Source: Chitinophaga pinensis
GTDB lineage: Bacteria; Bacteroidota; Bacteroidia; UKL13-3
Length of the DNA stretch: 64,000 bases
Assembly (NCBI GenBank): GCA_945860865.1
Contig: CAMARW010000003.1
Location: 185,177-249,176 of the forward strand
Direction: 5' to 3'
Position numbers and translations under genes: made by a program. Shown here piece after piece: positions 1-64,000 of the stretch. The notes beneath the pieces were generated by a model. That model worked only from the letters and a program-made list of their open reading frames with translations. It searched no databases and was not told where the DNA came from. Within the stretch, counting starts at the first letter, position 1. Each line of letters starts with the position of its first letter.

Positions 1-148
1 ACCGGGTATTGTTGGTAGTTTACAAGCCAACGAAGCCTTAAAAATAATACTGCAACTGGGGAATGTTTTATCGGGCACATTGCTTTGCTATAACGCCCTT
101 ACCAATGCGTTTTACTCCATAAAAACACAAAATAATTCTCCTCAATAA
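1..148 (+). CDS. moeB: MoeB/ThiF-family sulfur-carrier adenylyltransferase, C-terminal end (5' truncated)
   Basis: Only the last 48 codons are in the window: the frame runs from base 2 to a TAA at 146-148. The residues PGIVGSLQANEALKIIL followed by LSGTLLCYNAL match the C-terminal part of the MoeB/HesA/ThiF fold, where a conserved helix (IGxLQAxEAIK) precedes a strand carrying LxxYDAL. MoeB adenylates the C-terminal glycine of MoaD so that it can be thiocarboxylated for molybdopterin synthesis. The next genes are moaE and moaC-mogA, so a molybdenum cofactor role is more likely than the thiamine (ThiF) role. The ATP-binding and zinc-binding parts lie outside the window. Confidence 0.8.
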   Translation, partial: PGIVGSLQANEALKIILQLGNVLSGTLLCYNALTNAFYSIKTQNNSPQ

Positions 149-158
149 ATCTGTAACT

Positions 159-602
159 ATGGAAGAAAAAAAGAAAAAAAAAGTATTTATAGACGGGCCC
201 ATTTCTGCGCAGTTTATAGCAGATAGCATAAGCAAACACAGCAGCAAAAAAAACATTGGTGCGCATAATATTTTTTTAGGTCAGATAAGGCAAGATAAGA
301 TAAACGACGAGCAAGTAATTGCCATAGAATATACTTGTTACAAAGAAATGGCTGAACCCATTTTGGATGCCATTAGGGAAGATTGTTTTGTAAAATACCC
401 ACTAACTTGTTTACACATTTACCATAGTCTAGGCCTTGTTAATGCTGGAGAAATATGCCTATTTGTGTTTACCTCTTCTGCGCACAGGCAAGCCGCAATT
501 GAAGCATGCAGTTATTTGGTGGAAAGAATAAAAAAAGAAGTTCCTATATGGGGCAAAGAAATACTAAGTGATACTTCCAGTGTTTGGAAAAATAACCAAT
601 AA
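159..602 (+). CDS. moaE: Molybdopterin synthase catalytic subunit MoaE
   Basis: The 147-residue product has the typical MoaE length. It is the large subunit of molybdopterin synthase, which transfers sulfur from MoaD thiocarboxylate to precursor Z (cPMP) in the cytoplasm. Visible motifs are GAHNIFLGQIR (35-44), AIEYTCYKEMAE (55-66), FTSSAHR (104-110) and ERIKKEVPIWGKE (122-134). The last contains the lysines corresponding to the catalytic pair known from E. coli MoaE (K119, K126). The gene starts 10 bases after the moeB-like stop and is followed after 5 bases by moaC-mogA, so the three probably form an operon. The N-terminus MEEKKKKK is unusually lysine-rich because of two A-runs; the frame is intact. 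Confidence 0.95.
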   Translation: MEEKKKKKVFIDGPISAQFIADSISKHSSKKNIGAHNIFLGQIRQDKINDEQVIAIEYTCYKEMAEPILDAIREDCFVKYPLTCLHIYHSLGLVNAGEICLFVFTSSAHRQAAIEACSYLVERIKKEVPIWGKEILSDTSSVWKNNQ

Positions 603-607
603 GTTAG

Positions 608-1519
608 ATGATAGATATTACACATAAATCGCCAACCTACCGAAAAGCAATAGCAAGTGCCATTGTTAAATTCGGTTCGAACCAAACCATTGAGGCTATT
701 ATACAAAAGCGCGTTCCCAAGGGAGATGTTTTAGAAATGGCTAAAACTGCTGGATTATTTGCTGTAAAAAAAACCAGTGAGCTGATTCCAGATTGTCACC
801 CCATACCCATTGAGTATACAGCTATTTCATACGAGTTAGGTTCAGACCAAATAACTATTTTTGTTGAAATTGCTACTGTTTACAAAACAGGTGTGGAGGT
901 TGAAGCCATGCATGGAGCCTCGGTGGTGGCTTTAACGATGTATGATATGCTGAAGCCAATTGATAAAAATATTAGCATTGAACACATAGCTTTGGTATCG
1001 AAAAAAGGGGGCAAATCTGATTATAAAAACGAAATTGGAGATAGTTTAAAAGCAGCTGTAATTGTTTGTTCTGATAGTATTTCTGCAGGTAAAAAAGAAG
1101 ATAAAGCAGGCAAAGAGATAATGTTTCGTTTGGAGAAAATGCTGTTTCAAAACACAGATTATTTGGTTATACCCGACCATGTGGAGACGATTCAAAAGGA
1201 AGTGAAGCAATTTTGTAATGCAAAAGTTGATCTACTAATTTTAACAGGAGGCACAGGACTATCTCCTACAGATTTTACGCCAGAAGCTTTAGCGCCAATG
1301 ATAGAAAAAGAGATTCCGGGCATTACAGAAGCCATTAGAAGCTACGGGATGCAGCGAATGCCTTATGCTATGTTATCCAGAAGCGTTTGCGGATTAATTG
1401 GAAACACTTTAGTGCTTGCCTTACCGGGCAGCACACGTGGTGCTGCCGAATCTATGGATGCTGTATTTCCAGCCTTATTGCATATTTTTAAGATGATGCA
1501 AGGTGGAAAACACCTGTAG
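608..1519 (+). CDS. moaC: Bifunctional MoaC-MogA fusion protein (cPMP synthase / molybdopterin adenylyltransferase)
   Basis: The 303-residue fusion has two parts. Residues 1-140 are MoaC, which with MoaA makes cyclic pyranopterin monophosphate; they carry KGDVLEMAKTAGLFAVKKTS (38-57), PDCHPIPI (61-68), EVEAMHGAS (97-105) and SKKGGKSD (131-138) with the catalytic lysines. Residues about 148-300 are a MogA/MoaB domain, which adenylates molybdopterin before metal insertion, with TGGTG (213-217) and LPGSTRGA (272-279). MoaC-MoaB fusions are known from Bacteroidota and join two non-consecutive steps of one pathway. The first GGTTCGAACC palindrome of the window lies in this gene, encoding Gly-Ser-Asn. 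The stop codon lies in an inverted repeat shared with dapD. Confidence 0.95.
   Translation: MIDITHKSPTYRKAIASAIVKFGSNQTIEAIIQKRVPKGDVLEMAKTAGLFAVKKTSELIPDCHPIPIEYTAISYELGSDQITIFVEIATVYKTGVEVEAMHGASVVALTMYDMLKPIDKNISIEHIALVSKKGGKSDYKNEIGDSLKAAVIVCSDSISAGKKEDKAGKEIMFRLEKMLFQNTDYLVIPDHVETIQKEVKQFCNAKVDLLILTGGTGLSPTDFTPEALAPMIEKEIPGITEAIRSYGMQRMPYAMLSRSVCGLIGNTLVLALPGSTRGAAESMDAVFPALLHIFKMMQGGKHL
674..683. repeat. GGTTCGAACC palindrome, copy 1
   Basis: Exact 10-base palindrome inside moaC-mogA, read as GGT TCG AAC (Gly-Ser-Asn, codon phase 1), with A/T flanks TTC and AAA. It belongs to the window-wide motif described in the findings. Confidence 0.7.
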
Positions 1520-1543
1520 AGACGCAATTTATTGCGTTTCTAC
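1516..1543. terminator. Inverted repeat between convergent moaC-mogA and dapD
   Basis: GTAGAGACGCAA (1516-1527), a 4-base loop and TTGCGTTTCTAC (1532-1543) form a hairpin with 11 of 12 pairs. The left arm contains the TAG stop of moaC-mogA (1517-1519) and the right arm contains the stop of dapD on the other strand (1540-1542). It has no long T-tract, so it is either a weak bidirectional terminator or an inserted small palindromic repeat of the GAGACGCAA...TTGCGTCTC type. A second short hairpin (CGGCCAC TTC GTGGTCG) follows inside the dapD 3' end. Confidence 0.6.
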
Positions 1544-2352
1544 ACGGCCACTTCGTGGTCGCGTAATGCCTGATTTAAAGATGTTTTTAAATCTGTACTC
1601 TCTTTGCGTTTCCCGATTATCAAAGCACATGGTACTTGAAACGAACCTGAAGGAAATTCTTTGGTATAAGAACCTGGAATTACAACAGACCTAGCCGGTA
1701 CTTTTCCTTGATAAGTTATGGGTTCTGCACCTGTAACATCTATAATTTTTGTACTCATAGTTAAGGTAACACCTGCGCCTAAAACTGCCTCTTTCTCTAC
1801 ATGCACGCCCTCTACCACAATACAACGAGAACCAATAAAACAATTATCTTCTATAATAACTGGTGCTGCTTGCACAGGCTCTAAAACGCCGCCAATACCA
1901 ACGCCACCAGATAAATGCACATGTTTACCAATTTGCGCGCAACTGCCCACAGTTGCCCAAGTATCTACCATTGTTCCTTCATCTACATAAGCGCCAATGT
2001 TCACGTAGCTAGGCATAAGAATGGTTCCCTTACTTAAATATGCACCATAACGGGCAATGGCGTGTGGTACTACCCTTACACCCAGTTCAGCATAATTTTT
2101 CTTTAACGCCATTTTATCATGAAACTCCATGGGCCCAACCTCAATGGTTTCCATTTTACGAATAGGAAAATATAAAATAACTGCTTTTTTTACCCAATCA
2201 TTTACCTGCCAACCGTTAGCTGTTGGCTCTGCAACGCGTAACTTACCTTTATCTAATAATTCAATAACCTCGTTAATTGCTTGCTGGGTTTCGCCACTCG
2301 AAAGCATTGAACGGTCTAGCCAAGCAGCCTCAATAATATGTTGTGCATTCAT
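1540..2352 (-). CDS. dapD: 2,3,4,5-tetrahydropyridine-2,6-dicarboxylate N-succinyltransferase DapD
   Basis: The 270-residue product has the family's usual length. It succinylates tetrahydrodipicolinate in the succinylase branch of lysine and meso-diaminopimelate synthesis, in the cytoplasm. The N-terminal third is helical. From about residue 95 the sequence shows left-handed beta-helix hexapeptide repeats (GTILMPSYVNIGAYVDEGTM, then GSCAQIGKHVHLSGGVGIGG). VGPMEFHDKMALKKNY and EDNCFIGSRCIVVEGV are typical of DapD. It is convergent with moaC-mogA, and its start lies 47 bases from the divergent ung gene. Confidence 0.95.
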   Translation of the reverse strand: MNAQHIIEAAWLDRSMLSSGETQQAINEVIELLDKGKLRVAEPTANGWQVNDWVKKAVILYFPIRKMETIEVGPMEFHDKMALKKNYAELGVRVVPHAIARYGAYLSKGTILMPSYVNIGAYVDEGTMVDTWATVGSCAQIGKHVHLSGGVGIGGVLEPVQAAPVIIEDNCFIGSRCIVVEGVHVEKEAVLGAGVTLTMSTKIIDVTGAEPITYQGKVPARSVVIPGSYTKEFPSGSFQVPCALIIGKRKESTDLKTSLNQALRDHEVAV

Positions 2353-2399
2353 ATGGCAAATGTGAACTTCAAAAGCTTAAATTGCAAGAAAAAAATAGT

Positions 2400-3071
2400 A
2401 TGCTGAACCAAACGGCGGATACAGATTGGAATAACATTTTAAAGGAAGCATTTGCCCAAGAAAGTTATGAGCATTTGATTGCTTTTCTAGAAGAGGAAAA
2501 TCAACGTAAAATCCCTGTACTGCCTCCTTTTCCTCAGGTTTTTGCATGCTTTGAGCATACTCCGTTCCATCAAGTAAAAGTAGTTATTATTGGTCAAGAC
2601 CCCTACCACGGCCTGAACCAAGCCCATGGATTGAGTTTTTCTGTGAATGAAGGAGTGAAAATTCCGCCATCTTTAAAAAATATTTTCAAGGCATTGCAAT
2701 ATGACATACCGGATTACCAAATTCCCAAGCATGGAAACTTAAATCACTGGGCTAAACAAGGAGTTTTATTGCTGAATACTGTATTAACTGTAAGAGAAAA
2801 CCAGGCAGGTTCGCATCAAAATAAAGGCTGGGAGCAATTTACCCATTCAGTTATTGAACAGCTAAGTCAGCAAAAAGAGCACATTGTATTTTTATTGTGG
2901 GGCAATGCAGCCAAGCTAAAAAAAGAGCTGATTGACGCTAATAAACACCTGATTTTGGAGGCGCCACATCCATCACCCTTATCGGCTCATAAAGGTTTTT
3001 TAACCTGTAAACATTTTTCGCAAACAAATCACTATTTGCAAGCACATAAACTTAAGGCAATTGATTGGTAA
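2400..3071 (+). CDS. ung: Uracil-DNA glycosylase, family 1
   Basis: It removes uracil from DNA as the first step of base excision repair. The 223-residue protein contains the water-activating loop GQDPYHG (65-71, catalytic Asp), NTVLTVRENQAGSH and the minor-groove motif HPSPLS near the C-terminus, as in family 1 UDG. I chose the ATG at 2400. An upstream in-frame ATG at 2343 would run 10 bases into divergent dapD and add 19 residues with no counterpart in the family, and 223 residues matches the normal length of about 220-230. The gene is followed 6 bases later by the convergent START-domain gene. Confidence 0.93.
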   Translation: MLNQTADTDWNNILKEAFAQESYEHLIAFLEEENQRKIPVLPPFPQVFACFEHTPFHQVKVVIIGQDPYHGLNQAHGLSFSVNEGVKIPPSLKNIFKALQYDIPDYQIPKHGNLNHWAKQGVLLLNTVLTVRENQAGSHQNKGWEQFTHSVIEQLSQQKEHIVFLLWGNAAKLKKELIDANKHLILEAPHPSPLSAHKGFLTCKHFSQTNHYLQAHKLKAIDW

Positions 3072-3077
3072 TAAAGG

Positions 3078-3464
3078 TTATTCGGTATAAAAATCTACCA
3101 ATGAACCCATATATTCGTTATTCCAACCTTCAACCAAATCATGGTACTCATCCTCTGGAATATTGGTTTGACGAACTTCAAGCGATGTTCCTTGGTTGTG
3201 TTCATGTAATTTTAAGGTGACAATGCTCGGTTGCTCAGTTTCTTCTTCACCAAAATACCATTGCTGCACGATCTTTTTATTAGGTTCAAATTCTAAATTT
3301 TTACCAATAATGCTTCCATCCCAAAGCGAAAATTCTGTATTGGGTTCAGCCACAAAAGAAGCCTGGTCGCCTGTCCACAGCATTATGGTTGGCTCTTGGG
3401 TTAGTGCTAAGTATACATCTTCTGGAGGGGCCGGGATGATGTAATATTTTTTGAAATCTTTCAC
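3078..3464 (-). CDS. START-like (AHSA1/SRPBCC) domain protein
   Basis: This is a 128-residue single-domain protein. The sequence opens with KKYYIIPAPPEDVYLALT and continues with ASFVAEPNTEFSLWDGSIIGKNLEF, IVQQWYF and a C-terminal helix VEGWNNEYMGSLVDFYTE. That order (strand, two helices, six strands, long C-terminal helix) is typical of the activator-of-Hsp90-ATPase-1-like SRPBCC family. Members bind hydrophobic ligands or partners in a cavity, but the ligand cannot be read from the sequence. It is convergent with ung and divergent from the M20 amidohydrolase. Confidence 0.8.
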   Translation of the reverse strand: MKDFKKYYIIPAPPEDVYLALTQEPTIMLWTGDQASFVAEPNTEFSLWDGSIIGKNLEFEPNKKIVQQWYFGEEETEQPSIVTLKLHEHNQGTSLEVRQTNIPEDEYHDLVEGWNNEYMGSLVDFYTE

Positions 3465-3551
3465 GGGGTAAAAATAGGAAATTTGGGGGAGAACTACAGC
3501 TTGATTTAAATTTTGGTTTAATGCGCGATTATGTTTTAGTTTGCTTTTGAT

Positions 3552-4748
3552 ATGAACATGTTACATAAAATTAAAGCAGCAGCTGCTGGTATCTCTCAGG
3601 AGTTAATAGCCATTAGAAGGCATTTGCATAGTAACCCAGAACTTTCTTTTCAAGAATATAATACGGTGTCTTATGTAAAAATGCAGCTTGAAGGCATGGG
3701 TATAACTCAGATAAAAAGTTTGGCTACAACCGGATTAGAAGTGTTAATTGAAGGCAGAAATCCAAATAAAAAAGTGGTTGCCTTGCGCGCAGATATGGAT
3801 GCATTGCCAATTATAGAAGCCAATGATGTGCCATATAAATCTAAGAACGTGGGTGTAATGCATGCTTGTGGGCATGATGCACATACTACTTGTTTGCTTG
3901 GCGTAGCCAAAATTTTACAGGGTGAAAGAGAATCGTTTGAAGGTACAGTAAAATTGATTTTTCAACCGGGAGAGGAAAAACTGCCAGGTGGGGCAACTCT
4001 CATGATTGCCGAAGGTGTTTTAGAAAACCCTACTGTAAACGCTATATTGGGTCAGCATGTGATGCCTTTAATACCAGTTGGTAAGGTAGGTTTTAGAAGT
4101 GGCTTGTATATGGCTAGTACAGATGAGCTATATGTAACTATAAAAGGAAAAGGCGGTCATGGTGCCATGCCACATTTGTGTATAGACCCTGTGGTGGTAA
4201 TGGCGCAGATGATTTCGGCCTTGCAAACTTTGGTAAGCCGTCAAAGCAACCCCATTATCCCAAGTGTTTTGAGTTTTGGAAAAGTAATTGCGAACGGTGC
4301 AACCAATGTAATTCCAAATGAGGTATACATGGAAGGAACTTTTAGAACACTAGATGAAAAATGGCGCAGCAAAGCACATGAGTTAATGCTTAGAACAGCC
4401 CATTCTGTGGCAGAAGGTTTTGGCGCTACGGTTGATTTTGAAATTAGAAAAGGCTATCCCTTTTTACATAACAATCCGGCACTTACCGCAAGAAGTAAAG
4501 CTGCTGCCCTGAACTATATGGGAGAAGAAAATATTGTTGATTTGGATATTTGGATGGCGGCAGAAGATTTTGCCTATTATTCACAAGAGGCGGATGCCTG
4601 TTTTTACCGATTGGGAACCCGGAATGAATCCAAAGGAATAGTATCTGGTGTTCACACGCCTACTTTTGACATTGATGAAGAAGCCCTAGAAATTGGAGCA
4701 GGATTAATGGCTTATTTAGCAATAACCGAACTTGAGGCTGTTGGATAA
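3552..4748 (+). CDS. M20D-family metal-dependent amidohydrolase (N-acyl-amino acid / hippurate hydrolase type)
   Basis: The 398-residue enzyme hydrolyses an amide bond of an N-acyl or aminoacyl substrate with a dinuclear metal centre. Metal-site motifs seen are ALRADMDALPI, MHACGHDAHTT (Cys-Gly-His-Asp), FQPGEEKLPGGATLMI (catalytic Glu-Glu) and WMAAEDFAYY. The dimerisation insert begins at ELYVTIKGKGGHGAMPH. No signal peptide is seen, so it is cytoplasmic. Family members are annotated as hippurate hydrolase, IAA-amino acid hydrolase or N-acetyl-diaminopimelate deacetylase; the substrate is not decided. DapD nearby indicates the succinylase route, so a role as DapL-pathway deacetylase is less likely. 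A second ATG lies two codons downstream of the chosen one. Confidence 0.9.
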   Translation: MNMLHKIKAAAAGISQELIAIRRHLHSNPELSFQEYNTVSYVKMQLEGMGITQIKSLATTGLEVLIEGRNPNKKVVALRADMDALPIIEANDVPYKSKNVGVMHACGHDAHTTCLLGVAKILQGERESFEGTVKLIFQPGEEKLPGGATLMIAEGVLENPTVNAILGQHVMPLIPVGKVGFRSGLYMASTDELYVTIKGKGGHGAMPHLCIDPVVVMAQMISALQTLVSRQSNPIIPSVLSFGKVIANGATNVIPNEVYMEGTFRTLDEKWRSKAHELMLRTAHSVAEGFGATVDFEIRKGYPFLHNNPALTARSKAAALNYMGEENIVDLDIWMAAEDFAYYSQEADACFYRLGTRNESKGIVSGVHTPTFDIDEEALEIGAGLMAYLAITELEAVG

Positions 4749-4757
4749 ATAGACGAT

Positions 4758-5681
4758 TTAATACTGCTCGTACCAGCTAAATTTCTCTTCCACAATGGCA
4801 TCCTTTTCTGCTCTTAAATGAGCTAAAAAAGCAGCAGCCACGGGAGATAGCTTTTTGTCTTTAATCCAAATTATACTCCAATCTGTTTTAATAGGTAAGC
4901 CGGTAACAGGAATAATATGCAAATCGCCATTATGTAATTCGTTTTTAATTCCAATAAGTGGCATGATGGAATATCCTAAACCTGCAATAAGAGCTTGTTT
5001 AACAGCTTCGTTTGAGGTAAGTTCAAACTTCTTTAAAACAGGTATTTTCTTTTGCAGAAAAAAACGCTCCATGGTTTGCCTGGTACCCGAACCCTTTTCT
5101 CTAAATATAATGGGCAAATTTTTAAATACTTCTCGGGTGCTTGCACCTTTTTTTAGATTTGGCTCCTCGCTACCAACCAAAAACAATTTATTTTGAAGCA
5201 AGTTTAAACTATCTATTTGCTGACTTTCAGGCAAAACAGAAACGAGAGCAAAGTCTACTTCATTATTTTCTATACTTTCTAATACTTTATATTTGTTAGT
5301 AACATCCACACTCAAAGTTACACCAATATTTTGCGACATGAATTTGGTAAGGAGATAAGGTAAAATATATTTCCCAGTAGAAACTACAGAAATCTTTAAA
5401 AGTCCAGTTATTTGACCCTTGTAGGCCTGGGTTTTAAATTTAATAGCCTCAATTTGATCAATAATATTTTGGGCAGCGGCAGCTATTTCGTTACCAAATT
5501 CTGTAATATAAATTCTTCTACCAATTACTTCTGTTAGAGGAAAGTCGAATTGTTCTTGAAATTTTTTAAGCTGTATAGAGACAGCAGGCTGCGACAAATC
5601 TAATGCTTCTGAAGCTTTGGTAACACTTTTTAACTGAACAATTTTTACAAAAATTTGTAATTGATTAAGGGTATAGTTCAT
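4758..5681 (-). CDS. LysR-family transcriptional regulator, divergent from the SbtA-type transporter
   Basis: The 307-residue protein has an N-terminal winged helix-turn-helix (about 1-60; TKASEALDLSQPAVSIQLKKF is the recognition region) and a periplasmic-binding-like effector domain with FREKGSGTRQTMERFF and GLGYSIMPLIGI. The general layout resembles CbbR/CmpR/CysL-type LysR proteins. It is transcribed away from a bicarbonate transporter across a 218-base region with two perfect inverted repeats. LysR proteins usually regulate the divergent neighbour and themselves, so control of the transporter is the natural inference. It ends 9 bases from the M20 gene (convergent). Confidence 0.9.
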   Translation of the reverse strand: MNYTLNQLQIFVKIVQLKSVTKASEALDLSQPAVSIQLKKFQEQFDFPLTEVIGRRIYITEFGNEIAAAAQNIIDQIEAIKFKTQAYKGQITGLLKISVVSTGKYILPYLLTKFMSQNIGVTLSVDVTNKYKVLESIENNEVDFALVSVLPESQQIDSLNLLQNKLFLVGSEEPNLKKGASTREVFKNLPIIFREKGSGTRQTMERFFLQKKIPVLKKFELTSNEAVKQALIAGLGYSIMPLIGIKNELHNGDLHIIPVTGLPIKTDWSIIWIKDKKLSPVAAAFLAHLRAEKDAIVEEKFSWYEQY

Positions 5682-5732
5682 AACTATTTTTTATTAAAAT
5701 TATAATTTATATAAATAAAAGCAAATATATTT

Positions 5733-5752
5733 TTACGTTTTTTCAAACGTAA
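5733..5752. promoter_or_regulatory. Perfect inverted repeat in the lysR-sbtA intergenic region
   Basis: TTACGTTT, 4 bases, AAACGTAA: eight perfect pairs, 51 bases upstream of the lysR start codon. It is a plausible LysR operator controlling the divergent pair, though the classical T-N11-A box is not unambiguous here. Confidence 0.45.
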
Positions 5753-5779
5753 TGAAATTATTTATATTAAATTGCAAAT

Positions 5780-5795
5780 AAATTAAGCTTAATTT
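5780..5795. promoter_or_regulatory. 16-base perfect palindrome AAATTAAGCTTAATTT
   Basis: A perfect palindrome in the same divergent region, 104 bases before the transporter start. It is AT-rich, so some chance expectation exists. Together with the repeat at 5733 it marks the likely regulatory centre of the pair. Confidence 0.35.
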
Positions 5796-5899
5796 AATAC
5801 GATAATTTCAGGACGTTGGTGTTAATAAAGTGTTGACTATCAATGTAGACTCCTCAAATATTACTAAATACAAAATTTTAAATAGCAATTAAAATAATA

Positions 5900-6862
5900 A
5901 TGAATTTAAATCTTCTCCTAGAAAACTTAACAAATCCTGCCTTACTATTTTTTGCCTTGGGTATCTTAGCAGTATATTTAAAAAGCGATTTAGAAATCCC
6001 GCCAAATTCATCTAAATTTATATCATTATATTTACTTTTTGCTATTGGATTTAAAGGTGGGCAAGAATTGTCGCATCAAAATATAAATGGAGAGATAATT
6101 TTATCCATGATATTCGGAATTATCATATCCATCTTAATTCCTATTTATTGTTTTTTTATTTTAAAAAGAAAACTAAGTATCTTTAATGCAGGTGCTATAT
6201 CTGCAGCCTATGGCTCTGTAAGTGCCGTTACATTTGTAACAGCTGCCTCCTATTTGGAGTCACAGCAACTTAATCTTCATGGACACATGGTAGCCATAAT
6301 GGCCCTTATGGAGTCTCCTGCAATTATTATTTCTTTAATTTTAATCTCAATTGCCAATGAGGAAAGTGGAAACAAGCTTCAAAAAAGAAATGTTATTAGA
6401 CATTCTTTTACCAACGGAAGCGTTTTATTAATCTTAGGCAGCTTAATAATTGGATATGTAGCAAATGCAAAACAGGCAGAAGGAATAAAGCCATTTACCA
6501 ATGATTTATTTAAAGGGTTTTTAGCCATTTTCTTATTAGATATGGGAATAAGTAGTGGCAGAAAGCTTAAGTCGTTCTTTTCATTTGGGTGGTTTCCAGC
6601 TATTTTTGCATTGCTCATCCCGCTGTTAAATGGTTGTGTAGTGGCCTACTTTAGTAAATTTATTACACCAGATATAAGTAACAGATTTATGTTTGCCATT
6701 CTTGCGGCAAGCGCTTCATACATTGCTGTTCCAGCCACAATGAAGATTTCAGTTCCTAATGCTAATCCTGGCTTGTATTTGCCAATGGCCTTAGCGATAA
6801 CATTTCCGGTTAATATAACTATAGGTATGCCGATTTATTTTTTGGTTATTCAAAACACTTAG
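5900..6862 (+). CDS. sbtA: SbtA-type sodium-dependent bicarbonate transporter
   Basis: The 320-residue, very hydrophobic protein has about ten predicted membrane segments in two inverted halves. Features of the SbtA family (DUF897) are NPALLFFALGILAVYLKSDL near the N-terminus, LYLLFAIGFKGG, AAYGSVSAVTFVTAASYLE (substrate-site helix of half 1), LLDMGISSGR and ASASYIAVPATMKISVPNAN (half 2). Cyanobacterial SbtA imports HCO3- with Na+ and is controlled by a PII-like partner SbtB; no sbtB is next to it here. In a heterotroph it would supply bicarbonate to carboxylases. The divergent LysR gene is the probable regulator. The stop overlaps that of convergent HMG-CoA lyase by 3-4 bases. Confidence 0.88.
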   Translation: MNLNLLLENLTNPALLFFALGILAVYLKSDLEIPPNSSKFISLYLLFAIGFKGGQELSHQNINGEIILSMIFGIIISILIPIYCFFILKRKLSIFNAGAISAAYGSVSAVTFVTAASYLESQQLNLHGHMVAIMALMESPAIIISLILISIANEESGNKLQKRNVIRHSFTNGSVLLILGSLIIGYVANAKQAEGIKPFTNDLFKGFLAIFLLDMGISSGRKLKSFFSFGWFPAIFALLIPLLNGCVVAYFSKFITPDISNRFMFAILAASASYIAVPATMKISVPNANPGLYLPMALAITFPVNITIGMPIYFLVIQNT

Positions 6863-7716
6863 TGAATAGGAAATATTTTTTTTGCTAAATCCATACTGGC
6901 TTTAAATTCTGTTAAATTCAATCCCGTATAAACAGATTTACTTTGTAAAAATGCCACTATATTTTCTGTAGCCATATTTCCTGTTAGCGAATCTGCAGCC
7001 ATTGGGCAACCACCTAATCCCATAATAGTTCCATCAAATCTCCTACAACCACTGTCCCATGCAGCTGCAATTTTTTCTTGCCAATTATTAGGATTAGTGT
7101 GCAAATGTGCGCCAAATTCGATATGCGGATAGCTTGATAACAACGATTTAAAAACACTAGAAATACTTTCAGCATCTGCCAATCCAATGGTGTCGCTTAA
7201 TGAGATTATCCGAATGCCCAAGGAATCCATTTTATTTACCCAAAACGAAACCAATTCGGCATTCCAATCATCTCCGTAAGGATTTCCAAATCCCATGCTA
7301 ATGTATACAATTAACTCTTTTCCGCTTTTAACACACAATTCTTGCATGCTTTTAACCATATCTATACTTTCCAAAATACTACTATTGGTGTTTCTCCTCT
7401 GAAAAGTTTCTGAAATAGAAAATGGAAAACCAATGTATTTAATTGAGGCATGCAAACACGCTTCTTGTGCCCCGCGTGTATTGGCAACAATGGCCAATAG
7501 TTTGGTTTGAACCGAATCTAAAATTAACTGGCTTAATACTTCTGAACTATCTCGCATTTGAGGAATAGCCTTGGGAGAAACAAAACTTCCAAAATCTAAA
7601 GTATGAAACCCAACACGTAAAAGCTGGTTTAAATATGCCACCTTTTGAGGCGTTTCTATAAATTGAGATATACCTTGCATAGCATCTCGCGGACATTCAA
7701 TCAGTTTTACTTGCAT
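6859..7716 (-). CDS. Hydroxymethylglutaryl-CoA lyase
   Basis: It cleaves HMG-CoA to acetyl-CoA and acetoacetate, the last step of leucine degradation and ketogenesis. In the 285-residue protein I see the substrate-site Arg-Asp (IECPRDAMQG, R10 D11), metal ligands H204 and H206 (GAHLHT), the glycine-rich loop with catalytic Cys GLGGCP (C237) and N247 (LTGNMATE), all in the order of the human and Pseudomonas enzymes. I chose the ATG at 7716; an upstream in-frame start at 7815 would overlap the divergent DUF349 gene and precede the conserved beginning VKLIECPRD. No other leucine catabolism gene lies nearby. Confidence 0.92.
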   Translation of the reverse strand: MQVKLIECPRDAMQGISQFIETPQKVAYLNQLLRVGFHTLDFGSFVSPKAIPQMRDSSEVLSQLILDSVQTKLLAIVANTRGAQEACLHASIKYIGFPFSISETFQRRNTNSSILESIDMVKSMQELCVKSGKELIVYISMGFGNPYGDDWNAELVSFWVNKMDSLGIRIISLSDTIGLADAESISSVFKSLLSSYPHIEFGAHLHTNPNNWQEKIAAAWDSGCRRFDGTIMGLGGCPMAADSLTGNMATENIVAFLQSKSVYTGLNLTEFKASMDLAKKIFPIH

Positions 7717-7806
7717 TAAAGGATAATTTTTAAGAAATACAAGTACAAAAATATCGGATTTAAACTTATTTTTGACCTCATTTTTATTTGAATTTAAAAT
7801 AACACC

Positions 7807-9777
7807 ATGAATCAAGACTTGGAAAATGTAACTAATGAACCTGCGGAGGAAACAACTCCAGTGGTTATCCCAACAGAAATTGTTTCGGAAGAAACTATTT
7901 CAACTATTATACCTGTAGTAACGCCAACTGCTTTTAGTGAACCTATTGCACAAGAAAATGACCCAATAGAAACAGTTACCGCCGAACCAACAAGTGAACT
8001 TGCAGAAGAAGAATCTGAATTAGAATCGGTAGAGGAACTTCCAGATTATGCTCTTTTGAACAAATCAGATTTATTACAAGCTGCTTTAAAAGCTTCAACA
8101 GACAAAGAATTGAGCGAGGCTTTGCTTGTTTTTAAAGCTATTAAACCCTATTTGGATCAAACCATTGCTGAAGAAAAAGCAGAGGCACTGGCTAAATACT
8201 TAGAGGAAGGTGGCGATAAAGACGCTTTTGAATACAGAGGCGATACAACTAAAGAAGAATTTAATACCGCTTTTATTGCTTTAAAACAGCGCAAGGAAGA
8301 TGTACGCAAAAGACAAGAAGCTGAAAAACAAGAAAACTTGTTAAAAAAAGAGGCAATCTTGGAAGAAATAAAGAAATTAAACGAAAGCGAAGAAACCGCT
8401 AACAGCTTAAAACGGATAAAAGAGTTACAAGCTGAATGGAAAACTATCAAAAATGTACCCAAAGAGCGCATAGATAACCTTTGGGAAAGCTACCGTGTTT
8501 TAAACGAAATATTTTACGATCGTTTATCTATTAACAATGAACTTAAAGACCTAGATAGAAGCAAAAACTTAGATCATAAAATTGATTTAATCTCTAAGGT
8601 AAGTGAGTTGATGCAAGAAGATAATATCAAAAAGGTACTCATTAATGTAAAAAAACACCAAGAAGAATGGCGCTTTATTGGTCCGGTTGCCCGTGAAGCT
8701 TCTGATGATATTTGGAATAGGTTTAAGTTAGAAGTAGATAAAGTTTACGAAAAAGTAAAAGCTAAAACAGATGAATTGGAAGAAGTTCGTAAACAGAATT
8801 TAATTGCCAAACAAGAATTATTGGTTAAAGCTAAAGAATTGGCTTCAATAAAAACTTTGCGTGTTAAAGAATGGATGGATAACAGCAACACCTTGAATGA
8901 GTTAATGGATTCGTGGAAAAAAATAGGCCATGTTCCAATGTCGGTGCGCGAAGAAGTTTGGAACGAGTTTAGAGAAGCAAGAAATACCTTTTACGCCAAC
9001 AAAAATGTTTTCTTTAAAGCCATGCATTCAGAGCGAAACGCAAATTTAAAAGCTAAGGAAGATTTGTGCGAAAAAGCAGAGGCCATTGCTGCTAACCCAA
9101 TTGATTGGAATAAACAAACAGAAGAATTAAAGAAAATGCAGGAGGCTTGGAAAAAAATTGGCCATGCACCTGATAAAGTGAATGATGCAGTTTGGCGCAG
9201 ATTTAGAACAGCCTGCGATGGTTTCTTTGCCAAAAAATCTGAAAGATATGCCGGTCAAATTATTGAACAAACAGAAAACCTAAATCAAAAACTTGCCATC
9301 ATTAATAAGTTAGAAGAGCTGAGTAATGCAGATAATACACAAAATATATTTGCAGATCTAAAGCAAATACAAACTGATTGGAATGCTATTGGGTTTGTGC
9401 CTGCCGCCAAGAAAGATGTTACCAACAAACAATACAATGATTTGCTCGATAAATTATATGGTAAACACAAGCAGTTAAACAAAGAAATGCGGGAAGACCG
9501 CGACAAACAAAACTTTGAATTATTGGCCACATCGCCAAATGGCATGCAGAAATTGCAGCGTGAAGAGAAAATTTTGATGGAGCGCATAAGGGGTATGAAA
9601 AAAGATATTGAAACTTGGGACAATAACCTAGGATTCTTTAAAAGTGGTAATAGTAAAAATCCTTTGGCTGAGCAAATTCAATCAAAAATTGAAATTGCCA
9701 ACAAACATATCGCTGGCCTAGAAGAGAAATTGAAAGCATTAAAAGTTTTGAAAAACAAATCAACAGAAGCGCAGTAA
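7807..9777 (+). CDS. DUF349 repeat protein
   Basis: The 656-residue, charged, mostly helical cytoplasmic protein has an acidic, proline- and threonine-rich N-terminal 80 residues. These are followed by at least five DUF349 units recognisable by W-x-x-I-G-x-V/A-P...W: EWRFIGPVAREASDDIW, SWKKIGHVPMSVREEVW, AWKKIGHAPDKVNDAVW, DWNAIGFVPAAKK and an earlier EWKTIKNVPKERIDNLW. The C-terminus (about 570-650) is a coiled-coil stretch. DUF349 proteins are widespread in Bacteroidota and Actinobacteria and their function is not established. The gene is divergent from HMG-CoA lyase and ends 5 bases before a methyltransferase gene, with which it is probably co-transcribed. Confidence 0.88.
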   Translation: MNQDLENVTNEPAEETTPVVIPTEIVSEETISTIIPVVTPTAFSEPIAQENDPIETVTAEPTSELAEEESELESVEELPDYALLNKSDLLQAALKASTDKELSEALLVFKAIKPYLDQTIAEEKAEALAKYLEEGGDKDAFEYRGDTTKEEFNTAFIALKQRKEDVRKRQEAEKQENLLKKEAILEEIKKLNESEETANSLKRIKELQAEWKTIKNVPKERIDNLWESYRVLNEIFYDRLSINNELKDLDRSKNLDHKIDLISKVSELMQEDNIKKVLINVKKHQEEWRFIGPVAREASDDIWNRFKLEVDKVYEKVKAKTDELEEVRKQNLIAKQELLVKAKELASIKTLRVKEWMDNSNTLNELMDSWKKIGHVPMSVREEVWNEFREARNTFYANKNVFFKAMHSERNANLKAKEDLCEKAEAIAANPIDWNKQTEELKKMQEAWKKIGHAPDKVNDAVWRRFRTACDGFFAKKSERYAGQIIEQTENLNQKLAIINKLEELSNADNTQNIFADLKQIQTDWNAIGFVPAAKKDVTNKQYNDLLDKLYGKHKQLNKEMREDRDKQNFELLATSPNGMQKLQREEKILMERIRGMKKDIETWDNNLGFFKSGNSKNPLAEQIQSKIEIANKHIAGLEEKLKALKVLKNKSTEAQ

Positions 9778-9782
9778 ATACC

Positions 9783-10556
9783 TTGAATTTTTATTACCTA
9801 AAACATTTTTGTTTGCACTATTTAACTGCAAAATGGATAGATATTTTACACTCTCCATTTGTATTTAATTTATATCAAAAATGTATACAAAGAGAGTCTG
9901 ATTTATTGGCCTATAAAGCCATAGAGAGCATAAGAGCGCGATTATTGAAAGATAAACGCGCTCTTTTTTATGATGATTTTGGCGCCTCTGCTAAAAGTCG
10001 GGAAGTGCTTGTAAAAACCCTTGCTAAAAGACACTTGAAACCAGCCAGAGTTGCCCAAATATTAGGAAGAATTAGGCAATATTTAAATTATCAGAACTGC
10101 ATAGAACTTGGAACATCATTGGGTATTACTACCCAATATTTAGCCTTAGGTGCAGATAATAACACAAGTATACATACCATAGAAGCAAGTAAAGAAGTAA
10201 GAGAAATTGCTTTAGAAGGCTTTCAAAATAATAAGTGCATTCAATCTTATTTAGGCACATTTGATGACGTTTTGCCTAGTTTGCTTGAAGATGTTAAGGT
10301 TTTAGATATGCTTTTTATTGATGGTAATCACAGTTATGAAGCAACTATGCGTTACTTTGAATTGAGCAAACCCTTCTTAAACAACGAAAGCATGGTGGTG
10401 TTTGATGATATTTATTGGAGCAAAGGCATGACTCGCGCATGGGAGCAAATTAAAGCCGACCCCCAGGTAAAAGTGAGTATTGACTTGTTTTTTGTTGGAT
10501 TGGTTTTTTTTAGAAAAGAACAAGTAAAAGAAAACTTCAAATTACGTATCCTTTAA
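9783..10556 (+). CDS. Class I SAM-dependent methyltransferase (O-methyltransferase-like)
   Basis: The 257-residue protein has a Rossmann methyltransferase core: NCIELGTSLGITTQYLA is motif I, IHTIEASKEV the acidic end of strand 2, VLDMLFIDGNHSYEATM motif IV, and VVFDDIYWSKGM the following strand, as in Methyltransf_24 and catechol-O-methyltransferase-like families. The N-terminal DILHSPFVFNLYQKC is a Bacteroidota-specific extension. The only suitable start is TTG at 9783, 5 bases after the DUF349 stop, because no ATG lies before the conserved N-terminus. The substrate is unknown. Confidence 0.82.
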   Translation: MNFYYLKHFCLHYLTAKWIDILHSPFVFNLYQKCIQRESDLLAYKAIESIRARLLKDKRALFYDDFGASAKSREVLVKTLAKRHLKPARVAQILGRIRQYLNYQNCIELGTSLGITTQYLALGADNNTSIHTIEASKEVREIALEGFQNNKCIQSYLGTFDDVLPSLLEDVKVLDMLFIDGNHSYEATMRYFELSKPFLNNESMVVFDDIYWSKGMTRAWEQIKADPQVKVSIDLFFVGLVFFRKEQVKENFKLRIL

Positions 10557-10627
10557 TCTAGACAAGCAACCAAATGATGGTTTGTTTCTGTTATTGTAAT
10601 TTAGCTTAAAATTATTAAGTTCGAAAC

Positions 10628-13297
10628 ATGAGTAATCGCATAAAAATTGGCATTTTATTTGGCGGAATCAGCAGGGAAAGAGAAGTATCTTTTGCTGGTG
10701 GAAGAACTGTTTACGACAATTTAGACAAATCTATTTTTGAGGCTATTCCCTTATTTGTGGATAGTTTTAATAATTTTATTTTATTGGATTGGAAGTATAT
10801 ATATAAAGGATCTATCCGCGATTTTTACCCAGATGTTAGCTTTTTAAAGGAAGCTAAACATGAGGTTCAGGTTTATGCAGAAAATGTAAAATCTGCCTAC
10901 AAAGATCAGGGCAAATCTATGGCTCGTAAAATCGGAAAATTGGTTCAGCCAAATGAATTAAAAAGCCTCATAGATTTTGCTTTTTTAGCCTTACATGGCA
11001 ATGGTGGCGAAGATGGCACTATCCAAGGTGTTTTAGAATGGCAAGGCATCCCCTACTCAGGTTCTGGCGTTTTACCTTCTGCTATTGGCATGAATAAGCG
11101 CGTTCAAAAAGATTTTATGCAAGCCGCAGGCATGCCAGTTCCAGCTTATTATAGTTTCCCAAAAACCGGCCTGAACCAATTAAAAAACCATTATCAAAAT
11201 GCGAAAAATAAAGTAGGTTTTCCAATGGTTATTAAACCGGCAAACCAAGGCAGTTCCGTTGGGGTTAGCGTAATTATAAAAGAAAACTTTAAAGCCTTTG
11301 AGAAAGCTGTTGAAAAAGCCTTTTTTATTCAAAAAGTGCTAGCTTCCGATTGGCTCGGTAAAAACAAGTTAGAACGCACTCATTTCATTCAAAAAATTAC
11401 GGATATAAAAGAAGGAATTGGACTTCCTGTTTTAATCAATGAAGAAATTGTTTATAGTCCAGACGATTTATGGGCACTATTCGACAAAGCATTCAAGAGT
11501 AAAGACATGCTCTGCTTAGCTAGCATTTACAGCGAAACAGAATGCTTAATTGAAGCCTTTATTGAAGGTAGAGAGTTCTCTTGTATTGTGCTGAGAAATG
11601 AAGACGGTAGCGCTGTTGCATTACCCCCAACAGAAATTATTAAAGGTAATGAGGTTTATGATTATAAAAGCAAATACCTGCCTGGGTTGAGCAGAAAAAT
11701 TACTCCAATTGATATTGATAATGAGAAGATTGAAGAGATTAGAAGTGCATGCAGTAACTTATTTCATTTTTTTAATTTTCATGTTTATGCCCGCATCGAT
11801 GGATTTATTGGCAAAAAAGGTGAGATTTTCTTAAACGACCCTAATACTACATCGGGCATGATGCCTTCTTCTTTTTTCTTTCACCAAGCAGCAGAAATTG
11901 GCTTAAATCCTTCTCAGTTTTTAACTTACATTATTAGAACTTCTGTTCAAGAAAGAATTAATAGTTTATGCGTAAACAATAACTTTCAGAAGCTTTTAGA
12001 TAAACTAGATAATGCCATTAAATCTGTTAAAAGCAGCAAAAGCAGGAAGAAAAGAGTGGCCGTTTTTATGGGTGGATATAGCACAGAACGCCATATTTCT
12101 GTTGAGAGCGGCAGAAATATTTACGAAAAATTAGCCTCATCAGAAAAATATGAACCATTTCCCGTTTTTGTAAGCGGAAATGATACCTCACATGAACTTT
12201 ATCTGCTGCCTATTCAGGTAATGTTAAAAGACAATGCAGACGATATCAAAGAAAAGGTAATGCATTTTAAACGCCCTAGTATTATGAATAGCATTGCCAA
12301 AGAATGTGAAGAAATTTTAATAAAATACAGTAAAAACAACCTGCTCGAACCCAAGAAAATTACCTACAAGGAGTTGAAAAAAATGGCAGATGCTGTGTTT
12401 ATTGCCCTGCATGGTAGGCCAGGTGAAGATGGGACGGTTCAAAAAGAATTGAATAAAATTAAACTGCCTTTTAATGGCTCAGATGTAGCTAGCTCGCAAA
12501 TAACTATCAACAAATACGAAACCAATACTTTATTAAAAAAGAAAGGTTTCTTGGTTGCAGAACATTTTCTGGTTAAAGAAGAAGATTTTAAAAACAATGC
12601 TACCGCACTCTATCAAAAAATTGAAAAAATAAAATACCCACTCATTGCCAAACCTGCAGATGATGGCTGTAGCAGCGCAGTAAAGAAAATTAAGAATAGA
12701 GCAGATTTAATGGCTTATACAGAAGGTGTTTTTAGGCCTTCGCTTGAAATGAGTGATGATATGCGCGCTGGTTTGGGATTAAGTGCTAAAGAAGAATTTC
12801 CTAAAAAGAATTTTTTCTTGGTAGAAAAATTTGTTGAAAAAGGAGCAGCCAAACATTTCCTAGAAGTTACTGGTGGTATGATTACTCATTATAAGAGAGG
12901 CAAAATTCATTATGAAACATTTGAACCTAGTGAAACCTTGGCAGAAAGTGAAATATTGAGTTTAGAAGAAAAATTCTTGGCTGGACAAGGACAAAATATT
13001 ACTCCAGCTAGATACGCCACTAGTGCCCTTGCCAATAAAAAAATTAGCTTGCTAGTTCAAGAACAGCTAAAAGCTGCTGCTAAAGTGCTAGGAATTGAAG
13101 GGTATTGCAGGATAGACGCTTTTGTTAGAATTTACAATACTGAGAAAATTGAAGTAATTATCATTGAAGCGAATTCCTTACCGGGCATGACACCCGCAAC
13201 GGCTATTTTTCATCAATGTGCTCTAAATAATTACAAACCCTATGAATTTATTGATAAAATTTTAGATTTTGGAAATGAGCGTTTATTGAAAAACTAA
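10628..13297 (+). CDS. Tandem D-alanine-D-alanine ligase-like protein (two complete ATP-grasp ligase halves)
   Basis: The 889-residue protein consists of two consecutive Ddl-like enzymes of about 445 residues each. Half 1: GILFGGISREREVS, LALHGNGGEDGTIQG, GFPMVIKPANQGSSVGVSV, KYLPGLSRKITP, and NDPNTTSGMMP at the metal site, where the usual Glu is Asp. Half 2 (from about 475): AVFMGGYSTERHISVESG, ALHGRPGEDGTVQ, PLIAKPADDGCSSAVKKI (changed from KPxxxGSSxGV) and IIEANSLPGMTPAT (canonical Glu and Asn). Normal Ddl has about 300-370 residues. Both halves could bind ATP, but the changed substrate loops suggest that at least one half does not make ordinary D-Ala-D-Ala. A separate canonical ddl elsewhere in the genome would support a special role. 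Confidence 0.88.
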   Translation: MSNRIKIGILFGGISREREVSFAGGRTVYDNLDKSIFEAIPLFVDSFNNFILLDWKYIYKGSIRDFYPDVSFLKEAKHEVQVYAENVKSAYKDQGKSMARKIGKLVQPNELKSLIDFAFLALHGNGGEDGTIQGVLEWQGIPYSGSGVLPSAIGMNKRVQKDFMQAAGMPVPAYYSFPKTGLNQLKNHYQNAKNKVGFPMVIKPANQGSSVGVSVIIKENFKAFEKAVEKAFFIQKVLASDWLGKNKLERTHFIQKITDIKEGIGLPVLINEEIVYSPDDLWALFDKAFKSKDMLCLASIYSETECLIEAFIEGREFSCIVLRNEDGSAVALPPTEIIKGNEVYDYKSKYLPGLSRKITPIDIDNEKIEEIRSACSNLFHFFNFHVYARIDGFIGKKGEIFLNDPNTTSGMMPSSFFFHQAAEIGLNPSQFLTYIIRTSVQERINSLCVNNNFQKLLDKLDNAIKSVKSSKSRKKRVAVFMGGYSTERHISVESGRNIYEKLASSEKYEPFPVFVSGNDTSHELYLLPIQVMLKDNADDIKEKVMHFKRPSIMNSIAKECEEILIKYSKNNLLEPKKITYKELKKMADAVFIALHGRPGEDGTVQKELNKIKLPFNGSDVASSQITINKYETNTLLKKKGFLVAEHFLVKEEDFKNNATALYQKIEKIKYPLIAKPADDGCSSAVKKIKNRADLMAYTEGVFRPSLEMSDDMRAGLGLSAKEEFPKKNFFLVEKFVEKGAAKHFLEVTGGMITHYKRGKIHYETFEPSETLAESEILSLEEKFLAGQGQNITPARYATSALANKKISLLVQEQLKAAAKVLGIEGYCRIDAFVRIYNTEKIEVIIIEANSLPGMTPATAIFHQCALNNYKPYEFIDKILDFGNERLLKN

Positions 13298-13361
13298 AAG
13301 TATTTGATAAATTTTTATCTCATTAATTCGTTTTATTATTAAATTCACAATAAAAAAAAAT

Positions 13362-14234
13362 ATGGAAACAAATTTACTTACAACAGTTATTTTACCTATT
13401 GCCCTTGGCATAATTATGTTAGGATTAGGTTTGGGGCTTTCTCTAGACGATTTTAAGCGTGTTGCGTTATATCCAAAGGCAATTGTAATTGGGTTAATTT
13501 GTCAAATGGTATTGTTACCTGTAATTTGTTTTGTTATAGCCATAGGACTACAATTACCTCCCGAGTTAGCGGTTGGCTTAATGTTGTTAGCAGCCTCTCC
13601 TGGTGGTCCAACAGCCAATTTATACAGTCATTTAGCTAAAGGTGATGTAGCCTTAAATATTAGTTTAACAGCTATAAATAGTTTGCTTACACTTATCTCT
13701 TTGCCATTTATTGTAAATTTCTCATTACAATATTTTTTGGTTAGTGAACAGGCAATACCCATGCAGTTTAAAAAGATTATTGAAGTATTTTTAATAGTTT
13801 TAATTCCTGTTATTTTAGGCATGTTGGTAAAAGCCAAAAAACCTGAAATTTCGGAGAGAATGGATAAACCTGTGCGGATTTTATCAGCTTTGTTTTTAGC
13901 TTTAATCATTATATCAGCAATTATTAAAGAAAAGGCTAATGTGATGATTTATTTTCAAGAAGTTGGATTAGCTGCATTTTTATTTAATGTATTAAGTATG
14001 ATGGCGGGTTACTTTATCCCACAACTATTTTCAGTAAATAAAAAACAAGCCATTTCTATCGGTATGGAAATCGGAATTCACAATGGCACCTTAGCCATAT
14101 ATATAGCGCTTAATGTTTTAGGCAATAGCGCTATGAGCATACCTCCTGCTATTTACAGTTTAATTATGTTTTTTACTGCGGCATTTTTTGGGTACTTGGT
14201 AAATAAAAAACAAAATAAAACCCTGGTTAATTGA
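13362..14234 (+). CDS. BASS (bile acid:sodium symporter) family transporter
   Basis: The 290-residue inner-membrane protein has eight to ten predicted membrane segments. It shows the BASS pattern LGLGLGLSLDDFKRV near the N-terminus, LLAASPGGPTANLYSHLAKGDVALN (first crossover helix, with the Gly-Gly-x-x-x-N sodium site) and GMEIGIHNGTLAIYIAL (second crossover, with Glu and Asn-Gly). Bacterial members carry organic anions such as bile acids, pantoate, pyruvate or sulfonates with Na+. The cargo here is unknown and the neighbours give no hint. Confidence 0.88.
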   Translation: METNLLTTVILPIALGIIMLGLGLGLSLDDFKRVALYPKAIVIGLICQMVLLPVICFVIAIGLQLPPELAVGLMLLAASPGGPTANLYSHLAKGDVALNISLTAINSLLTLISLPFIVNFSLQYFLVSEQAIPMQFKKIIEVFLIVLIPVILGMLVKAKKPEISERMDKPVRILSALFLALIIISAIIKEKANVMIYFQEVGLAAFLFNVLSMMAGYFIPQLFSVNKKQAISIGMEIGIHNGTLAIYIALNVLGNSAMSIPPAIYSLIMFFTAAFFGYLVNKKQNKTLVN

Positions 14235-14236
14235 TA

Positions 14237-14287
14237 GATTGATTGGTAATGTCTTTTAATTTTTGTGATAATTATCATAAATCAATC
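14237..14287. promoter_or_regulatory. Nested inverted repeats upstream of the 136-residue protein gene
   Basis: GATTGATT (14237-14244) and AATCAATC (14280-14287) are perfect complements and enclose the perfect palindrome TGATAATTATCA (14266-14277). The inner part resembles half of a Fur-type box (GATAATNATTATC). It could be an operator for the downstream gene and its former P-type ATPase partner, or a terminator structure of the BASS gene, though no T-tract follows. Confidence 0.4.
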
Positions 14288-14327
14288 AGCTTAAAATGCT
14301 TATTGTTTGTGACAAATATTTAACAAA

Positions 14328-14738
14328 ATGAATTTACAAATAAACCGCAGCAAATCAATTGCTAGTATTCAAGAGGCTTTTCAATCACATTTTTCGTATT
14401 TAAAAATTGAATTTTTTAATTCCAAACACCTAATTGGTGAGGCTTCTTCAAAAGAGAATGTTATTGGAGGGTTGGTGGCTATAAGTGATATTAATCCTGA
14501 GATAAAATCTGGCGAATTAGCCCTTTTGCCTAATTTAAAAGTGGGTGAATTAGAGCAATTATTTGCTGAAAAATTTGGCTTATCTGTTCAGGTCTTTCAC
14601 AAATCTGGGAGAATTTGGTTGCAAACAACGCGCACAGACGATTGGACATTAGTTGAGCAAAACAGACATGCTGAAGAAAAAGAACATCCAATTTCAACTA
14701 CCATTATAGATTCGATGGATAGACAAGAATTAGAATAA
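14328..14738 (+). CDS. Conserved hypothetical protein, 136 residues
   Basis: A soluble protein with no signal peptide. I recognise its type only as a conserved Bacteroidota protein: an N-terminal LQINRSKSIASIQEAFQSHF and YLKIEFFN, a middle GELALLPNLKVGELEQLFAE (the LKVGELE part looks like a substrate-docking helix), and a strongly patterned C-terminal GLSVQVFHKSGRIWLQTT followed by RTDDWTLVEQN. The function is not known to me. Immediately downstream, starting 1 base after its stop, is the decayed N-terminus of a cation P-type ATPase, which suggests the pair once formed an operon and that this protein was linked to metal or cation transport. Confidence 0.7.
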   Translation: MNLQINRSKSIASIQEAFQSHFSYLKIEFFNSKHLIGEASSKENVIGGLVAISDINPEIKSGELALLPNLKVGELEQLFAEKFGLSVQVFHKSGRIWLQTTRTDDWTLVEQNRHAEEKEHPISTTIIDSMDRQELE

Positions 14739-14739
14739 T

Positions 14740-14898
14740 CTTGAGGCTATTTATAAAGAACTAGCTAGTGCTGCGCATGGACTAGAAGAAACTGAAGTAG
14801 CAAAAAGATTGCTTTTTTATGGGGCAAATGAGCTCCCACATGGAAAGAAAATAAACCTCTTAAAAATTTTCGTAAGCCAATTTGTTACAAAATTCTAA
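14740..14898 (+). pseudogene. Remnant of a cation-transporting P-type ATPase (N-terminal domain only)
   Basis: The frame from 14740 to the TAA at 14896-14898 encodes 52 residues with no start codon. AAHGLEETEVAKRLLFYG and ANELPHGKKINLLKIFVSQF match the cation-ATPase N-terminal domain (GLSxxEVxxRLxxYGxNELP...LxIFLxQF) that precedes the first membrane helix of Ca2+/cation P-type ATPases. Everything after that point is gone: the frame runs into the 3' end of the glutathione peroxidase gene (overlap 14885-14898). The bases TAGAATAATCTT just before it look like a lost ATG start (M-N-N-L). It is best read as a gene truncated by a deletion whose right edge is the peroxidase gene. Confidence 0.75.
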
Positions 14899-15367
14899 CT
14901 AGATATTTTTCAATTTCCTCAGGTTTTGTTGTTGGCGAAAATCTTTCAACAACCTTACCTTCTTTGTTTAACATAAATTTAGTGAAATTCCATTTAATGG
15001 ATGAGCCTAAAAAACCACCTTTTTCAGATTTCAAGTGAGAGAAAATAGGATGAGTTCCAGAACCATTTACATCAACCTTGGCAAACATTGGAAAGCTTAC
15101 ACCGTAGTTTCTTAAACAATTATTAGCTATAGAAGCTTCATCTCCTGGCTCTTGTTTGCCAAATTGATTGCAAGGAAAACCTAGTATAACCAAGCCCTTG
15201 TCTTTATATTTTTGATACAAATTTTCTAAGCCTGCATATTGCGGGGTTAAACCGCATTTACTTGCGGTATTTACTACCAAGATGGTTTTTCCAGCAAAAG
15301 CCTCCATTTTAATCTCTTGGTTTTGTATAGAATTAGCCGATAAACTATAAAATTTATTGATTGTCAT
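14885..15367 (-). CDS. Glutathione peroxidase family thiol peroxidase
   Basis: This is a cytoplasmic peroxidase that reduces H2O2 or lipid hydroperoxides. Bacterial members usually use thioredoxin rather than glutathione. In the 160-residue protein the catalytic tetrad is visible: C38 (NTASKCGLTPQY), Q68 (GFPCNQFGKQEPG), W126 and N127 (IKWNFTKF). Cysteine, not selenocysteine, is used. No signal peptide is seen. Its 3' end overlaps the ATPase relic by 14 bases, so a past deletion probably ended here without damaging the enzyme, whose C-terminus is of normal length. Confidence 0.93.
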   Translation of the reverse strand: MTINKFYSLSANSIQNQEIKMEAFAGKTILVVNTASKCGLTPQYAGLENLYQKYKDKGLVILGFPCNQFGKQEPGDEASIANNCLRNYGVSFPMFAKVDVNGSGTHPIFSHLKSEKGGFLGSSIKWNFTKFMLNKEGKVVERFSPTTKPEEIEKYLVRIL

Positions 15368-15444
15368 GTTTTTAAAACTTAATAATGTATGAACCTATAT
15401 AAAATTAAAAGGTTCTAAAATAGTATAAATATTATATAAATCTC

Positions 15445-15474
15445 TTGCCATTCAATATTATAGAATTATATTTG
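15445..15474 (+). promoter_or_regulatory. Bacteroidota-type promoter of rpsA
   Basis: TTG at 15445-15447 (-33 element), 19 bases, then TATATTTG at 15467-15474 (-7 element, TAnnTTTG). This fits the Bacteroidota primary sigma consensus closely and leaves a leader of about 25-30 bases containing the ribosome binding site. Confidence 0.6.
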
Positions 15475-15490
15475 CAAGCTTTTTTAAGCG

Positions 15491-15497
15491 AAAGGAG
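15491..15497 (+). promoter_or_regulatory. rpsA: Strong Shine-Dalgarno sequence of rpsA
   Basis: AAAGGAG, complementary over 7 bases to the 3' end of 16S rRNA, 9 bases before the TTG start at 15507. It fixes the non-ATG start. Such a sequence is notable in Bacteroidota, where most genes lack one. Confidence 0.7.
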
Positions 15498-15506
15498 ATT
15501 ATTTTA

Positions 15507-17306
15507 TTGTCAAACATTATTAACCAAAACACACCAACTCCCGATGAAAATTTCGATTGGAGTATGGACAAAGCCGGATTTGGCGGCTACTCGCAAGAGG
15601 AACACCAAACGTTAGCCTCTCTCTACGAAAACACTTTAAACGCTTTCAACGAAAAAGAAATTGTTAAAGGTTCAGTAGTAGGTTTCACAGAAAAAGAAGT
15701 AGTTTTAAACATCGGATTTAAATCTGATGGTTTAATTGCTAGAACAGAATTTCGCGACATGCCCGATTTGAAAATCGGTGATGAAGTGGAAGTTTTGCTA
15801 GAAACCAAAGAAGATCCCAACGGACAGCTTATTCTAAGTCGCAAAAAAGCGATGAGCGAAAGAGCTTGGGAAAATATCCTGCAGGCTCAGGAAAATGATG
15901 TGATTGTTAACGGTTACGTTAAAACGCGCACAAAAGGTGGTTTAGTTGTAGAGGTATTTGGTATTGATACTTTCTTACCAGGCTCGCAAATTGATACTAA
16001 GCCAATCAAAGATTACGATGTTTATGTGGGTCAAACCATGCCATTCAAAGTAGTTAAAGTAAATCATGCTTTTAAGAATGTTGTTATTTCTCACAAAGTA
16101 TTGATTGAAGAAGATATTGAAAAACAAAAATCTGATATCTTATCTAAATTAGAAAAAGGCCAAGTATTAGAAGGTACTGTTAAAAACATGACTTCATTTG
16201 GTGTATTCATTGATTTAGGTGGTGTAGATGGTTTATTACATATCACAGATATTTCATGGGGACGTATCAATCATCCAGAAGAGGTATTGCAATTAGATCA
16301 GAAGATCAATATTGTGGTATTAGATTTTGATGATGAGAAGAAACGTATTTCACTTGGATTAAAACAATTAGGTGCTCATCCTTGGGATTCTTTAGCAGAA
16401 AACCTAGTAGTTGGTGCTAAAGTAACTGGTAAAATTGTAAACATCGCAGATTACGGTGCATTCTTAGAAATTGCTCCAGGTGTTGAAGGTTTAATTCACG
16501 TAAGTGAAATGAGCTGGAGTCAGCACTTACGCTCACCTCAAGATTTCTTGAAAATGGGTGATGATCTAGAAGCGGTTATTTTAACATTAGATAAAGACGA
16601 ACGTAAAATGTCTTTAGGTGTTAAACAATTAAAAGCAGATCCTTGGGTTAATATTCAAGAAAGATATCCAATTAATTCTCGCCATAAAGGTGTTGTTCGC
16701 AACATGACCAATTATGGTTTATTTGTTGAGCTTGAAGAAGGTGTTGATGGATTAGTTCACGTATCTGATTTAAGCTGGACAAAGAAAATCAAGCATCCAA
16801 ATGAGTTTGTTAAGGTAAACCAAGAATTAGATGTATTGGTATTAGAAGTAGATCTTGAAAATCGTCGTTTAAGCTTAGGCCATAAACAATTAGACGAAAA
16901 TCCTTGGGAAGCTTTCGAAACTTTATTCTCTGTAGGTTCAGAGCATGAAGGTACTATTTTGAAGATTGAAGATAAGAGTGCTATCGTAGCTTTACCATAC
17001 GGTGTTGAAGGATACGCTCCGTTAAAACAATTACAAAGAGAAGATAAGAAAACCGCTAAAGAAGATGAGGTGCTTACTTTTAAAGTAACTGAATTTAACA
17101 AAGACAATCGTCGTATTGTACTTTCGCATACCGCTCTTTGGAAAGAAGAAGAAGTTGTGAAGAAAGATGCAGAAGTAAAAACCAAAGAAGTAGAAAAAGA
17201 AAAAGTGGCTAAAGCTGCTAAGAAAATCAACGAATCAAACGAAAAATCAACGTTTGGTGATATTGGTGGATTAGCCGAATTAAAAGCCAAAATGGAAAGT
17301 AAATAA
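15507..17306 (+). CDS. rpsA: 30S ribosomal protein S1
   Basis: The 599-residue protein has six S1 (OB-fold) repeats starting near residues 50, 130, 215, 300, 388 and 475. Repeats 3 to 5 carry the typical pattern (GVFIDLGGVDGLLHITDISW; GAFLEIAPGVEGLIHVSEMS; GLFVELEEGVDGLVHVSDLS). The C-terminal 60 residues are lysine- and glutamate-rich. S1 binds mRNA and the 30S platform and assists initiation on structured or weak leaders. Translation starts at TTG 15507, supported by a perfect AAAGGAG 9 bases upstream; no in-frame ATG lies before the conserved sequence. The gene stands alone, with its own promoter and a strong terminator. Confidence 0.95.
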   Translation: MSNIINQNTPTPDENFDWSMDKAGFGGYSQEEHQTLASLYENTLNAFNEKEIVKGSVVGFTEKEVVLNIGFKSDGLIARTEFRDMPDLKIGDEVEVLLETKEDPNGQLILSRKKAMSERAWENILQAQENDVIVNGYVKTRTKGGLVVEVFGIDTFLPGSQIDTKPIKDYDVYVGQTMPFKVVKVNHAFKNVVISHKVLIEEDIEKQKSDILSKLEKGQVLEGTVKNMTSFGVFIDLGGVDGLLHITDISWGRINHPEEVLQLDQKINIVVLDFDDEKKRISLGLKQLGAHPWDSLAENLVVGAKVTGKIVNIADYGAFLEIAPGVEGLIHVSEMSWSQHLRSPQDFLKMGDDLEAVILTLDKDERKMSLGVKQLKADPWVNIQERYPINSRHKGVVRNMTNYGLFVELEEGVDGLVHVSDLSWTKKIKHPNEFVKVNQELDVLVLEVDLENRRLSLGHKQLDENPWEAFETLFSVGSEHEGTILKIEDKSAIVALPYGVEGYAPLKQLQREDKKTAKEDEVLTFKVTEFNKDNRRIVLSHTALWKEEEVVKKDAEVKTKEVEKEKVAKAAKKINESNEKSTFGDIGGLAELKAKMESK

Positions 17307-17324
17307 TTCTAATATTATCTATTG

Positions 17325-17363
17325 AAAATCCTCCACTGCGAAAGCATTGGGGGATTTTTTTTT
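17325..17363 (+). terminator. Rho-independent terminator of rpsA
   Basis: AATCCTCC pairs with GGGGGATT around a 14-base loop and is followed by nine T residues. Confidence 0.85.
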
Positions 17364-17449
17364 GTATAATTAAGCTATAAATTAGATAAAATGCCTTCTT
17401 AGTGCTTTTATGCGTTTTATTACACGCTTTTTATTAGAAAATAGGATGC

Positions 17450-17483
17450 AAAAAAAAGTGTAGGGTTATATACCATACACTTT
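17450..17483 (-). terminator. Rho-independent terminator of the T9SS cargo gene
   Basis: Read on the minus strand: AAAGTGTA, one mismatch, GGT, 5-base loop, ACC, TACACTTT, followed by a run of eight T. It lies 25 bases after the stop of the 868-residue gene. Confidence 0.75.
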
Positions 17484-17507
17484 AAAAATTTTCAATAATT
17501 TTATGGT

Positions 17508-20114
17508 TTAGGGCCGAACCCAAAGTTTATTTACCGATTGCCTATCGTTTTGGGTAACCTTTACAAAATACAATCCTGCTTTCCAGCCATCAGTTTTTAG
17601 CTCTATTTCTTGCATAATATTTGCCTGTTCAAAAACTATTTTCCCAGCTATATCGGTTACCTCCACAGCAAATTCGCCTTTGGTTCGAACCAAAAAAAAC
17701 GATTGTGCTGGGTTAGGGAAAATTTGAACATTGGAGGCCTCACGGATATCCTCTATGGATGTTGGTGGCGCAGTTTCGAACCAACGCGTTGCCCAAGCAC
17801 TGGTGAAATTACCGTTCCTGCCTCTTACGCGCCAATAATAGCGGGTGTTGCCTTGCATACCAGAAAATTGCGAGCCAGTTCCTTGGGAATTGCCACTGGC
17901 ATTGATGGTGCTAAAATCTGCCGCGGTAGAAACCTCAATATCAAAACTTAGGGCGTTACTAGAGAAATTCCAGCTTAACAATACAGGCGTTAGCGGTATA
18001 TTTTTGGCTCCTTGTGCCGGAGAAACTAAGGTTGGAACTCCAATGGCTGGCGGTGGAATGGTGTTAAAATAATTGATTACAGACCACCGACTAGTATCTT
18101 TCGCATGAAAAACACGCGCACGCCAGAAGTAACGGGTGCCATGAACCAAATTTACGGTAATTTCTGAAATGGCATCTTTAGGCAAGGTAACAATAGGTTT
18201 GGTATCAAATAAACTATCTGTGGCAATTTGATATTGGTATCTAGAATCGAAATTGCTGCCCTGTAAACCCCAATCTAACTTGGTACTAATAGGTATATTT
18301 ACCGCTGCATTAACAGGAGTGGTTAACCATACATTTTGGGTAGTTACAAAATTAAATGTAGCCGACCAATTACTTGTATCTACACTATTAATGCAACGCG
18401 TGCGCCAAAAATATTTAGTATGAAAAAGCAAATCGCCGGGCATATTTGCTACAATGTATCTTGGGTCAAAATCATCTGGAACATGCGGGTCTACTCCACT
18501 TGCATAATGATTGGAGTTAAATAAATTGGTGGTATCTATCTCCCATTGTATATGGCTTGAACCTGTGATTCCTACTATCAAACCATTGGTTTGTGGTCCG
18601 GTTCCAATATAGTTATTGGGTGGGTAATTCAATGAAGGATTGGCTGGTGTTGTGAATAATCTAGATATTGGTTCAGCCTGCTCCTGCCCTTTCATTGCAT
18701 ATACACGCCAAATGTATCTCTGACCATATAACAAAGTTGTATCGGTGAGAAACCGCGTGCCAACCTTCATAAAAGTATCTATTCGTATGTAATAGGAAGA
18801 CGGTGTTGCGGGCCAAACTAATCCGGTATCAATTTCCATCACGTGCGCTGTGGCCCAAGCATAAGAGAAAAAACTCAATTGTGGTCGAACTGTAGTTAAA
18901 TTGGCATTACTAGACGGATTAGAAATATTTACCTGACCACTATAAATTTTAAAATTTCTCTCTACCCAAGGAAGCGTATCTTTTTCGTGAAAGGCCCTTA
19001 TTCTCCATGGATATTGAGTGTTTAAATCGAGATTGGAAGTATAGCCATATCCTGAAGAAGAAGTAGTTGTATCTTTTAAAATAGCTGATTTTGCCATATC
19101 GCTATATAATTGAATTTGAAAAATTACCCCACGCATTTGGCTCCAAGAAAAACCTGGCATTAGCCCTCCAATGGTAGCACCATTGCTTGGATTTAGAATA
19201 ATCACATTGTTTTTAATTCTGATAGCCTGAACCGAGGACCAAGCCCCAAAACTGGATCCGTAAAAGCCTCTTAAACGAACATAATAATCTTTGCCAAAAA
19301 TTAGGTTGACGAAGGTGTCTTGTATTTTTCCACTTTCAACCAAATGGTCTTGTAATTTGGGGGTATTAAAAGATAAGTTTGTATCTAATTGAACTTGGAT
19401 TTTTGACAAGCCAGCATTAGTCCAATTAACAAAATACATAGGGTCAACCATAAAAACAGACCCTGAAGTGCTCCAGGTTGGTCCGGCATGGGTAGTATAC
19501 TTCCAGGTGGGCGACCATTGAAATGTATCACCGAATAGGTTAAAACAACGGGCGCGCCAGAAGATTACTTGGCTGTATTTAAAAAAGGTAGAATCTACAA
19601 ATTGATTCACATCAGTTATTATACTACGTTTATTAATAGATAACAAATTGCTAGCAGTATCTGCTTCAAACTGAAACCTAATACTAGGATCGTTTCCAGC
19701 GCCCATAGAACGCAAGGCTAGAATATTACCTGTAGAATTATTAACTGGGCTGCTTAAACCTAAGTTACCCGGGAAAACCGTAAAACTTCTTGTGGTGCTC
19801 CATACCGAAGTGTCTGAACCACTAAAACAACGAGCACGCCAGAAATAGGTTTTGCCGATTCTTAACACGGGAGAACTAGCACCATTAAACGCGGCAGTTG
19901 CTATATAAAACGGAGGATTATTAAAGGTAACTATAGTATCAAGTTGGAACTGATAACCTGCTGCACCTGCAACAGAATTACAAATTAAAGAGGTTGTAAA
20001 AACAGATATAAAAGCTGCATTACCAGGGCTCGATAGACTTGGGGCATTAATAGAACACACTCTTGTTATAGAAAATACAAACAAGCTAAAAACAAGTAGG
20101 ATATTTTTTTTCAT
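17508..20114 (-). CDS. Secreted T9SS type A cargo protein with eight fibronectin III-like modules
   Basis: The 868-residue protein has an N-terminal signal peptide (MKKNILLVFSLFVFSITRVCS). Eight consecutive modules of about 95 residues each end with a variant of YFWRARCF...DTSxWS, for example KTYFWRARCFSGSDTSVWS, TKYFWRTRCINSVDTSNWS and TRYFWRARVFHAKDTSRWS. The last 75 residues (FPNPAQSFFLVRT ... GLYFVKVTQ) form a type A sorting domain, so the protein is exported through the outer membrane by T9SS and probably cell-surface attached. No catalytic domain is seen; adhesion or a structural role is likely. I chose the ATG at 20114 at the head of the signal peptide; an upstream start at 20141 adds nine unlikely residues. 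Confidence 0.88.
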   Translation of the reverse strand: MKKNILLVFSLFVFSITRVCSINAPSLSSPGNAAFISVFTTSLICNSVAGAAGYQFQLDTIVTFNNPPFYIATAAFNGASSPVLRIGKTYFWRARCFSGSDTSVWSTTRSFTVFPGNLGLSSPVNNSTGNILALRSMGAGNDPSIRFQFEADTASNLLSINKRSIITDVNQFVDSTFFKYSQVIFWRARCFNLFGDTFQWSPTWKYTTHAGPTWSTSGSVFMVDPMYFVNWTNAGLSKIQVQLDTNLSFNTPKLQDHLVESGKIQDTFVNLIFGKDYYVRLRGFYGSSFGAWSSVQAIRIKNNVIILNPSNGATIGGLMPGFSWSQMRGVIFQIQLYSDMAKSAILKDTTTSSSGYGYTSNLDLNTQYPWRIRAFHEKDTLPWVERNFKIYSGQVNISNPSSNANLTTVRPQLSFFSYAWATAHVMEIDTGLVWPATPSSYYIRIDTFMKVGTRFLTDTTLLYGQRYIWRVYAMKGQEQAEPISRLFTTPANPSLNYPPNNYIGTGPQTNGLIVGITGSSHIQWEIDTTNLFNSNHYASGVDPHVPDDFDPRYIVANMPGDLLFHTKYFWRTRCINSVDTSNWSATFNFVTTQNVWLTTPVNAAVNIPISTKLDWGLQGSNFDSRYQYQIATDSLFDTKPIVTLPKDAISEITVNLVHGTRYFWRARVFHAKDTSRWSVINYFNTIPPPAIGVPTLVSPAQGAKNIPLTPVLLSWNFSSNALSFDIEVSTAADFSTINASGNSQGTGSQFSGMQGNTRYYWRVRGRNGNFTSAWATRWFETAPPTSIEDIREASNVQIFPNPAQSFFLVRTKGEFAVEVTDIAGKIVFEQANIMQEIELKTDGWKAGLYFVKVTQNDRQSVNKLWVRP
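17682..17691. repeat. GGTTCGAACC palindrome, copy 2
   Basis: Exact palindrome in the T9SS cargo gene, read on the minus strand as (tt)G GTT CGA ACC (Val-Arg-Thr, codon phase 3). The flanks extend it to a 16-base palindrome, TTTGGTTCGAACCAAA. Confidence 0.7.
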
Positions 20115-20246
20115 AATTTCAAAGTTAGCGTAAAAATGCAATTTATGTGGAACCTAATTAGAACTTATTTAAAAACGGGGATAAAAAAAGAAGTATGCCT
20201 AAAAAGATTTTAATATGTTCGCATTTGAATAAAATTACAATTAATT

Positions 20247-22268
20247 ATGAAAAATTTAGTTCCAAAAATGATATGCTGCACTGGCCTATTTTTAGGCCTA
20301 GCATTTGTTCAAAACACCAAGCAAAAAGGCATAGACATAGCAGCTATTGACAAAGCTGTTCAACCGGGTGCAGATTTTTACCGTTTTGCCAATGGTACTT
20401 GGCTCAAAGAAAACCCTATTCCTGCCAGTGAAAGCAGATGGGGAAGCTTTAACATTGTGGCCGAAAGAAACAACTTAGTATTAAGAGAAATATTAGAGTC
20501 GGTTGCCAATGATAAAACCGCCACCAAAGGTTCGGCCAAAGATAAAGTGGGTACTTTCTATCGTTTATTTTTAGACGAAGCCAAAAGAGAAAAACAAGGT
20601 GTTAGTCCGGCAAAAGCCGATTTAGACGACATCAATAACTTAAAAAATAAAAATGAAATTATTCCACTTATTGCCAAATTTCACAGAAAAGGCATTCGCA
20701 GTTTCTTTGGTTTTTATATTGGTCAGGATTTAAAAAATAGCACCACTTATATTCCTTACATCTCCCAAGGCGGCTTGGGTTTACCCGATCGCGACTATTA
20801 TTTTAAAACAGATGCAAAGTCGCAAAAAACCAAGGAAGAGTACGTTAAACATGTTGATGAAATTGCCAAATTATTTGGATTGGGTTCAGCCCAATTTGGC
20901 CAAGATATTTTGGCTTTTGAAATGGCTTTGGCTAAGCCATCGATGAACAGAACAGAAAGAAGAAATCAAGAAAAGCAGTATAATAAAAGAAGCTATAATC
21001 AATTGGTTCAGGCCTACCCTGCTATAGATTTTAAGACCTATTTCTCTGAAATCAAACTTAGTAAATTTGATAGTTTAATTGTTTCTCAGCCTGCATTTTT
21101 TGAGGCCCTGAACCAAATGTTAACCACACAGTCACTCGAATCTATTAAAGCCTATCTAAATTGGAATGTAATGAATACAAGCGCTGGGTATTTAAATAGC
21201 GCTTTGGAAAAACAAAATTTCTATTTTTATAGCACTGTATTAACTGGAACAACCGAGCAAAAACCACTTTGGAAGCGCGGTATTGCTGCTTCCAACAGTA
21301 TTGTTGGCGAATTATTGGGACAACTTTTTGTAGAGAAAACATTTACACCAGAATCTAAAAAGCGTGTAAATGCAATGGTGGATGATATTGTGGCTGCTTT
21401 TAAAGTTAGAATAAACGGCCTAACATGGATGAGCAATGAAACAAAAGAAAAAGCATTGGTAAAATTGGCCTCGTTTAATAGGAAGTTTGGGTACCCAGAT
21501 AAATGGAAAGATTACTCAAAATTAGATATTAAAGACGATTCATATTTAGCTAATCAATACAGAGCAGCTGAGTTTGGATTTCAAGATATGATCAACAACC
21601 TTGGCAATCCCATTGATAGAGGTCGTTGGGGCATGTTGCCACAAACAGTAAATGCGTATTATAGTCCAACCTTAAACGAAATTGTATTCCCAGCAGCCAT
21701 TATGCAACCGCCATTTTTTGATGCCGATGCAGATGATGCAGTAAATTATGGCAGTATTGGCGCGGTAATTGGTCACGAATTAACACATGGCTTTGATGAT
21801 CAAGGCGCCAAATATGGTGCAGATGGTAATTTAAAGAGCTGGTGGACAGAGGAAGACAAAAGATTGTTTGAAGGTAAAACCAAAGTATTGGTTAACCAGT
21901 TTAACAATTATTATGTAAGCGACAGTTTGCATATCAATGGCGAGTTAACATTGGGAGAAAACATTGCAGATTTAGGCGGTTTAACCATTGCTTACGAGGC
22001 CTACCAAATGAGACTAAAGAAGAATGCAGGAACGGTTATAAACGGCTTTACCCCAGAACAAAGGTTCTTCATTGGTTTTGCTCAAATCTGGAAAAACAAT
22101 GTTCGTCCGGAAGCCTTGCGCCAATTAATTTTAACCGACCCCCATTCTCCAGGAGAGTTTAGGGTTTTGGGAACACTTTCTAATATGCCGCAGTTTTACG
22201 AAGCATTTGGCATCAAAGAAGGCGATAAAATGCACCGTAATTCAGCAGATAGAGCTGATATTTGGTAA
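20247..22268 (+). CDS. M13-family (neprilysin/PepO-type) zinc metallopeptidase
   Basis: The 673-residue protein has a hydrophobic N-terminus (about 1-21), suggesting export to the periplasm or envelope. The peptidase shows DFYRFANGTWL (early M13 signature), NAYYSPTLNEIVFPAAI, the zinc site VIGHELTHGFDD (HExxH from H510) and GENIADLGGL, whose Glu (about 571) is the third zinc ligand. The C-terminus ends in an aromatic residue (ADIW), as in most M13 enzymes. Members cut short peptides. The next gene, an M48 peptidase, overlaps its stop (TAATG), so the two are translationally coupled and probably act together in envelope proteolysis. Confidence 0.93.
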   Translation: MKNLVPKMICCTGLFLGLAFVQNTKQKGIDIAAIDKAVQPGADFYRFANGTWLKENPIPASESRWGSFNIVAERNNLVLREILESVANDKTATKGSAKDKVGTFYRLFLDEAKREKQGVSPAKADLDDINNLKNKNEIIPLIAKFHRKGIRSFFGFYIGQDLKNSTTYIPYISQGGLGLPDRDYYFKTDAKSQKTKEEYVKHVDEIAKLFGLGSAQFGQDILAFEMALAKPSMNRTERRNQEKQYNKRSYNQLVQAYPAIDFKTYFSEIKLSKFDSLIVSQPAFFEALNQMLTTQSLESIKAYLNWNVMNTSAGYLNSALEKQNFYFYSTVLTGTTEQKPLWKRGIAASNSIVGELLGQLFVEKTFTPESKKRVNAMVDDIVAAFKVRINGLTWMSNETKEKALVKLASFNRKFGYPDKWKDYSKLDIKDDSYLANQYRAAEFGFQDMINNLGNPIDRGRWGMLPQTVNAYYSPTLNEIVFPAAIMQPPFFDADADDAVNYGSIGAVIGHELTHGFDDQGAKYGADGNLKSWWTEEDKRLFEGKTKVLVNQFNNYYVSDSLHINGELTLGENIADLGGLTIAYEAYQMRLKKNAGTVINGFTPEQRFFIGFAQIWKNNVRPEALRQLILTDPHSPGEFRVLGTLSNMPQFYEAFGIKEGDKMHRNSADRADIW

Positions 22269-23041
22269 TGAGAAACACAGGAATAGTTTTTACATTAGTA
22301 TTATTATTTAGTTCATGCGGAGGGTCTTGGATTCCGCATGAGCTAGATTTGATGCTGGGCAAGCAGAGTAATACCTTTATTGAAGAAAATACAAACCAAT
22401 TTAAAATTATTGAGCCAGAAGAAGCCCCCTTTGCCTACGAGCGCATTGAGGCAATTAGAGACGAAATATTGGCCAGTGGCTTAGTTAAAAACAAAGATAA
22501 ATTTAACTGGGAATTGAAAATTGTTCACGATGATTCTGTTTTAAATGCATTTTGCCTGCCTGGCGGATATATTTATGTGTATACAGGTTTAATTAAGTAC
22601 CTCAATTCTGAAGCCGCCTTGGCGGGCGTAATTGGCCATGAAATGGCCCATGCCGACCAGCGCCATGGTGTGCAACAGATGGTCAAGAATATGGGCTTAG
22701 GACTACTAATGCAGTATATTTTTGGCGTTGATAACTCAGGCTTGGTAAATATTGGCGCTAATTTGCTGAGTTTATCCTTTAGTAGAAGTGATGAAAGTGA
22801 AGCAGACGCTTTATCTGTGAAATATTTATATAAAACCAATTATGATGCCCGCGGTGCAGCACATTTTTTTGAACAAATTGAAAAAGACCAGAAAAATGAA
22901 GGCATGCTAGAATTTGCGAGCACGCATCCAAATCCAGAAAATAGGGTTCAAGAAATAGAAAAGTATTGGCAAGAGCTAGGAGCTAAAAAAGGCGAGTTGT
23001 TTGAAGCCAGGTATCAGAAAATAAAATCGAGTTTGCCTTAA
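22268..23041 (+). CDS. M48-family zinc metallopeptidase lipoprotein
   Basis: The 257-residue protein has a lipoprotein signal with lipobox LFSSC (Cys at about 16), so it is anchored in the envelope. The catalytic motif is GHEMAHADQRH (HExxH), with the third ligand in SRSDESEADALSVKYL and a C-terminal THPNPENRVQEIEKY typical of the BepA/LoiP/Oma1-like M48 group, which degrades misassembled outer-membrane proteins. The ATG at 22268 overlaps the M13 stop as TAATG; this is preferred over a TTG two codons upstream. A terminator follows. Confidence 0.92.
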   Translation: MRNTGIVFTLVLLFSSCGGSWIPHELDLMLGKQSNTFIEENTNQFKIIEPEEAPFAYERIEAIRDEILASGLVKNKDKFNWELKIVHDDSVLNAFCLPGGYIYVYTGLIKYLNSEAALAGVIGHEMAHADQRHGVQQMVKNMGLGLLMQYIFGVDNSGLVNIGANLLSLSFSRSDESEADALSVKYLYKTNYDARGAAHFFEQIEKDQKNEGMLEFASTHPNPENRVQEIEKYWQELGAKKGELFEARYQKIKSSLP

Positions 23042-23068
23042 TTTAATCTAATTTTATACTGACAAATT

Positions 23069-23112
23069 GCCTGCTAATAAGTTTTTAATAGAAAAACTTA
23101 GCAGGCTTTTTT
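23069..23112 (+). terminator. Rho-independent terminator of the M13-M48 operon
   Basis: GCCTGCTAA pairs with TTAGCAGGC, with an inner AAGTTTTT/AAAAACTT stem, followed by six T residues. Confidence 0.8.
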
Positions 23113-23154
23113 ATGCAATAAACGATTGTAATTCAGTGTATATTATAATTATAT

Positions 23155-23613
23155 TTAAACTTTTAGTTTAAGTTCAATAGACTTTTTTACCACTCCCAAG
23201 TTTTGTTCAATATAATTAGCATTGTTTTGGATGGCTAATAAATAAGGCTGAAGCTCCTTTAGGTAATTGATTTCTTTGAGCAAAATTTGGTGATAACTTA
23301 ATATTTGGGCAACATTTTGCTCAAAATCAGGCATTTTTTGCTGTAATTCCTTCAATTCTGCCAGTTCTTTGTTAAAATCTGGCTTTACTAAATCGGCTCG
23401 TTTCATGCTTCCTTTTCCTAATAATAGCCAATCTGGACAAATATCTGGGAAATGAGTTAAAATCTTCGTAATTAATTCTAAACCAGGCTTATTTCTACCA
23501 GAACCAATATGTGTTAGTACTGGCAATGACACCTCCAGCAGCGCTGCAAATGCACTTTTGCTTAATAATTTAGCATCCATGATACTTAACACGCGTTTAT
23601 TTAATTCATCCAT
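23155..23613 (-). CDS. XRE-like helix-turn-helix regulator with coiled-coil tail
   Basis: The 152-residue protein has an N-terminal helix-turn-helix of about 70 residues (MDELNKRVLSIMDAKLLSK, FAALLEVSLPVLTHIGSGRN, ending PDWLLLGKGSM). It matches a common Bacteroidota XRE subfamily whose members read SxFAxxIGVxxxxxSHILSGRNKPSLxxxxKIL...DWLLTGEG. The C-terminal 75 residues are a predicted coiled coil, probably for dimerisation. I chose the ATG at 23613; the open frame continues 29 codons upstream through the operator-like array and is not expected to be translated. The upstream region carries repeated ACAAATGTAAACA motifs, a probable autoregulatory operator. Confidence 0.8.
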   Translation of the reverse strand: MDELNKRVLSIMDAKLLSKSAFAALLEVSLPVLTHIGSGRNKPGLELITKILTHFPDICPDWLLLGKGSMKRADLVKPDFNKELAELKELQQKMPDFEQNVAQILSYHQILLKEINYLKELQPYLLAIQNNANYIEQNLGVVKKSIELKLKV

Positions 23614-23660
23614 ATAACTTATTGATTTACAATTACATTTAAAATATGTATTTAACTTAT

Positions 23661-23855
23661 TTACACAAATGTAAACAATAAAAACAAATGTAAACAGCAA
23701 TTAAAACATATGTTAACATTGGACTTAAAGTATTTATGCCGAAAAACATTTGTTAAATATTCATTTATAGCATTTTAAATGAGTTAATTCGAATCGATAA
23801 AACAAATGTAAACAAGCAATAACAAGTGTAAAGAAGTGTAAAATGTGGTAAATAT
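23661..23855. promoter_or_regulatory. Operator-like array of ACAAATGTAAACA repeats
   Basis: Exact copies lie at 23665-23677, 23684-23696 (19 bases apart) and 23802-23814. Related copies are ACATATGTTAACA at 23706-23718, ACATTTGTTAAAT at 23746-23758 and ACAAGTGTAAAGAAGTGTAAA at 23822-23842. TTTACACAAATGTAAA forms an imperfect inverted repeat. The array lies between the XRE-like gene and the divergent SRPBCC gene. Confidence 0.6.
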
Positions 23856-23898
23856 GGCAGATTCAAAACAATTAACCCCCTCCTAACCTTTATTGAAG

Positions 23899-24357
23899 AT
23901 GCAAGCAAAAGAGATACGCACCATTACTATTATTAACAAACCGCTCTCAGAGGTTTTTGAGTTTTTTAGTAAAGCAGAGAATTTAAATAAACTTACTCCA
24001 CCTAAAGTTCATTTTACTATTTTAACTCCATTACCTATTCCTATGTTCCCTGGGCAAATTATAAAGTACAGAATAAAATTATTTGGCATTCCGTTTTTTT
24101 GGAAGACAGAAATTACCGCCTGGAATCCTCCATTTAAGTTTGAAGACAAACAATTAAGTGGCCCGTACGTAATTTGGAATCACCAACACCTATTTAAAGA
24201 GGTAGACGGCAAAACAGAAATGACTGATATTGTAACTTATAAGTCGAAAGGTTGGATTTTAGCACCTTTTCTTCATTGGTTGTTTGTAGATAAAAATGTA
24301 AATGAGATATTTGCCTACCGCGAAAAACGATTAGATGAAATCTTCGGAAACAAATAG
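23899..24357 (+). CDS. SRPBCC-family (coenzyme Q-binding-like) protein
   Basis: The 152-residue single-domain START-like protein shows the fold's order: IRTITIINKPLSEVFEFFSKAENLNKLTPP, then MFPGQIIKYRIKLFGIPFFW, EDKQLSGPYVIWNHQHLF and TEMTDIVTYKSKGWILAPFL with the C-terminal helix. It resembles the COG4276 group of ligand-binding SRPBCC proteins. The ligand is unknown. The ATG at 23899 is preferred over a TTG two codons earlier. It begins a cluster of three tightly overlapping genes and is divergent from the XRE-like regulator, which may control it. Confidence 0.78.
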   Translation: MQAKEIRTITIINKPLSEVFEFFSKAENLNKLTPPKVHFTILTPLPIPMFPGQIIKYRIKLFGIPFFWKTEITAWNPPFKFEDKQLSGPYVIWNHQHLFKEVDGKTEMTDIVTYKSKGWILAPFLHWLFVDKNVNEIFAYREKRLDEIFGNK

Positions 24358-24637
24358 TTCAATTAAGAAGTGTGAGCACTGTGGCCAGTGGACCAACGGT
24401 GAATTAGCTTTTTGTGCTCACTGTGGCGAAATTTTAGATAAACAATACAGGGCAGAAAGGGCAGAATTAGAGCGCGAGCAGCGAGATCAATTGCCTTTTA
24501 TGCAAAAGTTTAAGCTAGAAAAAGCCAAGTATAGTAAATTTTGGCGTTTTATAGAGCAATTGGTTCAAAGCGGACAAATGGTTTTGGTTGCGATAATCAC
24601 TTTTATGGCCATTATACTTGCTTTATTACCTGGCTAA
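24335..24637 (+). CDS. Zinc-ribbon protein with C-terminal membrane anchor
   Basis: The 100-residue protein begins with a double CxxC zinc ribbon (CEHCGQWTNGELAFCAHCG, about 13-31). A charged helical linker (RAERAELEREQRDQL) follows, and a single C-terminal membrane segment (MVLVAIITFMAIILALLPG). The ribbon therefore faces the cytoplasm. It overlaps the SRPBCC gene by 23 bases, in another frame, and the next gene by 3 bases (CTAATGA). Function unknown; it probably works with its two overlapping neighbours. Confidence 0.75.
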   Translation: MKSSETNSSIKKCEHCGQWTNGELAFCAHCGEILDKQYRAERAELEREQRDQLPFMQKFKLEKAKYSKFWRFIEQLVQSGQMVLVAIITFMAIILALLPG

Positions 24638-24981
24638 TGAAAATTAGGCGGCTAGCAATTATTTCTTTATTGTTTGTAATAGATAAAACGCTTCAGTTTT
24701 TTTGTGTTTCGCCCACTTGGTTCAATAATTATGCTGATGATTTTTTGTTCATACCTATTAGTTTAGGCTATGCCTTGGCTGCTCATCAATATTTTGTTTC
24801 TAAGCATTTTGTATTTAGTTTTTGGCAAATAACTGCCACCTGGCTAATTTTTTCTGTTTTATTTGAAGGCATTTACCCACAATATTCCCTCCAATTTACC
24901 CGAGATTATTGGGATATTTTGGTTTACGGGTTGGGAGCAATTTTTTTTAAGTTATACCTTAATCAAGGAGCAACAAATTGA
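24637..24981 (+). CDS. Small integral membrane protein
   Basis: The 114-residue protein has three to four predicted membrane segments and aromatic-rich loops (PTWFNNYADDFLFIPISLGY, FEGIYPQYSLQFTRDYWDIL). Homologous small proteins in Bacteroidota databases carry the unproven label 'magnesium citrate secondary transporter', and the layout also recalls VanZ-like proteins. I do not assign a function. Its ATG overlaps the stop of the zinc-ribbon gene (TAATG). Its 3' end overlaps the convergent mutarotase-like gene by 19 bases. Confidence 0.7.
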   Translation: MKIRRLAIISLLFVIDKTLQFFCVSPTWFNNYADDFLFIPISLGYALAAHQYFVSKHFVFSFWQITATWLIFSVLFEGIYPQYSLQFTRDYWDILVYGLGAIFFKLYLNQGATN

Positions 24982-25838
24982 ATTGAATAAGTAAAAGATA
25001 TTTCCTTCCCAGCATCCAGACCAATGATTCCTTCCTTATGTGCTATTTCCCCTTCAAAACCAAGGGTATCTGCAATTCCTTGCCAAGGTTCTAAACAAAT
25101 AAATTCCTCACATTTGTTTTTTGTCCATATACCCATAAAAGGAAAGCCATCACATTGCATATTTATGGCAAATTTTCCATTGGTTTGAACCAATTTTATC
25201 CAATTGCTTTTGAAAGATTTTAAAACAATTGCATCTTTTTCAAACAAATCCCTATTTAAATCAATACTTTTAGGGTTTGAGTCAAGCTTTTCTGTTTCTC
25301 CATTTAAAAGTCCGTTTGTAAGCAAAGAGCGATTTAAATTTTCTTCTTTTTCAAATAAAATCTGGTATTTTTCCAAATTGTGTTCAGGCAAATTAAAGCC
25401 AGGATGCGCCCCTACAGAGAAAAACATTTTTTGGCTACCGGTATTTAAAACCGTGTAAGTGATCTTAAGTGCATTGTCAATTAATTCATAACAAATAAAA
25501 AACTTAAAATCATATGGAAAATGCTCCTTGGATGCTGCATCCGATTCAAGCATGAATTTCAGTAAATTGCTGTAAATCTCAATAGGTTCAAACCTGCAAT
25601 CTCTGGCAAACCCATGTTGTTTCATATTATACAGCTTATTGTCTATTAATATTTTATCTTCATTTAATTTACCTACAATTGGAAATAAAACAGGAGCATG
25701 TCTACCCCAAATAGCTGGATTTGCTTGCCAAATAAATTCGTATTTCGTTTCAACATTTTGAACAGATATAAGTTCTGCGCCCGATTCTGATATGTTTACA
25801 ATTAATTGCTGTGAAGATAGCGTATGTGTGTTTCTCAT
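24963..25838 (-). CDS. Aldose 1-epimerase (LacX-type mutarotase-like) protein
   Basis: The 291-residue cytoplasmic beta-sandwich protein belongs to the galactose mutarotase superfamily, LacX-like group. ELISVQN, EFIWQANPAIWGRHAPVLFP and MKQHGFARD (with the His that takes part in ring opening in the superfamily), FSVGAHPGFNLP (second conserved His) and FICLEPWQG (Glu near the C-terminus) are in the family order. The sugar substrate is not defined for this subgroup. Confidence 0.88.
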   Translation of the reverse strand: MRNTHTLSSQQLIVNISESGAELISVQNVETKYEFIWQANPAIWGRHAPVLFPIVGKLNEDKILIDNKLYNMKQHGFARDCRFEPIEIYSNLLKFMLESDAASKEHFPYDFKFFICYELIDNALKITYTVLNTGSQKMFFSVGAHPGFNLPEHNLEKYQILFEKEENLNRSLLTNGLLNGETEKLDSNPKSIDLNRDLFEKDAIVLKSFKSNWIKLVQTNGKFAINMQCDGFPFMGIWTKNKCEEFICLEPWQGIADTLGFEGEIAHKEGIIGLDAGKEISFTYSIQFVAP

Positions 25839-26153
25839 AATTGTATTTTCTATTTTACTCTATTAATTAATACAAGTTGTAGTTGGAAAATTTTAAAGTA
25901 AACCTGAATGAATAAATAACAAAAAAATTACTTTTTAAATATAATTAAAAATAATCGATAGAATTATTCGATTTTTCTTTGTGATATTGGTTATCTTTTA
26001 CTTGTTCTATTTGGTACAGATTTTCAGGCAGTGGTAGATAGATTTGGACGATTTTTGGAGGGCTTTACCGGCGTATTATCACCTAACAGAAGGGCAGGCA
26101 AATCAGAATGTATTTGTTCCTTTGGATAAATTTAATCATCTTCGCATTGTATT
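25839..26153. other. 315-base gap before tRNA-Leu, with an unexplained open patch
   Basis: The first 120 bases are AT-rich non-coding DNA upstream of the mutarotase-like gene. From about 26010 the base composition becomes richer in G+C, and the frame from 25962 to the TAA at 26127 stays open for 55 codons without an ATG. It reads in part VVDRFGRFLEGFTGVLSPNR. I recognise no family. It could be the remnant of a gene, possibly of an element inserted near the tRNA, or chance. The tRNA promoter should lie in the last 50 bases. Confidence 0.35.
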
Positions 26154-26236
26154 GCCGTGGTGGTGAAATGGTAGACATGCCATCTTGAGGGGGTGGTGCT
26201 CGCAAGGGCGTAGGAGTTCGAGTCTCCTTCACGGCA
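26154..26236 (+). tRNA. tRNA-Leu (anticodon GAG)
   Basis: The acceptor stem GCCGTGG (26154-26160) pairs with TCACGGC, with discriminator A at 26236. The anticodon stem is CCATC/GGTGG with loop TTGAGGG, so the anticodon is GAG (reads CUC and CUU). A long variable arm, as expected of a class II tRNA, and the T-arm AGGAG-TTCGAGT-CTCCT are present. CCA is not encoded. It is followed 8 bases later by a strong terminator. Confidence 0.95.
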
Positions 26237-26244
26237 CAGGTATG

Positions 26245-26283
26245 AAAGGAGTTAAATGATATTGCATTTAACTCCTTTTTTTT
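26245..26283 (+). terminator. Terminator of tRNA-Leu
   Basis: A perfect 14-base stem, AAAGGAGTTAAATG / CATTTAACTCCTTT, with a 6-base loop, followed by T residues. Confidence 0.9.
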
Positions 26284-26306
26284 GTAATAAGTTACTATAA
26301 ATATCA

Positions 26307-26344
26307 TAAAAAAGAAAAGCCCCCTAGAAAAAATCTAGGAGGCT
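26307..26344 (-). terminator. Terminator of the 46-residue basic protein gene
   Basis: On the minus strand AGCCTCCTAGA pairs with TCTAGGGGGCT (one wobble or mismatch) around a short T-rich loop, followed by TTTTCTTTTTT. It lies 27 bases after the stop codon. Confidence 0.75.
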
Positions 26345-26370
26345 ACAATTTCTTTACCGAGCAAAGTAGT

Positions 26371-26511
26371 TTAGTCTTCTACGATAACAGTACGCTCAAC
26401 ATTAGGCGACTTAATCTTTACCAATTGGGTATTAACTTTAATCCCAACCTTACGCAATACTGAAGCTACTTTATTTCTTCTGCCTTTTCTTTTCAAACGG
26501 GTGGTTGCCAT
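26371..26511 (-). CDS. Small basic conserved protein, 46 residues (possible ribosome-associated protein)
   Basis: ATG at 26511, TAA at 26371-26373. It begins MATTRLKRKGRRNKVASVLR and continues with KVGIKVNTQLVKIKSPNVER and an acidic end, TVIVED. The N-terminal half is extremely basic. Proteins beginning M-A/S-x-T-R-L-K-R-K are common small hypothetical proteins in Bacteroidota. The size, charge and monocistronic layout with its own terminator fit a ribosomal or RNA-binding protein, but I cannot name it. The start is supported by the conserved N-terminus. Confidence 0.72.
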   Translation of the reverse strand: MATTRLKRKGRRNKVASVLRKVGIKVNTQLVKIKSPNVERTVIVED

Positions 26512-26556
26512 AATTTTAATTTTGTGCAAATATAAGGTTTTTCTTCTTTTTGCAAA

Positions 26557-27963
26557 CTAATACCCTAAAATATTTAACATACTTTCAGAATTTTGTTCTT
26601 TGGCAAATAAGCTATAGCTCAGATTTCCCTCTTCATCTCTGTCTATCAGCACATGTTTTGGTGCAGGTATCAAGCAATGTTGAATTCCGCCATAGCCACC
26701 AAGGCTTTCTTGGTAAGCACCTGTATGGAAAAAACCCATATATAAAGGCTCATCTTTAGGCAGTTTTGGCATAAAAACCTGATTAGTATTGGTATCAGAA
26801 TTGTAGAAATCTTGCGAATCACATGTTAATCCGCCTAAATTTATACGTTGAAATTCTTTATCCCAATGATTAACAGATAGCATAATAAATTTTTGTCCGA
26901 TACCCCATGTATCAGGCAAAGTAGTAATAAACGAGCTATCAATCATATACCACAATTCTTTATCGTTTTGCTCTTTAGAGCCAATAATAGAATATAGCAT
27001 TCCACCACTTTCGCCAACTGTAAAAGAGCCAAATTCGGTAAATATGTTTGGAGTATTTACCCCTCTATTATCGCAAATGGCCTTTATATAATAAACTATT
27101 TGGTCTATCATGTAAGCGTAATCATATTCTACACCAAGTGAAGTATAAATTGGCATACCTCCACCGATATCAAGCGTATCTAGGTCGGGACAAACTTCTT
27201 TTACATCGCAATAAACATTAACCAAACGTGTGAGTTCGCTCCAAAAAAATGTAGTATCTCTTATGCCAGAATTAACAAAGAAATGGAGCATTTTTAACTT
27301 AAAATGGGGATGATTTTTAATTTTATCAAGGTATAGATCTACAATTCTTTTGTGGCTCATACCCAATCGCGAGGTATATACCAAAAAGTTAGGCTCCTCC
27401 TCTGTAGCAATACGAATGCCAATATTCATTGATTTAGAAGCTTTCGCATCAATCAAATCAAACTCACTAACATTATCTAGCACACAAATTAAGTTTTGAT
27501 AGCCGGTGTTTACCAAGTGCATCATGTTATTAACATATTGCTCTGTTTTATAACCATTACAAATTATGTATTGGTTTATATCAAATTTTCCTTGTTGTGT
27601 TAGTCGTTCTATAATTTCTAAATCAAAAGCAGAACTAGTTTCTAAGTCAACCTTACTCTTTAAAACTTGGTTCAGCACAAAACTAAAGTGAGAGCTTTTG
27701 GTACAATAGCAATAATTATAAGATCCTTGGTAGTTATATTTTTGAAAAGCAGCCGAAAATAGATTCCTAGCTATATCTATCTGACTTGTAATTTTGGGCA
27801 AGTAAGAGAATTTGAGGGGTGTTCCAAATTCATTAATAAGATTAACAAGGTTTACCCCATGAAAATGTAACTGATTGTCTACTACCTCAAAACCATGTCG
27901 TGGAAAGAAGAAAGTTTGATGAATTAAATCAGTATATCTATTTTTAATATGTAAATTACTCAA
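26557..27963 (-). CDS. Biosynthetic-type arginine decarboxylase (fold III PLP enzyme)
   Basis: The 468-residue protein has an alanine-racemase-type barrel with PLP lysine in YCYCTKSSHF (K89), MLHFFVNSGIRD, DIGGGMPIYTS (phosphate-binding glycines) and a C-terminal beta domain with GLTCDSQDF (the CDSxD active-site Cys and Asp) and GGYGGIQHCLIP. It decarboxylates arginine to agmatine for polyamine synthesis. It is shorter than E. coli SpeA (about 660 residues) but of the size common for the Bacteroidota branch. It is divergent from arginase, so two arginine-consuming enzymes share a 158-base control region. Confidence 0.87.
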   Translation of the reverse strand: MSNLHIKNRYTDLIHQTFFFPRHGFEVVDNQLHFHGVNLVNLINEFGTPLKFSYLPKITSQIDIARNLFSAAFQKYNYQGSYNYCYCTKSSHFSFVLNQVLKSKVDLETSSAFDLEIIERLTQQGKFDINQYIICNGYKTEQYVNNMMHLVNTGYQNLICVLDNVSEFDLIDAKASKSMNIGIRIATEEEPNFLVYTSRLGMSHKRIVDLYLDKIKNHPHFKLKMLHFFVNSGIRDTTFFWSELTRLVNVYCDVKEVCPDLDTLDIGGGMPIYTSLGVEYDYAYMIDQIVYYIKAICDNRGVNTPNIFTEFGSFTVGESGGMLYSIIGSKEQNDKELWYMIDSSFITTLPDTWGIGQKFIMLSVNHWDKEFQRINLGGLTCDSQDFYNSDTNTNQVFMPKLPKDEPLYMGFFHTGAYQESLGGYGGIQHCLIPAPKHVLIDRDEEGNLSYSLFAKEQNSESMLNILGY

Positions 27964-28065
27964 TGATTGATATTTTCTACAATCTTACAAAATTTATATT
28001 TCTTTAAACATAAATAAATTATGAATTATTTTAATTCTTTTAAATGCAGGCCATAAGTTTTCGTT

Positions 28066-28096
28066 TTTGGTAAAGCGAGGCATAAGCCTATATTTG
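28066..28096 (+). promoter_or_regulatory. Bacteroidota-type promoter of the arginase gene
   Basis: TTTG at 28066-28069, 19 bases, TATATTTG at 28089-28096. This is an exact match to TTTG-N19-TAnnTTTG, leaving a leader of about 20 bases. Confidence 0.65.
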
Positions 28097-28112
28097 CAAT
28101 GTACCATCCGTT

Positions 28113-28117
28113 GGAGG
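28113..28117 (+). promoter_or_regulatory. Shine-Dalgarno GGAGG before a GTG start
   Basis: GGAGG ends 4 bases before the GTG at 28122. It supports this non-ATG start; the spacing is short. Confidence 0.5.
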
Positions 28118-28121
28118 TTTT

Positions 28122-29048
28122 GTGAAAAGTGTAAAAATAATAACGATAGAATCAGATTTTGGGGCAGGAACGAAAGGTGCTAAATTAGGTCCTCAAGCTG
28201 TTATAAAGCGCTTACCACATAAATCATTGTTTGAAACGGAAACAATCAATATAACTGCAGATAATTTGCCTGATGAGGATGTTGAGCACTTAAAAGCACT
28301 TCATATAAACAGTGTTTTGTCTATACAAAAACAGGCATTAGAAGCCATTCAAAATGTTCATAATGAAGGCTTTACTCCAATAATTTTAAGTGGCGACCAT
28401 AGCAATGGTTTGGCTGCAATAAGTGCTTACAAAGATTTATATCCAAAACAAGAATTGGGTGTAATTTGGATAGATGCTCATGCAGATTTGCACACACCTT
28501 ATACAACACCAAGCGGGAATTTACACGGAATGCCATTGGGCGCCGCTTTAGGAATTGAAAAAACAGTAGCTTCCAAATCTGATATTGATAAAGACACCCA
28601 ACTAAAATGGAAAGAGTTATTACAATTAGGTAAAAATAAAATTTCCCCTAAAATTACACCTAACAATCTGGTTTTTATTGATATTAGGGACTTAGAATCT
28701 GAAGAAACTAACCTAATTAAGGAAAAACAAATTCTTCATTTCACCCCAGCCGACAGGCAAATTATGGGGCTTGAAATAATCATTGAAAAAAGCTTAGCCC
28801 ATCTTGCACATTGTCATCATATTTACGTTTCTTTTGATGTTGATAGCTTAGACCCCAGCATTTCTTCTGGAACTGGCACACCAGTGCACGGCGGATTGTC
28901 TGAACAAGAAGCTGTTAAATTATTAAAAGCATTTTGGTCTGAACCCAATGTTTTTGCTATTGAAGTTACCGAAATAAATCCGCTTTTGGATAGACACAAT
29001 CCTATGGAAGAAGTAGCCGCAAATATTATTGCGGCCAGCATTTGCTAG
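28122..29048 (+). CDS. Arginase (ureohydrolase family)
   Basis: The 308-residue enzyme is a dimanganese hydrolase. The metal ligands are visible: H93 (SGDHSNG), D118, H120, D122 (WIDAHADLHTP), D239 and D241 (SFDVDSLDP). SGNLHGMPLG (His 135) and TGTPVHGGLS follow the arginase rather than the agmatinase pattern, as does the N-terminal GTKGAKLGPQAV. It would give ornithine and urea from arginine; agmatinase or formiminoglutamase activity cannot be excluded. The start is GTG at 28122, with GGAGG just upstream and a consensus promoter. The stop overlaps that of convergent luxC-like as CTAG. Confidence 0.85.
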   Translation: MKSVKIITIESDFGAGTKGAKLGPQAVIKRLPHKSLFETETINITADNLPDEDVEHLKALHINSVLSIQKQALEAIQNVHNEGFTPIILSGDHSNGLAAISAYKDLYPKQELGVIWIDAHADLHTPYTTPSGNLHGMPLGAALGIEKTVASKSDIDKDTQLKWKELLQLGKNKISPKITPNNLVFIDIRDLESEETNLIKEKQILHFTPADRQIMGLEIIIEKSLAHLAHCHHIYVSFDVDSLDPSISSGTGTPVHGGLSEQEAVKLLKAFWSEPNVFAIEVTEINPLLDRHNPMEEVAANIIAASIC

Positions 29049-30058
29049 TTTATTTCTTTCAAAAACTTAATTGTGTCTACCCCATCTGCATAATCCCAAA
29101 GTTCAGGCTGTTGTGATTTGCCAAAAGGAATTCTTCCCGATTTAGGTGTATTTCCAACCACGCATTGAATGTGGTCTTTGTGCAAGTCTAAAAATGCAAG
29201 AATATCCTCTGTAGATTCATAAATAGAAAACATCAATACACTCAAAGGAGAATCTAACGCATCGTCTTGTTTTACTATTAAAAAGTTATTATCCAAATGA
29301 GGGTCTTGGTTCATTAAAAACAAGGCTTTGTGGTAAGTGTAATTGTTTGCATACTTATTATGGTGGATGATATCTTTATATTTTTCAAATGCAACAAACA
29401 TTGGCTCTAGGTTGTAACCCTTTGGCACCAATAGTTTAGATACATTGCGACAACCCATTCCAAAATACATAAATACATCGTCGGCCAAGGCCTCCAATTC
29501 TTCATTAGACTCCTCCCCTGTTAAAACAGCCAAACTTTTTCTGTTTTTACGGAGCAAATTAGGTTTGTTTCTAAAGTAATATTCAAAGTACCTGTTGCTA
29601 TTATTACTACCTGTAGCAATAACGGCATCGAAATCTTTTAATTGATAATCTTCGGCAAATCGGATGAAGTTTTGAAAGTTGGGCTCAATTTCAATAATTT
29701 GTTCAATTACCCATTTCATTAACTTAGAATCATCACTGGCTAATTTTACCAGCGCTATGTTTCCGGTTATCAAAACTGATAATAAATCATGAAAACCTAC
29801 TATTGGAATGTTGCCCGCCATGATAATTGCAACCGTTTTTGGACTATTAGGCTCGGTAAGTTGGTATGGTTTGAGCCAATTCTCTAAATTTTGTGGAGAT
29901 AATAAAGTGGCCCAAGCATTTATTGCCCGCATTTGCATATCAATGGTAAACCAATTATTGTACAAGTAAGCCTCTTGTAAATGAGGCATTTCTGCATTTA
30001 TTTTCGAAAATCTGTATCCCAATTGGGAAAAAACTGCTATCCGTTGTGTATAATTCAT
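29045..30058 (-). CDS. LuxC-type acyl-CoA reductase
   Basis: The 337-residue protein belongs to the aldehyde-dehydrogenase-like LuxC family, which reduces acyl-CoA or acyl thioesters to aldehydes with NADPH. IIMAGNIPIVGFHDLL is the typical cofactor-loop start, VIATGSNNSNRYFEYYF follows, and the catalytic Cys is in YFGMGCRNVSKLLVP. In Bacteroidota it is often next to a ferredoxin gene, as here (divergent). No luciferase genes are present. It may take part in fatty aldehyde, wax or flexirubin-like lipid metabolism; the acyl substrate is not readable. Confidence 0.87.
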   Translation of the reverse strand: MNYTQRIAVFSQLGYRFSKINAEMPHLQEAYLYNNWFTIDMQMRAINAWATLLSPQNLENWLKPYQLTEPNSPKTVAIIMAGNIPIVGFHDLLSVLITGNIALVKLASDDSKLMKWVIEQIIEIEPNFQNFIRFAEDYQLKDFDAVIATGSNNSNRYFEYYFRNKPNLLRKNRKSLAVLTGEESNEELEALADDVFMYFGMGCRNVSKLLVPKGYNLEPMFVAFEKYKDIIHHNKYANNYTYHKALFLMNQDPHLDNNFLIVKQDDALDSPLSVLMFSIYESTEDILAFLDLHKDHIQCVVGNTPKSGRIPFGKSQQPELWDYADGVDTIKFLKEIN

Positions 30059-30144
30059 ATAATTTAGATTGATTCTATTTTTTTGAACGCGCCAACAAAA
30101 CTAAACTTGCAGTTGTTATCATCCTAAATAAAAATTAACAAATT

Positions 30145-30489
30145 ATGGCTATTATTATTACTGACGAGTGTATCAATTGCGGTGCATGCGAACCAGAATG
30201 TCCAAATAACGCAATTTACGAAGCTGGTGCAGAATGGGCTTGGGCAGACGGAAACAATTTAAGCGGAACCCTTACCATTGATGGAGAAGCCATTGATGTA
30301 AGCAAACGTTTTGAACCAGTTTCTGAGGATACCTATTTCATTGTAACCAGTAAATGTACAGAGTGTGTGGGCTTTCACGAAGAACCTCAGTGTGCGGCTG
30401 TTTGTCCGGTAGACTGTTGTGTACCCGATCCAGACCATGTTGAAACACAAGAAGTGCTTTTGGAAAAGAAAAACAGAATGCACCTTTAA
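30145..30489 (+). CDS. 4Fe-4S dicluster ferredoxin
   Basis: The 114-residue protein has two cluster motifs: [12 protein letters not shown] near the N-terminus, and [22 protein letters not shown] after an insertion of about 50 residues. The spacing, with an extended second motif (C-x2-C-x8-C-x3-C-P), is that of YfhL/Fdx-type 2[4Fe-4S] ferredoxins, low-potential electron carriers. It is divergent from the acyl-CoA reductase gene (86 bases apart), a pairing common in the phylum. A bidirectional terminator follows. Confidence 0.92.
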
Positions 30490-30496
30490 AACTTTA

Positions 30497-30525
30497 AAAG
30501 CTGTCTCATTGAGGCAGCTTTTTTT
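30497..30525. terminator. Bidirectional terminator between ferredoxin and SRAP genes
   Basis: AAAGCTGTCTC, ATT, GAGGCAGCTTT with one wobble pair, followed by T residues on the plus strand and flanked by A residues on the other side. It reaches the stop of the convergent SRAP gene. Confidence 0.8.
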
Positions 30526-31273
30526 ATGCAAATAAATCGCCCAATGGAGGCTGAATTGGTTTTAGCACCTCGGGCACGTTACTCAATTTACTTTTGCGTG
30601 TTATAATATTGGAAATGGGATGAGCTTCCATTGTTAAAGTATCAAAAGGTTTAAAAAAACGAATCAATTCATGCATGGAAAGGTCTGGGTTAACCCAATC
30701 TTCTTCTTGTTCTCTGGTTAAAATACAAGGCATTCTCATTTTGGAGTTATGAATTTTCGCCATTAAAGTATTGGCATCAGTAGTTAAAATTGAAAACGTT
30801 TTATACCATTTATTCTCACTCTGACTGAACCAATCTGCGCTAATGCCTGCCAGAGAAAAAATAGCTTGCTTAGGAAAAAAAATATAGTGGGGTAATTTGG
30901 TGTTATTAACCTGCGTTTGCCATTCAAAAAAACCCGTAACAGGTATTAAACATCTCTGCCTTTGAATACTATTTTTAAAAGATGGTTTTTCAAACACGGT
31001 TTCAGACTTAGCATTTAAGGTTTGCGCACGCAGTAAATTTGCCTGTTGTAAATCATTTGTCCACGCAGGTATTAATCCCCACTGGCCACTTTCAATTGTA
31101 TTCATTTTGTTTGAACCAATAATTGGCATAAATGGAAAAGAAAAACCATTGAAATGATAGCCTACAATATCCGACTTAGCTGTAAAAGAAGGAAAATAAT
31201 CTCCTTCAAACGGCTTTTGGTAGTGATTTTCTAACTGCGCATAAGTAGCGGCAACTGCGGCATGGTAACACAT
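30524..31273 (-). CDS. SRAP domain protein (YedK/HMCES-type abasic-site peptidase)
   Basis: The 249-residue protein crosslinks to abasic sites in single-stranded DNA through its N-terminal Cys, protecting them. The start must be the ATG at 31273, which places Cys at position 2 (MCYHAAV); a start 10 codons upstream would destroy the active site. Other conserved residues: LNAKSETVFEKPSF (Asn and Glu), GFFEWQ (catalytic Glu), IHNSKMRMPCIL (His) and GLIPAWT. It is a single gene, convergent with the ferredoxin. Confidence 0.92.
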   Translation of the reverse strand: MCYHAAVAATYAQLENHYQKPFEGDYFPSFTAKSDIVGYHFNGFSFPFMPIIGSNKMNTIESGQWGLIPAWTNDLQQANLLRAQTLNAKSETVFEKPSFKNSIQRQRCLIPVTGFFEWQTQVNNTKLPHYIFFPKQAIFSLAGISADWFSQSENKWYKTFSILTTDANTLMAKIHNSKMRMPCILTREQEEDWVNPDLSMHELIRFFKPFDTLTMEAHPISNIITRKSKLSNVPEVLKPIQPPLGDLFA

Positions 31274-31388
31274 ATTGATAAAATTTAAGCGCAAAAAATG
31301 CAAATTAATTTATTTCCATTGAATCAAAAAAAATAAAATTTAAGTTTACTATCGTTTTTTATGAGAAGTAAATTTAATATTGCTCTAC

Positions 31389-32504
31389 ATGAAAATTGTT
31401 GTTAATACGCGCTCCCTTCTGGCAGATAAATTAGATGGCATTGGGTGGTTTACCTACCAAACACTAAAACGCATTACCCTTGCGCACCCAACACACCAAT
31501 TCATTTTTCTTTTTGATAGGCCCTATAATTCACAGTTTGTATTTGCCAGCAACGTTACGCCTATTGTGCTTTTCCCGCCAGCGCGACATCCATTTTTATA
31601 CCTAATTTATTATCAATGGTCGGTTAATAAATTACTAAAAAAACTACAAGCAGATGTATTTTTAGCGCCAGATGGCCTATTGGTTTTAGGTTCAGCCACC
31701 AAACAAATTGCCGTAATACATGATATAAATTTTCACCACTACCCTAAAGATTTGGGCTTTTTTTACAGGCATTATTACAATTTTTTTATGCCTTTGTTTG
31801 CCAAAGAAGCTTATAAAGTTGCAACAGTTTCTGAGTTCAGTAAAAATGATTTGGTTCAGACCTATAAAATTTTGCCCGAAAAAATAAGCGTTGTTTACAA
31901 TGGAATAAACGAAGGTTATAAAGTTTTAAATGAACAAGAAAAACAGGCAACCAGAGCTGCCTTTAGTGCGGGTAAAAATTATTTTTTATTTGTGGGCTCT
32001 ATGAGTCCGAGGAAAAATTTGGTTCGATTAATTGAAGCCTTCGCACTATTTAAAAAACACAGCTTATCTGATTTTAAATTGGTTTTAGCAGGAGGTAATT
32101 TTTGGGGAGAATCTGCCTTGCATGCAATTATAGAAAAGCATCAGTTGCAAGAGGAGATACTATTTACGGGCAGGGTTTCGCAGGATAATTTGGAGAAAAT
32201 AATGGGTTCGGCATATGCGCTTACCTTTGTTTCGTACTTTGAAGGTTTTGGTATTCCATTAGTGGAAGCTATGCAATGTGAGGTTCCTATTATATGTAGT
32301 AAAGAGAGTTGTATGCCAGAAATAGCAGGAGATGCAGCGTATTACGTAGATTCGTTTGATATTAAAAACATATCGGAAGGCTTAATTGCATTATGGGAAA
32401 ACGCTGATTTAAAACTAGCATTAATTGAATCAGGAAAAATTCAGAGGCAAAAATTTTCTTGGGATATTACCGCACAAAAATTGTGGGATTTGATTGAGGA
32501 TTAA
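31389..32504 (+). CDS. Family 4 glycosyltransferase
   Basis: The 371-residue GT-B enzyme uses a nucleotide sugar to extend a glycan or glycolipid. N-terminal domain: KIVVNTRSLL and DGIGWFTYQTL. C-terminal donor domain: FVGSMSPRKNLVRLIEAF, ILFTGRVSQDNLEKIMGSAY and the retaining-GT motif SYFEGFGIPLVEAMQCEVP (E-x7-E). The ATG at 31389 is preferred over a TTG three codons upstream. It is not in a polysaccharide cluster, so the acceptor is unknown. Confidence 0.9.
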   Translation: MKIVVNTRSLLADKLDGIGWFTYQTLKRITLAHPTHQFIFLFDRPYNSQFVFASNVTPIVLFPPARHPFLYLIYYQWSVNKLLKKLQADVFLAPDGLLVLGSATKQIAVIHDINFHHYPKDLGFFYRHYYNFFMPLFAKEAYKVATVSEFSKNDLVQTYKILPEKISVVYNGINEGYKVLNEQEKQATRAAFSAGKNYFLFVGSMSPRKNLVRLIEAFALFKKHSLSDFKLVLAGGNFWGESALHAIIEKHQLQEEILFTGRVSQDNLEKIMGSAYALTFVSYFEGFGIPLVEAMQCEVPIICSKESCMPEIAGDAAYYVDSFDIKNISEGLIALWENADLKLALIESGKIQRQKFSWDITAQKLWDLIED

Positions 32505-32685
32505 AATATAATATTTTTATAAATCATTGAATAGTTGCTAAAAAAAATAGTTTTACTTGACCAGAATCCCCTTAAATTTCAATAACAAATACATAAACCA
32601 AAATTGATTTTACAATTACCTTCATTTTTCCTTTTATTTGCATAGTTTACCAAAATATAGGTATACAAAATAGAGGGATAAAATT

Positions 32686-33687
32686 ATGAGTAAAGAGATC
32701 ATTGTAAGCGGAATTAGGCCAACGGGAAATTTACATTTAGGAAATTATTTAGGTGCGGTAAATAATTTTATAAAAATGCAATATGAGCACCATTGCTACT
32801 TCTTTATTGCTGATTACCATAGCTTAACAACGCATCCCAATCCAGCAGATTTGCATAATAACGTTAAGCAAGTTTTAGTAGAATACCTAGCCTGTGGATT
32901 AGACCCAGAATCGTGTACACTATATATCCAAAGCGATTTACCACAAATTCCAGAATTGTATATGATGCTAAATATGCATGCCAACCTGGGTGAGCTAGAG
33001 CGTGTTGCCTCTTTTAAAGATAAAGCCAGAACCCAACCCAACAATATAAATGCTGGTTTGCTTACCTATCCAGTTCTCATGGCTGCCGATATAATTATTC
33101 ATAAAGCCACCAAAGTACCAGTTGGCAAAGACCAAGAGCAGCACCTAGAAATGGCCAGAACTTTTGGAAACAGGTTTAACCGCGTTTACCAGAAAGAAAT
33201 TTTTCCTGAACCTTTTGCATTTAATTATGGCAATGAATTAATTAAAATACCTGGGTTGCAAGGTGGCGGAAAAATGAGTAAAAGCGATGGTGATGGGAAT
33301 GTAATAAACTTAATAGACACGCCAGAAGTAATTCGCAAGAAAATGAGCAAAGCTGTTACAGATGCCGGTGCAACTGAACCTAACACGCTACCCACCGTTC
33401 CCGTTCAAAATTTGTTTGATATTATGAAATTAGTTTCTACCCAAGATAAACTAAAACATTACCAAGATTTATACGCCTCTTGCAGCATCAGATACGGAGA
33501 TTTTAAAAAGGATTTAGCAGAAGATATGATTGTATACTTACAACCCATTAGAGAAAAAATAAGCGACATCCAACAGAATGAAAATTTATTGAAGAAAGTA
33601 GCACGAATAGGCAAAGAAAAAGCTTCAGAAAGCGCAAACAAAACGCTCAAAGAATGCAGAGAAGCTATTGGTTTTAGATCGTTTTAA
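32686..33687 (+). CDS. trpS: Tryptophanyl-tRNA synthetase
   Basis: The 333-residue class I aminoacyl-tRNA synthetase charges tRNA-Trp. Its HIGH-type motif is PTGNLHLGNYLGA (12-24) and its KMSKS motif is GGKMSKSDGDGN (about residue 196). VPVGKDQEQHLEMAR binds tRNA and the adenylate. The length is typical of bacterial TrpRS. The 181 bases upstream contain no recognisable T-box leader. GAGGG lies about 9 bases before the ATG. Confidence 0.96.
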   Translation: MSKEIIVSGIRPTGNLHLGNYLGAVNNFIKMQYEHHCYFFIADYHSLTTHPNPADLHNNVKQVLVEYLACGLDPESCTLYIQSDLPQIPELYMMLNMHANLGELERVASFKDKARTQPNNINAGLLTYPVLMAADIIIHKATKVPVGKDQEQHLEMARTFGNRFNRVYQKEIFPEPFAFNYGNELIKIPGLQGGGKMSKSDGDGNVINLIDTPEVIRKKMSKAVTDAGATEPNTLPTVPVQNLFDIMKLVSTQDKLKHYQDLYASCSIRYGDFKKDLAEDMIVYLQPIREKISDIQQNENLLKKVARIGKEKASESANKTLKECREAIGFRSF

Positions 33688-33732
33688 ACTATATTATAAT
33701 ACCATTCTTAATTAAAAAACGATTTTACTGTT

Positions 33733-34992
33733 TTAGGTCTTTTGCTTTTTCTTTTGAGCAGAAGGAAACAAAACATTATTTAAAATTAGGCGATATCCGG
33801 GTGAATTGGGGTGTAAATTTAAATCTGTTGGCGGCTCTCCTACTTGATGCTGGTAATCTTCAGGATCATGGCCACCGTAAAAAGTCCATGTTCCTTTACC
33901 AATTGAACCATGAATGTACCGCGCTTCATTTAATGATTTATTTTCACCCAAAATAAGCACATCACTTTTTATAAATGGCTTCCTAAAAGCAGTTGTTTGT
34001 CCCCAAAAACCTTTCACAGTGCTCGTATGATTTTGGTTCAACATGGCTGGAACCATATCCCATTTAGCGCTAAACTCAAACAAAGAAAACACATCATTTT
34101 CTTCGGTAACAGGCCTCGTTCCTTGCATGGCATCAATGTAACTGTGCTCATAAATCATGGGGTCGAAGTATAGTTTATAATCTTTAAATGCAAAGCCTTT
34201 GTTATAATCAAGTTTTTTATCAGCGCCCCAATCGGCTGGGTCTCCATCAAAAACTTGCTCAATAATATCTAGGCCATCAGCAGCCAGTGAAATATCGTAG
34301 GTATCTGTTGCGCTGCACATGGCAAACATAAAACCTCCGCCAATTACAAAATCACGGATTTTTTTTGCTACGGCTAATTTTAATTCAGACACCTTAGCAA
34401 AGCCATGTTTGGCAGCCATTGATTCATTTTCTTTAACTTCTGCTTGATACCAAGCTGCGCGAGAAAATGAGGAATAGAACTTTCCAAATTGCCCAGTAAA
34501 ATCCTCATGATGCACATGTAGCCAATCATAAATACCAAGTTTCCCCATCAATAATTCATCATCGTAAACCACATCATAAGGAATTTCTGCATACGTTAAA
34601 ACTAATGTAACAGCATCATCCCAAGGCTGTTTGGTTTTAGGTGAATACACTGCAATTTTAGGCGCTTTAAGCAATCTAACCATTTCCATGTTAACATCTG
34701 GCTTGCTAATTTCAGTTAAGATTTCTGTAACCTGACCTTCACTAATAATTTCATAAGTAATGCCTCTAATTTTACACTCTTTTTCTATGAGGTCGTTGTA
34801 TGCTATCATAAAACTACCTCCTCTATAATTGAGCAGCCAATTTACCTCAAGGTCTTTTTTAAGCACCCAAAATGATAGTCCGTATGACTTTAAATGATTT
34901 TTCTGAACTCCATCCATTGGAATTAATAACCGCACTGCATTGGCATTTAGTGGAATAAACGCCATACAAATAAAAAGCATTATTTTTCTCAC
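33733..34992 (-). CDS. Exported 'asparagine synthetase B'-type protein (GATase-like fold; function unproven)
   Basis: The 419-residue protein has a signal peptide (MRKIMLFICMAFIPLNANA), so it acts outside the cytoplasm. Bacteroidota homologues are often labelled asparagine synthetase B, but no N-terminal Cys glutaminase or ATP pyrophosphatase loop is visible. The pattern DWLHVHHEDFTGQFGKFY, FVIGGGFMFAMCSATDTYD and GTWTFYGGHDPEDYQHQ resembles ThuA/class I amidotransferase-like folds. I chose the GTG at 34992: it overlaps the stop of the upstream gene as GTGA, has GGAGGAG upstream and starts a clean signal peptide. Confidence 0.72.
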   Translation of the reverse strand: MRKIMLFICMAFIPLNANAVRLLIPMDGVQKNHLKSYGLSFWVLKKDLEVNWLLNYRGGSFMIAYNDLIEKECKIRGITYEIISEGQVTEILTEISKPDVNMEMVRLLKAPKIAVYSPKTKQPWDDAVTLVLTYAEIPYDVVYDDELLMGKLGIYDWLHVHHEDFTGQFGKFYSSFSRAAWYQAEVKENESMAAKHGFAKVSELKLAVAKKIRDFVIGGGFMFAMCSATDTYDISLAADGLDIIEQVFDGDPADWGADKKLDYNKGFAFKDYKLYFDPMIYEHSYIDAMQGTRPVTEENDVFSLFEFSAKWDMVPAMLNQNHTSTVKGFWGQTTAFRKPFIKSDVLILGENKSLNEARYIHGSIGKGTWTFYGGHDPEDYQHQVGEPPTDLNLHPNSPGYRLILNNVLFPSAQKKKQKT

Positions 34993-35771
34993 AAACACTC
35001 CTCCATATTTTTATTTGAATGTAAAATAATGCTATTGCTTAATATCTGATATACATGCAATAATTCTGGATTATGGGCGAGTATTTTTTGATGCATTTCT
35101 ATGGTATTAATATCATTTCTATTAGCAGGGCCTGTTTGAGCCAAATGTGGCTCAAGGTTTATTATTTTATGAGCTGTTTCAATTATTAAAGGTTTAAGCA
35201 AGTTAAATGAAAGCTGATTAGATTTTAAAAAAGAATCGGCCAATACATACAAATGATTGGTGAAATTATTCACAACAACTGCAGCTAAATGTAATTGTTG
35301 ACGCTGATTTTCATTCAAAATCTGCACATTGTTCGTAATCCTATCTGCCAATGCTTCTAAAATCCTAGTATTTTCTTCTGAATTTCCTTCAATACAGATG
35401 GGCACCGATTTGAAATCAACATTTAAGTTTTCACTGAAACTTTGTATAGGCCAAAAAACGCCGAAATGCTTTTGTTTTTGCAACACAAATTTAGATAACA
35501 TACCTGAACAATGAACTACTAACCCTTGCACTTTTAATTGCTCAGAAATGCCCACAATTGCCTGATCTGATAGGGCTAAAAAATAAACGTCGCACTGAAC
35601 TGGAACCTTTGTTATACTTGAATAAAACGGCACATTAAATTGTTTAGCAAAAGAATTTCCTTTAGTTTCATCTCTGGCATAAACGCCTGCAATTTGAACA
35701 TCAGTTTGCTGAAAGGCACTAGCCAAATGTTTAGCCATTCTGCCATTGCCTAAAATAAAAATACTAAGCAT
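34989..35771 (-). CDS. Rossmann-like oxidoreductase with DUF2520 domain
   Basis: The 260-residue protein has an N-terminal NADP-binding fold (MLSIFILGNGRMAKHLASAF, with a GNGRMA dinucleotide loop; VYFLALSDQAI) and a C-terminal helical DUF2520 domain (QLHLAAVVVNNFTNHLYVLAD, then GPANRNDINTIEMH). The arrangement is that of ketopantoate or 6-phosphogluconate dehydrogenase-like enzymes. The substrate is unknown. It is translationally coupled to the exported protein gene downstream by a GTGA overlap. Confidence 0.85.
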   Translation of the reverse strand: MLSIFILGNGRMAKHLASAFQQTDVQIAGVYARDETKGNSFAKQFNVPFYSSITKVPVQCDVYFLALSDQAIVGISEQLKVQGLVVHCSGMLSKFVLQKQKHFGVFWPIQSFSENLNVDFKSVPICIEGNSEENTRILEALADRITNNVQILNENQRQQLHLAAVVVNNFTNHLYVLADSFLKSNQLSFNLLKPLIIETAHKIINLEPHLAQTGPANRNDINTIEMHQKILAHNPELLHVYQILSNSIILHSNKNMEECL

Positions 35772-35838
35772 AATTACTTCCTTTCATACTTGTCAAATAT
35801 ACTTAAATAACTACTTTCGTACGAATCAATTTTATCCA

Positions 35839-36735
35839 ATGAGAATACTTTTAATTTTATTTATTAGCTTACTTTTCTCTTCTACAACTAAATCTCAAAT
35901 AAAAAGAAAATTCAACTTTGGTTTCGAACAAAAAGATAGCGATAAAGATGGCATAAGCGATAAAAGAGATAAATGTCCGGAAACACCACCCAACACCCAA
36001 GTTGATGCATTTGGATGCTCCATAATCAAAAGTGATTTTACAATTATAGATACAGATCTTGATGGCATTCCAGATTTATTAGATTCCTGTTTAAAAATTG
36101 CAGGTGTTGTTAGTTTAAATGGTTGTCCAGATACAGATGGTGATGGTATTGCAGACCATCTAGATAATTGCCCTAAACAAGCAGGATCAGCAGCATTGAA
36201 AGGCTGCCCAGATAGAGATAACGATGGCATACAAGATGATTTAGATGAATGTCCGGATGCTTTTGGATTAACACACCTTAATGGTTGTATGGACTTAGAT
36301 GGCGATAATATTGTAGACCAGCTTGATGATTGTCCTACCCACCCTGGAAGCATAGCCAACAAAGGTTGTCCTGAATTAGACATACAATTGCAAAAAGTTT
36401 TAAATGAAGCGCGAGAAGGCATAAAATTTAAAAAAGGAAGTGCAGAAATCCTGTCTAACTCACATCCATTTTTAATGAAATTGGTTCAGGTTATTCAAAA
36501 AAACCAAGAAATGAAATTTGAAATTTATTGTTATACAGAGGAAAATAAGGATAAGAAAAGCAATGAGCAACTTGCTATAAGCAGGGCAGCAACAATAGAA
36601 TCGTATTTAATTTCAAAAGGGGTTTACTCTAAAAGATTGACATATAAATCATTTGGCGAAACAGATAAAACTTTGCCACTGCGCGTAGGAGTTAATAATC
36701 AGACATTGATTTTGGCGATTTATATTAATCCTTAG
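35839..36735 (+). CDS. OmpA-like outer-membrane protein with thrombospondin type 3 repeats
   Basis: The 298-residue protein has a signal peptide (MRILLILFISLLFSSTTKSQ). Five calcium-binding TSP3 repeats follow (DSDKDGISDKRDKC, DTDLDGIPDLLDSC, DTDGDGIADHLDNC, DRDNDGIQDDLDEC, DLDGDNIVDQLDDC). The C-terminus is a divergent OmpA/MotB-like peptidoglycan-binding domain (KFKKGSAEIL, NEQLAISRAATIESYLISKG). No N-terminal beta-barrel is present. It probably spans the periplasm and tethers the outer membrane to the wall. I chose the ATG at 35839; an open frame 31 codons upstream overlaps the divergent gene. Confidence 0.88.
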   Translation: MRILLILFISLLFSSTTKSQIKRKFNFGFEQKDSDKDGISDKRDKCPETPPNTQVDAFGCSIIKSDFTIIDTDLDGIPDLLDSCLKIAGVVSLNGCPDTDGDGIADHLDNCPKQAGSAALKGCPDRDNDGIQDDLDECPDAFGLTHLNGCMDLDGDNIVDQLDDCPTHPGSIANKGCPELDIQLQKVLNEAREGIKFKKGSAEILSNSHPFLMKLVQVIQKNQEMKFEIYCYTEENKDKKSNEQLAISRAATIESYLISKGVYSKRLTYKSFGETDKTLPLRVGVNNQTLILAIYINP

Positions 36736-36769
36736 TTAAACCCTGCTTATTTACCAGGCAAATATTAAC

Positions 36770-37627
36770 TTACTCTTTCCTAAAAATAACGCTGCGTTGT
36801 GTTAAACCATAACCAGTAAAAGAACCAATAGCGCCTGTAACATTAGACTTTACCGAGACTGGTGTAGCAAATGGACCACCATTTCCTGCAGCACTTCTAA
36901 ACGAATCCCAGAAAAGAAATTCTTTTCGCCCAATTGTTGCCAAATAAATGTGAAGGGTATCATTGTATTTGTAGGGACTAAAATTAAAAAATGGTCGTGG
37001 TTGGTTATTTATTTGGGAATCATCAAATGTATAAAACCTGCTACCGTAACCCCAACCTGTTAAAATGGGAATAAATCCATTTCTTAAAGTTAGTCGGTAA
37101 TTATCTTGCTCTGGCCCATCCATCCAATTCATATAAAAAAACACATTAGTATCTTTTTCTGTTGGTTCGAACCAAAAATTAAGGCTGTCGATGGTTTTGG
37201 GTTTAGGGATAAAGGTTGTGCCTGTGATACTCCTTCCATCTTTAAGAAACACTTCTAATTTATAAGGTTTATTGGCTGTACCTCTAAAGTCTGGACTTAA
37301 ATAAATTCCGGGGAAAATAGTATCTACATAATCAATAAATTGAAACCTATTTACGATGTCAAAAATGGTATCAACTCCAATTATATCACCTTCTGTTATG
37401 TATACTTCGGCCCCACTAACGGCAGCTAAATTTAGGCTGGGATTAAAATAATCGAGGGTTTTGGAGAGAATTACATAATTAAAATTAATAGACAATTGAT
37501 TAATGGATGCTTCAACCACAAGCTCCTCTTTAGACATGGGAACATTTATTTTTATTTTCTTTTCACAAGAAACGAGTGAAATTAAAAGCAGCCATAAAAC
37601 ACCTATATTGATTATTTGCCTTGTCAT
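36770..37627 (-). CDS. DUF4249 lipoprotein, partner of the TonB-dependent receptor
   Basis: The 285-residue protein has a lipoprotein signal (LLLISLVSCEKKI; Cys at about 21). It continues with ELVVEASINQ, AAVSGAEVYITEG, YKLEVFLKDGRSITGTTFIP and an Ig/transthyretin-like N-terminal domain, as in DUF4249. These lipoproteins are encoded directly downstream of TonB receptors in Bacteroidota and are thought to be surface partners in uptake, but the cargo is not established. Only 3 bases separate it from the receptor gene. It contains one copy of the GGTTCGAACC palindrome. Confidence 0.85.
   Translation of the reverse strand: MTRQIINIGVLWLLLISLVSCEKKIKINVPMSKEELVVEASINQLSINFNYVILSKTLDYFNPSLNLAAVSGAEVYITEGDIIGVDTIFDIVNRFQFIDYVDTIFPGIYLSPDFRGTANKPYKLEVFLKDGRSITGTTFIPKPKTIDSLNFWFEPTEKDTNVFFYMNWMDGPEQDNYRLTLRNGFIPILTGWGYGSRFYTFDDSQINNQPRPFFNFSPYKYNDTLHIYLATIGRKEFLFWDSFRSAAGNGGPFATPVSVKSNVTGAIGSFTGYGLTQRSVIFRKE
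37164..37173. repeat. GGTTCGAACC palindrome, copy 3
   Basis: Exact palindrome in the DUF4249 gene, read on the minus strand as (t)GG TTC GAA CC (Trp-Phe-Glu-Pro, codon phase 2). Confidence 0.7.
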
Positions 37628-37630
37628 AAT

Positions 37631-40018
37631 TTAAAATTTAAAATTCCATTGAACAGAAGGTAAAATTGGAAACAAATATACCATATAAGCTTTAACAGTT
37701 TGCGTTTGAACATCAGGCAAAAAATAAATGAAATATGGATTAGCTCTATTATAAATATTATAGATGCTAAAATTCCAGCTACTTTCAAACTTTTTGGTTT
37801 GTTTAGATAAATAGGTAAATGAAACGTCTGCCCTATGATAAGCAGGCATTCGGTAAGAGTTTACATCTGAGTACCTATCTACAAAAACAAAAAGCGGCTC
37901 ACCAGTTTGTGGGTCGATTCCAAATCTATATGCGTACCTAGAATCGGGAAGCGTGGTTGCATTACCGGTGCCATAAACAAACACAAAGTTTGAAGCCCAT
38001 TTTTTACTTATCTGATAACTCAGTAAAAGAGAGAAATCGTGTGTTCTATCATACCTATAAAAATAAGCTTTACCATTGTTTAATTCATCAAATTGCCTTG
38101 TAGTTCTGCTCCAAGTGTAACCTACCCATCCATTAAATTTGCCTTCTTTTTTACGCAAGAATAATTCTAATCCGTAGCTTAAACCTTCGCCAAAAATCAT
38201 TTCATTTTCTAGATTCTGGTTAAAAAACAAATTGGCACCAGGCTTAAACTCAATTTGATTTCGCATGGGTTTGTAATATATTTCGGCAGAGGTTTCGTAA
38301 GTATTTTGTTTTAAATTTCTAAAATAACCAATGGCATATTGGCGGGCCATTTGAGGCTTTATAAGCCTGCTACTTGGCACCCATAAATCAAGAGGAAACT
38401 GTGCACCAGAGGTAGTTGCTAAATGTAAAAATTGATATGTTTGCGTGTAAGAAGCTTTGATGCTAGACACTTCATTAATCAAATAATTGGCGTTAAATCT
38501 TGGTTCAAGCCTTGGATAAAAAGCAATGGTTTGGCCAGCTGTATACTGCTTAGAACCTCCATCTGGCAATCCTGTATTATTATCGAAATTTTGCTGCGTG
38601 TAGGGCCCAACCAATTGGAAAGCTACAGCCCTCAAACCATAATTTAGCGACCAGCGTTGATTTACGTTCCACTCATCCAAAAAATACAAAGCGTACTCAT
38701 GTGCAAACTGTTTATTTATCTCTTCGTTGATGCTGGTTCGTCCAACATTTCCGGATAAAATTCCGGGGGTAAACGTATGAAAAGTATAATTAAAGCCATA
38801 TTTTACCATATGTTTTTCATGTGCAAACCAGGTAAAATCACTTTTTAAATTCCAATCTACTAAACCACTTCTTACGCTAAAGCCGCCAGACCCAAATTTA
38901 AAATCGTTAAACAATTCATACCTATTAAACACCACACTGGTATTGCTAAAAAGTTTAGGATTAAATACATGGTTCCACCTCAGGGTGGCAGTACTGTTTC
39001 CCCAACCTAAATTAAAGTTAACAGCCCGGTTTGTGGGACTTTTAAAATCAAGGATATCTCTTCCAAAATAACCTGAAACAAACAGCCTATCTTTTTGACC
39101 CAGAATAAAATTTAGTTTTAAATTTAGATCATAAAAGTAATAACTATTTCCAGATAAATCTTCTGGGATAAAAGGTTTAGCAAGAACATCAATATAGGTT
39201 CTTCTCCCAGAAATCAAGAAACTACTTTTGCCTTTTTCTATGGGACCTTCGGCGGTTAAGCGAGACGATATTAAACCAATTCCTCCACTGTATTTAAAAT
39301 TCTGGTTATTTCCTTCTCGCATACTAACATTGAGAATAGACGACAATCTACCACCGTAATTAGCGGGCATTCCACCCTTTATAACTTCAATCCCTTTTAC
39401 GGCATCAGAGTTGAAAACAGACAAAAATCCAAACAAATGTGAAGGATTATAAACCACTGCTTCGTCCATTAAAATAAGATTTTGATCTGGTCCACCACCG
39501 CGCACATAAAAGCCTGTGCTGGCTTCCCCACCACTTTTAATTCCTGGCATGAGTGTTATAGCTTTTAAAACATCGGGTTCGCCAAAAATTACGGGCAATG
39601 ATTTTAATTTTTCTCCACTCATTTCAATCCTACTCATCTCTGTGCTCCGCACATTTTTATCCAAGCGTTCGCTGTTAATTACCACTTCTTTTACTTCTCT
39701 ATTTTGAGGAACAAGCGCAATTTGTAAGCCTTTTAATTTAGATTTTTTAATATCAATGGTTTTAGATTGATACCCAACATATGAGCATATTATTTGCAAA
39801 GTATTTGAGGGAACCGAAAGCGAGAAATATCCATAATTATTGGTTACTGTACCAACAGTAGATTCTTTATTTTTTACGGTTGCTCCTATTAATGTTTCGC
39901 CATTTATACTATCTTGAACATAGCCGTAAATTGAAATATTTTGACCATAAATTTCATGAGTCAAACCTCCATAAATAAACAATAAAATTACAATTATATA
40001 TTGAGGCTTCAAATGCAT
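37631..40018 (-). CDS. TonB-dependent outer-membrane receptor with carboxypeptidase-regulatory-like domain
   Basis: The 795-residue protein has an N-terminal signal peptide. A regulatory-like beta-sandwich (ISIYGYVQDSINGETLIGAT, about 25-110) is followed by the plug (GIKSGGEASTGFYVRGG, GGMPANYGGRLSSILNV, about 115-235) and a 22-strand-type barrel ending in VQWNFKF. It imports a substrate across the outer membrane with TonB energy. There is no SusD partner; instead a DUF4249 lipoprotein follows. No Fur-like box or sugar enzymes nearby hint at the cargo. The ATG at 40018 is preferred over a TTG two codons upstream. Confidence 0.92.
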   Translation of the reverse strand: MHLKPQYIIVILLFIYGGLTHEIYGQNISIYGYVQDSINGETLIGATVKNKESTVGTVTNNYGYFSLSVPSNTLQIICSYVGYQSKTIDIKKSKLKGLQIALVPQNREVKEVVINSERLDKNVRSTEMSRIEMSGEKLKSLPVIFGEPDVLKAITLMPGIKSGGEASTGFYVRGGGPDQNLILMDEAVVYNPSHLFGFLSVFNSDAVKGIEVIKGGMPANYGGRLSSILNVSMREGNNQNFKYSGGIGLISSRLTAEGPIEKGKSSFLISGRRTYIDVLAKPFIPEDLSGNSYYFYDLNLKLNFILGQKDRLFVSGYFGRDILDFKSPTNRAVNFNLGWGNSTATLRWNHVFNPKLFSNTSVVFNRYELFNDFKFGSGGFSVRSGLVDWNLKSDFTWFAHEKHMVKYGFNYTFHTFTPGILSGNVGRTSINEEINKQFAHEYALYFLDEWNVNQRWSLNYGLRAVAFQLVGPYTQQNFDNNTGLPDGGSKQYTAGQTIAFYPRLEPRFNANYLINEVSSIKASYTQTYQFLHLATTSGAQFPLDLWVPSSRLIKPQMARQYAIGYFRNLKQNTYETSAEIYYKPMRNQIEFKPGANLFFNQNLENEMIFGEGLSYGLELFLRKKEGKFNGWVGYTWSRTTRQFDELNNGKAYFYRYDRTHDFSLLLSYQISKKWASNFVFVYGTGNATTLPDSRYAYRFGIDPQTGEPLFVFVDRYSDVNSYRMPAYHRADVSFTYLSKQTKKFESSWNFSIYNIYNRANPYFIYFLPDVQTQTVKAYMVYLFPILPSVQWNFKF

Positions 40019-40101
40019 TTTCAAATTTATGAATTAATACATAATCAACAACGAAAAACCTCAAAGGTTTATTGGTTCAAACAAGTTGAGGTATTGCCTA
40101 T

Positions 40102-40872
40102 TTAATGATCAGCTGTTTTGCTCTTTGTGAATACGCTTTTTAATTTAACTGCAGGAACCCAAATTTTGGAGAGCAAATATTTTATTGGGCTTTCTTTATT
40201 TACATGCCAAACAGTTGTTCTGCTTGATTCAACACGATTTTGATGAATGGTATAGGCATAGGCAGCGATAGAAGTTCTGTATTGGTGCTCTGGAAAATTG
40301 ATAGGATCATAACCATGCAAAGTATAGCTTCGGCAATGCATTATTGCCAACCTGTTAAATGGCACGTCAATAGCAGTTTTTTCTCCCGTTCTAGCGTCTT
40401 CCAAACGCAACTCGCCGCCGTATTCCTTTTTCCAATCTTTGTTTATATAAAGTAAGATATTTAAATTCCGATACCAATTATGGTGCAGTGGATGGTAATT
40501 AAAATCTGCATGCATATCTAAAAAACTACCCTTTTTACCTTGGTGAATTCCGCCACCGTAAAAAGTTGGGTCTATAAAGATATCTTCATTTGTAATGTAT
40601 GTAATCCATGCGGCAAAACGTGGGCTAATTAAATCTTGGTACAATTCTTCAAACAAGCCACCAAGTTCATTATATTTACTTTTTTCAAATTTATTCTTGG
40701 CAAAAACATAATCGGCACTGGGAGCGTCAATTTCCGGAATTTGATTGTAAAGCTCGGTAAGTTTATCCACTTCGCAAATGCCATCAATTCCGATATGCGG
40801 AAATGGGCGAGCTTCTAGAAACTGTTTACGGTAGTCGTTTTTGTTGGCTTCTATAAAATCAAAACGAATCAT
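40102..40872 (-). CDS. 2-oxoglutarate/Fe(II)-dependent oxygenase (prolyl-4-hydroxylase-like)
   Basis: The 256-residue cytoplasmic protein has a jelly-roll dioxygenase core. Iron ligands are in DMHADFNYHP (HxD), and the distal His in YTLHGYD, followed by YRTSIAAY, whose Arg binds 2-oxoglutarate. NILLYINKDWKKEYGGELRL is the typical middle segment of the P4H-like superfamily. Bacterial relatives modify proteins, small molecules or glycans; the substrate is unknown. The gene has no obvious operon partner. Confidence 0.87.
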   Translation of the reverse strand: MIRFDFIEANKNDYRKQFLEARPFPHIGIDGICEVDKLTELYNQIPEIDAPSADYVFAKNKFEKSKYNELGGLFEELYQDLISPRFAAWITYITNEDIFIDPTFYGGGIHQGKKGSFLDMHADFNYHPLHHNWYRNLNILLYINKDWKKEYGGELRLEDARTGEKTAIDVPFNRLAIMHCRSYTLHGYDPINFPEHQYRTSIAAYAYTIHQNRVESSRTTVWHVNKESPIKYLLSKIWVPAVKLKSVFTKSKTADH

Positions 40873-40941
40873 GATATTGCTTTATTTGATAGCAAAAAAA
40901 GCAATATCAAATGAATTAAAAATGATAAAAATCAGTAAAAT

Positions 40942-42372
40942 TTAATACACATAAAATGAGAATACGCCTCTGCCTCCGTTGGCAAATATTCCTTCTATAA
41001 CTAATTGTCCACGAGCCGTTTCTAAAGCTTTAATTAAATCTGTAACATCATTAAAATCTTTTTTGTTGATAGAAGTTATCACAAAACCTTCTTGTATTCC
41101 CATCTGAGCAATTTTGCCCCCTTTGATATTACTTATTCTATACCCAGATTTAATATTTAGCTTATCTTTTTCTAGTTTGGAAATAGGTTGAAAATCTGCA
41201 CCCAAATTGGCAGAACCAACAGTTCCTTTGCGCATTATTGCGGTAGTTCCCTCTTGGTTTAATAATTTAAGGTTAGTGCTATTTATTTTCCCTGATCTAA
41301 GGTATTCAATTTTCACCTTATCGTTCGGCCTCAAATAGGCAATTTGTTCATCAAAATTGGCTTTGCTGTCAATATCTTTATCGTTTATTTTAAGTACAAT
41401 ATCTCCAGATTGAATGCCAGCTTGATCTCCCGGACCCTCCGCAAGCACATGGTCTACCAAAACACCATGATTGTTTGTAAGGTTTAATCTTCCGGCAGTA
41501 GACGCATCAATGTCTTTTACATCTAGTCCCGTAAATCCTCTTTGAACCTCTCTAAACTCCACTAAATCTTTCACAATTTTTGCCACAATATTTACGGGTA
41601 TGGCAAATCCGTAACCGTTATATGAACCGGTATTACTGGCAATAGCAGTGTTTATGCCAATTAACCTTCCCTCTAAATCTACTAGCGCACCACCGCTATT
41701 TCCAGGATTAATAGCGGCATCTGTTTGAATAAAACTTTCTATAGGAAACTGATTATTAACAATGTTAATATTCCTACCTTTAGCACTAACAATACCGGCT
41801 GTAACAGTAGAAGTTAAATTAAAAGGATTGCCCACAGCAAGCACCCATTCTCCTACTTGCACATTATCTGAATTTCCGATGGTTAAATGAGGCAAGTTTT
41901 TTCCATCTATTTTTAATAGTGCTAAATCAGAAGAAGGATCTGTGCCAATTATTTTTGCCGCGTATGATTGCTTATTATTATTGGTGATTACCTCAATTTG
42001 GTTAGCATCTTTTACCACATGAAAATTTGTAACTATATAACCATCAGCCGACAAGATTACACCCGAACCAGAACTTGCCACAGGACCACGCCTACCAAAG
42101 AAATCCATTCCACTCCAAAAGTCGTAAAATGGATCTTGATAAGCCCTTTGATTAGTAATTGTTTTTATAAAAACAACCCCTTGTGTAGAGGCTTGAGATG
42201 CAGTTACAAAATCAGTTGAAAAATTGGCCATTCCTTTGTAATTAACCTGCGATACTTTCGATTCTAAATTGGACTGCTCTAAAACAACCAATTTGGGATT
42301 CATTTTATTGATAAAAAAAGCACCGGCAATTCCGCCAGCAAAACCTAAGATTACTACTGCTATTTTATTCAT
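40942..42372 (-). CDS. DegP/HtrA-type periplasmic serine protease with two PDZ domains
   Basis: The 476-residue protein has an N-terminal membrane anchor or signal (AVVILGFAGGIAGAFFI). The catalytic triad is H118 (TNFHVVKDA), D149 (SSDLALLK) and S226 (NPGNSGGALV), with trypsin-fold spacing. PDZ1 lies at about 285-375 (VDHVLAEGPGDQAGIQSGDI) and PDZ2 at about 390-476 (IKGGKIAQMGIQEGFVITSI). It degrades or refolds misfolded envelope proteins. The upstream 80 bases up to the DUF1573 stop hold no clear terminator. Confidence 0.94.
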   Translation of the reverse strand: MNKIAVVILGFAGGIAGAFFINKMNPKLVVLEQSNLESKVSQVNYKGMANFSTDFVTASQASTQGVVFIKTITNQRAYQDPFYDFWSGMDFFGRRGPVASSGSGVILSADGYIVTNFHVVKDANQIEVITNNNKQSYAAKIIGTDPSSDLALLKIDGKNLPHLTIGNSDNVQVGEWVLAVGNPFNLTSTVTAGIVSAKGRNINIVNNQFPIESFIQTDAAINPGNSGGALVDLEGRLIGINTAIASNTGSYNGYGFAIPVNIVAKIVKDLVEFREVQRGFTGLDVKDIDASTAGRLNLTNNHGVLVDHVLAEGPGDQAGIQSGDIVLKINDKDIDSKANFDEQIAYLRPNDKVKIEYLRSGKINSTNLKLLNQEGTTAIMRKGTVGSANLGADFQPISKLEKDKLNIKSGYRISNIKGGKIAQMGIQEGFVITSINKKDFNDVTDLIKALETARGQLVIEGIFANGGRGVFSFYVY

Positions 42373-42452
42373 ATCAAGATTGTTTAAAAAATTCTACACA
42401 AAAATTTGTCCAACCTAAAACAAGTAAATTTTGTCAGTTTTTATTGACTTTT

Positions 42453-43580
42453 TTACTCAGTTACATTAATTTTTACTGTTAAAGTTACCTCTGGCTGTTT
42501 GGGGTCGTTGGTAATAAGTTTAATCGTTTTAGTATCTGGTCCGGCCATGTTTGCCAGCGAATAAGTTACATCTAATGTGGCTGTTTCACCTTTTGGTATG
42601 GTAGTTTGCGATATAACAGGTGCTAAACAACTGCAAGTTCTAATTACCTTATGGATGATTAGGTCTTGTTTGCCTTTGTTGGTTATAGTAAATTTAGCAA
42701 CAGGCGTGCTAAATAAAGAGTTATTCCCTAAATCAATTTCTGTTTTGTTAAACACCGCTCTAGGTGCTTTTTTCATATCTGATTTACTCAATAAGCCAAA
42801 ATCTTCAATCACGTTTGCACTAACATAAAACACCTTTGTTGGAATAGAATCATCGTTTGTATGAATTTTTATTTCATGCTTTACTGGCCCATATTCTACT
42901 GGCCTATTTGGATAATACTTAACTTTTAATTGCATACCCGTATTCGGTGGCATATTATCATATGGCTTGCTAACCATAATATGGGAGGGTGCATCAATAC
43001 GGTAAATGTAAATCTTTTTGTTACTCATGTTATAAAAACCGATTTCGGCAGAATCAAACCCAGTATTTTTTACAGCCGGAAAATTGAGCATATTGGTTAT
43101 AACTGCTAAATTACCATATTGGTATTTATAGGTATTAGCAAAATTAAACTTTGAAGGATAAACTGTTCCTTTGATGGTTAAGGTCTGACTTTTGGGCGAT
43201 CCATTAGAAACTACTGTTAATACTTTATCTAATTTACCCTGCCTGCCATCTGGATTAAAAATCACGTTAACTATGCCAGTGTCATTTGGCTTAACGTCTT
43301 GGTTTGTCCATGTGGTTTGGGTGCAACCACAAGAAGTAATTACATCACTAATTTTTACAGGCACATATCCTGAGTTAACAAATTTAAAAACATGACTTAC
43401 GCTTCCACCTTTTTCGTTGATACTGCCAAAATCAAAGCTATTGTATAAAAATTGAATTACTCCCTTTTGGGATGTTTGTTCATCGATTTTAGTTGAAACT
43501 ACTTTTTTCTTGTTTTGCGCTATTCCATGAAAGGCAAAAACAAGCACGACTGCTGTAAAAATTGAATACTTTTTTAACAT
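42453..43580 (-). CDS. Exported DUF1573 protein
   Basis: The 375-residue protein has a signal peptide (FTAVVLVFAFHGIAQ). DUF1573 Ig-like domains lie at about 45-140 (FNSFDFGSINEKG-like start, then DVITSCGCTQTTW) and about 275-375 (RTCSCLAPVIS, ETATLDVTYSL). Each carries the hallmark SCGC/CSC motif. A degenerate domain lies between them. DUF1573 proteins are abundant in Bacteroidota envelopes and resemble ASH/MSP-type beta-sandwiches; their role is not known. Confidence 0.88.
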   Translation of the reverse strand: MLKKYSIFTAVVLVFAFHGIAQNKKKVVSTKIDEQTSQKGVIQFLYNSFDFGSINEKGGSVSHVFKFVNSGYVPVKISDVITSCGCTQTTWTNQDVKPNDTGIVNVIFNPDGRQGKLDKVLTVVSNGSPKSQTLTIKGTVYPSKFNFANTYKYQYGNLAVITNMLNFPAVKNTGFDSAEIGFYNMSNKKIYIYRIDAPSHIMVSKPYDNMPPNTGMQLKVKYYPNRPVEYGPVKHEIKIHTNDDSIPTKVFYVSANVIEDFGLLSKSDMKKAPRAVFNKTEIDLGNNSLFSTPVAKFTITNKGKQDLIIHKVIRTCSCLAPVISQTTIPKGETATLDVTYSLANMAGPDTKTIKLITNDPKQPEVTLTVKINVTE

Positions 43581-43607
43581 ATTATCATTCTTTATCTTAT
43601 TGACTAT

Positions 43608-44420
43608 TTAAATAACAAAATCGTTGCATACATTGTTTAGGATAAATGTATCTGCATCTAATCCAACGGGGAAACTTTCTCTATATTTTTCAAGATCTTG
43701 TTTAGAAAGTTTAATCGTTTCGCAAACAGCTTGATCTTTGGCATCAAATATAATTTCTCCCATCGGACTAACAATGCAAGAAGCTCCGCTGTGCGTTGTA
43801 CCTGAACCATCTATTCCAATTCTATTAACGGCTGCTACATACGCTTGATTTTCTATGGCACGTGCTAGGGTGAGCGCTTTCCAATGACCAATTCTCCGTT
43901 CAGGCCAGTTGGCAACTAATAAAATTAAATCATAATTAAATGCATGAGTTCGCCTAAGCCAAACAGGAAAACGCAAATCATAACAAACAAATGGAGCAAT
44001 TTTCCAACCCTTATAAAGTATTAATAACTGCTTAACACCCTTGTTATAATGCAATTGCTCCTCACCCATTCTAAACAAATGCGCTTTATCATAAAATTGC
44101 GTATTAGGTTTCGGCTCGAACCAAAAAAACCTATTATAATACATATCCCCATCTCTAACCATAATACTTCCACAAACGGCTGCGCCGGTTAAGGTGCTCC
44201 ACTCTTGCATTTTTAGTTGCGCTATACCATTTAGTTCTTCCGCAAATAAATGGGGGCGCATGCTAAATCCGGTACTAAACATTTCTGGCAATACAATGAT
44301 ATCTGTTTTACCTGCAAGCCCTGGTATTATGTTGTTTAGGTATTCTAAATTTGCAGCGCAACTCTCCCACACAATGCCATCTTGCAGTATACTTACTCTT
44401 AATTCATTGGTTAACTCCAT
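43608..44420 (-). CDS. Omega-amidase (nitrilase superfamily, YafV/Nit2-like)
   Basis: The 270-residue cytoplasmic enzyme deaminates omega-amides such as alpha-ketoglutaramate (methionine salvage and glutamine transamination waste). The Glu-Lys-Cys triad is visible in IVLPEMFSTGFSM, YDKAHLFRMGEE and APFVCYDLRFPVW, and the YafV-type NWPERRIGHWKALTLARAIE follows. Its ATG overlaps the end of the sirtuin gene by 10 bases, so the two are translationally coupled. A one-mismatch copy of the palindrome (GGCTCGAACC) lies at 44113-44122. Confidence 0.9.
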   Translation of the reverse strand: MELTNELRVSILQDGIVWESCAANLEYLNNIIPGLAGKTDIIVLPEMFSTGFSMRPHLFAEELNGIAQLKMQEWSTLTGAAVCGSIMVRDGDMYYNRFFWFEPKPNTQFYDKAHLFRMGEEQLHYNKGVKQLLILYKGWKIAPFVCYDLRFPVWLRRTHAFNYDLILLVANWPERRIGHWKALTLARAIENQAYVAAVNRIGIDGSGTTHSGASCIVSPMGEIIFDAKDQAVCETIKLSKQDLEKYRESFPVGLDADTFILNNVCNDFVI

Positions 44421-45118
44421 ACTTCAAAATCTTTCAATAATTGGCTTAATTCTTTCATTCCTTCTACCGCATTTTTTTCAATAATTGTTAAGTTAGCTCT
44501 TGCTGTAATTTGCGGATTAGGATCGACCAAAAATAAAGGTTTTTGGGGAGAAAAATAATGCAATAAACCTGCTGCTGGATATACTTGCAATGAAGTTCCA
44601 ATTACCACTAAAATATCTGCCTCACTAACCTGTTTCGCTGCATTATCTATCATTGGAACCGCTTCTCCAAACCATACTATGTGAGGCCTTAACTGGCTAC
44701 CCAAAGCGCATTTGTCACCCATTTTAATAAATGAGTTTGTAAGCTCATAAGTTAAGTTTTCATTGGCAGTACTTCTACTTTTCATTATTTCGCCATGCAA
44801 ATGAAGTATATTTTTACTCCCCGCACGCTCGTGTAAATCGTCAACATTTTGGGTAACAATATGTACTTCAAAATCTAATTCTAGTTTTACAAGTTCAAGA
44901 TGTGCTCCATTAGGTTGAGCATTTATTACCGAAACTCTCCGTTCATTATAAAAATTTTGAACCAAAGAAGGGTTTTTGTTCCAAGCCTCTAGAGTGGCAA
45001 CATCCTCAATTTTATAACCTTCCCACAATCCACCAGCATCTCTAAAGGTGGCAATACCGCTTTCTGCGCTAATACCTGCACCAGTGAGTGCAACTAATTT
45101 AGGTTTTTTTTTGTTCAT
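44411..45118 (-). CDS. cobB: Sirtuin, NAD-dependent protein deacylase, without the zinc cysteine tetrad
   Basis: The 235-residue protein shows the NAD-binding motifs LTGAGISAESGIATFRD, VTQNVDDLHERAG with catalytic HLHGE, and GTSLQVYPAAGLL. FYNERR matches the Tyr-x2-Arg that class III sirtuins use to recognise succinyl or malonyl lysine. Between the catalytic His and LRPHIVWFGE only one Cys is left, so the structural zinc of E. coli CobB is missing; this variant is common in Bacteroidota. It probably acts as a desuccinylase or demalonylase. It is the first gene of a two-gene unit with the omega-amidase. Confidence 0.88.
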   Translation of the reverse strand: MNKKKPKLVALTGAGISAESGIATFRDAGGLWEGYKIEDVATLEAWNKNPSLVQNFYNERRVSVINAQPNGAHLELVKLELDFEVHIVTQNVDDLHERAGSKNILHLHGEIMKSRSTANENLTYELTNSFIKMGDKCALGSQLRPHIVWFGEAVPMIDNAAKQVSEADILVVIGTSLQVYPAAGLLHYFSPQKPLFLVDPNPQITARANLTIIEKNAVEGMKELSQLLKDFEVWS

Positions 45119-45141
45119 AAATTTATATATTTACCTAATTT

Positions 45142-48100
45142 TTGAAAAACAAGCTGCAACATATCACTTTTAACCCAAAATATACGCTTGCTGTGCTATG
45201 CTCAGTAATGTGCATAATTTATGGAAGTTGGGCTAGTGAATTACCTAAAACAGGTATTCAGTTTACAGAAAACAAAGGACAGTGGGAGAACAATATCTTA
45301 TTTAAAGCAGATATTCCTGTGGGTAATTTATTTATTGAAAAGAACGCCCTCACCTATCTATTTATAGACAAAGAGGCAACGCACAGAATGCAACATGCAG
45401 AAAAAGTTCCCTCGGTGGCCTTCCATGCTATCAAAGTAAATTTAATAGGTTCGAACCCAAACCCCGAAATAATAAAAGATTGCCCCAGCACTGCTTACTA
45501 TAATTATTTTGTGGGCTCGCCAGATAAATGGGCTAGTAATGTGTTTGCTTACAAAAAAATTGTCTTGAAAAATATTTATCCATTTACCGATATGGAAATT
45601 ATTTCTGAAGGGGAGAGAATTAAAATCAATTTCATTGTATTACCCGGCGGAAATCCTGAATTAATAAAATTAAAATACGAAGGTGCTAATAAGTTGTTTT
45701 TAAAAGAGAATCAACTGCACATACAAAGTAATTTGGGAGAACTCATTGAAGATGTTCCAATCAGCTTTCAACGCGTTGGCGAGATTCAAGAACAGATTCC
45801 AACAAAGTTTAAATTGGATAAAAATGTGGTCTCATTTGTGCCTAAAAAATACAACCCAAAAGAGGCAATCGTTATAGACCCAGCAGTAATTTTTGGCACT
45901 TATATGGGGAGTTCAGCAGATAATTTTGGATTTGCTGCTAGCTTCGATAGATTTGGCAATGCCTATGGAGCAGGTACTGTATATGCAGCCAATTTCCCTT
46001 CAACAACAGGTGCATTCGACGTAACTTTTAACGGAGGGAATAGCGATAACGGAGAATATGGTAGAGACGGTTTTATAGCCAAGTTTAGCGCTAATGGAGA
46101 AAATTTATTGTTTGCTACTTTTTTTGGAGGCTCTCATAACGAGCAGCCGCATAGTGTTTCTGTGTCTACTGCCCTCAACGGAAACAATGATGTTTTTATC
46201 TATGGCACTACCTATTCGTCTAACTTCCCTGTAATAAATGGTTCATTTGATAATACATACAATGGTGGGGCTGATATATTTGTATTAAAGCTGAACGAGT
46301 TCGGAAACACTTTATTAGCATCAACTTATATTGGAGGCTCTCAAGATGATGGCATAAATGGTGAGCCCAACCAATCATATTTTGGTCAATCTCATTTATT
46401 ACCTTATAATTATGCAGACCAATATAGGGGTGAAATTATATTAGATATTACAGGTAATGTATACCTTTCTACCTGCACAAAATCAAGACAAAATCAGGGT
46501 TTGCCGCTAATAAATGCTTCTCAAGCTATTTTTGGTGGCGGAGTGCAAGATGCCTATTTTATTAAGCTAAATAATTCGTTAAGCACCATTTTGTTTAGTA
46601 CCTATTTGGGTGGACCAGGAGATGAATCTGCCCATTCTGTTTGTATTAATTTATTAAATGAGCCAATAATTGCAGGCGGAACAACGAGCAATAACCTCCA
46701 ATTTGGAACCACAACATTTCCCTATAAAGGTGGCGTAGATGGATTTATTGGCAGATATAGTAGTAGCGGAGTTAAACAGCGCGTTATCTATACTGGCACA
46801 ACCGTTTACGATCAAGTTTTTTTTGTGCAAGTAGATGAAAACAACAACATTTACACTTTGGGTCAAACTGCTGGAAACATGCCTAGAGATATTGGAACTT
46901 ATGGCATTGCCAATGCGAAGCAGTTCTTAGAAAAATACAATAGCACACTAAGCACCAAATTACTTGCCACAACCTTTGGCAAAAATGGAGGCACACAACC
47001 TGGGCTATCTCCCTCTGCATTTTTAGTAGATAATTGTGGTAGAGTATACGTAAGTGGCTGGGGAGGTGGATCTAACCAATCATACAATAACGGTTTAGAT
47101 AATGTTTTTGGCATGCCAACCACAGCAGATGCATTTCAAAAAACCACAGATGGCTCAGATTTCTATCTGATGGTTTTAAGTCCAAATTTTGAAAGCCTAA
47201 AATACGCCAGCTTCTATGGTGGTAGCCTAAGTCAGGAGCATGTTGATGGAGGAACCAGCCATTTTGATAAATCTGGAATCGTTTATCAGGCGGCCTGCGC
47301 CGGTTGTGGGGGCTTAAACGATTTCCCTACAACTGCTACTGCTTACTCTAGAACTAATCCAAGCAAACGTGCCTTTAACATCAATGAAGGCGGTTGTAAT
47401 TTAGGTATGTTTAAATTTGACATGCGCACCTATCTTTTGCCACCAGTGCTGCGTGATACAATTTTAACCGTATATGCAGGATCCCCCATATTATACAGAT
47501 TTACAGCTATAGATGCGGGCGGAGATAAACTTAAATTAACCTATTCTGGTAGTATTTTTAGTTTGCCAAATAACCCAGCCAATATTACAACTATTTCTGA
47601 TTTGCCTGGTGCAATAACAGGTGAATTAAGATGGAATACCCGCTGCGAAAACTATGGAGTAGACACTTTTGTAGTTGAAATCAAAATTGTAGATGATGCT
47701 TGTCCAATTGCCAATGAAATTATTGCCAAAATAAAAATTGTATTATTGTCTGACCCAATACCTCCGCCCTACCCGGAATGTATTAAGATTATTAACGATA
47801 CCACTTTAGAGTTAAAATGGACTAATGGCAACCCTAGTTCTGACTTTTTAAATTATCAAATTTTAAGAAAAGTAGCCAATAATAACATAATTGCGCATGA
47901 TTCTGTTAGCAACCCATTAAGTAGCGTTTATTTTGATACCCGAACCAACAATTTATTAGATACAAATTATTGCTTCCAGCTCATTTCATTAAACTCCTGT
48001 AGAGTTGCTGGAGACACCTCCCGACTTATTTGTAGCCTACCAGATACAAGTTTAATTGGATCTATTTCATTTGATGGGTTAGCAGATGAATTCTTTGTTT

Positions 48101-49506
48101 TAAATCCATTCGACACCTTTTCAGCAAGCTTTTTTATTCAATCAAAGTTGCCGCAAGATTCTGTTTTTATTAAATTAGATGGCGATTTTATCAAAAAAAA
48201 TATTGGAACACTAAGCAGCACCAATGGCGTTGGGCTGGGTTTTGCAGGAATAAAATGGATACCTGGATGCGAATTTATGGGAACAGACACCCTTACTCTA
48301 TTTATAAATGTTCGCGATAACACTTGCCCCAATTTTAAGCAAGGAACCAAACGCGTAAAGTTTTTGGTTGTGCCAGCAGAACCTGCTATTAGTCCAAATG
48401 TTTATTGTCCTAAAAAAATAAATTCAGATTCAATGCTAATCGAATGGGGCAGCTTTAATCCCAGGGCAATTACCAAAGAGTTTATCCTTTTAAGATGGGT
48501 AAATAACGTACCTAAACCCATTCAAACTATTACAGATTTTAATTTAACTCAATCAACTGATATTTTTAGGTTCGAACCAAATAATAAAATTTGCTATTCT
48601 TTTACAAGCAGAGATTTATGCGGTATATATGGTGATACAAGTGCGCTAGCTTGCTTGCAAGGATTGGATAACCCAGCGCCAAATTTGCTTATTTATACTG
48701 CCACGGTTGTAGATGATAAAGAAATTAAATTGGTTTGGGAGCAGGCAGAGACAGATAGTTTTTGGCGTTATCAAATATGGAAAAAAGAAGGCCGATTTAG
48801 CAATAAATTTAAGTTGATTGAAGAGCTAAAAAATGTATCAGATACAGTTTATTCTGATAAAGATGTTTTAGTGGATGATGCGAGTTATTGCTATAAAATT
48901 GTAAATGTTGATTTGTGTGGTAATGAGAGTGTATTAAACAAAGAGGCTTGTTCCATTTTATTAACAGGCACAGCCGAGCCTTTTATTAACAAAGCATATT
49001 GGCTTCCTTACGATTATTGGGAACAAGGAATAAACAGGTATGAGTTGCTAAAAACGGAGCCCTTGATATATAGTGATGAGTTGTTTGCAAGCAAAACTGA
49101 AAAACCATTAACGGCGGTTGATAATCAGTTGAATTATGATAACGGATTATACCAATATAAAGTAGTGGCATATGAAAATATTTTTGGTAACAAACAAACC
49201 AGCACCTCTAATACCATAGATTTAGTTCAATTACCCTTGTTGTATACGCCAAATGCATATACAGAAAATGGAGATGGATTAAATGATAGTTACCAAACTG
49301 TGCCTGTTTTTGTAAAAGATTACCATATTCAAATTTACAATAGATGGGGTGAAAGGATTTTTGAAAGTAGGGATAAAAAAGAAGGATTTAATGGTGAATT
49401 TAAAAGTGTTGAGAGTAAACTAGATGTTTACTTTTACATCATAAATTATGCAGGATGGGATGGTGAAGCTAAAACTAAGAAAGGTAATTTTACCTTATTG
49501 AGATAA
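45142..49506 (+). CDS. Very large secreted protein with T9SS type B (gliding motility-associated C-terminal) sorting domain
   Basis: The 1454-residue protein has an N-terminal signal peptide (YTLAVLCSVMCIIYGSWAS). A DUF7948-like domain follows (GIQFTENKGQWENNILFKAD). From about 250-760 come SBBP-type beta-propeller-like repeats (FGTYMGSSADNFGFA, FATFFGGSHNEQPHS, FSTYLGGPGDESAHS). Next are cadherin- or FN3-like modules with paired cysteines, and a C-terminal type B sorting domain (YTPNAYTENGDGLNDSY, IYNRWGERIFES). It is exported by T9SS and probably surface bound. The start is TTG at 45142, the only start before the signal peptide. It contains two copies of GGTTCGAACC and begins only 23 bases from the divergent sirtuin gene. 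Confidence 0.88.
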   Translation: MKNKLQHITFNPKYTLAVLCSVMCIIYGSWASELPKTGIQFTENKGQWENNILFKADIPVGNLFIEKNALTYLFIDKEATHRMQHAEKVPSVAFHAIKVNLIGSNPNPEIIKDCPSTAYYNYFVGSPDKWASNVFAYKKIVLKNIYPFTDMEIISEGERIKINFIVLPGGNPELIKLKYEGANKLFLKENQLHIQSNLGELIEDVPISFQRVGEIQEQIPTKFKLDKNVVSFVPKKYNPKEAIVIDPAVIFGTYMGSSADNFGFAASFDRFGNAYGAGTVYAANFPSTTGAFDVTFNGGNSDNGEYGRDGFIAKFSANGENLLFATFFGGSHNEQPHSVSVSTALNGNNDVFIYGTTYSSNFPVINGSFDNTYNGGADIFVLKLNEFGNTLLASTYIGGSQDDGINGEPNQSYFGQSHLLPYNYADQYRGEIILDITGNVYLSTCTKSRQNQGLPLINASQAIFGGGVQDAYFIKLNNSLSTILFSTYLGGPGDESAHSVCINLLNEPIIAGGTTSNNLQFGTTTFPYKGGVDGFIGRYSSSGVKQRVIYTGTTVYDQVFFVQVDENNNIYTLGQTAGNMPRDIGTYGIANAKQFLEKYNSTLSTKLLATTFGKNGGTQPGLSPSAFLVDNCGRVYVSGWGGGSNQSYNNGLDNVFGMPTTADAFQKTTDGSDFYLMVLSPNFESLKYASFYGGSLSQEHVDGGTSHFDKSGIVYQAACAGCGGLNDFPTTATAYSRTNPSKRAFNINEGGCNLGMFKFDMRTYLLPPVLRDTILTVYAGSPILYRFTAIDAGGDKLKLTYSGSIFSLPNNPANITTISDLPGAITGELRWNTRCENYGVDTFVVEIKIVDDACPIANEIIAKIKIVLLSDPIPPPYPECIKIINDTTLELKWTNGNPSSDFLNYQILRKVANNNIIAHDSVSNPLSSVYFDTRTNNLLDTNYCFQLISLNSCRVAGDTSRLICSLPDTSLIGSISFDGLADEFFVLNPFDTFSASFFIQSKLPQDSVFIKLDGDFIKKNIGTLSSTNGVGLGFAGIKWIPGCEFMGTDTLTLFINVRDNTCPNFKQGTKRVKFLVVPAEPAISPNVYCPKKINSDSMLIEWGSFNPRAITKEFILLRWVNNVPKPIQTITDFNLTQSTDIFRFEPNNKICYSFTSRDLCGIYGDTSALACLQGLDNPAPNLLIYTATVVDDKEIKLVWEQAETDSFWRYQIWKKEGRFSNKFKLIEELKNVSDTVYSDKDVLVDDASYCYKIVNVDLCGNESVLNKEACSILLTGTAEPFINKAYWLPYDYWEQGINRYELLKTEPLIYSDELFASKTEKPLTAVDNQLNYDNGLYQYKVVAYENIFGNKQTSTSNTIDLVQLPLLYTPNAYTENGDGLNDSYQTVPVFVKDYHIQIYNRWGERIFESRDKKEGFNGEFKSVESKLDVYFYIINYAGWDGEAKTKKGNFTLLR
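45448..45457. repeat. GGTTCGAACC palindrome, copy 4
   Basis: Exact palindrome in the 1454-residue protein gene, read as GGT TCG AAC (Gly-Ser-Asn, codon phase 1). Confidence 0.7.
48569..48578. repeat. GGTTCGAACC palindrome, copy 5
   Basis: Exact palindrome in the same gene 3.1 kb further on, but read as (a)GG TTC GAA CC (Arg-Phe-Glu-Pro, codon phase 2). The same DNA word therefore occurs in two frames of one gene. Confidence 0.7.
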
Positions 49507-50082
49507 TTAGTTTTCCCAGTGAATTGTTTCGATTAAACGAAGCATATCTTCTTTTAAAAATTTTAAAACTGGCGCAATTGAATCTTGGTTTGTTTTAACG
49601 TTAAAATACAACGAACCTCTCAAAAAATGCTGAGTACTATCTGTAACATAAAACTGCGCATTGGTAGCAGTACTTCCGTCTAATTCGTAATAAATTCCCT
49701 GGTAAGTAGGATTTTGGATATAATTCTCTACAATCTGATCTGCACGCATTACATGTTTAAAAACCATCTCACGCGAATCATTGAAGAGTTTAAATAGATC
49801 GCTCCTATTTTTAACTGGGCGGTAGCTTAAGTGCAAAGTTGCTCCAAAAGGTTGGTAGTAAACATTATACCAACACTCTTCTGCAGCTGGATAAGGATCC
49901 GCTTTTATAGTGGAATATTGCGGTATTTCAAAACTATAATTACATTCGTTTAAATAATAACGCTTGTACTCTTTAATTGGGTATTCAATTCTCTGGTATC
50001 CTCTCGGGCGAGGTGTAGTTTGGGTATCTGAATTACAGGCAACAAATAAAATCAATAATAAAATATAGAGCAGTTTTCGCAT
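49507..50082 (-). CDS. gldD: Gliding motility lipoprotein GldD
   Basis: The 191-residue protein has a lipoprotein signal ending at Cys (ILLLILFVAC). The GldD pattern is RPRGYQRIEYPIKEYKRY, then YSFEIPQYS, ECWYNVYYQPFGATLHLSY and TDSTQHFLRGSLYF. GldD is required for gliding and T9SS function in Flavobacterium johnsoniae; its molecular role is not clear. The ATG at 50082 begins 1 base after the gldE stop and at the head of the signal peptide; an upstream start would overlap gldE by 14 bases. Order on the minus strand: mutY, ssb, gldE, gldD. Confidence 0.9.
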   Translation of the reverse strand: MRKLLYILLLILFVACNSDTQTTPRPRGYQRIEYPIKEYKRYYLNECNYSFEIPQYSTIKADPYPAAEECWYNVYYQPFGATLHLSYRPVKNRSDLFKLFNDSREMVFKHVMRADQIVENYIQNPTYQGIYYELDGSTATNAQFYVTDSTQHFLRGSLYFNVKTNQDSIAPVLKFLKEDMLRLIETIHWEN

Positions 50083-50083
50083 A

Positions 50084-51415
50084 TTATTTAGGTTCAAAAC
50101 TAACTTTAACTCGTTTTATTTTTCTTGGATCAACAGATTCTATTTTAAAGCAGTAATTTTTAAACTTTATTTCCTGTCCGAGTTTAGGCAGATAGGAATT
50201 AATTTCTAGCAACATTCCTCCTAGGGTTTCGGCATCATTTCTTACTTCTTCAAAATCGCTTAACGAAATATCCATGTATTTGCACATATCATTGATTAAC
50301 ATTTTTCCTTCAAATACAAAAGTATGGTCGTTTATACGCGTGTAAACATGTTCATCCTCATCAAACTCATCCTGAATTTCGCCAAAAATTTCCTCCATGA
50401 TGTCTTCCATACTAACCAAACCGCTGGTTCCACCAAATTCATCGGCTACAATAGCAAGGTGCATTCGTTTGGTTTGAAACTCCTTCAGCAAATCATCTAT
50501 TTTTTTACTTTCAGGAATAAAATATGCTGGTCTTATAAGTTGTTGCCAATTAAAATGGGTACTAGCATTTATGTGGGGCAGCAAGTCTTTAGTAAACAAG
50601 ATACCTTTAACGTTATCTAAATTATCTTCAAATACAGGCACTCTACTATAACCAGAATCTATGATTAAAAGCATGAGTTCTTCAAAATTCATGCTGGCAT
50701 CAACTCCTACAACATCTGGCCTTTGTCGCATTATCTGCTTTACGTTGGTATTGCCAAAGTTTACTACACTTTTAAGTATATTTTTTTCTTGTTTGGGCGC
50801 ATCTTTTTCAGAGGTAATTTCTATGGCATGGGTAAGTTCGTCTACAGATAAAATATGGCCTTTTTTGGTGATACGTTTATCGATTAAAGAAGTGCTTTTT
50901 TCTAGCACATAAACCAATGGTTGAAAAATTTTGTAAGTATAGAAAAGAGGCACGGCTAAATTTTGGGAGATTTTCACGTTATTTTGAAAAGCATATATTT
51001 TGGGAATAACCTCACCAAAAAGTACGATTAAAAAAGTTACAATTACCACCTCAATTAAAAATCCAATGAAGGGATATTCATGAAAATTAAAGATAATAGC
51101 AAATAGCAAAGTAGATAATAGAACAAAAGCAATGTTTACAAAAGTGTTAGCTATTAAGATAGTTGCTAATAACTTTTTGGGGTAACGCATTAAAAAATGA
51201 ATGGCATTTGCCCTAGAGCTGGGTACTTCTAACAAGACTTCTAGTTGTAACTTATTGAGGGAAAACAATGCATTCTCTGAACTGGAAAATGCTGCTGATA
51301 AAAAAATTAAAACGAGCAAACAAATGAGGTAAAACAGAATACTTACCGTATCGGAAGAACTAATTTCCGGATTAAATAGTTGCCATAATTCTGCACTGGG
51401 AGGAGGTTCGTCCAT
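50084..51415 (-). CDS. gldE: GldE, CNNM/CBS-domain membrane protein
   Basis: The 443-residue protein has three to four N-terminal membrane segments with the CNNM (DUF21) pattern AFSSSENALFSLNKLQLE. A CBS pair follows (about 205-330; VMFGN-type IMRQRPDVVGVDASM, AIVADEFGGTSGLVSMEDIM). A CorC/HlyC C-terminal domain comes last (LGGMLLEINSYLPKLGQEI). The TlyC/CorB family includes Mg2+ transport-linked proteins. GldE is the version linked to gldD and gliding in Bacteroidota, and the adjacent gldD supports this assignment over a general CorC-like protein. Confidence 0.9.
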   Translation of the reverse strand: MDEPPPSAELWQLFNPEISSSDTVSILFYLICLLVLIFLSAAFSSSENALFSLNKLQLEVLLEVPSSRANAIHFLMRYPKKLLATILIANTFVNIAFVLLSTLLFAIIFNFHEYPFIGFLIEVVIVTFLIVLFGEVIPKIYAFQNNVKISQNLAVPLFYTYKIFQPLVYVLEKSTSLIDKRITKKGHILSVDELTHAIEITSEKDAPKQEKNILKSVVNFGNTNVKQIMRQRPDVVGVDASMNFEELMLLIIDSGYSRVPVFEDNLDNVKGILFTKDLLPHINASTHFNWQQLIRPAYFIPESKKIDDLLKEFQTKRMHLAIVADEFGGTSGLVSMEDIMEEIFGEIQDEFDEDEHVYTRINDHTFVFEGKMLINDMCKYMDISLSDFEEVRNDAETLGGMLLEINSYLPKLGQEIKFKNYCFKIESVDPRKIKRVKVSFEPK

Positions 51416-51539
51416 TGTAATATTTTAAAATTTATCAGCAAAAGTAATGAAAACCAACATCAAATTAAATATTACTAGTAGTAATTTGTCCACTTTCATA
51501 TAATTTTGAGTTAATTTAAGTGGACTAAATAATTTAAAT

Positions 51540-51890
51540 TTAATTTTTATGACTTCCAAGAAGTTGCACCTGATAGGCTTTAATTTTCTTTCTAGAGATT
51601 TCTATTCCAGTTTTATCTCTGTAGTTTTCACTTTTAATACTGCCTTCTACAAAAACTTGGGTTCCCTTTCCAAATTTACCCAGCAATATAAATTGGTCAA
51701 TACTTCGGGCTAAATTATCCCAAACTTCGATAATATGCCATTCGGTTTCAGTTCTTTTTTCTCCGTTTTTATCAATAAAATGTTCGTTTGTAGCTATAGA
51801 AAATTGTGCTACTACCCTATTATTTTCGAGGTATTTTACCTTAGGATCTTGGCCTAAATTCCCAATCAGCATAACTTTGTTTAACGACAT
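51540..51890 (-). CDS. ssb: Single-stranded DNA-binding protein
   Basis: The 116-residue OB-fold protein begins MSLNKVMLIGNLGQDPKVKY, with FSIATNEHF, TEWHIIEVW and GTQVFVEGSIKSENYRDKTG. It binds ssDNA in replication and repair. It is short and has no flexible acidic tail (the usual DDDIPF-type end is missing), so it is probably the smaller Bacteroidota SSB that sits between mutY and gldE rather than the main replicative copy, which may lie elsewhere. Confidence 0.93.
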   Translation of the reverse strand: MSLNKVMLIGNLGQDPKVKYLENNRVVAQFSIATNEHFIDKNGEKRTETEWHIIEVWDNLARSIDQFILLGKFGKGTQVFVEGSIKSENYRDKTGIEISRKKIKAYQVQLLGSHKN

Positions 51891-51926
51891 ATTGAAATAA
51901 TTATATGCAAAAATAGCTAAGGGAAG

Positions 51927-52988
51927 TTATAAAATACTTTTAGACTTTAAATTAAACTTTTCAAAATACAATTCGAGCAGTCTTGAAACGCCCAATTTAG
52001 CAACCTTATTTTGTGGTAACCAGCTTTCTTGAAGATTTAAAACAGGTTTAATAACTTTTTTAACATAAAAAAATTGTGCATAAATATTAAGATGCGTTAA
52101 AACATGTTTTTTTTCAAATAAGAGCACAATTGATTCATCTGATTTTACCCAATTTAACTCTGAAGCATTTAGCAACCAATCACTTTTTTGTAATTTTTTA
52201 TCTGACTCTAGGTATGGCAAATCGTATAAGTCTTGCCAAATTCCTTTGTCGCTGCGCTTAAAAATGGCCAATTCACCCAAACAATCGAAATGGAAGTAGG
52301 CTAAGTATCTATTTTTTACCACTACCTTTTTGGTTTTAACAGGCAAAGAAGCTTGATTACCAATATGTAACGATTGGCAATTATTTTGAAGCGGACAAGC
52401 ACTACAATTAGGGTTATAAGGTGTACAAACAAGCGCACCAAGTTCCATCATGGCTTGATTATGCAATGCAGGTTGGGTGATATTTAAAAAATGATTGGCT
52501 AATTGAGTGAAAATCTTTTTAGCTTCATTGGTTTGTATTGATTCAGACAAATTGAAAAAACGAGCTAAAACCCTAAACACATTTCCATCTAAAACAGCCA
52601 CAGGTTCATCATAAGCAAAACTAGCTATAGCAGCAGCCGTGTAAGGGCCAATACCAGTTAATTTTAAAAGACTTTTATAATTACCTGGAAATATACCTTC
52701 GAAATCATTAACAATCTTTTGCGCCGTTTTATGCATATTTCTTGCCCTACTATAATAACCCAAACCTTGCCAAAGCTTTAGCACTTCATCTTGCGGGGCA
52801 TTAGCTAAAAGTTCTACATGCGGAAATTTCTCTACAAATTTTTTAAAATAAGGCAAACCTTGCGCAACCCGTGTTTGTTGTAAAATAATCTCAGATAACC
52901 AAATTAAATAAGGATCTTGTGTGTTTCTCCAAGGCAAATCGCGCTTGTTTAACATGTACCAACTGAGTAAATCTTTTTGATTATTCAT
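51927..52988 (-). CDS. mutY: A/G-specific adenine glycosylase MutY
   Basis: The 353-residue protein excises adenine opposite 8-oxoguanine. It shows the helix-hairpin-helix with catalytic Asp (LLKLTGIGPYTAAAIASFAY, AVLDGNVFRVLARF), the iron-sulfur loop C-x6-C-x2-C-x5-C (CTPYNPNCSACPLQNNC) and a C-terminal NUDIX-like domain (about 230-353) that recognises 8-oxoG. The ATG at 52988 is preferred over an upstream TTG. It is divergent from the HU gene across a 137-base region with a 34-base palindrome. Confidence 0.95.
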   Translation of the reverse strand: MNNQKDLLSWYMLNKRDLPWRNTQDPYLIWLSEIILQQTRVAQGLPYFKKFVEKFPHVELLANAPQDEVLKLWQGLGYYSRARNMHKTAQKIVNDFEGIFPGNYKSLLKLTGIGPYTAAAIASFAYDEPVAVLDGNVFRVLARFFNLSESIQTNEAKKIFTQLANHFLNITQPALHNQAMMELGALVCTPYNPNCSACPLQNNCQSLHIGNQASLPVKTKKVVVKNRYLAYFHFDCLGELAIFKRSDKGIWQDLYDLPYLESDKKLQKSDWLLNASELNWVKSDESIVLLFEKKHVLTHLNIYAQFFYVKKVIKPVLNLQESWLPQNKVAKLGVSRLLELYFEKFNLKSKSIL

Positions 52989-53002
52989 AAACCTCTGCAA
53001 TA

Positions 53003-53036
53003 AAAATGATTTTTTTTATAAAAAAAATCATTTTTA
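53003..53036. repeat. 34-base perfect palindrome between mutY and HU genes
   Basis: AAAAATGA, eight T, AT, eight A, TCATTTTT: a perfect A/T palindrome. It sits in the divergent promoter region and could form a cruciform or bent DNA, or be an operator for a minor-groove binder such as HU. Confidence 0.6.
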
Positions 53037-53049
53037 CGGTTCTAATGCA

Positions 53050-53057
53050 TACATTTG
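53050..53057 (+). promoter_or_regulatory. -7 element of the HU-family gene promoter
   Basis: TACATTTG matches TAnnTTTG exactly and lies 69 bases before the ATG. No clear TTTG stands 19 bases upstream; that position is in the A/T palindrome. Confidence 0.45.
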
Positions 53058-53125
53058 CAACCCCTTACAATAGCATGTGAGGTAAAAAACAATTACAACA
53101 TTCAATCATAAAATACAGATTAACA

Positions 53126-53467
53126 ATGACTAAAGCAGAAATTATCCAGGAGATTTCACTTAAAACAGGTGTAGAAAAAAACCAAGTGCAAGAGGTTGTA
53201 GAATCATTTTTCAAAGTGGTTCGTAACAACATGACGGAAGGAAAAAATGTTTATTTCCGTGGATTCGGCTCTTTTATTATTAAAAGACGCGCTAAGAAGA
53301 TAGCACGTAACATCTCAAAAAATACAGCTATGGTAATTGATGAGCACTACATACCATCATTTAAACCAGCTAAAACTTTTGTAGAGAAAATCAAGAAGAG
53401 TGAAATGGTAAAAACTACTGCTGCTAAAAGAGAAGCAGAAGCTAAGCAAGCGTTAAAAGAAGCTTAA
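53126..53467 (+). CDS. HU/IHF-family nucleoid DNA-binding protein
   Basis: The 113-residue protein has the HU fold: MTKAEIIQEISLKTGVEKNQ, VVRNNMTEGKNVYFRGFGSF and the beta-arm region IIKRRAKKIARNISKNTAM, ending PSFKPAKTFVEKIK. It bends and compacts DNA. A C-terminal extension of about 20 residues (TTAAKREAEAKQALKEA) exceeds the usual 90. Its stop overlaps the start of the TPR gene as TAATG, an arrangement (HU, TPR, small basic protein, rng) that recurs in Bacteroidota. Confidence 0.93.
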   Translation: MTKAEIIQEISLKTGVEKNQVQEVVESFFKVVRNNMTEGKNVYFRGFGSFIIKRRAKKIARNISKNTAMVIDEHYIPSFKPAKTFVEKIKKSEMVKTTAAKREAEAKQALKEA

Positions 53468-54309
53468 TGCAATTTAACAAAGCTCAAATAATTATCATTG
53501 GCATACTTCTAAGTTTGGTGGGTATTTTAGTTTATCTAAATTACAAATCATCCACTCCAGATGTTTTGCCAACAACTACTGCAGGGACAATTTCTGCCCC
53601 TCAAAGTTTTGACTTTGATGCTTATTTGAGTTCTTTAAAAGATTCCGTTTCGGCAACTGCTTGGGAATATGTGCAGTCTCAAACTACCGATGCCAACAAA
53701 ACTGACGCAAGAATTTATGAATTAGCAGCAATTGCTTCTACATGGGATTCTCTTGGGTTTAAATTGGCAGGTGCGCATTATTTTTCCAGGGTAGCGAGTA
53801 AAATAAACGATGAAAATTCATGGTTTAGTGCTGGATTAAAGTTTTACGAATTTGCTGCAACATGCGAAGACACCTCAATGCAAATTTATGCTAGTAAAGA
53901 AGCCATAAAAGCTTTTGAGAAAGTAATTTCTTTAAACGAAAACAATGTTGAAGCAAAAAATGCCTTAGCCATTTGTTATATTCAAAACGATTTGGATATA
54001 ATGAAAGGTGTTCAGCTTTTAAAGGATGTTACGCGAAGAGATTCAAATAATATTGAAGCCAATTATACATTAGGCATGCTGTCTATGCGCAGCGGCCAGG
54101 TGGATAAAGCAGCAACAAGATTTGAAACGCTAATTCGTATTCAACCAATGAATCCTGAATTTCACTATTATCTGGGTGAAGCATACAGTCAAATGGGTAA
54201 AAAAATGGATGCCATTAAATCATTTGAAACATTTAAAACGCTTGTACCAGACGAAAACGCAAAGAAAAACATAGAGATCACAATTAATAACCTTAAAAAT
54301 TCTAACTAA
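53467..54309 (+). CDS. Membrane-anchored tetratricopeptide repeat protein
   Basis: The 280-residue protein has one N-terminal membrane segment (IIIIGILLSLVGILVYLNY). The rest faces the periplasm or the outside and carries TPR units between about 135 and 275 (SKEAIKAFEKVISLNENNVE, IEANYTLGMLSMRSGQVDKA, EFHYYLGEAYSQMGKKMDAI). It is presumably a protein-protein interaction scaffold. It is coupled to the HU gene by TAATG and followed 1 base later by the 29-residue basic gene. Confidence 0.88.
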   Translation: MQFNKAQIIIIGILLSLVGILVYLNYKSSTPDVLPTTTAGTISAPQSFDFDAYLSSLKDSVSATAWEYVQSQTTDANKTDARIYELAAIASTWDSLGFKLAGAHYFSRVASKINDENSWFSAGLKFYEFAATCEDTSMQIYASKEAIKAFEKVISLNENNVEAKNALAICYIQNDLDIMKGVQLLKDVTRRDSNNIEANYTLGMLSMRSGQVDKAATRFETLIRIQPMNPEFHYYLGEAYSQMGKKMDAIKSFETFKTLVPDENAKKNIEITINNLKNSN

Positions 54310-54310
54310 C

Positions 54311-54400
54311 ATGCCAAGCGGTAAAAAAAGAAAGCGTCATAAAATCGCAACCCACAAACGCAAAAAACGTCTTCGTAAAAACAGACACAAAAAGAAGTAG
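54311..54400 (+). CDS. 29-residue AURKAIP1/COX24 (mS38-like) basic protein
   Basis: ATG at 54311, TAG at 54398-54400. It begins MPSGKKRKRHKIATHKRKKR and ends LRKNRHKKK. The sequence is almost entirely Lys, Arg and His, and KKRKRHKxxTHKRKKRLRKNRHKKK is the hallmark of the AURKAIP1/COX24 family (mitochondrial ribosomal protein mS38; small Bacteroidota relatives). It is very probably a component of the small ribosomal subunit. It lies 1 base after the TPR gene stop and before rng, a conserved order. Confidence 0.85.
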   Translation: MPSGKKRKRHKIATHKRKKRLRKNRHKKK

Positions 54401-54407
54401 TATTTAG

Positions 54408-54450
54408 ATAGAAAGAGAAGGAAGTATTTATTACTTACTTCTCTTTCTAT
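54408..54450 (+). promoter_or_regulatory. Long stem-loop in the leader of rng
   Basis: ATAGAAAGAGAAG (54408-54420) pairs perfectly with CTTCTCTTTCTAT (54438-54450), with an inner AAGTA/TACTT stem. No T-tract follows, so readthrough to rng, 93 bases downstream, is likely. It could be an RNase processing or autoregulatory structure, or an attenuator. Confidence 0.55.
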
Positions 54451-54542
54451 TATAAAACTAAACTCTCTTAAGTTATTCTCTTTCTCCCTCCCTCACATTG
54501 TGGTTTTAATATTAATGTTTTAACCACCTAATTTTTAAAAAA

Positions 54543-56099
54543 GTGAATTACGAATTAATAATCAATTCAAGCCCTTCGGGAGGGATAGATATTGCCATTC
54601 TTAAAGATAAGAAGCTCATCGAATTACACCACGAGGAAGCCGACTCAAACTTTCAGGTAGGTGATGTTTATCTTGGTACCGTAGGCAAAATAATGCCCGG
54701 CCTCAACGCTGGGTTCATAGATGTTGGGCACGAAAAAGATGCCTTTTTACATTACCTTGACTTAGGTCCACAATTTGAATCTACCCAGAAATTTACCCGT
54801 ATGCTCCGTAGCAGTAAGCCAAAAGATTTTGGAATTAACGCAGCACATTTGGAGCCAGATATAAATAAGGGCGGAAAAATAACAGACATTCTCAAAAGAA
54901 ATCAGCAAGTATTGATTCAGGTTAGCAAGGAACCTATTGCTAACAAAGGTCCTAGATTAACCTCCGAACTTTCTTTGGCAGGGCGTTTTTTGGTTATGAT
55001 GCCCTTCGATAAATCAGTTAGCATCTCTAAGAAAATAGTAAAACAAGATGAGCGCAAGCGACTTAAAGAAGCAGTTAACGCTATCCGTCCTGAGAATTTT
55101 GGTGTTATAATTAGAACCAATGCCGAAGGTGAGAGTATTGAGGATTTACAAAAAGATCTCAAAGACTTAATGAGCAAATGGGATGAATTATGCAGACAAT
55201 TAATGGATGCCAATTCGCCTCAAAAAGTTTTAGGAGAAAATGATAGAACCCTAACCCTAGTGCGCGATTTAGTTAATGAAAATTATATCAATATTCAGAT
55301 TAACGACAATTTCTTGTACAATAAAATTAAGTTGTACCTCAAAAACAAATCACCTGAACTAGAAAATATTGTTAAATTGTATAGCGGTAAGCTTCCAATT
55401 TTTGAGCATTTTGGTATAGAAAAACAAATAAAAACAAGCTTTGGCAAAGAGGTGAACTTTATGGGTGGCTGCTACCTTATTATTGAACATACAGAAGCAC
55501 TGCATGTAATTGATGTAAATAGCGGCAACACTTCTAATAAAGGAAGCAACCAAGAAGAAAATGCCCTCAAAGTAAACATGGAGGCGGTTGAGGAGATAGC
55601 GCGACAATTGCGTTTGCGTGATATTGGAGGCATAATTGTTATAGATTTAATTGATTTAAAAACGGCTGGTAACAGAAAATTAGTTTACGAAAAACTAAAG
55701 GAAGTTATGAAAACAGACCGTGCCAAACACAAAATTTTACCAATGAGTCCGTTCGGGCTCATTCAAATAACTAGGCAAAGGGTGCGACCAGAAATGGCCG
55801 TGGTAACCAACGAAAAATGCCCATCTTGCTTGGGCAGTGGAGAAATTCAATCGAGCGTAAGCATTGTAGATGATATAAATAGTCATATTAAATACCTAAT
55901 AGAAAACTTACACCTAAAAGGATTTACCTTAGAAGTACACCCTTTTTTAGCTGCCTACTTAAAAGATGGTTGGTTAAAATCGCCAAGATTTAAATGGTTT
56001 ATGGCATACAAACAATGGATAAAAGTATCGCCAAATCCACGCTTACACCTTATTGATTACAAATTTATCAATATTAAAGGCGAGGAAGTTGTTTTATAG
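54543..56099 (+). CDS. rng: Ribonuclease G/E family endoribonuclease
   Basis: The 518-residue protein has the RNase G architecture: an RNase H-like start (ELIINSSPSGGIDIAILKD) and an S1 domain (about 35-120, VGDVYLGTVGKIMPGLNAGF). The catalytic DNase I-like part has metal ligands in HVIDVNSGN and IIVIDLIDLK, and the zinc-link CPSCLGSGEI is present. No long C-terminal degradosome scaffold exists, so it is RNase G-like. It processes rRNA ends and mRNA. The start is GTG at 54543, because the conserved N-terminus begins there. Confidence 0.93.
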   Translation: MNYELIINSSPSGGIDIAILKDKKLIELHHEEADSNFQVGDVYLGTVGKIMPGLNAGFIDVGHEKDAFLHYLDLGPQFESTQKFTRMLRSSKPKDFGINAAHLEPDINKGGKITDILKRNQQVLIQVSKEPIANKGPRLTSELSLAGRFLVMMPFDKSVSISKKIVKQDERKRLKEAVNAIRPENFGVIIRTNAEGESIEDLQKDLKDLMSKWDELCRQLMDANSPQKVLGENDRTLTLVRDLVNENYINIQINDNFLYNKIKLYLKNKSPELENIVKLYSGKLPIFEHFGIEKQIKTSFGKEVNFMGGCYLIIEHTEALHVIDVNSGNTSNKGSNQEENALKVNMEAVEEIARQLRLRDIGGIIVIDLIDLKTAGNRKLVYEKLKEVMKTDRAKHKILPMSPFGLIQITRQRVRPEMAVVTNEKCPSCLGSGEIQSSVSIVDDINSHIKYLIENLHLKGFTLEVHPFLAAYLKDGWLKSPRFKWFMAYKQWIKVSPNPRLHLIDYKFINIKGEEVVL

Positions 56100-56141
56100 C
56101 AAAATATTATATTTCGTTTATTTGGGCTAATTTGCGTGTAG

Positions 56142-57071
56142 TTGAAATTATCACAAGAAAAATACGCATTATTGATAAAAGCCGAGGCATTGCGCCTCGG
56201 CTTTACAGCTTGTGGCATATCTAAAGCGGCCTTTTTAGAAGAGGAAGCTCCCCGGTTAAGTGCTTGGCTTAAGGAGAATAAGCAAGGGAAAATGGCGTAC
56301 TTAGAAAACCATTTTGACATGCGTTTAAATCCGCAACTCCTGGTTCCAGGCGCCAAATCAGTAATAAGTTTATTGTATAATTACCATAACCCAACAGAAG
56401 TTTTTGGTTCGAACCAATTAAAAATCTCTCAATATGCCTACGGAGAAGATTACCACAAAGTGGTTAAAGATAAACTGTTTGAACTTTTTCAGTTTATTGA
56501 AACGCACATTGGAGCAGTTAATGGTAGGTTTTTTGTTGATTCTGCTCCGGTTTTAGAAAAAGCTTGGGCACAAAAAAGTGGCTTAGGTTGGCTAGGCAAA
56601 AATGGCAATATCATTCATAAAAAAGCAGGTAGTTACTTCTTTTTAAGTGAATTAATTCTAGATTTAGAACTAGCCAATGATGGTCCTGTTACTGACCATT
56701 GCGGCACGTGCACTGCCTGCATAGATGCTTGTCCAACGCAGGCTATTTATAAGCCGCAACAAGTTGATGGAAGCAGATGCATCAGCTATTTAACCATTGA
56801 GTTAAAAGAAGCCATTCCCACCGAATTTAAAACAAAAACCGAAAACTGGATTTTTGGTTGTGATATATGTATGGATGTTTGTCCGTGGAATAGATTTGCC
56901 AAAAAGCACCAAGAGCCTCGTTTTGAACCGAATGAAGCTTTAGTTGAGATGCAAAAGGAAGATTGGAAAGAGATAACAGAGGAGATTTTTAATAAATTGT
57001 TTAAAAATTCTCCAGTTCAAAGAACAAAATACAACGGATTAAAGAGAAACATTGACTTTATTTTAAAATAA
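56142..57071 (+). CDS. queG: Epoxyqueuosine reductase QueG
   Basis: The 309-residue cobalamin- and iron-sulfur-dependent enzyme performs the last step of queuosine synthesis in tRNA. It shows a DUF1730 domain with catalytic Asp ([14 protein letters not shown]133) and GLGWLGKN. Two 4Fe-4S cluster sets follow ([12 protein letters not shown] at 187-198; C213; [11 protein letters not shown] at 240-250). The HEAT-like tail of longer QueG proteins is short. The start is TTG at 56142; no ATG precedes the conserved sequence. It carries a GGTTCGAACC copy. Confidence 0.94.
56406..56415. repeat. GGTTCGAACC palindrome, copy 6
   Basis: Exact palindrome in queG, read as GGT TCG AAC (Gly-Ser-Asn, codon phase 1), extended by TTTTT and CAATTA flanks. 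Confidence 0.7.
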
Positions 57072-57075
57072 TAAT

Positions 57076-58296
57076 ATGAAAAGACTAATTTTCATTTGGA
57101 TACTTGTATCACCTTTAAACCTTTTATCTCAAAGGTTGTATGAGCCCAATTTTGGTATGGTATTGAGTGGTAATTTTAGTACCTCACATTTTAACAGTGA
57201 AAATTATGTAGGAAGAGGAATGGGCAGTATTGCAGCCTATTTTCAAAATCCCATTACGCCTTACAGTATTAACCGATATTTAAATAGGCTAGATTATACC
57301 GTAGAAGCTGGATTATCTTGGCTTGGATTTAGAGATGCAAGCTCTGATAAGCGTTTTCAGGCCAATTATATAGATTTATCTTTATATTTAAATTACGTTC
57401 CAGATAAAATGAGTGATGATTTGCGCCTATTTATTGGGTTCAGACCCTCCTATTTAAACTTTACACAGAGTAGTGTTTTAAATTTTGGGGTATATAGAGA
57501 TCTATTGGCAGATACACAAAATGTAAATGAGATTGGCAGATTAGATTATTCAGGTGTAATTGGTGTATCGTTAAATATGGGCGAAGTTGCCAGTTTTGAG
57601 TTAAGGTATGTGCATAGTTTTACAAACAATACCGATGCCAATGCCTTTAATGGCAGACCTAGTGCATTTGAGGTGGGCTTAAGATTAAGCGCCATTAGGT
57701 TGAGAGATAAACTAGTTAAAGAGGAAAAAAGTTTAGTAGGCGATTTAAATAAAAAAGCTGCTGGAACCCTATTAATAATGTTAGAAGAACCCGATGAAAA
57801 ACTGATTGCCGAGTTGGTTAGAGAGCAAAAAGTACAGGATGCTGATTTTGTTAGAAACCTGCAGTACCAAACCAACTTAAATATAATAGAGTCGTTTAGG
57901 AGTGAGTTTGATTTCTGTAGAGTATTGTTTTTTATGAATACCAATGCGCATAAAGTTGGTATGGGTAAATTTGAAGGCGTGTTTGTAGACGATAAATTAA
58001 AACCTAAAACTAATGTAGATTTTGACACCAATAATTATTTTATAGGGTCTTTTATAGAAGATGTTTCAGATTACACCAACAAGCCGGATTATGGCCTGTA
58101 TTTGTATGATAAAAACTTTAATCAATTACCAAAGCCTTTCAATACAAATGCCAATGCCATGGGAATATTTGTGGGCGGAGATCCTTTTAATTATTTTAGG
58201 CGAGTGAAAACCTCTGGATATTTTCCAGGTGATTTTAGGAAGGTAATTAAGAAAGTAAATGGCAAGTTGCAGATGGGGAGAATACCGATGAATTAA
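57076..58296 (+). CDS. Outer-membrane beta-barrel protein with unknown C-terminal domain
   Basis: The 406-residue protein has a signal peptide (LIFIWILVSPLNLLSQ). Residues about 20-210 alternate as in a small PorT/OmpA-like barrel (YTVEAGLSWLGFRDA, YIDLSLYLNYVP, FELRYVHSFTNN, FEVGLRLSAI). Residues about 235-406 form a separate soluble domain (AAGTLLIMLEEPDEKLIAEL, DFCRVLFFMNTNAHKVGMG, GIFVGGDPFNYFRRV) that I do not recognise. It starts 4 bases after queG and may share its transcript. Function unknown. Confidence 0.65.
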   Translation: MKRLIFIWILVSPLNLLSQRLYEPNFGMVLSGNFSTSHFNSENYVGRGMGSIAAYFQNPITPYSINRYLNRLDYTVEAGLSWLGFRDASSDKRFQANYIDLSLYLNYVPDKMSDDLRLFIGFRPSYLNFTQSSVLNFGVYRDLLADTQNVNEIGRLDYSGVIGVSLNMGEVASFELRYVHSFTNNTDANAFNGRPSAFEVGLRLSAIRLRDKLVKEEKSLVGDLNKKAAGTLLIMLEEPDEKLIAELVREQKVQDADFVRNLQYQTNLNIIESFRSEFDFCRVLFFMNTNAHKVGMGKFEGVFVDDKLKPKTNVDFDTNNYFIGSFIEDVSDYTNKPDYGLYLYDKNFNQLPKPFNTNANAMGIFVGGDPFNYFRRVKTSGYFPGDFRKVIKKVNGKLQMGRIPMN

Positions 58297-58300
58297 TTAT

Positions 58301-58381
58301 GAGTTAAGAATTAAGAGCTAAGAAAAAACTGTTTAATTCTTAATTCTTAACTCTTAATTCTTAATTCTTAACTCTTAATAG
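58301..58381. repeat. Period-7 repeat array A, mirror-arranged, between the barrel gene and dnaN
   Basis: Units on the plus strand: GAGTTAA, GAATTAA, GAGCTAA, GAAAAAA, then CTGT and seven units TTAATTC, TTAATTC, TTAACTC, TTAATTC, TTAATTC, TTAACTC, TTAATAG. The last three-unit block is a perfect 21-base tandem copy (58333-58353 and 58354-58374). The left and right halves are complementary (17 pairs), so the array can fold as a terminator-like hairpin for both convergent genes. The dnaN stop (58375-58377) lies in the last unit. Confidence 0.85.
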
Positions 58382-59496
58382 CTATTAAGCATCATTGGCA
58401 TGATGAGCATAAGAATATCTTCATCTGCTTCTTGGTTAGTTGGAACAATTACACCTGCACGGTTTGGTTGAGATAATTCGAGGGTTATTTGTGCGGCATC
58501 CATGGTACTAAGCATTTCAAGGAAATACTTAGAATTAAATCCAATTTCCATGTCTTCACCTACAAATGAGCAGGTTAATTTTTCTTGAGATTCATTTTCA
58601 AAATCAATATCTTCAGCACTGATTGTAAGTTCGCTTCCCGCCATTTTAAGGCGAATTTGATGTGTAGATTTATTAGAGGTGATGGCCACACGTTTAACAG
58701 CCATTAAAAATTCTCCTCTATCTATACTTAGCTGATTAGGATTTTCTGTTGGAATTACCGCGCGGTAATCTGGGTATTTCTCATCAATTAAACGACAAAT
58801 CAAATTTACATCACCCATTTGAAAATGAGCGTTTTGGTGATTAAAGAAAATCTTAACCTTTGTATCATCGTTGGGCAAGCAAGACTTTAACAAATTGAGT
58901 GCTTTTTTAGGCAAAATTAAAGACTCTTCAATACCTGGTTGCACATCGGTTCGGGTGTAACGCACCAAACGGTTAGCATCTGTAGCAACAAATGTGATAT
59001 TGTTTTTAAAAAGCTGCAAGTAAACGCCTGTTAGGTTCAGCCTTAATTCATCTGTACTTGTAGAAAAAATGGTTTTGTTGATGGCTTTTTGCAAAATTTT
59101 TGCGCCAATTTCAAAGCTATTTGATTCTTCTAAAACTGGGGTTTTAGGGAACTCATCTCCTCTTTGAGCCGTAAGTTTAAACCTACCACTTTCGTATTTT
59201 ATTTCTACCGAACCTTTTTCTTCATTGATGGAAAAAGCCAATGGCTGATCCGACAATGTTTTAAGCAATTCTAGAGTTGTTTTAGACGGAATAGCAATAG
59301 AAACATCTTCTTTGGCATCTACCTTTATACTGGTATTCATGGTAGTTTCCAAATCAGATGAATGTATGGTTAACAAACCATCTTTAATATCAAATAAGAA
59401 ATTATTTAAAATTGGAATAATTGGTTTGGAAACCACAACACCATCAATAAAAGAAAGATGACGAAGCAATACACTGCTGTTAACTATAAACTTCAT
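58375..59496 (-). CDS. dnaN: DNA polymerase III beta subunit (sliding clamp)
   Basis: The 373-residue protein folds as three clamp domains and dimerises into the ring that tethers polymerase III to DNA. Typical segments are IPILNNFLFDIKDGLLTIHS, VSIAIPSKTTLELLKTL, GRFKLTAQRGDEFP, ATDANRLVRY and the C-terminal MLIMPMML near the hydrophobic pocket that binds clamp-interacting proteins. The gene is not next to dnaA here. Its stop codon is the edge of the period-7 array A. Confidence 0.96.
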   Translation of the reverse strand: MKFIVNSSVLLRHLSFIDGVVVSKPIIPILNNFLFDIKDGLLTIHSSDLETTMNTSIKVDAKEDVSIAIPSKTTLELLKTLSDQPLAFSINEEKGSVEIKYESGRFKLTAQRGDEFPKTPVLEESNSFEIGAKILQKAINKTIFSTSTDELRLNLTGVYLQLFKNNITFVATDANRLVRYTRTDVQPGIEESLILPKKALNLLKSCLPNDDTKVKIFFNHQNAHFQMGDVNLICRLIDEKYPDYRAVIPTENPNQLSIDRGEFLMAVKRVAITSNKSTHQIRLKMAGSELTISAEDIDFENESQEKLTCSFVGEDMEIGFNSKYFLEMLSTMDAAQITLELSQPNRAGVIVPTNQEADEDILMLIMPMMLNSY

Positions 59497-59648
59497 GGTT
59501 ATACTATTTTTTTTATTTTGAGTTAGAACTAGATGTTTAATAAACTAAAAATATTCTAACTTATATCTAAACAAAAATAAAGGGCAGCAATTGAGAAGCA
59601 AAATCAAGTTATACACAAAAATCTACCTAAAATTCTTAAAAAAGTGGA

Positions 59649-60632
59649 TTAGTGTTCTTGCCTACCCATCATTTTATCTGGTAATATGCCCGGAAAAACC
59701 TCTACTTCTGAAGTATCCTGTATGTTTCTTTGCGTAAAATCCAAGTTGGGCTGACCACCATTAACCCATGCGGTATACCAAAAGGAGGCAATACAAATAA
59801 TGGCTGCGCGCATTCTGCGTTCTACCATGCCATTTAAATATTGATGATACTGTTGTGAAAACGCCTTGCTATATACTTTTTGCAGCTGATTTCCTTTGGC
59901 TTCGTAGGTATATTTTTCATTTTCTGGAAACTGTTCTTGCAATTTTTTCTCGAAAAAAAACACTGAATCAAGCGCTGAAAAACTTCCTTCAATGGCTTCC
60001 CAAGTTTTTACCAGGGGCTGATCTACATATTGAGCCGAACCTACAAAAAAGTCGTATTCTGTGGCAAAAAGTTCGGGTAAACGCGTTTCTAAAAATCCGT
60101 GTATACCATGCTGGTTGGTTAATTGTCCGTTATAATTAGTAGTAACATGCAAAGGCACATGTGCATCGCCAATATAATGCCCGAGTTCTGCCGCACATTT
60201 TAAAATTTTCTGAACATTATTGGTAGCAAAGGCATCGGTTAAAGATTTGAGCATCCATTGTATGTTCCAGGGTACAATGCCATAGGCATGCAAGGTATCT
60301 TTGCTATATTTTTCAACGGCCTTGGCATAACTTCTGGGTAGTGTATCAAAAGGCAAAGCACGCTCATAATAATCCATATCTATAAAATGTTTCTCACCTT
60401 CTCCGCTTACTAAATACCTTCTTTTATCAGGGTCTACGGCATGCTCGGTAATAAAATCAATGTGCTTTTTAAAAAAGCCAAACATCTCAGGTGGCATGCA
60501 AAAAACGGCCAATCTATTTATTTTCTGATGGGCGTAAAAACCCCAAGCTTTTACCTGATGGTTTGGGGTTAAACAAATAAAAAATAAAAATAATAAGAGC
60601 GATTTTGGGAATTGAATTCTATAAAATTTCAT
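59649..60632 (-). CDS. Secreted zinc-dependent phospholipase C / S1-P1 nuclease-like protein
   Basis: The 327-residue protein has a signal peptide ending ...HQVKA, so the mature protein begins WGFYAHQKINR. In this superfamily the N-terminal Trp itself ligates one zinc, and AH is another ligand. The core motif GHYIGDAHVPLHVTTNYNG and HGIHGFLETRLPEL supply further ligands. ITEHAVDPDKRR carries the conserved Asp. It hydrolyses phosphodiester bonds of either lipids or single-stranded nucleic acid; the Bacteroidota group is usually labelled zinc-dependent phospholipase C. Confidence 0.82.
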   Translation of the reverse strand: MKFYRIQFPKSLLLFLFFICLTPNHQVKAWGFYAHQKINRLAVFCMPPEMFGFFKKHIDFITEHAVDPDKRRYLVSGEGEKHFIDMDYYERALPFDTLPRSYAKAVEKYSKDTLHAYGIVPWNIQWMLKSLTDAFATNNVQKILKCAAELGHYIGDAHVPLHVTTNYNGQLTNQHGIHGFLETRLPELFATEYDFFVGSAQYVDQPLVKTWEAIEGSFSALDSVFFFEKKLQEQFPENEKYTYEAKGNQLQKVYSKAFSQQYHQYLNGMVERRMRAAIICIASFWYTAWVNGGQPNLDFTQRNIQDTSEVEVFPGILPDKMMGRQEH

Positions 60633-60709
60633 GGCAGGGCAAAGATTGTTTTCTTAAAATAATTTAACAAGCTGCCCATGCCAAATAAATCAGACAAACC
60701 TGATTTATT

Positions 60710-62041
60710 TTAGCTTGCTTCTTCCATTCTTATTTTACGGCCTTTTAATTTTTCGGTTTGAACCAATTGCAATACTTGTTTAAATTTATTGGCTTTGATG
60801 GCGGCGTAAGCTGTATGGTCTAGCACTTCTATTTTACCCAATTCTTCTTTAGTAAGCTTGGCCTTTTGAAGCAACATGCCTACGATATCCATTTTATTGA
60901 TTTTATCTTTTTTACCTGCCTTAATAAACAAGGTTTTCCATTGCGGTGGTGTGGGCAATTGAAAGCTTTCTGGGAGCTGAATTTCTTTGGGTTTACTTTC
61001 TAAGAAATCGGGTAAATGATCATTTTCATCTAGCAAAAAATACACCAATCCACTTGCTTCCATTCTGGCGGTTCTTCCATTTCTATGAATCATAGCATCT
61101 TCCTTGATGGGTAATTGATAATGGATAACAACATCAATTTCTGGAATATCTAAACCGCGCGAGGCCAAATCGGTTGAAATAAGTAATTGTATGGTTTTAT
61201 TGCGCAGTTTTATCAAAGTTTTTTCGCGGTCTATTTGCTCTAAACCACCGTGGTAATAACCATGTATAATATTGTGTTTTGCAAGTTGCTCACTAATTCT
61301 ATTTACGGCATCTCTATGGTTACAAAAAACGATGGCAGATTTATCTTCAAGCGTGCCAATTAGTAGCATAAGTGCTTCTAGTTTATCATCACCTAAAACG
61401 CGCACTTGCCTTAATAGCATGCTGTTTATTGGCTGCTGCTTTCCTTTAGTATAATCTATGGTTTGTGCCTGGTTTAGGCGCACAAAACCTGGAATTTTGG
61501 GAATGGCAGTAGCAGAGGTTAAGACTCTTTTTTCTAGCTTAGGCATTTGTTTTAAAATGTATTCCATTTCATCTTGAAAGCCTGCTTCAAGCGATTTATC
61601 AAACTCATCTAACACCAAGTATTTGCATGTATTTACCTGCATGTTCTCATTCCTAATATGATAGGCAATTCTACCCGGTGTGCCCACCAATACAGCCGGC
61701 AACTCAGATAAATTATTTTTTTCAATCCTAACTGAATGTCCGCCATAGCAGCAATTAATTTTAAAAGCAGTGCCCATTTGTTTAAACACTTGTTCTATTT
61801 GCAAGGCTAGTTCGCGGGTAGGAACGATAATCATAGCCAGCATTTTTCTTTCGTTTATACTGCTTGCTTCTTCGTTTAGTTGAAGCACCAAGGGAAGCAA
61901 ATACGCGAGGGTTTTTCCTGAACCAGTTGGAGAAATTAACTGTATATCGTGCAATTTGGTAAAAGCCTCTAAAGCTTCTTCTTGCATAGGATTTAGCGCT
62001 GTGATATTAAAATTTTGGAGAATATTTTGGAGGGCTGACAT
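60710..62041 (-). CDS. DEAD-box-type RNA helicase with DEFD motif II
   Basis: The 443-residue protein has the helicase motifs Q (FNITALNPMQEEAL), I (PTGSGKT), Ia (PTRELALQ), Ib (TPGR), II as VLDEFDKSLEAGF (DEFD in place of DEAD), III (TSAT), IV-V (VFCNHRD, STDLASRGLDIP) and VI (HRNGRTAR). A small C-terminal domain (about 370-443, KMDIVGMLLQKAKLTKEELG) resembles the RNA-binding RRM of DbpA. It is probably involved in ribosome assembly or RNA remodelling. Confidence 0.88.
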   Translation of the reverse strand: MSALQNILQNFNITALNPMQEEALEAFTKLHDIQLISPTGSGKTLAYLLPLVLQLNEEASSINERKMLAMIIVPTRELALQIEQVFKQMGTAFKINCCYGGHSVRIEKNNLSELPAVLVGTPGRIAYHIRNENMQVNTCKYLVLDEFDKSLEAGFQDEMEYILKQMPKLEKRVLTSATAIPKIPGFVRLNQAQTIDYTKGKQQPINSMLLRQVRVLGDDKLEALMLLIGTLEDKSAIVFCNHRDAVNRISEQLAKHNIIHGYYHGGLEQIDREKTLIKLRNKTIQLLISTDLASRGLDIPEIDVVIHYQLPIKEDAMIHRNGRTARMEASGLVYFLLDENDHLPDFLESKPKEIQLPESFQLPTPPQWKTLFIKAGKKDKINKMDIVGMLLQKAKLTKEELGKIEVLDHTAYAAIKANKFKQVLQLVQTEKLKGRKIRMEEAS

Positions 62042-62081
62042 AGTTTTGTTGCTTTGAGAAAAGATGCAAGATACGGGGAAA

Positions 62082-62218
62082 AAATTCGAAATTTTAAATT
62101 CGAAATTCGAAAAGAGGATTTAAAACTTGATTTTCCATTACATGCTCCCTAAATGTCGAACATCGAATGCTGAATGTCGAATTTCGAAGTAATAAAAACT
62201 ATAGACTATAGACTACTC
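62082..62218. repeat. Period-7 repeat array B: three stacked heptamer families
   Basis: Block 1 (62082-62116): AAATTCG, AAATTTT, AAATTCG, AAATTCG, AAAAGAG. Block 2 (62152-62186): AATGTCG, AACATCG, AATGCTG, AATGTCG, AATTTCG, exactly 70 bases after block 1 and thus in the same 7-base phase. Block 3 (62198-62218): ACTATAG, ACTATAG, ACTACTC; its last unit contains the ftsB stop (62213-62215). No gene is present in this 171-base gap. Confidence 0.8.
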
Positions 62219-62512
62219 CTCAATCATCACAAAAACATCCTCATTGTCTGCTTTCATGAGGTATTTTTCGCGGGCAAATTTTTCTAAGTTTTTGGGATTG
62301 CCAAATAATTCTTCTTTTTCGTTTCTAACTTTGGCTAATTCACTTTTATAATAGACTTGTTTTGCTTTTAAATCTTTTAAATTTTTGCTGTACTCCATTT
62401 GATCAAAAACACTGTTGCGTTCATTAAATAAAAGCAAAAGAACAAAACCTACCCCTGCCAAGAAATACTTGTTTCTAAGTCGGTTCAGCCAGATAAGTTT
62501 TGTTCTTTTCAT
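62213..62512 (-). CDS. ftsB: FtsB/DivIC-type cell-division protein
   Basis: The 99-residue protein has one N-terminal membrane segment (YFLAGVGFVLLLLF). It then has a periplasmic coiled coil (YSKNLKDLKAKQVYYKSELA, KVRNEKEELFGNP) and the family end motif LEKFAREKYLMKADNEDVFV. It belongs to the FtsQ-FtsB-FtsL subcomplex that activates septal wall synthesis. It starts 5 bases after eno, and the order carA, eno, ftsB on the minus strand suggests one transcript. Confidence 0.9.
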   Translation of the reverse strand: MKRTKLIWLNRLRNKYFLAGVGFVLLLLFNERNSVFDQMEYSKNLKDLKAKQVYYKSELAKVRNEKEELFGNPKNLEKFAREKYLMKADNEDVFVMIEE

Positions 62513-62517
62513 GCGAA

Positions 62518-63813
<1,296 letters not shown>

Positions 63814-63819
63814 TTAGCT

Positions 63820-63889
63820 TTAGTCGTTAGTCTTTGGTCTTTACTCGTTGGTTTTTGGCCTTTGGTTTTCGGATTTAGTATTTCGAAAT
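63820..63889. repeat. Period-7 repeat array C between eno and carA
   Basis: Units: TTAGTCG, TTAGTCT, TTGGTCT, TTACTCG, TTGGTTT, TTGGCCT, TTGGTTT, TCGGATT, TAGTATT, TCGAAAT. The consensus TTRGTYT decays towards the carA stop at 63889-63891. It fills almost the whole 81-base gap in which the eno leader should lie. Confidence 0.75.
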
Positions 63890-64000
63890 TATCTTTTCAT
63901 CATATTTACAAAATCATCAAAAAGGTACCTGCTATCTTCAGGACCGGGTGCGGCTTCTGGGTGGTATTGAACCGAGAATGCTTTTTTGTCTTTTATTCTA
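63889..64000 (-). CDS. carA: Carbamoyl-phosphate synthase small subunit, C-terminal end (5' truncated by the window)
   Basis: The 37 visible codons end ...DDFVNMMKR, after [25 protein letters not shown] contains the His and Glu of the class I glutamine amidotransferase triad, and the PGPEDS context is that of CarA rather than other GATases. CarA supplies ammonia to CarB for arginine and pyrimidine synthesis. The gene runs off the right edge of the window; the catalytic Cys is outside. Confidence 0.88.

Follow-up and report, generated by a model that had tools for sequence, protein, structure and literature searches.

The stretch of DNA analysed here (the window, 64,000 nt of Chitinophaga pinensis contig CAMARW010000003.1) contains three blocks of short tandem repeats between an ftsB/divIC-like gene and a DEAD-box helicase gene (Table 1). 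Orthologues of the ftsB-like gene are present in 41 of the 41 genomes searched. The three blocks are referred to together as array B. Block 1 belongs to a family with a TTCGAA core, of which it is the 3′ arm when read in the sense direction (minus strand). The ftsB stop codon (62213-62215, minus strand) is where block 3 starts, and its sense strand reads TAGTCTATAGTCTATAGT followed by a T-run, also given as TAGTCTATAGTCTATAG and then T5. The units of block 3 are palindromic CTATAG and, together with the T5, would be terminator-like, resembling a small terminator.

Table 1. Genes and repeat features of the window
Feature	Position	Strand	Description
DEAD-box helicase gene	60710..62041	-	443-aa ORF, 3′ of the arrays; named by sequence recognition
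ftsB-helicase gap	62042..62212		171 nt
Block 1, tandem AAATTCG	62082..62112	.	TRF 4.4 copies, 83% matches; lag-7 score 14
Block 2, degenerate tandem AATGTCG	62152..62192	.	TRF 5.3 copies, 70% matches
Block 3, ACTATAG	62194..62215	-	TRF 2.6 copies, 100% matches
ftsB/divIC-like gene	62213..62512	-	99-aa ORF, 5′ of the arrays; named by sequence recognition
Enolase gene	62518..63807	-	
Degenerate period-7 array	63818..63883		TTAGTCG, TTGGTCT, TTGGTTT
Array A	58297..58374 (hairpin 58295-58379)		GAGTTAA/GAATTAA hairpin; TRF score 94, fold -30.7 kcal/mol

Repeat families of array B

The summed lag-7 score of the ftsB gap is 31.5, and 2000 dinucleotide shuffles gave at most 12; at every other lag from 3 to 13, nothing exceeded the threshold. 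An earlier note on this DNA had described a period of 7, which is confirmed, and TRF recovered the three blocks at the positions given there, as 62082-62112, 62152-62188 and 62198-62215. The note had also counted three heptamer families, but we find only two. A gap-free alignment of block 1 to block 2 in reverse complement extends over 29 nt (score 15, shuffle p = 0.002), compared with a score of 13 (p = 0.021) in direct orientation, and the palindromic core TTCGAA is common to both. To judge from these alignments, blocks 1 and 2 are one TTCGAA family in opposite orientations, and block 3 is unrelated. A common origin in a single repeat was accordingly ruled out for block 3 and accepted for blocks 1 and 2. 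The inverted arms, overlooked in the earlier note, are the main feature. The spacing of exactly ten periods between blocks 1 and 2 is real (62082 to 62152, 70 nt) but carries little weight, since the inverted reading suits block 2 better, and two blocks would share a phase by chance one time in seven in any case.

Array A represents the class most clearly in the window: it is a near-perfect hairpin that fills the convergent gap after dnaN, with two inverted arms and a stable fold. The gap of array B, despite the inverted match of blocks 1 and 2, folds no better than its shuffles (z = -0.37), and on this basis a strong hairpin was rejected; array B is a worn example of the genome-wide class of period-7 arrays. 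A consensus Rho-independent terminator (GC stem and T-run) was found neither in 62042-62212 nor in 58297-58374, and no Rfam family exceeded its gathering threshold in 57000-64000. Sub-threshold miRNA-type Rfam matches at 58288-58376 reflect only the long hairpin. The 24-mer of block 2 occurs at three places in 1.23 Mb, which indicates a mostly local sequence and rules out block 2 as one widely dispersed element. The degenerate period-7 array at 63818-63883, detected by TRF and as lag-7 segments, immediately precedes the enolase gene; most arrays, by contrast, are not found 5′ of genes.

The relative G006, whose FtsB is 89% identical, carries the same blocks in the same order in its ftsB gap. 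A longer CATAGTC array with T8 follows the ftsB stop codon where the window has block 3, a TTTCGAATTTCG block is also kept, and a near-identical block-2 stretch, with a few substitutions, is present twice through a ~81-nt tandem duplication. The gap is without arrays in G005 (28 nt) and G014 (78 nt), and G001 has other DNA after ftsB; the array was therefore gained or kept in only part of the genus.

Period-7 arrays in the genome and beyond

Arrays were counted over 1.23 of the 2.59 Mb of the window's genome (contig 1, contig 3 and a portion of contig 2), with genes called by a longest-ORF rule and gap borders therefore approximate; parts of four relatives were covered as well. Intergenic DNA held 70 lag-7 arrays, 33 of them with a score of at least 18, and lags that are not multiples of 7 gave 0-4. 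Coding DNA held 22 lag-7 segments, although the intergenic part is only ~7% of the sequence (~89 kb). The excess in other intergenic regions, on which the earlier note had staked its proposal, is thus present. Perfect intergenic heptamer doublets fall into 39 unit classes, and 36 of the 98 perfect heptamer tandems are of AATTACG; the units are not arbitrary, and a few of them, AATTACG above all, recur at many sites. The units are AT-rich, and the arrays listed for the main families contain no GGG tract. One region of the same genome (C1 ~742000-754500) is unusually dense in period-7 arrays, several of which lie within predicted reading frames (TAACTCAT and related units).

A lag-7 excess was also observed in G014 (14 arrays, against 0-2 at other lags) and G013 (11 against 0-1). 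The 24 kb of intergenic DNA covered in G003, a congener, contains a single array. Across dnaN-region loci of Cytophagales-type genera, among them Pontibacter, Hymenobacter and Adhaeribacter, lag 7 leads with 41, lag 8 follows with 25 and most other lags give 0-4. Length 7 is therefore not unique, with 8 second in these loci. The period-8 arrays (for example CACAAACC, TCACTCAA, AGTTAGAA) form a second class at L092, L114, L142, L147, L156, L165, L168 and others, strong in Pontibacter and its relatives and nearly absent from the window's genome. An AATTACG triplet was found in 9 of 395 Bacteroidota genomes (reversed control, 0) and in 40 stretches of a viral collection (reversed control, 3), which argues that this unit is preferred beyond the genus. 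A 21-nt CTATGGA pattern, looked for across the phylum, was found in one genome and its reversed control in several, which makes the pattern uninformative. The genomes are assemblies, many of them metagenome bins; the recurrence of the same arrays in the same gaps of independent assemblies argues against an artefact.

The arrays have both properties of heptanucleotide SSRs, namely tandem 7-nt units beyond chance and a location mainly outside genes. Cyanobacterial STRR are likewise 7-nt tandem units in non-coding DNA, with a few fixed unit families. It is these fixed families that set STRR apart from the arrays described here, a comparison made from description rather than from sequence. Calothrix heptanucleotides are among those cited in PMC4692102. 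In many bacteria, no class of long repeats is commoner than heptamers, and polymerase slippage has been suggested as their source (Mrazek et al. 2007, as cited in PMC4679880 and PMC4692102). The present arrays resemble those repeats in the favoured 7-nt unit, the mainly intergenic location and the proposed slippage; in the form in which that study is cited, which concerns perfect and near-perfect arrays in general, they differ in their inverted arms and concerted unit change.

TAACTGA repeats and mixed heptamers have been described in Beggiatoaceae, cyanobacteria and Bacteroidetes, with Bacteroidetes gaps that hold several different heptamers and close relatives with shorter gaps that lack them (MacGregor 2015, PMC4679880). 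Intergenic heptamer arrays, several heptamers in one gap and array-free close relatives are all found here too. The unit, however, is not TAACTGA, of which no perfect doublet was seen among the 39 intergenic classes, and the bias is towards 3′ ends, stop codons and convergent gaps, in contrast to the start-codon bias in that study. The BOGUAY genome yielded a single inverted repeat in that study (MacGregor 2015, PMC4679880).

Inverted arms and unit turnover in orthologous gaps

Many gaps of the window's genome hold an array, a loop and then the reverse-complement array. Among 27 pairs of arrays in the same gap, 16 are inverted complements, compared with a mean of 3.4 and a maximum of 8 when arrays were shuffled among sites. 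Convergent gaps carry 2.44 arrays per kb, co-directional gaps 0.85 and 0.56, and divergent gaps 0.28, an approximately ninefold difference between convergent and divergent gaps (p ~1e-9). In co-directional gaps, 21 arrays lie at most 15 nt from a stop codon against 14.3 expected, which is suggestive only. In the AATTACG family the order of the arms is fixed, with AATTACG before CGTAATT in 14 of 14 cases in the window's genome and 6 of 6 in relatives. This polarity is not accounted for by folding, as arms in the opposite order would fold equally well. A separate, dispersed palindrome lies within the loop of certain heptamer hairpins, as in the L093 dnaN gap and at C1 ~245340-245430 of the window's genome; it is bounded by GCTGTCCGG...CCGGACAGC or by ATTGTCCGG...CCCGGACAGC and encloses a TTCGCTCCACTGCGTTACGCTCAG stretch.

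Arrays near stop codons and convergent inverted pairs are also known for the GGGAATC heptamers of Xanthomonas, which have 70-75 such pairs per genome and a stop-codon bias, and whose quadruplex-forming repeats are places where transcripts start or stop more often (Rehm et al. 2015, PMC4692102). Those repeats are a single G-rich quadruplex family, whereas the families found here are many, AT-rich and replace one another.

Comparison of orthologous gaps brought out this replacement. The hairpin 3′ of dnaN is built of GAATTAAG-type units in the window and of GAATTATG units in L092, with the loop AAACAGTTTT common to both, and of AATTACG units in L093; at this position seven more distant congeners (L095-L098, L100, L101, L119) have a canonical terminator of A-run, GC stem and T-run, and others have nothing. 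The folB gap carries AATTACG hairpins in the window's genome, G014, G001 (with one arm expanded by whole units) and G006, a GTGTTAA/TTAACAC hairpin in G005, and canonical terminators in G002 and G013. Between clpC and rlmH, the unit is AATTACG in the window's genome and G014 and AATTATG in G006, G001 has an 8-mer hairpin, and G013 and G003 have canonical terminators. The gap 3′ of a DUF2147-type gene (named by recognition) holds hairpins of ~70 nt in the window's genome, G014 and G006, and measures 0, 2 and 16 nt in G005, G002 and G008, respectively.

By pairing energy, the 5′ and 3′ arms of one species bind each other strongly, and most combinations of arms from species with unlike units are weak, which indicates that both arms change together. 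The G005 folB arms pair at -30.5 with each other and at -3.6 to -13.1 across species, and the G001 rlmH arms at -47.6 compared with about -9 to -17. The AATTATG 5′ arms depart from this pattern: with arms of other species they reach -23 to -27, probably through G-U pairs. The replacement of one unit by an unlike one at orthologous sites suggests that length 7 is favoured over any single sequence. The proposal in the earlier note of a process that selects length 7 is borne out in this respect, and by the lag-7 excess and the many unrelated units; as a whole its reading is partly supported, length 7 being not unique and the units not arbitrary.

Relatives without an array hold a terminator in three of the five testable gaps and none in the other two. 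The hairpins resemble bidirectional Rho-independent terminators in being palindromic, in lying between convergent genes and in occupying the same gaps as terminators of congeners, and differ from them in the long AT-rich stem of 7-nt units, mostly without a T-run directly after it. Within the window's genome, canonical terminators were found in 6 of 18 array-bearing convergent gaps and 28 of 54 others (p = 0.28), so that mutual exclusion of arrays and canonical terminators is a trend only.

Proposed origin and retention of the hairpins

We hold with about even confidence that duplication of 7 nt builds the arrays, and that hairpin-forming arrays at the 3′ ends of genes are retained as terminator-like elements. 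The data show the period of 7, the inverted arms, the joint change of units, the bias to 3′ ends and the presence of hairpins at sites where relatives have terminators; slippage, templating between arms and a role in termination or 3′-end protection are inferred from them. Duplication in a 7-nt, less often 8-nt, register, for example by polymerase slippage, would create and lengthen arrays in non-coding DNA. Most simply, one arm would then template the other, as in quasi-palindrome template switching, so that the arms would stay complementary as the unit changes, and units would spread along each arm. Hairpins at gene 3′ ends, chiefly between convergent genes, would be retained because they would work as bidirectional intrinsic terminators or as stems protecting 3′ ends, in place of the usual GC stem with T-run. 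Array B would then comprise the decayed inverted arms of one TTCGAA family (blocks 1 and 2) and a terminator-like block 3 with T5. The expansion of one arm at G001 folB and the duplication in the G006 ftsB gap fit slippage, and the conserved block order of the latter counts for this explanation. Counting against it are the fold of array B, the lack of a consensus terminator in its gap, the non-significant terminator trend, the two of five gaps without terminators, the shortage of T-runs and the repression by ribosomes of terminators very near stop codons, as described in E. coli (PMC4824070). Slippage alone leaves the recurrence of a few units, chiefly AATTACG, and the fixed arm order unaccounted for.

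The same slippage in 7-nt steps and template switching might yield arrays and palindromes as a neutral by-product, purged from genes and promoters and surviving without function at 3′ ends. This is possible rather than probable, and stands close behind the explanation above. It would suit the range within one genus, from ~70 arrays in 89 kb of intergenic DNA in the window's genome to one in 24 kb in G003, as well as the coming and going of arrays at orthologous gaps such as that of the DUF2147-type gene, the lack of significant exclusion of canonical terminators from array-bearing gaps and the weak structure of array B; it is harder to reconcile with arm complementarity that persists through unit changes, and with the finding that, in three of five testable gaps, hairpins stand at the site of a terminator in congeners. 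Carriage of heptamers between sites by mobile palindromic elements, REP- or MITE-like and served by a RAYT-type transposase, appears improbable. The same units do recur at many sites, hairpins appear as ~70-nt insertions, some contain the dispersed palindromes, and the genome has two matches to Y1_Tnp (PF01797, RAYT-type; C9:83844-84188 and C8:32105-32347). Yet REP/RAYT elements have a fixed palindrome, whereas unit, copy number, arm length and loop vary here from site to site without common boundaries, unlike units at one orthologous site would require repeated insertion there, and the block-2 24-mer is confined to its three places in 1.23 Mb.

A protein that reads 7-nt spacing in DNA or RNA, with selection maintaining spacing rather than letters, had been suggested in the earlier note; we found no evidence for one and consider it very improbable. 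Constant spacing with variable sequence, the fixed polarity of AATTACG arms and the position of some arrays just 5′ of start codons would agree with such a reader. CspB-type proteins, discussed in PMC4679880, bind with one molecule to each heptamer. Wholesale unit replacement at orthologous sites, an 8-mer hairpin in place of 7-mers in G001 and a congener almost free of arrays all argue against it.

Returning to duplication with retention of hairpins, a bolder version, which we offer tentatively and think rather unlikely to hold, is that ordinary terminators have been partly replaced by self-renewing hairpins, in which a 7-nt copying process largely indifferent to sequence writes one unit of a small vocabulary into both arms at once. 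The preference for heptamers, their stacking in one gap and their inverted pairs are already published. The turnover of units inside conserved hairpins appears to be new: in the part of the literature covered, we found no description of two-arm unit turnover in a conserved hairpin or of its alternation with terminators between congeners, and the literature search yielded no paper on AATTACG tandems.

The dominance of 7-nt units among longer bacterial tandem repeats has been a question since at least 2007. The genus offers a natural series for comparing orthologous gaps, its species ranging from rich in arrays through poor to nearly free of them. As the unit can change in both arms while the hairpin is retained, ideas of slippage, template switching and termination become directly testable. 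If the hairpins are indeed self-renewing, the sequence of a terminator would turn over freely while its structure stays.
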